Shown: in pieces, positions 1 to 23,983 of the stretch | How positions within the stretch are numbered: the first letter of the stretch is position 1 | Layout of the letters: each line of letters begins with the position of its first letter | Source of the DNA: a virus | Direction: 5' to 3' (one strand) | Virus record (IMG/VR): IMGVR_UViG_3300027881_000077 | Span: 1-23,983 of that record | DNA length: 23,983 bases | Position numbers and translations under genes: made by a program | Notes under the pieces: model-generated | Databases searched by the model: none | Seen by the model: the letters and a program-made list of their open reading frames with translations, nothing else | Told to the model about the DNA's origin: nothing

Positions 1-444
1 TACCTGTAAGTTTAGTTTGCTCAGCATCCGTAAAAGCATTTGTATCTAGTTCAGCTTCATAAGCAAGTTTAATTTCTGCACCTGTTTGATCTGCCGTAGC
101 TCCTGTTTCTATACCTGTAAGTTTAGTTTGTTCAGCATCTGTAAAAGCATTTGTATCTAATTCAGCTTCATAAGCAAGCTTAATTTCTGCACCTGTCTGA
201 TCTGCCGTAGCTCCTGTTTCTATACCTGTAAGTTTAGTTTGTTCAGCATCTGTAAAAGCATTTGTATTTAGTTCAGCTTCATAAGCAAGTTTAATTTCTG
301 CACCTGTCTGATCTGCCGTAGCTCCTGCTTCTATACCTGTAAGTTTAGTTTGTTCAGCATCTGTAAAAGCATTTGTATTTAGTTCAGCCTCATAAGCAAG
401 TTTAATTTCTGCACCTGTCTGATCTGCCGTAGCTCCTGTTTCTA
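1..444 (-). repeat. Four tandem 111-bp repeats in the tail fibre gene
   Basis: Copies occupy 1-111, 112-222, 223-333 and 334-444 in perfect register, each encoding 37 residues (LAYEAELNTNAFTDAEQTKL, then TGIETGATADQTGAEIK). A partly matching unit follows at about 445-480. The copies differ at only a few positions, and every difference I could find is a transition. Most are synonymous; the only amino-acid changes are D/N (GAT/AAT) and T/A (ACA/GCA). The array reaches the window edge, so the true copy number is unknown. It probably encodes a fibre shaft whose length can change by unequal recombination. Confidence 0.95.
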
Positions 445-1201
445 TTCCATCTAATTTAGTTCCATCTGCCGACAAATCTCTACCATCTACAGTGACCCCT
501 GTTTCCGTTGTTATATTCGCGTTTACATGTAATTCATTATTATTATATTTACCTCCAACGGCCACCCATCTCGTAGTTCCCCCATCCAGTGTATCTAATG
601 AATAAGGAATATTTACAGCAGGGCCGTTGCTATCAAAAATATACTCTGTCTTCTCGTCAGCTATACCGCCGCCGTTGACTTCACAAGCAAGGATAGGGGT
701 TCCTGATGATATGTTTAATAAGTTAAATTCTGTTGAAGGATCGTCAACGTTAACAACAGGTATAGTTACGACTGTTCCAGGGGCCCCTGTTGCTCCCGCC
801 GCTCCCGCAGGGCCTGCTGGCCCTCCTGTTATAATTGATCCAGAGAATGCTTCTGCCCTAGCTGCTTCTACCGAAATGGGGTCTGTTTGACCTGTTGCTC
901 CTGTGACTATAGTTTCATTTTTTTGCTGGGTTTCCCCATTAACGTCTATCCATGAAGAGTCTACCTGTATAACAGCCAGCGCATTATTATCCGTGTCTAC
1001 AGTATCGACCAGTACGGCCTGGTACCTACCCGCACTATCTGTTATTACTTCTTCGTTTACCGCCAACAAGTTTTCGTTTATGGAGAACGATTTTGAAGTA
1101 AATTTTACAACAGCTCCCTCTACTCCTGTAACACCATCGGCTTCAAAAATATAACCAAAAACAGTTCTTGTGGGTACTGAATTTGGGACAGTTATACTCA
1201 T
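1..1201 (-). CDS. Tail fibre protein, N-terminal part (runs off left edge)
   Basis: This is an open frame of 400 codons with no stop before the window edge, so the C-terminus is missing. It starts at an ATG sharing one base with the stop of the upstream gene (TAATG), with AGGAGA about 10 bases upstream. Residues 1-90 look like an Ig- or prealbumin-like beta domain (GYIFEADGVTGVEGAVVKF, then TDSAGRYQAVL). A short collagen-like stretch, GPAGPAGAAGATGAPG, lies near residues 124-141. A beta-rich linker follows, and from about residue 252 come 37-residue tandem repeats containing GIETGATADQTGAEIKLAYE. The GATADQT repeat is common in tail fibres of environmental tailed phages and probably forms a trimeric shaft; the receptor-binding tip would lie beyond the window. 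It is the last gene of the late structural cluster here. The fibre assignment is confident; which fibre (main or side) is not known. Confidence 0.85.
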   Translation of the reverse strand, partial: MSITVPNSVPTRTVFGYIFEADGVTGVEGAVVKFTSKSFSINENLLAVNEEVITDSAGRYQAVLVDTVDTDNNALAVIQVDSSWIDVNGETQQKNETIVTGATGQTDPISVEAARAEAFSGSIITGGPAGPAGAAGATGAPGTVVTIPVVNVDDPSTEFNLLNISSGTPILACEVNGGGIADEKTEYIFDSNGPAVNIPYSLDTLDGGTTRWVAVGGKYNNNELHVNANITTETGVTVDGRDLSADGTKLDGIETGATADQTGAEIKLAYEAELNTNAFTDAEQTKLTGIEAGATADQTGAEIKLAYEAELNTNAFTDAEQTKLTGIETGATADQTGAEIKLAYEAELDTNAFTDAEQTKLTGIETGATADQTGAEIKLAYEAELDTNAFTDAEQTKLTG

Positions 1202-1392
1202 TACTTAAGTCTCCTAAGAACTTCTTTTATATCTGACTGCATGACCTTTTGTTCCTCGTAGATTCTCTCTATCATTTTTTCATTATTATCAACTTTCACC
1301 TCTGTTTGGTAAGATAAAACTATTGAAGATGAGGCTGCTACTATTGCCGTAATAAGTAAAGAGTTAACGAGTTTGGAAAAGTCAAGCTTCAT
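1201..1392 (-). CDS. Small single-pass membrane protein with coiled-coil tail (holin- or spanin-like?)
   Basis: This is a 63-residue protein. Residues 1-9 are short and charged (MKLDFSKLV), residues 10-29 form one hydrophobic segment (NSLLITAIVAASSSIVLSYQ), and residues 35-63 are a charged amphipathic helix (NNEKMIERIYEEQKVMQSDI, then KEVLRRLK) that could form a coiled coil. The gene overlaps the preceding one by four bases (ATGA), has an AAGGAT ribosome site, and its stop shares a base with the fibre start. A tiny one-span protein with a helical tail next to the fibre gene would suit a holin or an inner-membrane spanin, since T7 places its holin gene just after the fibre gene. No endolysin is visible, so the lysis role is only an inference from size, topology and position. 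Confidence 0.6.
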   Translation of the reverse strand: MKLDFSKLVNSLLITAIVAASSSIVLSYQTEVKVDNNEKMIERIYEEQKVMQSDIKEVLRRLK

Positions 1393-1610
1393 TCATCCTT
1401 CCCATGCATGAGTTGGCACACTGAGTTTAGTAGTTTTTTTAAATCAATTCCAGCATTTATCAAAACAGGGTCGCTTACTGCTGTCTTACATTTTACTGAC
1501 TGTACATCCTGCTTTAATACTGAATATTCAGGCGTTGATGTGGCTAAAAATAACTGATGTTCGGCGTAACTGTTAAAGCTTAGTAATATTAAAATTAAAA
1601 ATAGCTTCAT
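1389..1610 (-). CDS. Small exported protein with Sec signal peptide, unknown function
   Basis: This is a 73-residue protein with a clear Sec signal peptide: MK, hydrophobic core LFLILILLSF, then NSYA before a likely cleavage at EHQ (about residue 16). The mature part is about 57 residues and contains two cysteines (VKCKTAV and SVCQLM), which could form a disulfide in the periplasm. There is no lipobox cysteine at the cleavage site, so it is not a lipoprotein. The start shares one base with the stop of the large exported protein upstream (TAATG), with AGGTGG ahead of it, suggesting translational coupling and a joint role. I do not recognise a family. It could be a chaperone or partner for the upstream adhesin or a small periplasmic lysis or exclusion factor; neither is shown by the sequence. 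Confidence 0.6.
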   Translation of the reverse strand: MKLFLILILLSFNSYAEHQLFLATSTPEYSVLKQDVQSVKCKTAVSDPVLINAGIDLKKLLNSVCQLMHGKDE

Positions 1611-3820
1611 TATTCCACCTTCTTTATTTTAACTTTAGTATAAATTTCATTATCCCCTGCTGCTAATGCTCCCCCGAATCCGTCTACACCACTAGCAGTA
1701 TCACCCCGACTTTCGATATCAATACAAGTCTCAGTATTTACTGTCAGTTCCCCATTGATTATAGAACTTGTTTGCGTGGCAGGGGCTCCCACATCAGATC
1801 GAGCATTTTGTCCCATTAAAGAAGTTGAAGTTGCGGCCACTCCTGCCGGGTCAACTAAGACCCTAGCCCTATGGTCAGTTACGTTCAACATAGGCGCTGC
1901 TGCCCAAATTTCATAAGAACCTTTCTGTAAGCAAATTCTATTTGAAGAAAGAGACAAGAAGGAGCAATCTCCGTCAAGAGTATTAAGGTCTCTTTGCTCC
2001 CAGGTTGCAGCGGTATTACTCCCACCAAATACTCCATTATCTTTAACGTCAGTAATGTAGCAAGTTCTACCCAAAGGATTTGCAAACAAAAATTTAGGTG
2101 CTGCGTCTAGACCCTCAATATCGACAGTAAAGCGAATAGTCACATCACTGTTATTAACTCCTAAACTTGCGCCAGTATCTGCCGTGTAGGTTGTAGTATC
2201 AACGCCACCACCATTTCTATCAAACCCAATAAAACTATTGCCAGCCGAACCAATAACAAGATAATGAATAGTCGTTGGGTCATCAATCTCCATGTTTCCA
2301 AGTCTATGATTTGCCGTGTATCCGTTAGAAATAACCATTTCATCAGGGAGAGAGACTTTACCTTCAACGGCTGTACCTGTTCCAGTATCAGCTCTAATAA
2401 TAACCTCTAAAGAATCCCCCACCTGTCTATATCTTGCTTGAGTTATAGTAACAGTACCAAAACCCGTGAAGATCGGGGCGTAGTCGGTCCAGTTGGTTAA
2501 ATTTGAGGTGGCAGGCAACCCTATATGCTCAGAGTCCGTTTTACATAGTATAGATAATACTCCGTCATCATTAGCTCCTAAACCGTTAACTGTATTCCCG
2601 TGCGGTCTAATAATATCCCCACTCTTTACAGTCCCTTCCCATGATACGCTTTCATTAGTGTTTGCTGCATCCATATTAGCGATAACTATTCTGTGTTCAT
2701 CTGTAATTGTTCTCAAGTTTGAAGTGAGCTGGTTAGAGTTCTTCGATAACCCCATTTCGCCATTTTGATTATATATTGCAGAGAATGATATATTGCAAGA
2801 TGCGTCTTTAGTGAATACTAATTCTGTTCCATCAGTGGCACTTGTTGTTACTTTTATGGGGCCTACTGTTTGAGATGCTGCGATAGCCGAGAAGTCTAAA
2901 TCTTCCCCAAGGGCTATCTCTCCAAACCTATCTATAGCTGTATTTGTGCTTGCTTTACCTAGGAAATTTCTAAGTCTTACTACCGTTGTTGCTTCCAAAA
3001 GAAGCTTGCTGCCTTTATCTGGTGTAACTTTAAAATTTTCCCAGACTAACTCTGCTGAAGTTGAAGCATTAGCTACCTGAAAACCTACTCTAATCTGAGT
3101 ACATGCCTCTTTAACAAAAATTGAAGACGTAATCAATCCCGACCCTTTCTCAATTTGTGTACTAGTCCCCAGACTTCCAGTAGGAATATTGGAAAAGTCA
3201 TCTTCGCAAATAGCCTTTAATAGAATATCTCCATCTTCTCCGTCAAAAGTATAAAGAGACTGTAGTCCAATTTCTCCACCACGAAAACCAGGAGGTATAT
3301 CCACAGGTTCTGATGCAATAAAATCATTTACCGAGCCAGCAGCTTGTGTATATTTATAAACCGACGGCCCATCCAGAAGGTCGGCACCCGTTGTTGATAT
3401 AGCAAATGTTCCTGACAAAGATGCCAATGGAGTAGAGGTCGCAAATAATGGATCATCACCCGTTAAGAAGTTTGCGATAAATCCATAATCAGAACTACCT
3501 GCCTTATAGAAATTTCGCTCTCCTTCAAATTCTTGCCCATACTTTACCCATTTATCTGTAAGTCCATTATCTTGCTTTTGATATATTTCAGCCACGTCTG
3601 AAATCATAAGAGACCCGGTAGCGGCTGTTGCGGTAACAGGTAGTCCTGGCGTACTTGTAGCGCCCAGGGAAAAACTAGTCGGTAATGTGCCAAGTCTTAT
3701 TTGTTGGTACAGCGAAGTAGCTTCCGTTTGTCCATCAGGACTGGCCCCAGTGAACCATTGAGCTTTAGCTAATCCGGTAATCAAAAAGAAAGCTACCAAT
3801 ACGAGAAATACTTTTTTCAT
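1610..3820 (-). CDS. Exported tail-fibre-like adhesin with C1q/TNF-like C-terminal head
   Basis: This is a 736-residue protein. Residues 1-20 are a textbook Sec signal peptide (MKK, core VFLVLVAFFLITGL, AKA cleavage before QW). The centre is beta-rich. Residues about 445-595 begin with TDYAPIFTGFGTVTITQARY and RQVGDSLEV, a module I associate with phage tail proteins. Residues about 596-736 hold TWEQRDLNTLDGDCSFLSLS, GSYEIWAAAP, DHRARVL and a final IYTKVKIKK strand. These match the C1q/TNF-like head found at the C-terminus of many phage fibres. The mature protein has eight cysteines, an even number consistent with disulfides. The start has AGGA seven bases upstream, and the gene follows the preceding one by four bases. 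A signal peptide is odd for a virion protein assembled in the cytoplasm: the product may be secreted or surface-displayed, or the segment may be kept as a hydrophobic anchor. The adhesin call is fairly sure; its location is uncertain. Confidence 0.75.
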   Translation of the reverse strand: MKKVFLVLVAFFLITGLAKAQWFTGASPDGQTEATSLYQQIRLGTLPTSFSLGATSTPGLPVTATAATGSLMISDVAEIYQKQDNGLTDKWVKYGQEFEGERNFYKAGSSDYGFIANFLTGDDPLFATSTPLASLSGTFAISTTGADLLDGPSVYKYTQAAGSVNDFIASEPVDIPPGFRGGEIGLQSLYTFDGEDGDILLKAICEDDFSNIPTGSLGTSTQIEKGSGLITSSIFVKEACTQIRVGFQVANASTSAELVWENFKVTPDKGSKLLLEATTVVRLRNFLGKASTNTAIDRFGEIALGEDLDFSAIAASQTVGPIKVTTSATDGTELVFTKDASCNISFSAIYNQNGEMGLSKNSNQLTSNLRTITDEHRIVIANMDAANTNESVSWEGTVKSGDIIRPHGNTVNGLGANDDGVLSILCKTDSEHIGLPATSNLTNWTDYAPIFTGFGTVTITQARYRQVGDSLEVIIRADTGTGTAVEGKVSLPDEMVISNGYTANHRLGNMEIDDPTTIHYLVIGSAGNSFIGFDRNGGGVDTTTYTADTGASLGVNNSDVTIRFTVDIEGLDAAPKFLFANPLGRTCYITDVKDNGVFGGSNTAATWEQRDLNTLDGDCSFLSLSSNRICLQKGSYEIWAAAPMLNVTDHRARVLVDPAGVAATSTSLMGQNARSDVGAPATQTSSIINGELTVNTETCIDIESRGDTASGVDGFGGALAAGDNEIYTKVKIKKVE

Positions 3821-3824
3821 ACTG

Positions 3825-5531
3825 CTATCCTAAAAAGTTAATTAGTACGATGCCCGTAGTAACATCCCCACTAAAACCCCCGAGTCCTGACCTAACTTGT
3901 AAACTAACTCTACTATTTTGCGGAATGGCAACCGGCATAATATGCCCAGGTAAACCACCAGGAGGGATATCCAACTTATCCACTTCTGCTGCCGCAGCTC
4001 CCAATGCCAATTTTATTACTGAGCCAGTGGCCGTAAATACCTGAATAGCTTTAACAGCAGTTGCGCCAATATCGGCAGAAATTTCTACATACGCAGCAGT
4101 TGTAATATTAGATGCACCATTTTCTAAGCTCGCCGTGTGAACAACATCCAAGGATTCTTTCACTGGTATAGGTGACTGGTCGGATGCCATAGTCACAGGC
4201 AAAGAAGATGCCATAACTTTCTGGCCCTTTGCTTCAATAGATCCACCTGATTCGGAGATTCTAAGGCTTACGCCTTGGCGGGTTTCTGTTCCTGCTCCGC
4301 TATCCAAATCATGAGACCCTACTTTTCCATCTAGAGAGGAAAGCGTAACTTCTGTTGCTAACGGACCTGGATCTACTATGTCAACTTGCATCTCTGTTCC
4401 AGCTACCGCGCCGGCTATAGTGGTGCTATTGGTCTGAATAGCTGTCAAGACGACAATATCTTCAGTTGAAAGAGTTGTGGCCAGAGAAGATGCTCGAGCC
4501 TTTTGTCCTAAAGAAGCTGGTAATTTTGTATTTATAGCAGAAAGCGTAACTTCTGTTGCTAACGGCCCACCATCAACAATATCAACTTGAACTTCTGTAC
4601 CACTTACAGTTCCCGCCAAAGAAGTCAGAGAGGTCTGCATGGAAGTTAGTATTGTTTCCTGTTCTGTTGATAGCACCACGGGAATAGAATCAACACTGGC
4701 CTGTTGTGCTTTGGCTTCAATAGAACCACCGGATGCAGATATTCTAATGTTTACACCCTGTCGTGTTTCTGTGCCAACCCCGCTATCTAGATCATGGCTA
4801 CCCATTTTTCCATCTATACTGGTTGTATTTGCCCTTACTGTAGAGTCAGAAACTTCACCTTCATTTGCTGCGTTTATAGACCACTCTTCTACACCGTCAC
4901 CGATTCTGGTGACATCTGGATTTGCCCCTACATGAGATAATTGTACGTTGATATCTCCTGCTGTCAGTGTCACCTCTACGCCGTCGAATTGAACTATTTC
5001 AACAGGTAAAGGAATAGTGTTGGCAACAACGGTCGTATCTTTTGTAACTTGCGTGTCTGTGTAAACACCACCAGGCCCACGCCTTATTTGTACTGGGCCT
5101 GTAATAACTCCACCCGACGAGGTGTAGGCGGGCGTAACCCCCCTAAGCAATTGTAATGTGTCGCCTATTGCAAAAATAACTTGCGATCCAGATGAGTCTG
5201 TAGCTATCCCGTCGATCTCTACTTCTGTGGCAGAGATAATTTTTTTAATTGAAAATTCTCTTTCTTCGATACCATTTGCTGTAGTTAGAATCCTTAAAGC
5301 GTCCCCTCTTTTTGCCCCGTGACTACCTGTGAAGACTGCCCTAATAGAGGAAGATCCAGCAGCTATGGTCAAAGGGGCACCTGGAGTTACTTCGAAATAT
5401 CCCCTAATAAGCACGTCCATTCCGTTTCTATGCTTATCAACACCCTGGACGGTTACATTATTTAATTCTAATTCTGTAGATGAATTGGCCTCATATAGTT
5501 GGCCTACGGCGGCTAAGCCCTGAACTTTCAT
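3825..5531 (-). CDS. Mosaic repeat-containing virion protein, probable tail/adhesin component
   Basis: This is a 568-residue protein when started at the ATG at 5531 (MKVQGLAAVGQ), which has a perfect GGAGG five bases upstream; an in-frame GTG at 5543 overlaps that ribosome site and is unlikely. The N-terminal 200 residues are beta-rich. The C-terminal two thirds are built of duplicated blocks: GSHDLDSGxGTETRQGV with SGGSIEAK (two copies, 161 residues apart) and GTExQVDIVDxGPLATEVTL (two copies, 67 residues apart). Phrases such as ASSLPVTMASDQSPIPV recur in structural proteins of environmental phages. The gene lies between the ejection proteins and the exported adhesin, where T7-like phages encode fibre or tail-adaptor proteins, so a fibre-adaptor or appendage role is inferred. 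No enzymatic motif is visible. Confidence 0.7.
   Translation of the reverse strand: MKVQGLAAVGQLYEANSSTELELNNVTVQGVDKHRNGMDVLIRGYFEVTPGAPLTIAAGSSSIRAVFTGSHGAKRGDALRILTTANGIEEREFSIKKIISATEVEIDGIATDSSGSQVIFAIGDTLQLLRGVTPAYTSSGGVITGPVQIRRGPGGVYTDTQVTKDTTVVANTIPLPVEIVQFDGVEVTLTAGDINVQLSHVGANPDVTRIGDGVEEWSINAANEGEVSDSTVRANTTSIDGKMGSHDLDSGVGTETRQGVNIRISASGGSIEAKAQQASVDSIPVVLSTEQETILTSMQTSLTSLAGTVSGTEVQVDIVDGGPLATEVTLSAINTKLPASLGQKARASSLATTLSTEDIVVLTAIQTNSTTIAGAVAGTEMQVDIVDPGPLATEVTLSSLDGKVGSHDLDSGAGTETRQGVSLRISESGGSIEAKGQKVMASSLPVTMASDQSPIPVKESLDVVHTASLENGASNITTAAYVEISADIGATAVKAIQVFTATGSVIKLALGAAAAEVDKLDIPPGGLPGHIMPVAIPQNSRVSLQVRSGLGGFSGDVTTGIVLINFLG
4228..4815 (-). repeat. Two interleaved pairs of in-frame direct repeats in the mosaic tail protein
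   Basis: Block R1 is present at 4228-4332 and 4711-4815 (offset 483 bp, 161 codons) and encodes the SGGSIEAK to GSHDLDSG segment. Block R2 is present at about 4339-4471 and 4540-4672 (offset 201 bp, 67 codons) and encodes the GPLATEVTLS segment. The copies are diverged at DNA level but clearly alignable, so they are older than the near-identical fibre repeats at the left edge. All offsets are multiples of three, keeping the protein frame. Confidence 0.85.
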
Positions 5532-5577
5532 TTTTACCTCCACTCCGCTTTAGAGAGATTCTCTGGATACATAAATC

Positions 5578-7992
5578 TTACTCGAAAGGGCTAAAAAGAT
5601 CAACCCATCTCTCTTGACCAGCCTCTTCCATCCTTCTTTCTTGCCTTCTAATAAACCCAGGAGATGCCCTCTCAGACAACTCTGTTAAAAACCACTTATT
5701 TACGACTGGTAAAACAAAAGGATGCTGCATCAAGGGCATGTTTCTTTTCCACAAATTTAGAGCATCATTTGCAACCTTGTCCCCTGCTGATGCCTTTGAG
5801 ATCAATCGCATAACATCGTCCGTCTGCCCATAAACTGGGCCTGCTAAATCTTTTAGAAAGCTCTGCCATTTGTATCTCCCACCAGCAGCATCTACAAGGA
5901 ACTGGAATTGCAGAGGTAGTACCGATCTTGATAAGGCCTCTGTCATATTCTTTTGTGTTAACATGTCTCTGGGCATCTTTCCTTCGGCTAAGTCTCTCGC
6001 CCATAGACCCATCGCGGCCATGACAAAAGCCTCCGTCATTAGAAGGCCAAACATTTTAGCATTTCCAAGATCCTGCATCCCTTCGAAAAACCCTTGTGCT
6101 TTTGCGGTGGGGTTAGCTGTAGTTATTTCTGTTATGACCCTGGCTATTTCTATTGGATAGGATTTAAATTGCCAGAACGCCACCATAGCCTTCCCTGGTA
6201 CTGTGTTAGGGTTTAAGCCTTGATTCATAAACGATCTTGTTCTTAGACCTGTCGCCGGGGATGACATTCTGCCTTGGTGGTTTAGAAATGCTCCTAGCTT
6301 TTTAGCTAATATAAATAGCCTATCGTCGCTAACCCCTTTTATTTTTAAAGTCTCTACTTTCTCAGGAGACATCAAGGGCAAATTTTCTATGGAGTTATCT
6401 ACAGATTTTTGTAATATCTCCCAATCTTTTTTAGATATATCAAAATTATTTAATTCGTATTGAAGTCTTGGGTGTAGTTCTTTAAATGACTTTTTTGCAT
6501 TATCTGCCAAGTGGCTAGAAAATGCATGAGATCCTGTCGCCTTGTTTATATTCGAAAGATACGGCATAAGAGATGCTTTCATTGACAAATTGGTAAACTT
6601 TTTCATCTTCCCATGTAATCCTTGCCCGACTCCAAATCTATCCAATTCCCCCGCAAAGTTGATTCTTAGTATTTGTCCGAATTTTTTTCTGTCTGATGGA
6701 CTAAGATTTTTATAATATGATTTAAGTATTTTCCCATTGGACCCAAGTATAGGGGACCCTGTCTTTGCTGCAAAATTCGCTACAGCTACAGCATAGTCAG
6801 GGAATGTTGAAAAAGATGATAGCATTAACTTAGAGCTTATACCTACACCTAAAGCTCCATCTATAATGTTTGTGACTAAGTTTCTTTCTGAAGGTGTTTC
6901 AAAACCTAGCATATTATCTATCAAGGCCTTTCTCTTGCTTAAGAGTCCTCCACTTTTAAATTTTCTTGCTTCCGCTGCCCCGTGCAGTTTTTTTATTTCT
7001 TTTGCCATCTCGTTCTCTAATGCTTTTAAAACTTGCTTGGGTTTAGGTCCAAATTTCATGTAAGTAGCCACGGATCTAGCAGTACCTCTTATTGATCTAT
7101 CTATAGCGTCCTGAATATTTCCTGATCCAAAAGACTGATTATATTTATATAGACTCTCACCGTCGGCAAAGTGAATCATTCTTTTTTGATTCAGAAAGTT
7201 TCCTCCCTGTGCATTGTATTCCCCAGACACAATGTTATCGTACACTCCTGATAAGAACTTGTGTTTCTGCTTGGTGCTAACAGCAGCGTTGCCAAAAGTT
7301 TGAGCCTCATCTAACTTAATGTCATTAAACATGAAGTTTATCCAATCTTCTTTTTTGGTACCTGTTATTATTATATCGTCGTGAACTTGTCTCCATAAAT
7401 GATCTTGCCTGACCTTAATAATTATTCCAGCTTTTTCCGCTTCCAAGGCTGAAAATTTATCTATTTTAATAACCGCGTCTGCTGACTTTTGTATATCGGG
7501 GCTCATGTCTGAGATACTTTTACCCCTGGATTTCTTAAAAGCAGCATCTATAATATCCCGCTCATTTTTAGGGTCGCTAAAGAATTTTTCTATTTTGTTT
7601 TCTACAAGAACTTGGTCTTTAAAATTTAATAATTTAGCATTGGTTTCTGATTTTATATTCTCATAGGAAAACCTACCTGCCTTTACACTATAATCAGTAT
7701 TTTCCGCAAGTCCTTCAAAGGCCTTGTTGTAATGACCTTTCTTTAAAAATTCTGGTTGCATGCCAAAATCTAACACTTCTATAGTTTTTTGTTCATGTAT
7801 TAGATTCTCTCTAGCGACGGCTAAGATATCGTTCTTTCCATCATCAATAGCTTTTTGAAGATTGTTGGCATAATTATGCCCTCGCTTTAATCTTCTTTGG
7901 TTTTCGATTATAGCTTTTATCTCATCGTCAGTATGTTCCAACCTATCCTTTAATCTTTCTTTAATACTTAGAAAACAGGAGTCTTCAGCCAT
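5578..7992 (-). CDS. Large internal virion / DNA-ejection protein, C-terminal half of a gp16-like function
   Basis: This is an 804-residue protein starting at ATG 7992 with AGAGG five bases upstream, eight bases after the previous stop and in a different frame. An in-frame TGA lies just upstream, so it does not read through from its neighbour. Residues 1-350 are mostly charged helices. The central region (SSKLMLSSFSTFPDYAVAVA, then a DRFGVGQGL to NNFDISKKDWEILQKS section) and the C-terminal NTVPGKAMVAFWQFKSYPI resemble a helical module at the C-terminus of very large podovirus internal virion proteins. A hydrophobic segment sits near residues 647-664. T7 gp16 is about 1,300 residues; this gene plus its upstream neighbour total about 1,250. 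The likely role is in the channel that carries DNA across the host envelope. I see no lytic transglycosylase motif. Family placement rests on position and overall character rather than residue-level proof. Confidence 0.7.
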   Translation of the reverse strand: MAEDSCFLSIKERLKDRLEHTDDEIKAIIENQRRLKRGHNYANNLQKAIDDGKNDILAVARENLIHEQKTIEVLDFGMQPEFLKKGHYNKAFEGLAENTDYSVKAGRFSYENIKSETNAKLLNFKDQVLVENKIEKFFSDPKNERDIIDAAFKKSRGKSISDMSPDIQKSADAVIKIDKFSALEAEKAGIIIKVRQDHLWRQVHDDIIITGTKKEDWINFMFNDIKLDEAQTFGNAAVSTKQKHKFLSGVYDNIVSGEYNAQGGNFLNQKRMIHFADGESLYKYNQSFGSGNIQDAIDRSIRGTARSVATYMKFGPKPKQVLKALENEMAKEIKKLHGAAEARKFKSGGLLSKRKALIDNMLGFETPSERNLVTNIIDGALGVGISSKLMLSSFSTFPDYAVAVANFAAKTGSPILGSNGKILKSYYKNLSPSDRKKFGQILRINFAGELDRFGVGQGLHGKMKKFTNLSMKASLMPYLSNINKATGSHAFSSHLADNAKKSFKELHPRLQYELNNFDISKKDWEILQKSVDNSIENLPLMSPEKVETLKIKGVSDDRLFILAKKLGAFLNHQGRMSSPATGLRTRSFMNQGLNPNTVPGKAMVAFWQFKSYPIEIARVITEITTANPTAKAQGFFEGMQDLGNAKMFGLLMTEAFVMAAMGLWARDLAEGKMPRDMLTQKNMTEALSRSVLPLQFQFLVDAAGGRYKWQSFLKDLAGPVYGQTDDVMRLISKASAGDKVANDALNLWKRNMPLMQHPFVLPVVNKWFLTELSERASPGFIRRQERRMEEAGQERWVDLFSPFE

Positions 7993-8000
7993 AAAATCCT

Positions 8001-9332
8001 CTAATCACATTTATCTGCTAGTTTATAAATCTCACTTACCTGTGCAGATTTTTTTCGAGACCGTGTTGTAACATCTTTAACTTTTTTAGAGTAGGTGGTT
8101 CTCTTTTCCTTTGGAACTAACTCTGGGTTATGTAACTCTTCTATATCTTTTTTTATTTTCTCGCTCACTGGTTGCAGGTCACTCTCATCAATTGTCGCTA
8201 TAGCGTGTGCTGTCTCCTTGTCATTATACATATCCTCTTCAGGCGAATTAGCTTTTTCCCTCATTTCTACAGGATCAAAATTTAAATGTTCTTTAGCCTG
8301 CTTAGTTGATTTAGTTTGTTCAATTAGTAAATCAAGTTCTTTAATAAATTCTAGTTTTTCCTTAGTATTCTTCCAAGGAATTGATACTATTGATTGTTTC
8401 TTCATTGCTTCTAGTTTATCTGTAAATCTATGTAAAGAGTCAGGATCTACTCCTCGAATTAGGTCCACTTCTTCTGGTGTTAAATCTGGACGCTTACCTT
8501 GGTTCATTTTAGCTTCGGTTAGGTCTACAAATTTACCAATTTCTTCAAAAGTATAATCATGTAAACCTGCATAAACCCCCATCTCTTCTTTTGGTTTACC
8601 TTCAAATAGCTTAGAAAAGCTTATTTCCCCTTTATGAAATTGTTTTATTTTTTTAGCTGTAAATTTAATTCCAGAGAAAGCTACAGGGAATGCTATACTA
8701 CTAAGTATTACGTTCGATATATTTTCCCATTCGTCAACGTCTCTCCGCTCTAGTCTCTGGTTAGGAAGTACAAGTAAAGCTTCGGATAGGGTGTTACCAA
8801 CAACACCTTCGGCTATAGTAGCTCCAAGCGCCTTACCTGAACCCGAAATGAGAAAACTTTTTGAGATTAATCCCGTAGTTGCTGCGACATGTGTACCCCC
8901 GGCAGTCAAAACTCCTGCCGCAATCCCAACGGGATCTATACCGCTACCTAACAATTCCGCACCAAAACCCAAAAGGAAATTTGTAGGCCCTTCCGTTTGT
9001 CCATAAAGAATGACTCTCTCCAGGGCTTTTCTCTCCTCTTGATACTGAATTATTTTTTCAGCTTTTGCCCTGGACGTAGGCTCCGTCCAGGGGACATCAG
9101 GGTTTAATTCTTCATTTAAAATATCATGATGTGTTACATCGTCGTATCTTTGTGCCTTTTGAATTTGAATGCTTCTTAACCCTGACTTGAATGGGCCGCT
9201 CTCCCAAGCCAATTCAAATTTAGCCGCCAAGGTCTCACCAGTAGTACTTCTTTGGACAATAGGGGCGTCACTTTCGTCAGACTCTCCCGCCTCTTCCCCA
9301 AACTGCAATCCTGCTGGTATTAAATTACTCAT
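8001..9332 (-). CDS. Internal virion protein, N-terminal half of a gp16-like function
   Basis: This is a 443-residue protein. Residues 1-115 are polar, with an acidic start (GEEAGESDESDA). Residues about 118-190 are a glycine/alanine-rich hydrophobic stretch containing GSGIDPVGIAAG, a pattern seen in the membrane-active part of podovirus internal virion proteins. The rest (200-443) is charged and helical, ending in a lysine-rich tail (KKVKDVTTRSRKKSAQ). The start overlaps the stop of the gp15-like gene by eight bases and has no strong ribosome site, so translation is probably coupled. It lies directly before the 804-residue protein, and together they match the size and position of T7 gp16. 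It may insert in the host membrane during ejection. No transglycosylase catalytic motif was recognised in either half. Confidence 0.65.
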   Translation of the reverse strand: MSNLIPAGLQFGEEAGESDESDAPIVQRSTTGETLAAKFELAWESGPFKSGLRSIQIQKAQRYDDVTHHDILNEELNPDVPWTEPTSRAKAEKIIQYQEERKALERVILYGQTEGPTNFLLGFGAELLGSGIDPVGIAAGVLTAGGTHVAATTGLISKSFLISGSGKALGATIAEGVVGNTLSEALLVLPNQRLERRDVDEWENISNVILSSIAFPVAFSGIKFTAKKIKQFHKGEISFSKLFEGKPKEEMGVYAGLHDYTFEEIGKFVDLTEAKMNQGKRPDLTPEEVDLIRGVDPDSLHRFTDKLEAMKKQSIVSIPWKNTKEKLEFIKELDLLIEQTKSTKQAKEHLNFDPVEMREKANSPEEDMYNDKETAHAIATIDESDLQPVSEKIKKDIEELHNPELVPKEKRTTYSKKVKDVTTRSRKKSAQVSEIYKLADKCD

Positions 9333-11595
9333 TTTTTAATCTTTTTGAAAGTTCTTTATTAAAACCTAAGTTAAATTTTGGCAAATTATCTTCAGGGACT
9401 CCTGCTTTCCTTAGCATAGATATGGCTTCTCTCCGTCCCTTAAATACTCTGTCCTCGGGTGTTTGAGCATGAATAATTATTTCAGAGTAAAGTGAATTTG
9501 ATCGAGATATTTCATCTTTACTTATAGTAAATTTAGATATATTTCCATTTTCATCTCTTGCCTTTAATGCTTTTGGTCCTTTGATATTAGTGGGATCAGT
9601 GTATACTATGTTGTAACCATCTCTTCTAGAGTTAAGCCTGAATACCATACCCTGCCGTACCGTATCCCAAAATCTTTCCTCTCCTTTCCCTAAAAATATA
9701 TTCGCTTCCGGGGTTATTCCGGTTAATTTGGTTAAATTCTCGGGACTAATAAACAAGTCACCCTCTTTTAGAAAAACTTCCATCAATGCTTCAAGATCAG
9801 TCTTTATGGTTTTGTTCTTGTCCTTATCTTTTTGAGTTATTAATATTTTACTACTTCCAACTTCCGCTACTGAAAGTTCCCGTCTAACCATACTTGTTGC
9901 GAACTTTACAGCGTCTCCTTGTTCTGCACCTGTCTCCATTCTTGCTATTGTTATCGCTGTTAGCCTATCCACAAGATCATTTTTAAACGCAATTTCCGGG
10001 CCCATTGCGTTTGTGATGTCTACTACCTCTTTAGACACCCTGTCTCTTAATAATTTCCATCCACTCGATACCGTCTTTTGCTCATGTATCTTTTTTGCTG
10101 CTTTTATATCTGCTCGCAATAGAGCATTCTGCGTATTCTTATCGGTGAATTCACTAGCTATCACATACGGGGCCATAATAGAGGCACTTTTTTTCCCAGA
10201 GACTCCCGACATCTCTGATAAGACTTTAGGCCATTGTTTAAATTTTGTTTTAAAATTATTTAGGGCATCTACAGGATCTGTTGAATTTTCAAACAATGAA
10301 AGTTCTGTCCTCATAGTTTGAACTGAGGCGGTCTTAGGAGAGTAACCCCTATCTTTTTGCCAGTTAACAAATGCTTGACTACCTTCAGGATAAGGAGACG
10401 ATCTTTTTGCAATACCGCCAGGATCTTCTATTATTTCTGCCTTTATCTCAAGGACCGCTTTTTCAATACTTTTCTGAGCTTCCAAATTATCTATAACAAA
10501 TTCGGGGTTATTCGTTCTGGTCATTTCCATAATATCTTTAATTGTTTCATCCGTAGGTTTAGCCACTTCTGGAACATTTAATTGCAGTAAACGATCTTTT
10601 GCATGGTTTACTATAGCTATATTCACAAGTTTATTCATCTCTTGCGAAATTCTAGGTGTTTGGGGCAAAAGTTTCAACCTTTCGTAACTGTCCAAAACTG
10701 CTTTTTCTGCATTTAACGTGAATCTTCCAGATAACCTTCTCTCTAGTTCAACAAAGTTTTCAGTGTTTTTTGCTACTGTTATAGCAGCGTCCTCGTTCGC
10801 TCGTACCTGCCTTTCAATTGCTCGATCAAATCTTTTAGAATATCTCGCTATCTGTCCAGTAGACATGGTGGACAGTAACTCTTTTTTAGCTAAATTATTT
10901 TTTTCTATTTTTCCATCAAGAAAGTTTTTGCCTTCTATTAAAGAAGCACCCCCCTTAACTTCCATCATGTCCAGTACGCTAGTGGCATATTCGTAATCCT
11001 TTCCTTGCACTTTTAATAGCGAGTTACTATTATGAACCGTGCCTAGCTTCTCAGGCCTTGACGATAAATCACTCCTTAATAATTCCGCCGCCTCATCCAA
11101 TGACAAACTATCAGCCGCACCCCTCTTGTTTAGGGATCTGATTCTATCATCTTCACTTTGTAGAAAGTTTAAATTTTGGACACGTTCGTCCGAGTCCCAT
11201 TGGGCTTTTGCCGATGACTGAAAAAATGTAGACTTTAACTTGAATAACCTCTTTCCCCTTGATGTTGTTATTTGATCTGAAAGCTCAGAGGATTTCTCAC
11301 TAAGTAGTTTTGTATTATTATCTGAATAAGTTTCGTAATCTGTTCCTGCAAAAAGCTCGTTACTTTCTCTTGTAGTTCTATTCCTCTCTGCTCTAAGTTT
11401 TGCCATACCGTCTTCAGCTTCTTGATTCGATTTTGCAATGAGATGTTTTTCTTGAATAGTCCCACCCAATTGGAGAACTGCTCCAGCTAGGCTTTGAGTT
11501 GCCCTTTCGGCTATACCTGAAGTAGAAGGCACTGCTCCAGCGGGAAGTTCTCTTGAAACTTTTCGCCCTGATCCAGCTAGTTTAATCTTGGCCAT
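9325..11595 (-). CDS. Internal virion protein, T7 gp15-like (ejection channel)
   Basis: This is a 756-residue protein from the ATG at 11595 (MAKIKLAGSG). That start has GGGAG spaced six bases upstream; the ATG two codons earlier is too close to the same site. The sequence is almost entirely charged alpha-helix with few glycines or aromatics, and begins with a proline/glycine-rich leader (RELPAGAVPSTSGIAERATQ). The size matches T7 gp15 (about 750 residues), and it sits between the gp14-like and gp16-like genes exactly as in T7. Members of this group form the internal core and a periplasmic tube for genome delivery. No catalytic motif is visible. Assignment relies on length, composition and conserved order. 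Confidence 0.7.
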   Translation of the reverse strand: MAKIKLAGSGRKVSRELPAGAVPSTSGIAERATQSLAGAVLQLGGTIQEKHLIAKSNQEAEDGMAKLRAERNRTTRESNELFAGTDYETYSDNNTKLLSEKSSELSDQITTSRGKRLFKLKSTFFQSSAKAQWDSDERVQNLNFLQSEDDRIRSLNKRGAADSLSLDEAAELLRSDLSSRPEKLGTVHNSNSLLKVQGKDYEYATSVLDMMEVKGGASLIEGKNFLDGKIEKNNLAKKELLSTMSTGQIARYSKRFDRAIERQVRANEDAAITVAKNTENFVELERRLSGRFTLNAEKAVLDSYERLKLLPQTPRISQEMNKLVNIAIVNHAKDRLLQLNVPEVAKPTDETIKDIMEMTRTNNPEFVIDNLEAQKSIEKAVLEIKAEIIEDPGGIAKRSSPYPEGSQAFVNWQKDRGYSPKTASVQTMRTELSLFENSTDPVDALNNFKTKFKQWPKVLSEMSGVSGKKSASIMAPYVIASEFTDKNTQNALLRADIKAAKKIHEQKTVSSGWKLLRDRVSKEVVDITNAMGPEIAFKNDLVDRLTAITIARMETGAEQGDAVKFATSMVRRELSVAEVGSSKILITQKDKDKNKTIKTDLEALMEVFLKEGDLFISPENLTKLTGITPEANIFLGKGEERFWDTVRQGMVFRLNSRRDGYNIVYTDPTNIKGPKALKARDENGNISKFTISKDEISRSNSLYSEIIIHAQTPEDRVFKGRREAISMLRKAGVPEDNLPKFNLGFNKELSKRLKNE

Positions 11596-11597
11596 AT

Positions 11598-12041
11598 TCA
11601 TCTCCCCCTTAGAGCTTGACCGCCACCTCTAGCCAGAAACGAAAACGCTCGCAATTTCCCCGCCTTCTTCTCTTCCTTAGCTAGTCGTTCTTCTATATCC
11701 GCTCCCCTTAAAAGAGCTTCTGCCCTAAACTCTGCCTCTCTTCTTTCTATAACCAATTGTCGTTGTAGCTTTCGTTCTGTATCTGTGATTAATCTTAAAC
11801 TGCTTTCGGCTGAGAGTCCTGCCGAAATACCTTTTACTGTTTGCTCAGCAGAAATACCTTGTGCTTCTAGACGTAGCTGTTCCGAGGTTATTTCTAACCT
11901 CTCCATCACTTCTATTGACTTCCTTCTATTTTCTCTTGCAATATCTCTTCTGCGCCTAGCGGCAGCTTCGCTTTCAGATAATGATGAGGCAATACCTGCT
12001 ACAGTACCTATTCCTATTAAAGCTGGCCCTGCTGCTGCCAT
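11598..12041 (-). CDS. Internal virion protein, T7 gp14-like
   Basis: This is a 147-residue protein. Residues 1-22 form a small hydrophobic, glycine/alanine-rich helix (MAAAGPALIGIGTVAGIASS), followed by a long arginine/glutamate-rich helix (residues 24-135) with strong coiled-coil character. The basic C-terminus ends GGGQALRGR. The N-terminal hydrophobic helix with a helical body matches the gp14 family, which forms the outer-membrane part of the ejection channel; T7 gp14 is somewhat longer (196 residues). The start shares one base with the previous stop (TAATG), preceded by a GGTGG ribosome site, so it is coupled to the gp13-like gene. Confidence 0.7.
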   Translation of the reverse strand: MAAAGPALIGIGTVAGIASSLSESEAAARRRRDIARENRRKSIEVMERLEITSEQLRLEAQGISAEQTVKGISAGLSAESSLRLITDTERKLQRQLVIERREAEFRAEALLRGADIEERLAKEEKKAGKLRAFSFLARGGGQALRGR

Positions 12042-12475
12042 TATTCCACCACCTTTGCATATAAATAATGATCTACCCTATTATGGTCATAGGCTTTCAT
12101 AATACCCTCTCTTGAAAATCCTAGAGTCTCGGCCCATTTCACACCCTTACTCCAACCAACTTCAATTGCCATAGTTACTCTGTGAAGACCAAGCTGAGTA
12201 ATAACATAATTATTAATAAGGCGATAAATAGTTTTGTAAAATTCACACTTATACACGTCTACTAAGATAGATGGAATGATCCATACCTCGCCCACGCCTA
12301 GTCTTAAAAAATTTATTCCGGCTATACATATAATCTCATCCTTCTTTTTCAAAGTTAATACTGTCCTCTCCGGGCTGTCTAAACAATCCTGCATCGATTG
12401 CTCCAGATCCAATATAAGCATTTTAGGTAAAAAATCCTTTAAATGCTCTTGCTTGAATGGAGTGACCCTAATCAT
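12041..12475 (-). CDS. T7 gp13-like protein (GNAT-fold, virion assembly)
   Basis: This is a 144-residue protein of the T7 gp13 group, whose members have an acetyltransferase-like (GNAT) fold. It opens with IRVTPFKQEHLKDFLPKM, includes a central strand-turn ICIAGINFLRLGVGEVWIIP, and ends with the typical GNAT-like segment WSKGVKWAETLGFSREGIMK followed by HYLYAKVVE. In T7, gp13 (138 residues) is needed for assembly and is encoded between tail protein gp12 and gp14, exactly the position here. Whether it has acetyltransferase activity is unknown. The start overlaps the tail tubular B stop by eight bases and has AAGAGGGAT upstream. Confidence 0.75.
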   Translation of the reverse strand: MIRVTPFKQEHLKDFLPKMLILDLEQSMQDCLDSPERTVLTLKKKDEIICIAGINFLRLGVGEVWIIPSILVDVYKCEFYKTIYRLINNYVITQLGLHRVTMAIEVGWSKGVKWAETLGFSREGIMKAYDHNRVDHYLYAKVVE

Positions 12476-14756
12476 AAGTAATCCCTCTTAGTACAGCATT
12501 TAATATATTACTCGGATAAGGCTCGGCAGATTTCACAACTATATTAATAGTCTCTCCTGGGCTGCTTTGTAGCTGCACCCTTTTTATTGTACTCTCCACT
12601 TCTACACTATCAAATTTAACAGTGCTTTCAAATTTACCATCTTCTCGGCCAATAGTTAAGCCATAAGTTTTAGATATATTTAAATCAACTCGATCTATGG
12701 ATTTTTTAGACCCCTTGGCGTCACCGTAGTTCCCCCCAATTTCAGGGTCTTGCAATATTATTTTACCTTCATACAATAAACCTACAATGACAATATCCCC
12801 TGTTTCTAATGTTGGAAGTCCACTTATTGCCCCTGCCGCAACATTAAATGTAGCAGGTACACGAGTCCCATTATGAGTCACTACAACATCGGCTCCCTCT
12901 AAGTGACCTAATCCACTAATTGAAGTCACGGGGCCGGCTGCTATGATTTCTCTATAGTGCGAGTCTAAAAATATAGGTGTCTGGGTCTCAAATCTAGCTG
13001 AGTCAATAGTGCTCGACCCAATGGTGGCAGTAGCGTCTAGTGTATTCTCGTTAAAGTTTTGACCTAACTTCTCAAGATAAAACTTTCTTACCCCGTCTAC
13101 ATCCCTGTCTATTGTTAGATAAATATCGTCAAAGTCTCCGTCAGGATTAGGGACAGAACAAACTCCCCATACATTGACATCATCTCCCGCTATAACATGT
13201 CTAGACCATGCATTTAATCCCGTCTCATCAGAAATACCTAGAGCTATTAAATCATTTTTAGATGTTATGACCCAAACTATGTCTGATATGCCTTGATATG
13301 CGAGATCGACTAATTCATCATTTATAAAAAAATTGTCCTTGGAAGATATTGTTCCGTGCTTATGGATTTCGTTATGTAAGACTGTTAGGTCATTTGACCT
13401 ATAAGAGGAGTTCTTTCGATTGAATTTATAATCCCTTAACTGCTTTCCTGTTCTTGATATAAACAATATTCTATCTGCAACCCTAGCAACCTTACCTTTC
13501 CTTGACCCATACGAAGATTGCACCCGTCTTCTGGCCGTGAGGATAGAGAAAGCTCCCTCATTGGAGTCTGTCACAACATATTCAGCTCCAAGTGTACCTA
13601 CCTGTAGAACTGTTCCAGAGTCAATCCATGTAACTTGATTGGCTTCTTTATTACCCAGCTCCATCGAAAAAGGGTCTGTCTCTTGTACGTCTCCAAAATA
13701 ATTAAGGCCGCTAACGTCTGTAGTAGATCCTTTATCTTGTTCTAAACGTTCCTCCATCAAGTGGAATAAATTTCCTGCAAGCGAGAAAAATAACTTACCG
13801 GGCTCGGTTATGGTTCCTCCCCATACCGCTCTACCTTCGTAAATAGCTACTGATGATGGGTATCCGTCTACACCATTCCATGCAGTAATATGCCAGTTAT
13901 CGGATGCTGTTATAGCACCAAAAGAAAGTTCAACATTTATTATAGGAACACCTGCTCCTGCCGTGAACTGCATATCAACATTAACTACTGCTGATGGTGA
14001 CGGTCCGACAAGACTTGTTATTTTGGCTATACCTGTAGTTGTCCCATGAGTTATTTTTAACCTAGCTCCAATATGGCCTGTTTCAAAGATAGTGTCGTTT
14101 GCGGTTATTGTTGTTGCTGATGTTGCATTTGGGGTTAACGTTAAGGGAGTTACGTTTTTTCGATAAGGAAATCTCTGAGATGAGGAAATATTAAAACCTA
14201 GTGTAAGTGTGGTTACTGCTGCCGATATTTCAGCTATACTAAATGAATCAGTACCTATTCTCGTAACCACTATAGGGGGGATAAATCCGCTCTCATGGGC
14301 AATAAACATTTGATCGGCGCTCTGGGCGTAACTATATCCCCTAGGGTCAGTTAGGGAAGCTATTGCATTAGGGTAGGAAAAAAATATACTCCCTGTATCG
14401 ACACCTATTCTTTCCGAGGCAGCATTGTTTTTATATATTTGTATAGAGTGAGTCGTTGTCGCTCCAGTGGGTATAACGTTAGTATTCTTTATGGCTATTA
14501 CATAGGATATAGTTTTAGATACAATAAACGGTATTAAAGCTGGTCCTCCGCTCCCTGGTAAAACCCCACTAAATTCTGATATCTCTCTGTGAAATCTTGT
14601 ACCGGGTCTTTTTTTAAGACCTGCTGTTTTAGTAACATTATAATTTTCTATTCTTTTAGCACTTTGTGCAAATTCTTCGACACTTGTTCTTGCACTAGCT
14701 TCTTCGCTAATTTCACCTAGTGCAAAAGAACTTTGGTTGTATCTAAAACGAGTCAT
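12468..14756 (-). CDS. Tail tubular protein B (gp12-like nozzle)
   Basis: This is a 762-residue protein, close to T7 gp12 (794 residues). The N-terminus has the family hallmark: FRYNQSSFALGEISEEASAR followed by NYNVTKTAGLKKRPGTRFH, where phage nozzle proteins carry a conserved GxLSP-like and RRPGT-like region. The remainder is beta-rich, as expected for the six-bladed nozzle: repeated strands around residues 250-400 and a central segment (WIDSGTVLQVGTLGAEYVVT, RRRVQSSYGSRKGKVARV) that is well conserved in the family. It forms the tail tip below tubular protein A. It begins nine bases after the tubular A stop, with only a weak AGG ribosome site, consistent with coupled translation. Confidence 0.92.
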   Translation of the reverse strand: MTRFRYNQSSFALGEISEEASARTSVEEFAQSAKRIENYNVTKTAGLKKRPGTRFHREISEFSGVLPGSGGPALIPFIVSKTISYVIAIKNTNVIPTGATTTHSIQIYKNNAASERIGVDTGSIFFSYPNAIASLTDPRGYSYAQSADQMFIAHESGFIPPIVVTRIGTDSFSIAEISAAVTTLTLGFNISSSQRFPYRKNVTPLTLTPNATSATTITANDTIFETGHIGARLKITHGTTTGIAKITSLVGPSPSAVVNVDMQFTAGAGVPIINVELSFGAITASDNWHITAWNGVDGYPSSVAIYEGRAVWGGTITEPGKLFFSLAGNLFHLMEERLEQDKGSTTDVSGLNYFGDVQETDPFSMELGNKEANQVTWIDSGTVLQVGTLGAEYVVTDSNEGAFSILTARRRVQSSYGSRKGKVARVADRILFISRTGKQLRDYKFNRKNSSYRSNDLTVLHNEIHKHGTISSKDNFFINDELVDLAYQGISDIVWVITSKNDLIALGISDETGLNAWSRHVIAGDDVNVWGVCSVPNPDGDFDDIYLTIDRDVDGVRKFYLEKLGQNFNENTLDATATIGSSTIDSARFETQTPIFLDSHYREIIAAGPVTSISGLGHLEGADVVVTHNGTRVPATFNVAAGAISGLPTLETGDIVIVGLLYEGKIILQDPEIGGNYGDAKGSKKSIDRVDLNISKTYGLTIGREDGKFESTVKFDSVEVESTIKRVQLQSSPGETINIVVKSAEPYPSNILNAVLRGITYD

Positions 14757-14764
14757 AACTAAAC

Positions 14765-15616
14765 CTAAAAATTGTCGTTAAACCCTGACGTAGGCCTAGT
14801 TCTCCTAGATGATGTCCAACTATTAGGGTCGTCCCATTCGTCTGGAGTATCTTCGCCAGCATCAAAAGATTGTGTAGTTCCTAAAACTTCTTTCGCTTTT
14901 TCATTCATAGCTAACGCTAGGTTAGCACTTTGGAATAATGGGAATGCTAGTTCTGAAGCAAGCAACCAGGCGAATGCTTCGAAAAATGTTGAGTCAAATA
15001 AATCTACGTCAGTTAAATTAAATACATATTTGATATTTAGTTCTGTAGTATTTGCAATTATCTTTTCGCCCTCTATTTTATGGGCCGTTGAATTGTCTTT
15101 ACCTACCTGGGTAACTAATAAGTTATCATTAGGTAATGAGAATATAGAACCCTTACCCCATTGAGGTAAGGCAGTCGCTGTGTGTGTTCCCCCTCCTGTT
15201 GCTGCCGTAATGGATACAAATGTCCCAGATTGCGAATCAGCAAAGGTTAAGGCAAGTTTTACAAGTGTGGCGCTTATTTTTATTACAAAGTACTCCCTAC
15301 CAGATTGTAACCCAGTAGGAAGAACACCTGTTGTAGATAGAGATATTCTATCCCCAGTGTTCTTTCCATGTGCCGCTATTGTTATTTCACTTGTAACTAT
15401 GTTTACGTTGGCATCCACAAAGGTTAAACTATCTGCAAGCAACGTAACTCGTTTCGTGCTAAAATTCCATTTATGGCTTCTCAGTAAGCTTTTTCTTATT
15501 TTGTTATAAAGTTCACTACATAGAAAAGCCTCTTTGGACTTCTCGGTAAAAGAACTTATAGGATCTACTCCAAGTTTAGACAGGGCTGAATTGCATATAT
15601 CAATCTTATTGGCCAT
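14765..15616 (-). CDS. Tail tubular protein A (gp11-like) with an inserted beta domain
   Basis: This is a 283-residue protein. Residues 1-60 match the gp11 family start: ICNSALSKLGVDPISSF, an ELYNKIRKSLLRSHKWNFS helix and KRVTLLA. The family pattern resumes at about residue 152 (GKGSIFSLPNDNLLVTQVGK) and continues through the ELAFPLFQSANLALAMNEKA helix. Between them, residues about 66-149 are an extra beta-rich domain (ITIAAHGKNTGDRISLSTTG, then LPTGLQSGREYFVIKIS and GGGTHTAT), a small module I recognise from many unrelated phage structural proteins. This explains why it is longer than T7 gp11 (196 residues). The protein joins portal to nozzle. AGGAGA precedes the ATG. It is the first gene after the capsid-unit terminator. 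Confidence 0.9.
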   Translation of the reverse strand: MANKIDICNSALSKLGVDPISSFTEKSKEAFLCSELYNKIRKSLLRSHKWNFSTKRVTLLADSLTFVDANVNIVTSEITIAAHGKNTGDRISLSTTGVLPTGLQSGREYFVIKISATLVKLALTFADSQSGTFVSITAATGGGTHTATALPQWGKGSIFSLPNDNLLVTQVGKDNSTAHKIEGEKIIANTTELNIKYVFNLTDVDLFDSTFFEAFAWLLASELAFPLFQSANLALAMNEKAKEVLGTTQSFDAGEDTPDEWDDPNSWTSSRRTRPTSGFNDNF

Positions 15617-15640
15617 GATTTCTCCTGCGTAAACTCGTTA

Positions 15641-15688
15641 ATATATAAAACCCCCTGGCAAAGATTATGGAGAATCCTTACCAGAGGG
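15641..15688 (-). terminator. Long-stem intrinsic terminator after the capsid/cement genes
   Basis: On the minus strand, 15688-15673 pairs with 15666-15651 to give a continuous 16-bp stem (three G-T pairs) around a six-base loop, followed by TTTTATATAT. It lies 12 bases after the cement gene stop and before tail tubular A. Termination here would make the capsid and cement genes the last strongly transcribed pair of an upstream unit. Some read-through is needed for the tail genes, unless they have a promoter I did not find. Confidence 0.9.
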
Positions 15689-15699
15689 CATGAGGCAGA

Positions 15700-16167
15700 T
15701 TACGGCAAAGTATAGAGTACCACGAAGCTAAGCTTCGGGTTCACCGTGACATTTGCTCCTGAAAGAGTAGCCACAACTTGTGTCTCTTTCCCGAGTTTCA
15801 ACTGCTGCATTCCAGCTTCGCTACCATCAGATTTTACTCTACCAGCACCGGCCGTAAGGTCGGCTTGGTTAATGAAAGCATTAGGATCTGCGGAAATTAC
15901 TGAGCCGGAGGGATCTTCACTTGCTTCATGACCTAGGTCTAAGCGAGCGCCAGCATCCAAAGCTCCATCAGACTGTACCCAAGCATCATGTACTAAAGCA
16001 CCTTCTGGAAGTTTTGGACCAAGAATGCGGTCTGCGATATTCATTGTGGCGGCAAGTTGCAAATCTTCCGTGAGAGATTGCATTTCACCACCGAGTTCAC
16101 CTGGATCAATCTTTCGCTCTTTTACGCTTTGTGTGCGAGCAAAATTTCTTCCATTTAAATCAGCCAT
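15700..16167 (-). CDS. Capsid cement/decoration-type protein (Bbp16-like position)
   Basis: This is a 155-residue protein directly downstream of the major capsid gene, with GAGG five bases before its ATG. It reads NGRNFARTQSVKERKIDPGE, LGGEMQSL, then a beta-rich body with LPEGALVHDAWVQSDGALDA, LDLGHEASEDPSG and a final strand NPKLSFVVLY. Proteins of this size and pattern (DPGELGG; a LPxGAxV strand; a DLG strand) sit beside capsid genes in many podoviruses. BPP-1 encodes its jelly-roll cement protein Bbp16 in the same place. Its role would be to stabilise or coat the shell. Position is strong evidence; the exact fold is inferred. Confidence 0.75.
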   Translation of the reverse strand: MADLNGRNFARTQSVKERKIDPGELGGEMQSLTEDLQLAATMNIADRILGPKLPEGALVHDAWVQSDGALDAGARLDLGHEASEDPSGSVISADPNAFINQADLTAGAGRVKSDGSEAGMQQLKLGKETQVVATLSGANVTVNPKLSFVVLYTLP

Positions 16168-16192
16168 TTTAACCTCACAGGTTTTAAGTTAA

Positions 16193-16211
16193 AGGGGACT
16201 CTAAGCCCCCT
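16193..16211 (-). other. Hairpin between capsid and cement genes
   Basis: On the minus strand AGGGGGCT and AGTCCCCT pair around the loop TAG, an eight-base stem with one G-T pair, followed by TTTAACTT. The T-run is short and the cement gene follows at once, so it is more likely a weak attenuator or an mRNA 3'-end stabiliser than a full terminator. It could set the capsid to cement ratio. Confidence 0.6.
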
Positions 16212-16215
16212 ATTA

Positions 16216-17250
16216 TTATGCTTCAAAACAAATCACTTCTACGACTTTTTCTTCCTCAAGTCTGGTACACCCAACCGATTCGGCTGCATAAATCTGAGTC
16301 CCAAAACGTTTGTCGGTACGTTCTGCGATACGGGCAAAGATATCTACACCAGTGGCAGATAACATCCCATCTTCAGCCCATGTGATATTTGATCGTCCTT
16401 GGCCAGTGGGGAGCGAACCTACTCCTGCCCCAAGTTCTGAACCTACACCGCCATTAAACTCGTTGTAAGCTAAAGCACCACCTGGATTACTTATTGGAAG
16501 TCTTTCGGATCGAACAAAATCAAACCCATAAAACTCGCTGATCTTTCCAGTAGTAAGAGCTTGTACCGAAACAAAATCACTTGAAGTGGCTTTAGTCAGA
16601 TTCATTAGATTTTGTTTTTGTTTATTGGTCCATGCCCAATACTTCTTAATGCTTTCATCGACATCATTTGCGTCATACTTTCCACCACAAGCAATAATTG
16701 TCTCAACAGTAAGTCCTACGCCTGTGGTAGTTCCGGCTGAATCAAAACATGCAAGTTTTTGAGTGTCTGGCAATGCAACAATTGTGCTTCCATCTTCTCC
16801 TGCTCGGGCAGACCCTAGAGCTGATTCAATAAAGCGATCATCTTTAAACCTATTTAAAGACATAACGGCTGCTTGAACATAAGCATCATCAGGATTAATG
16901 AGTAGACGTACTCGGTCCATTTTGTCGATCATATCCCCATATTCCGCATCTCTCAGAGTGTTCATTCTACGCGAGTGAGGAGTGTTTAAAATAGGGGTAT
17001 CACCATGACGAGTAAGGATTTCTTGTGCATCAACCACTCCTACTCTTTCATAAAAATCAGCCTTGCTTGACTGTGTTTCTTGTCTGGCTTTACTAAAAAG
17101 CCGGGATTCTTTCTGTTGAGCAAGCATGATGATATTGTTTTTATACCCCTCAACAAATGCAACTGTGATCTCAAAACTACCGCGAGAACTAGAATAAAAT
17201 CCTAGAAAAAAGCTCGTAATTTTAAGAAGGAAACATTGAAAACGATTCAT
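16216..17250 (-). CDS. Major capsid protein
   Basis: This is a 344-residue protein. From about residue 25 it follows a recognisable podovirus-type capsid pattern: FEITVAFVEGYKNNIIMLAQ, RLFSKARQETQSSKADFYERVG, HGDTPILNTPHSRRM, LRDAEYGDMIDKMDRVRLLI, then NPDDAYVQAAVMSLNRF and a C-terminus ending KVVEVICFEA. BPP-1-like and marine podovirus capsids share this layout (HK97 fold). The ATG at 17250 has AAGAGG five bases before it, so this start is well supported, yet it adds about 24 hydrophobic residues (MNRFQCFLLKITSFFLGFYS) not expected in the family. It has its own promoter and a leader of about 110 bases upstream, and the cement gene and terminator downstream, fitting high expression. The identity is secure; the meaning of the N-terminal extension is not. 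Confidence 0.9.
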   Translation of the reverse strand: MNRFQCFLLKITSFFLGFYSSSRGSFEITVAFVEGYKNNIIMLAQQKESRLFSKARQETQSSKADFYERVGVVDAQEILTRHGDTPILNTPHSRRMNTLRDAEYGDMIDKMDRVRLLINPDDAYVQAAVMSLNRFKDDRFIESALGSARAGEDGSTIVALPDTQKLACFDSAGTTTGVGLTVETIIACGGKYDANDVDESIKKYWAWTNKQKQNLMNLTKATSSDFVSVQALTTGKISEFYGFDFVRSERLPISNPGGALAYNEFNGGVGSELGAGVGSLPTGQGRSNITWAEDGMLSATGVDIFARIAERTDKRFGTQIYAAESVGCTRLEEEKVVEVICFEA

Positions 17251-17361
17251 GTTGACCTCTTGGTTAAAGTTATACTAATAGTTCCGGTGAGTTGCCCCTT
17301 TCAAGATTCATCCTGCTAGATACTTTAACGAGATCGACAAGCGGTTGTCCCATACCTACTT
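17251..17361 (-). promoter_or_regulatory. Untranslated leader of the capsid mRNA with a 5' hairpin
   Basis: From the predicted start of transcription near 17361 to the capsid ATG is about 110 bases. A small hairpin GACAA-CCGC-TTGTC occupies 17349-17336, about 12 bases from the predicted 5' end, where it could protect the message. The ribosome site AAGAGG lies just before the ATG. The leader also has a 27-codon open frame (17353-17270) with poorly spaced ribosome sites, which I do not call as a gene. Confidence 0.5.
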
Positions 17362-17367
17362 ATGCAA

Positions 17368-17396
17368 AGTATAATGAAACAGCTTGTTAGTGTCAA
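17368..17396 (-). promoter_or_regulatory. Near-consensus sigma70 promoter for the capsid gene
   Basis: On the minus strand, TTGACA (17396-17391, perfect -35) is followed by exactly 17 bases and TATACT (17373-17368, five of six -10 bases). It begins three bases after the scaffold stop codon and fires toward the capsid gene. It is the only strong host-type promoter I found, suggesting that host RNA polymerase makes extra capsid transcripts. A phage-polymerase promoter was not recognised. Confidence 0.88.
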
Positions 17397-17398
17397 CC

Positions 17399-18439
17399 TT
17401 ATACTACTGATCCAGAAAAAGCGCCGGCTACTTTATTGGCCTGCTTTACCCCGTGAGCAATCTTTAATAATCTTTGGTACTCGGCGACCCATAATCCGTG
17501 CTCTTTGCTGGCGGTCCTGGCTTCAGGTTTTTGCATGTGTTCTTTTATTGCTTTTAGTGCATCCTGTGGTTCCATCCTAGCAGTTTGCCGGGCCTTAGTA
17601 TCAAATGTGTCATCTTCCTGAAGTAAGCCTTTTCCCACTTTTTGAAATAGTTCAGTTAATAATGGGTCATCAAAATAACCTCTGTCTGAAAAAGCTTGCA
17701 TTTGCTCGTCATCTGCAAATTGCTTTAATCCAGCCATTGCTTGGTTTAAATTTGAGCCGTAAGCCTCCCCCCATGTATCTTTAAGTTTCTGTTGCTCTTG
17801 TTCAAATATAGCATCTGCTTTACTTTTTTGTTCCTCTGCCCCAAGTTTTATGGACTCATTGAAAGCATCGGCAACTTTTTGAAAAGCCTCTGGTCGTATC
17901 CCATTTTCATGTGCTGTTTTCACTAGACTTTTAAACATATCATCATTTGCCTTAAGACCTTCTGGAACATTATTTTTAACTTTATAATCGTTCAAATCTT
18001 TAGGTATTCCAATCTTTGAATTAAATTCCGCCCATTCGTTAGAGCCCCACTCTTCTTTAGGTACTGGAACTTTATCTGCTCCAAGTAATCCTTGGTTGTG
18101 AACATAGGATTTTAAAACATTTCCCATGTTTAATTTCCCGTCATTATCAAAAAAATTTTTCAATGGACCGTTGACTGCATTTCTCACGCTATCATCTACA
18201 CCGTCAGGAAGGCTAACGACTGGTCCATTGTCTCCAAGACGCACACCTCCGGCGTCTTGTTCCCCTTCGTTTCCTCCATCCGTTCCACTATTTCCAGCAG
18301 CTGCTGTATCATTTCCGGGGGGACTATCTTCATTGGTTGCGCCGCCTTCATTACCCCCTCCTAGGAATCCACCCTCTCCGTCAGCGAAAAACATGAACTG
18401 GAAAATCAAAATGTAAAAAAACCTATTCACTAATTGCAT
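17399..18439 (-). CDS. Capsid assembly scaffolding protein
   Basis: This is a 346-residue protein from the ATG at 18439, which has AGGAGG six bases upstream; an ATG five codons earlier lies before that site and is rejected. From residue 16 the sequence is ADGEGGFLGGGNEGGA and continues as a disordered, acidic, glycine-rich region to about residue 75. It then becomes a charged helical protein with VPVPKEEWGSNEWAEFNSKI, GIPKDLNDYKV and WGEAYGSNLNQAMAGL, typical of podovirus scaffold proteins. It ends in a basic-aromatic helix. The gene lies between portal/Bbp19-like and capsid genes, as expected. The start codon adds a hydrophobic leader (QLVNRFFYILIFQFMFF) that is unusual for a soluble scaffold; a start at the ATG at 18394 would remove it but has no ribosome site. 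It overlaps the preceding gene by 17 bases. Confidence 0.85.
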   Translation of the reverse strand: MQLVNRFFYILIFQFMFFADGEGGFLGGGNEGGATNEDSPPGNDTAAAGNSGTDGGNEGEQDAGGVRLGDNGPVVSLPDGVDDSVRNAVNGPLKNFFDNDGKLNMGNVLKSYVHNQGLLGADKVPVPKEEWGSNEWAEFNSKIGIPKDLNDYKVKNNVPEGLKANDDMFKSLVKTAHENGIRPEAFQKVADAFNESIKLGAEEQKSKADAIFEQEQQKLKDTWGEAYGSNLNQAMAGLKQFADDEQMQAFSDRGYFDDPLLTELFQKVGKGLLQEDDTFDTKARQTARMEPQDALKAIKEHMQKPEARTASKEHGLWVAEYQRLLKIAHGVKQANKVAGAFSGSVV

Positions 18440-18710
18440 ACCTTGCCTCCTCATCTGCTCCCCTCTTCATTAATTCTAACACGATCTTGGGATCAGTTTG
18501 AAATTTAGTTAATATATATAAAACTAGTTCTCTCTTACCTTCGTTTAAATGCGTTTGAACATTCGGGCATTTAGAAGAATATGTTGGGCGTAAAAAATTT
18601 GAATTATTCATTAAATCATAAAGAACTACCTGGCCTTCTTTTGAATTGAATATATGTTTATACGCTTTAATAATATCAGCGGTACGCTGACTTCTTTTGA
18701 ATAATGCCAT
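18423..18710 (-). CDS. Bbp19-like small phage structural protein
   Basis: This is a 95-residue protein with the pattern of the Bbp19-like group named from Bordetella phage BPP-1: AYKHIFNSKEGQVVLYDLMN, an aromatic/serine segment around LRPTYSSKCPNVQTHL, then NEGKRELVLYILTKFQ. The family motif is roughly F-x-T-xx-GxxVL-x-DL, followed by EGxR and a helix. It lies between portal and scaffold, the same place as in BPP-1. AAGGG precedes its ATG, and the portal stop is nine bases upstream. Function is unproven; a minor head or connector role is likely from context. Confidence 0.75.
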   Translation of the reverse strand: MALFKRSQRTADIIKAYKHIFNSKEGQVVLYDLMNNSNFLRPTYSSKCPNVQTHLNEGKRELVLYILTKFQTDPKIVLELMKRGADEEARYAISE

Positions 18711-18719
18711 ATCTGCCCT

Positions 18720-20324
18720 TTATCCGGTTATACTCTTAACGCCTGCACCTGCATTTTTCAATACTTCCGAGTCTGTAACTCTTTGTGCATTCTCTGCTTC
18801 CATATCTTCGCTATCTCTTTGCTGCTGCCTTAATTCTTCAACTTCTTCTAGTGATCTAAATAACTTTTCGGGGACTCCATGCAACCCCGCTAAGTATTTT
18901 ATGGCCATATCTCCATCTAGTATTTGTGTTGTCTCTGGTTGAATGGCCGTTACCGGTCCAGATGCTTCAATAAATCTTAGAAAGTTCTCGCTTTCAGACA
19001 GTCTTTGCGCTCGCGCAATCTGTGAGGAGAATATAACATTTAACTCTACACCTTCTAATATCTCTGGAGAATCTGGAGGCATTAGTCCTTTTGATTCCAT
19101 TATTGATATAAGTCTTATAATTAACGGTTGTAACATTTCGTCTGTTAACCTAGCTAACTGAGGGCCAAATAATTTCAACTGTTCATCAATAGCGGCATTA
19201 ACTTCTGTAGCTGTAGCCCTATCTCCTAAATCTAATTGTAATTTATCCACAAAGAAGGCTTCTTTTATTTGCTGCCTAACCTCCTGAATCATGTTCAATC
19301 CAATACCTGGGTTAGACTTAGTATCTAGCGCAAATATCTTGTCCTCAGAACCTTCTCTATAGAAATTAATCCCACCTGGATTAATGTTGGCTTTTGGAAA
19401 TGTACCATCATCAGGGACCATCATTGGTGGGTCTGTTCTTTTCTGGGCAGACCTTATAACGTCTTTCATCATCCTGTTTAACATTCGTATATTATGAATA
19501 CATTTCATGGCCGGAGACCTGCCATAAACTTCGCCAGATACTTTCATCCATCTAGATACGATATATGGAAATTGTTTAAATCCAGATTCTTTTAGCAGTA
19601 ACTCCTCGTCTCTCCATATATGAAAAGAGGCCCATGCCATATTAACTGCACCAAGCTTTCCAAATTTTACGTCATCTCTAGGCAGTATCGTATGTTGTAT
19701 TATATGTTTTTCGTTTGGTTTCTCTGAGAATCTTTTTAATTGGTTACTATCAAACTTCTCTGTTTTGTATTTCTGCAACATCTGTCTGCCGGTCATTTTA
19801 AATTCTGTAGTTATACAATCCACTCTTTTCTTATGGTTTTCCATAATCCAATATTCGTATATTGGGGTAGATGTAAAATGTACAACGTCTTCCTTGTCGG
19901 GCATTTCTCTTATTACACCGGTACCTATTGTTACAAGGTCGATAAAAAATTCATGTATCTCTGGTTGGAAATTTGAATTGCTTAATATGTCATGCCCTAT
20001 TTTCACAACTTCCTGTAAATATTTCTTAGCTTTCTCGTCTTCATTAACTTTGCTATCTGATGCATGAAGTTCCCACCACATTTTATCTGGAGGTGTAAGC
20101 ATAGTGTTTAAAGCTGATGCCAATAATTCAACGTAATGGCCTGGAGACGAATCAAATACCTTGTCCCCTTTCTGTTCTCCCCCAACTTTATTGAGTCTGT
20201 TCCATACATCATCTTTGTCTGGTAGAACTAGCTCTAGGACTTCTTGCCAAAAAGAGTCCCAATTATTGCGCTCACCTTTAGCATCACTATGTCGTTGCAT
20301 TAATTTTTTTACTTGCTGTGACAC
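18720..20324 (-). CDS. Portal (head-tail connector) protein, T7 gp8-like
   Basis: This is a 534-residue protein, typical length for the podovirus head-tail connector (T7 gp8 is 536). Family features include the N-terminal RNNWDSFWQEVLELVLPDKD, DSSPGHYVELLASALNTMLT followed by PPDKMWWEL, and the central SRWMKVSGEVYGRSPAMKCI. Further on are NRMMKDVIRSAQKRTDPPMM and the C-terminal helix DRATATEVNAAIDEQLKLFG, then LQPLIIRLISIM. It forms the dodecameric ring at the packaging vertex. It starts with GTG sharing one base with the previous stop (TAGTG), with GAGG five bases upstream, so translation is coupled. An ATG eight codons in is a weaker alternative. Confidence 0.95.
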   Translation of the reverse strand: MSQQVKKLMQRHSDAKGERNNWDSFWQEVLELVLPDKDDVWNRLNKVGGEQKGDKVFDSSPGHYVELLASALNTMLTPPDKMWWELHASDSKVNEDEKAKKYLQEVVKIGHDILSNSNFQPEIHEFFIDLVTIGTGVIREMPDKEDVVHFTSTPIYEYWIMENHKKRVDCITTEFKMTGRQMLQKYKTEKFDSNQLKRFSEKPNEKHIIQHTILPRDDVKFGKLGAVNMAWASFHIWRDEELLLKESGFKQFPYIVSRWMKVSGEVYGRSPAMKCIHNIRMLNRMMKDVIRSAQKRTDPPMMVPDDGTFPKANINPGGINFYREGSEDKIFALDTKSNPGIGLNMIQEVRQQIKEAFFVDKLQLDLGDRATATEVNAAIDEQLKLFGPQLARLTDEMLQPLIIRLISIMESKGLMPPDSPEILEGVELNVIFSSQIARAQRLSESENFLRFIEASGPVTAIQPETTQILDGDMAIKYLAGLHGVPEKLFRSLEEVEELRQQQRDSEDMEAENAQRVTDSEVLKNAGAGVKSITG

Positions 20325-20674
20325 TATGGCCTCACTAACATGGATTGCCTTCTTCCAAAGGCTTCTGGTGATCTTCTGGATACCTCTACTTCTTTTTCTC
20401 GTTCAGTAAAAGCTGTCACTAATCTAGTCAATTGGTCTTCGGATATATCAGAAAAACCTGGATCAAAAAATTCTCTACTTTGCTCTACGCCAAGATTAAG
20501 AAAACCTTTTGATTTCTTGTGTATTTTCATAGTAGTTTTTCTAACTTTACCAGGAGTTTTTAATTGCCCGGACCCAGGCCCTGCCAATGTAGCTCCTGCT
20601 TGTAAAAACTTATTGATATCGGTTTTAAGAAAACCTTCCCTTTCTTTTGTGGTTGTACTTGACGAACTTGACAT
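20324..20674 (-). CDS. Small protein between terminase and portal, unknown
   Basis: This is a 116-residue protein with a serine/threonine-rich start (MSSSSSTTTKEREGFLKT), a basic middle (KTPGKVRKTTMKIHKKSKGF) and a helical C-terminal part ending ERRK-like (RRSPEAFGRRQSMLVRP). It is well supported as a gene: AGGAGA sits four bases before the ATG, nine bases follow the large terminase stop, and the portal start overlaps its stop. The basic character could suit nucleic-acid or portal contact. I do not recognise a family. Confidence 0.7.
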   Translation of the reverse strand: MSSSSSTTTKEREGFLKTDINKFLQAGATLAGPGSGQLKTPGKVRKTTMKIHKKSKGFLNLGVEQSREFFDPGFSDISEDQLTRLVTAFTEREKEVEVSRRSPEAFGRRQSMLVRP

Positions 20675-20682
20675 AGACTCTC

Positions 20683-22086
20683 CTAACCGAGTTCATTGTA
20701 AGACATATCAGCGTAAACAGGCAACCCATTATTACGACTAGCATTAAACTCATCTTTGCGGTCATCGAGAGCACTATATTTGAACATATCATACCCATGG
20801 CTTGACCAATCCTTAAGAGGGTTATCCTTGAAGGTCATTCTCTTGGAATCCCATTCTCTCTGGTAATTCGTGAGACATTCTATGAGTCTACCACAATTTT
20901 CTTCGTTAATGTCACAATCTTTTAGTCTTATACGAGCTGCCTGCATACCGTTCTCGTTGCTTGTTCTTTTTTGTATAGTCAAAGGCCTAAGCCCTAATTT
21001 CTCTGCAAGACTTTTTCTAGTGGCCCCAGTTACCATTAAATCCCTTTTGTTACCATCCCATGGCCATACATGACGCCCGTAAATGTATGGTTTCCTTTGA
21101 ATAACATTTGCTAAGTACCAGTCAATACCTTTCCCGGTATCTTCGTAATAATCAATATATCTCCACCTACCGTTTACATATTGCCGAAATCCTATGGCCG
21201 TATGGTCATCCATACCAAGATCCCAGAAAGTAACAACTGGGATTGCAGGTACCCATGGAAATCTGCCTATTGTTCCATCAATTCTTTTATCGTTTATTAT
21301 TTCCCCAAAGAAACTTCCCCTGATAGCGGCGGTGAATGAGCATTCTAATTCCTGTTCGTATTCTTCCGGGTCCATGTCGGCCCGCATTTCGTCTAGTTCT
21401 TCCTGTTCCATAACCCCTGTTTCTGAGGCTTTAAAAACCGCTGTGTACCATGAGGCGTTTGCTTCAGCTTTTTTAAGTCTGCTGTAAAAATGATTTTGCC
21501 CTTTCGGAGTACCAATAAAAATAGCCCATCCCTTACGATCAGACAAAGCAGGTCTAACCACTTCACCCCATATAGAGGGGTCACATTGAGCATATTCATC
21601 CAAAATTGCGCCGTCCAAATACAAACCCCTGAGAGAGTCAGGATTATCAGCACCGAGTAACATGAACTTGATAAAATCACCTTCTCGGGTAACTGTCCCT
21701 GCTGTATTTTTTTGTTCTGGGCGATGTATTGAGACCGTGAGTTCACTTTTATTTACCTCCCTGAAAGGAATATTTTTAGTAAAATCTAATAAATATTCCC
21801 ATGAAATCATCTTTGCTTGCCTGTACGTTGGTGCAATATAAGCATACTGAGGCCTATATCTATTACACCGCAATCCCTGGTCTACCATTTCATTTATAGA
21901 CAATACAGTTTTGCCAAAACGTCTATGGCAAACTAGAACATTAAAACGCAAAAGACTTTCATGAATTAACTGCTGCAATCTCCTGGGACTGTAGCCTGTG
22001 GAAACACGTTCCTCCCCTTCGGGTAAAGGCTTTCCTTTCCAAGATTTACCTCTACCCATAGCGGGATTAAATTTATACAGATCCAA
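20683..22086 (-). CDS. terL: Terminase large subunit (packaging ATPase and nuclease)
   Basis: This is a 467-residue protein with the complete two-domain motor. Walker A is CHRRFGKT at residues 53-60, and Walker B is ILDE at 161-164 within YLDGAILDEYAQ. The coupling motif IGTPKG is at 191-196. The RNase H-like nuclease has WDLG (D289), D344 in WPWDGNKRD and D434 in HGYDMFKYSA. It translocates phage DNA into the procapsid through the portal and cuts concatemers. The listed start is a TTG inside the end of the preceding gene (14-base overlap), with AGGGAAAGAAG upstream; an ATG at 22059 (nine codons later) lacks a ribosome site but cannot be excluded. It sits upstream of the portal, unlike T7, where it is at the end of the late genes. 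Confidence 0.96.
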   Translation of the reverse strand: MDLYKFNPAMGRGKSWKGKPLPEGEERVSTGYSPRRLQQLIHESLLRFNVLVCHRRFGKTVLSINEMVDQGLRCNRYRPQYAYIAPTYRQAKMISWEYLLDFTKNIPFREVNKSELTVSIHRPEQKNTAGTVTREGDFIKFMLLGADNPDSLRGLYLDGAILDEYAQCDPSIWGEVVRPALSDRKGWAIFIGTPKGQNHFYSRLKKAEANASWYTAVFKASETGVMEQEELDEMRADMDPEEYEQELECSFTAAIRGSFFGEIINDKRIDGTIGRFPWVPAIPVVTFWDLGMDDHTAIGFRQYVNGRWRYIDYYEDTGKGIDWYLANVIQRKPYIYGRHVWPWDGNKRDLMVTGATRKSLAEKLGLRPLTIQKRTSNENGMQAARIRLKDCDINEENCGRLIECLTNYQREWDSKRMTFKDNPLKDWSSHGYDMFKYSALDDRKDEFNASRNNGLPVYADMSYNELG

Positions 22087-22315
22087 CTGATTCTTCTTTC
22101 CCTAGTCCAATGCTGGCTGCGCCTGCTTCAGTTAGACTAACCATTTGTTGGCGTTGAGTTTCTTTTAAAGCTTTATTCAAATGAAATTGCAGAGCATCGA
22201 TTAGTGGCACGGTCTCGGTATCTGCCCTGGCAACAGCTTTCCCATATACCCACTCTACATAATCTTTACTTAATCCTAAAAACTCACCTTCCACTAAAAC
22301 ATACTTCTTTTCCAT
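22073..22315 (-). CDS. Small protein between terminase subunits, unknown
   Basis: This is an 80-residue protein from the ATG at 22315 (MEKKYVLVEGEFLGLSKDYV), which has TGAGG six bases upstream; a GTG four codons earlier overlaps that ribosome site and is not favoured. A short beta-like start is followed by a helix (QFHLNKALKETQRQQMVSLT) and a flexible tail (GAASIGLGKEESVGSV). The end overlaps the large terminase start. No family is recognised. Its position between the terminase genes suggests a packaging accessory role, which is only contextual. Confidence 0.65.
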   Translation of the reverse strand: MEKKYVLVEGEFLGLSKDYVEWVYGKAVARADTETVPLIDALQFHLNKALKETQRQQMVSLTEAGAASIGLGKEESVGSV

Positions 22316-22333
22316 TTCAAACCTCACCTTTGC

Positions 22334-22693
22334 CTATTTGGCTGTTTCCGACTTTCGCCGCTTTCTTCTATTTCCTCTTTCCATAACTTCCTGCAAACGG
22401 TCTCCCATTTTTTTACATTTTTCAATCAGTACCAAATTTTCAGAATATAACCCATCACATTTTTTATGCAATTCAGCACACGCTTCCTCCAATTCAGCGA
22501 CACGGGAATCAGAGGCACCACCAGACCCTTCTGATAGTCGGTAAAGTTCGTTCTCGAGTTGTTGAACCTTCCCCCTTAGTAAATCCTTCTCCCTGTCACC
22601 ATTCATAAAATTGTGCTCAAGACCACCGGGCTTATCCCTTTTGGTCGTCAGATCCACTAATTGCCCCGTCTTCGGGTCCAAGTATCTGTTCAT
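22334..22693 (-). CDS. Coiled-coil protein in the terminase cluster, unknown
   Basis: This is a 119-residue protein. Residues 1-35 are polar (MNRYLDPKTGQLVDLTTKRD). Residues 36-55 form a short heptad helix (RGKVQQLENELYRLSEG), a glycine-rich hinge follows, and residues 63-108 form a longer coiled coil (SRVAELEEACAELHKKCDGL, then IEKCKKMGDRLQEVME). The tail is strongly basic (RGNRRKRRKSETAK). The ATG has an ideal GGAGG six bases upstream although it lies 62 bases inside the small terminase gene, so the overlap is real. The basic tail could bind DNA or RNA. No known family; an accessory packaging role is a guess from position. Confidence 0.7.
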   Translation of the reverse strand: MNRYLDPKTGQLVDLTTKRDKPGGLEHNFMNGDREKDLLRGKVQQLENELYRLSEGSGGASDSRVAELEEACAELHKKCDGLYSENLVLIEKCKKMGDRLQEVMERGNRRKRRKSETAK

Positions 22694-23279
22694 TCTTAAC
22701 CTCCCCGTCTACTGTTATGGGCTCCGCTCTGCGTATCCCTGTATCCACAACAATTGTCACACCGCCTTCCCCCGATCCCCCGTTTATCTTATCTCCGTAA
22801 GCTTCGGGGTTATCCACTCGAGCCTGGTACTTCAATTTATCAAAACGCAATTTGGCTCCAGGAACACTCTCTTTATCAAGTATCCCCTCTTTTTCAGTAT
22901 CTTCAATAATTTTCTCAAATGCCTGCTCAGCCCGCATACGCTTAGCTGCTCGTATGGCCTTCTCTAACTCAGGATGGCTCGCCCGCCATTGTGCCAAAAC
23001 ACCGCTACAGGGAGTCCCCGGTAGCTTGTAAAACTCTCGCAGAGTCCCGTTGTGAGCCTTGGCTATGTGTTGGCATATAATAGATTTCCACTGCTCCGTG
23101 TAAACCCACTTATTCATACCTACAAGGGCTCCACGGTTCTGTTCTCTTTGTCGGGCCGTGCCGGCTATGGCCTTGGATGGACAGGGGCTCTCTTCGACCA
23201 CCTCTCCAGTTAAAGGGTTAATTTCTTGTACTACACCCTCTTTAGTGGTAATAAAGTAGTTATCTAATTCCGCGCCCAT
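22632..23279 (-). CDS. terS: Terminase small subunit
   Basis: This is a 215-residue protein. Residues about 45-110 look like the DNA-binding helical domain (NKWVYTEQWKSIICQHIAKA, then LPGTPCSGVLAQWRASHPEL). A long helix follows (RAEQAFEKIIEDTEKEGILD) with the typical small-terminase ending AKLRFDKLKYQARVDNPEAY and YGDK. The C-terminal 45 residues are acidic and flexible. This fits the phage-type small terminases that recognise the packaging site and load the large subunit. The ATG follows GGGG closely, an in-frame TAA lies four codons upstream, and the next gene overlaps its end by 62 bases. The packaging site is probably within or just upstream of this gene. Confidence 0.87.
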   Translation of the reverse strand: MGAELDNYFITTKEGVVQEINPLTGEVVEESPCPSKAIAGTARQREQNRGALVGMNKWVYTEQWKSIICQHIAKAHNGTLREFYKLPGTPCSGVLAQWRASHPELEKAIRAAKRMRAEQAFEKIIEDTEKEGILDKESVPGAKLRFDKLKYQARVDNPEAYGDKINGGSGEGGVTIVVDTGIRRAEPITVDGEVKNEQILGPEDGAISGSDDQKG

Positions 23280-23314
23280 GTCCCCACATTAGCAAGAATT
23301 ATTTCAGATTGCAA

Positions 23315-23378
23315 GAGAGGCTTCGCTCGTCCATGAGAAAAGCCTCTCGACGCTTTTTGTGGGAAATCCTCCCCACAA
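23315..23378. other. Two tandem hairpins upstream of the small terminase
   Basis: Arms GAGAGGCTT (23315-23323) and AAGCCTCTC (23340-23348) form a nine-base stem with a 16-base loop. Arms TTGTGGG (23357-23363) and CCCACAA (23372-23378) form a seven-base stem with an eight-base loop. On the plus strand the first is followed after five bases by TTTTT, so it could be a terminator for rightward transcription. No comparable T-run follows either stem on the minus strand. They lie in the 150-base gap between the lipoprotein and terminase genes; alternatives are mRNA processing sites or terminase recognition structures. Confidence 0.6.
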
Positions 23379-23430
23379 CTAGGCAATATGCCCCAGGTAC
23401 TTTTATACTCTCATTTAAGGCGGCTCATGA

Positions 23431-23658
23431 CTAGTTTTGCGGTGCCCCTGCTTCTTCACGTTCCTGTAGGCATTCTTCGGCAAAATAGTCCACATAAGCT
23501 GCTAGGTTTAAGTAGCGTTCCGTTATTCTCTGGTTGATTAATTCTAGCTTTAAAATTTTATTTTTAAGAAAGGCTTCCCTTTCCTGGTGTTCTTCCAATG
23601 ACTTAGTGCTGCTCGAACAACTGATAAGAATAAAACTGATTAAAATAATGATTCGCAT
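23431..23658 (-). CDS. Small lipoprotein with helical heptads, possible outer-membrane spanin
   Basis: This is a 75-residue protein with a lipoprotein signal: MR, hydrophobic IIILISFI, then lipobox LISC with the cysteine at residue 14, followed by serines. The mature part (about 62 residues) is a charged helix (EEHQEREAFLKNKILKLELI) that could coil, with a second cysteine near the acidic C-terminus. T7 clusters holin and spanin genes around its small terminase, so a small lipoprotein next to terS may be an Rz1-type spanin. Arguments against: it is not proline-rich, as Rz1 proteins usually are, and no embedded Rz partner is visible. A surface-exclusion lipoprotein is another option. The start lacks a clear ribosome site and is preceded by a perfect palindrome. 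Confidence 0.6.
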   Translation of the reverse strand: MRIIILISFILISCSSSTKSLEEHQEREAFLKNKILKLELINQRITERYLNLAAYVDYFAEECLQEREEAGAPQN

Positions 23659-23662
23659 AATA

Positions 23663-23674
23663 TAACAATTGTTA
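23663..23674. promoter_or_regulatory. Perfect 12-bp palindrome just upstream of the lipoprotein gene
   Basis: TAACAATTGTTA is its own reverse complement and ends five bases before the lipoprotein ATG, where a ribosome site would normally be. It could be an operator or simply an AT-rich hairpin limiting translation. No strong promoter was found around it, only a weak TTGCAC-17-TGTTAT match on the minus strand. Confidence 0.5.
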
Positions 23675-23703
23675 CATAGACCGGGTGCAACGACAAATTG
23701 TGA

Positions 23704-23761
23704 AATGAAATAACCTGGATTCTCGGCTCAGTTAGTCCAGGTTAATGAAATAACATGGATT
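23704..23761. repeat. 18-bp direct repeats with an interleaved inverted repeat
   Basis: AATGAAATAACCTGGATT (23704-23721) recurs 40 bases later as AATGAAATAACATGGATT (23744-23761), with one mismatch. In addition, TAACCTGGA (23711-23719) pairs with TCCAGGTTA (23736-23744), nine-base arms around 16 bases. The half-site pattern suggests a repeated protein-binding site. Two 18-mers with 17 matches are unlikely by chance in a 325-base region. Confidence 0.8.
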
Positions 23762-23765
23762 AGTG

Positions 23766-23779
23766 AGACAAAGTTGTCT
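23766..23779. promoter_or_regulatory. AGACAA-AG-TTGTCT dyad, candidate operator
   Basis: Six-base perfect arms are separated by two bases, the form of a dimeric repressor site. A related GACAA/TTGTC pair, with a four-base centre, lies in the capsid leader at 17336-17349. Whether they bind the same factor is unknown; both could be chance. Confidence 0.45.
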
Positions 23780-23934
23780 TATATTATCAGATTGTGACCA
23801 GATTATCGGGTCATTTTTAACAAGTCATAGATGCGACTTTATTTGAAAAGGGTTTACTTGATTCAGGGGGTCGGGTATTTATTTTTCATTTTTGTTTTCT
23901 GAATACGGGGAACCTTCGGGCGATTCGAAAATTT

Positions 23935-23983
23935 CCTTGGGGGCCCCCACCCCCCTAATTCCATATACTTAGCCGCCCCCAGG
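23935..23983. other. G/C-tract cluster at the right edge, possible packaging-site element
   Basis: The perfect palindrome TGGGGGCCCCCA (23938-23949) is followed by a run of six C's (23951-23956) and, after an AT-rich gap, another five-C run (23976-23980). On the minus strand these are G-tracts of five, six and five. They stand out sharply in otherwise AT-rich DNA and lie upstream of the small terminase, where cos sites are often found. The sequence is cut by the window edge. Confidence 0.5.

Follow-up and report, generated by a model that had tools for sequence, protein, structure and literature searches.

The fibre locus and its neighbourhood

The stretch of DNA analysed here, which we call the window, is a virus record of 23,983 bases in which all major genes lie on the minus strand in podovirus order: TerL, portal, scaffold, capsid, tail tube A and B, an acetyltransferase, internal virion proteins, an adaptor, and then the fibre gene and what follows it. 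On the 3′ side of the fibre gene are a small gene with a signal peptide, a small membrane protein, and a second fibre that is cut by the end of the record. The nearest isolates to the window are the HTVC010P-type pelagiphages, at about 39-41% in TerL and 24-25% in tail tube B. The place of the fibre gene behind the internal virion proteins and the adaptor fits that of a podovirus tail fibre, and the same placement is found in the relatives G003, G007, and L123-L145. The features of the locus are as follows:

3825..5543, minus strand: fibre adaptor of 572 residues with no signal peptide and no cysteine, directly upstream of the fibre gene; homologues in G003 (3.6e-54) and G007 (2e-48)
3828..3831, minus strand: Shine-Dalgarno-like AGGA, 7 nt before the fibre ATG and overlapping the end of the adaptor gene
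1610..3820, minus strand: putative exported tail fibre gene, an open reading frame translated into 736 residues, with a match to the tail fibre family PHROG 24210
3761..3820, minus strand: Sec signal peptide MKKVFLVLVAFFLITGLAKA, with cleavage predicted before QW (Q21); heuristic score 6.34
3518..3655, minus strand: first domain of the mature protein, residues 56-101 (36-81 of the mature chain), a homologue of the N-terminal domain that cytosolic fibres have at this slot
2987..3517, minus strand: middle, carbohydrate-binding-like beta module, residues 102-278, with C205 and C240; matched in L125 and G003
1616..2077, minus strand: C-terminal tip domain, residues 582-735, all-beta, with C587 and C619; matched by PHROG 24210 and in L125
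1389..1610, minus strand: small gene of 73 residues directly downstream of the fibre gene, with signal peptide MKLFLILILLSFNSYA/EH and two mature cysteines

The fibre gene starts with an ATG at position 3820, four bases after the stop codon of the adaptor gene, which ends at 3825. The coordinates, strand, and reading frame given in an earlier reading of this DNA (the sequence-only reading) are correct.

The signal peptide

Signal peptides were called with our own simple heuristic, which combines a positive start, a hydrophobic core, and an A-x-A motif; cleavage sites are predictions throughout. By this heuristic the window protein has the features of a substrate for Sec and signal peptidase I, namely a positive n-region, a core of 10-15 residues, and A-x-A: its n-region carries a charge of +2, its hydrophobic core is 14 residues long, and AKA is followed by QW. 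The sequence-only reading had described just such a signal peptide with AKA cleavage before QW, and the description is borne out by a score of 6.34, the highest among 288 ORFs of at least 200 residues in 20 phage genomes. Just three ORFs that do not lie at the fibre slot pass as well: a scaffold gene whose start is probably over-extended, and a serine protease present in two Sulfitobacter phages. The eight cysteines that had been counted in the mature part are also present, at residues 205, 240, 342, 426, 587, 619, 630, and 699. With its strong signal peptide the window protein departs from the usual rule for podovirus fibres, which are assembled in the cytoplasm and lack one.

The signal is conserved among relatives, and the window cleavage site aligns with AQA/QW in G003 and with VQA/QW in L123. 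The sequence-only reading had left room for a misassigned start; this artefact is excluded because relatives that have diverged to about 29% identity retain the A-x-A/QW arrangement.

Recurrence of the signal peptide at the fibre slot

Relatives were reached among IMG/VR records through searches with TerL, with the fibre N-domain, and with the adaptor family. Records with a related TerL yielded two homologues of the window fibre: G003, whose fibre begins MKRFLAALLVVITLAAQA/QWYDF and has a homologous adaptor upstream, and G015, in whose fibre the hydrophobic leader lacks a clear A-x-A site. Further fibres with signal peptides stand behind adaptors in G002, G007, G008, G012/G004, G013, G018, G021, L116, and ct8d5349. 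Altogether, about twenty distinct phage genomes, most of which come from metagenome DNA, have a gene that begins with a signal peptide directly downstream of an adaptor, either of the 3825-5543 family or T7-gp17-like. There is no signal peptide at the slot in G011, G017, two pelagiphages, Venkman, or the Sulfitobacter phages.

A scan with the adaptor family, which is blind to signal peptides, returned 35 IMG/VR loci. Among the loci whose following gene can be read, a fibre with a signal peptide directly follows this adaptor family in 11 genomes (the window, L123, L129, L131, L133, L134, L136, L137, L138, L140, and L144; L129 is the same as G003 and L133 the same as G007, and the signal peptides of L137 and L138 were read by eye). 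In seven others (L124-L127, L130, L132, and L145) the same adaptor family is followed by a cytosolic fibre that starts M(G)S..IFxGxxxKxLK, and these cytosolic fibres begin most often directly after a stop codon. By the heuristic, in this adaptor-anchored set, signal peptides occur at the slot in 8/18 cases and in 3/84 of the other ORFs of the same loci (p=2.4e-5), and two of the three non-slot signal peptides belong to small genes just after the fibre.

Signal peptides were also seen on structural-type or fibre-type proteins elsewhere. In L121, an unrelated phage, a protein with a signal peptide (MKRLLVSLLVLVGLTFA/GDLDPN) is encoded at 3086-3664 amid structural-type genes. In L122, a frame of 902 codons at 494-3202 opens with a signal peptide (MALGLKTLLLSLSLLTANA/KTLKV) and contains 15 cysteines as well as fibre-type repeats. 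In L007, the Manatee Spring phage ct3Et533, a protein annotated as FN3 at 21322-21867, near the end of the structural block, has the signal peptide MKHLLIILLFAVCAHA/QTLIP.

Exported and cytosolic fibres compared

Judged by their sequences, the exported and the cytosolic fibres of the slot are the same lineage. A profile built from the seven cytosolic N-termini matches the exported fibres of L134 (3.8e-12), L136 (3.2e-12), and L140 (9e-6), in which the mature chain opens with G(T/S)(F/Y)PQGDHVKLLKD, equivalent to IFKGGNVKQLKD. Since the mature chain of these three opens with the cytosolic-type segment, the signal peptide has been set before a normal fibre N-terminus. From its position and conservation, the IFxGxxxKxLK segment would be the part that docks on the adaptor. 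In the window protein this short segment is unrecognisable after the cleavage site, and only the next domain can be recognised there, the same profile matching residues 56-101 at 6.7e-5 (the best ORF outside the exported fibres reaches 0.043). Export by the infected cell, as the sequence-only reading had suggested, is well supported, since many phages have a signal peptide at this slot and three relatives prefix it to a recognisable N-terminal fibre segment.

The likeness extends over the rest of the protein. The middle module is matched in G003 at 1.7e-15, and the cytosolic fibre of L125 matches the window protein over residues 78-278 (1.6e-17) and again over 582-735 (1.8e-24). L125 has the same slot, an adaptor of the same family directly upstream, and homologous middle and tip domains; it differs in having no signal peptide, in starting VGSPTIFKGNFVKMLK directly after a stop codon, and in lacking C587/C619. 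PHROG 24210, "tail fiber protein", matches the C-terminal 148 residues of the window protein at 3.8e-12. The tail fibre of Sulfitobacter phage pCB2047-A / NYA-2014a, which belongs to this PHROG, shares the C-terminal tip domain at 28% identity but is a protein of 303 residues with the N-terminus MPRNGSNVYSRPAG, no signal peptide, and no cysteine. The fibre-like centre and C-terminus that had been noticed from the sequence thus hold, the first of them through the matches of residues 102-278 to fibre modules of relatives. In an AlphaFold model of the tip alone the fold resembled those of tail fibres, C1q, and collagen-type proteins, a likeness that is only supportive because the model has low confidence (pLDDT 55); a model of the whole mature protein, at pLDDT 33, was uninformative. 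Searches with the window protein gave no match among PDB sequences or plasmids, pattern scans with the window fibre itself and with the internal virion protein at 5578-7992 found no relatives, module searches of annotated phages beyond Sulfitobacter returned chance matches only, and the tip-domain alignment was too diverged for use as a scan query.

The two classes also differ in cysteine. Cysteine makes up 1.37% of the exported class and 0.35% of the cytosolic fibres from this slot, a difference of about fourfold (p=0.0017); taken alone, the eight cysteines of the window protein are only mildly unusual, at about twice the level of other virion proteins of the clade (p=0.02-0.06). The tip cysteines C587 and C619, which probably form a disulfide, are present in all three exported homologues examined (the window, G003, and G004c), and both of the cytosolic homologues compared with them (L125 and the Sulfitobacter fibre) lack the pair. 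C240 of the middle module is found in cytosolic L125 as well. The group of exported N-domains in G002, G018, and G021 has a conserved pair of its own, in PCP and G(S/F)C. Matched pairs are not universal in exported fibres, those of G015, G012, and L138 having few cysteines. Exported fibres are spread over several branches of the TerL tree, and the adaptor tree needs about three changes between the exported and cytosolic states, with weak support.

A probable rerouting of the fibre through Sec

We consider it probable that the window protein is a phage tail fibre, that is, a receptor-binding protein, which is rerouted through the Sec pathway of the host and joins adaptor-bearing virions at or after lysis. 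The fibre would be translated late and in coupling with the adaptor gene, as the gene order and the 4-nt gap suggest. The signal peptide would direct it across the inner membrane and would be cut before Q21, a predicted site that conservation supports. In the periplasm the fibre would fold and trimerise, with disulfides formed there, in keeping with the contrasts between exported and cytosolic fibres. Virions bearing the cytosolic adaptor 3825-5543 would then acquire the fibre as the envelope breaks at lysis, and the docked fibre would recognise the next host. We infer incorporation into virions, by docking on those that bear the adaptor, because the exported fibre keeps its slot behind the adaptor and because some relatives keep the N-terminal segment after the cleavage site. 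A soluble fibre freed at lysis dilutes quickly in water, so docking would need to be very efficient or to happen at the envelope. The virion reading is also favoured by ct8d5349, a complete genome in which the signal-peptide protein is the only large annotated fibre-like gene after a short T7-type adaptor and the tail region is without another.

A bacterial Sec host is plausible because strong Shine-Dalgarno signals precede the genes in these phage genomes. The Bacteroidia MAG that contains G021 was considered as an indicator of the host and dropped: Shine-Dalgarno sequences precede 14/22 genes on the phage contig (L075 / G021 contig C79) and 0/10 on another contig of the MAG, which makes mis-binning likely.

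On a broader scale, we see about an even chance that there is a widespread, uncultured, and mostly aquatic group of podovirus-type phages in which the capsid, tail, and adaptor are made in the cytoplasm and the fibre leaves through Sec, gains its disulfide bonds in the periplasm, and is not attached to the particle until lysis, the placement of a signal peptide being the switch between the two states, possibly more than once.

Alternative explanations

The sequence-only reading had offered three roles for an exported product. Of these, the comparative evidence most favours entry into particles at or after lysis; receptor blocking comes second, and coating of the surface of a lysogen is the least supported. 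The main rival is accordingly an exported receptor blocker in the manner of Llp of phage T5, occupying the receptor from the periplasm or after lysis, not being (or not mainly being) part of the virion, and thereby preventing superinfection and the loss of progeny on cell debris. We regard this as possible, with roughly one part in five of our belief behind it. A signal peptide joined to receptor-binding modules would suit such a protein, as would the precedent of Llp, a superinfection-exclusion lipoprotein that is likewise phage-encoded and exported and that blocks its receptor from the periplasmic side (PMC9586334), and the second fibre-like gene at 2-1201, having no signal peptide, could supply the virion fibre. 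However, Llp is a small lipoprotein and not fibre-like, whereas the window protein has 736 residues, an A-x-A site, and no lipobox, and a modular fibre of several hundred residues exceeds what a blocker needs. The window gene moreover lies in the fibre slot, where it replaces a cytosolic fibre, three relatives retain an N-terminal fibre segment past the cleavage site, and the tail region of ct8d5349 offers no other large annotated fibre.

It is unlikely that one gene yields two forms, one exported and one cytosolic through an internal start or inefficient export, the cytosolic form entering virions. Internal starts are frequent in phage genes, and in-frame ATGs are present downstream of the window signal peptide, but the positions of internal ATGs differ among relatives, and a start after the signal peptide in L134, L136, or L140 would delete the N-terminal fibre segment. 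Somewhat less likely again is an uncleaved hydrophobic anchor at the N-terminus, which would tether the fibre to the inner membrane or have a function in the particle: the leader of G015 could be read so, yet diverged relatives show the typical features of cleaved signals, with cores of 12-14 residues and an A-x-A at a fixed position before QW or KY.

Capture of a surface adhesin from the host, which the sequence-only reading had named as its alternative, or a protein of lysogenic conversion, strikes us as very unlikely. Signal peptides are normal on bacterial adhesins, and the relative ct8d5349 has a XerD-type recombinase; capture nevertheless goes unsupported because the slot, the adaptor, the N-domain, and the tip are all those of a phage tail-fibre lineage, some members of which are cytosolic, and neither plasmids nor PDB sequences hold a match. 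Chance or a misassigned start is the least credible explanation, and close to negligible, its one argument being the general risk of taking a hydrophobic stretch for a signal peptide, against which stand the presence of a signal peptide at the same slot of about twenty genomes and the enrichment in the adaptor-anchored set (p=2.4e-5).

Relation to known systems

In the textbook view, tailed phages build the whole particle in the cytoplasm. Virion coat proteins made with Sec signal peptides are familiar from the filamentous phages, whose pIII and pVIII are assembled into the untailed particle in the membrane as it is extruded; the window, by contrast, comes from a tailed phage of podovirus type whose capsid genes are cytoplasmic. 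On the tail fibres of the HTVC010P-type pelagiphages, which are the closest cultured phages in TerL and tail tube B, no signal peptide was found. The open-access papers searched yielded no mention of a tailed-phage fibre with a Sec signal peptide, though such fibres could still be reported elsewhere. In one survey, the DGR target proteins of phages were without the signal peptides seen on bacterial ones, and this absence was used as a mark of phage DGR proteins (PMC6199706).

The slot, with its cytosolic or Sec-exported fibre, offers a natural before-and-after pair for asking where and when fibres join the particle, and also whether phages use the disulfide chemistry of the periplasm for host recognition. 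Such fibres are overlooked by gene callers and annotators. The "Caprin-2 domain protein" UOF83102.1 of Caudoviricetes ct8d5349 (MW202898.1) resembles the window protein in being a large fibre after a T7-type adaptor and has an internal start, MFNKILIAIVFIITCLNA; its modules are different, and its record gives a start upstream of the likely one and does not mention export.

Genes beside the fibre

Genes with signal peptides follow the fibre in L134, L136, L116, and G004, as the small gene at 1389-1610 does in the window. As a conjecture, the small gene after an exported fibre may encode a co-exported helper.

Small second genes with signal peptides come after the exported fibre at 7889-8470 in L134, 8425-8892 in L136, 7000-7434 in L116, and 6919-7470 in L069, usually with at least two mature cysteines; no family match was found for them. 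In G008 and G015 this position close to the fibre is taken by lipoproteins. The cassette of L116 also contains a gene at 7434-8273 with the signal peptide MKLLILLTLICSSSAFA/VDGSKS and a match of 1e-15 to PHROG 8198, a family of unknown function.

The second fibre-like gene of the window, at 2-1201, has a collagen-like stretch and repeats of about 36 residues, carries no signal peptide, and is cut by the end of the record. At the other end, a small lipoprotein-like gene (MRIIILISFILISCSSS) at 23431-23658 adjoins the terminase genes. Finally, capsid and scaffold genes of the clade carry a short hydrophobic leader followed by (D/E)xxRG(S/E), as at 16216-17250 and 17399-18454 in the window and in L098, L112, and L093; examples from the window clade are MKLLNMLISFFNMLGQRGSFEI and MFAKLLKFLMFMLLDVRGEAGG.
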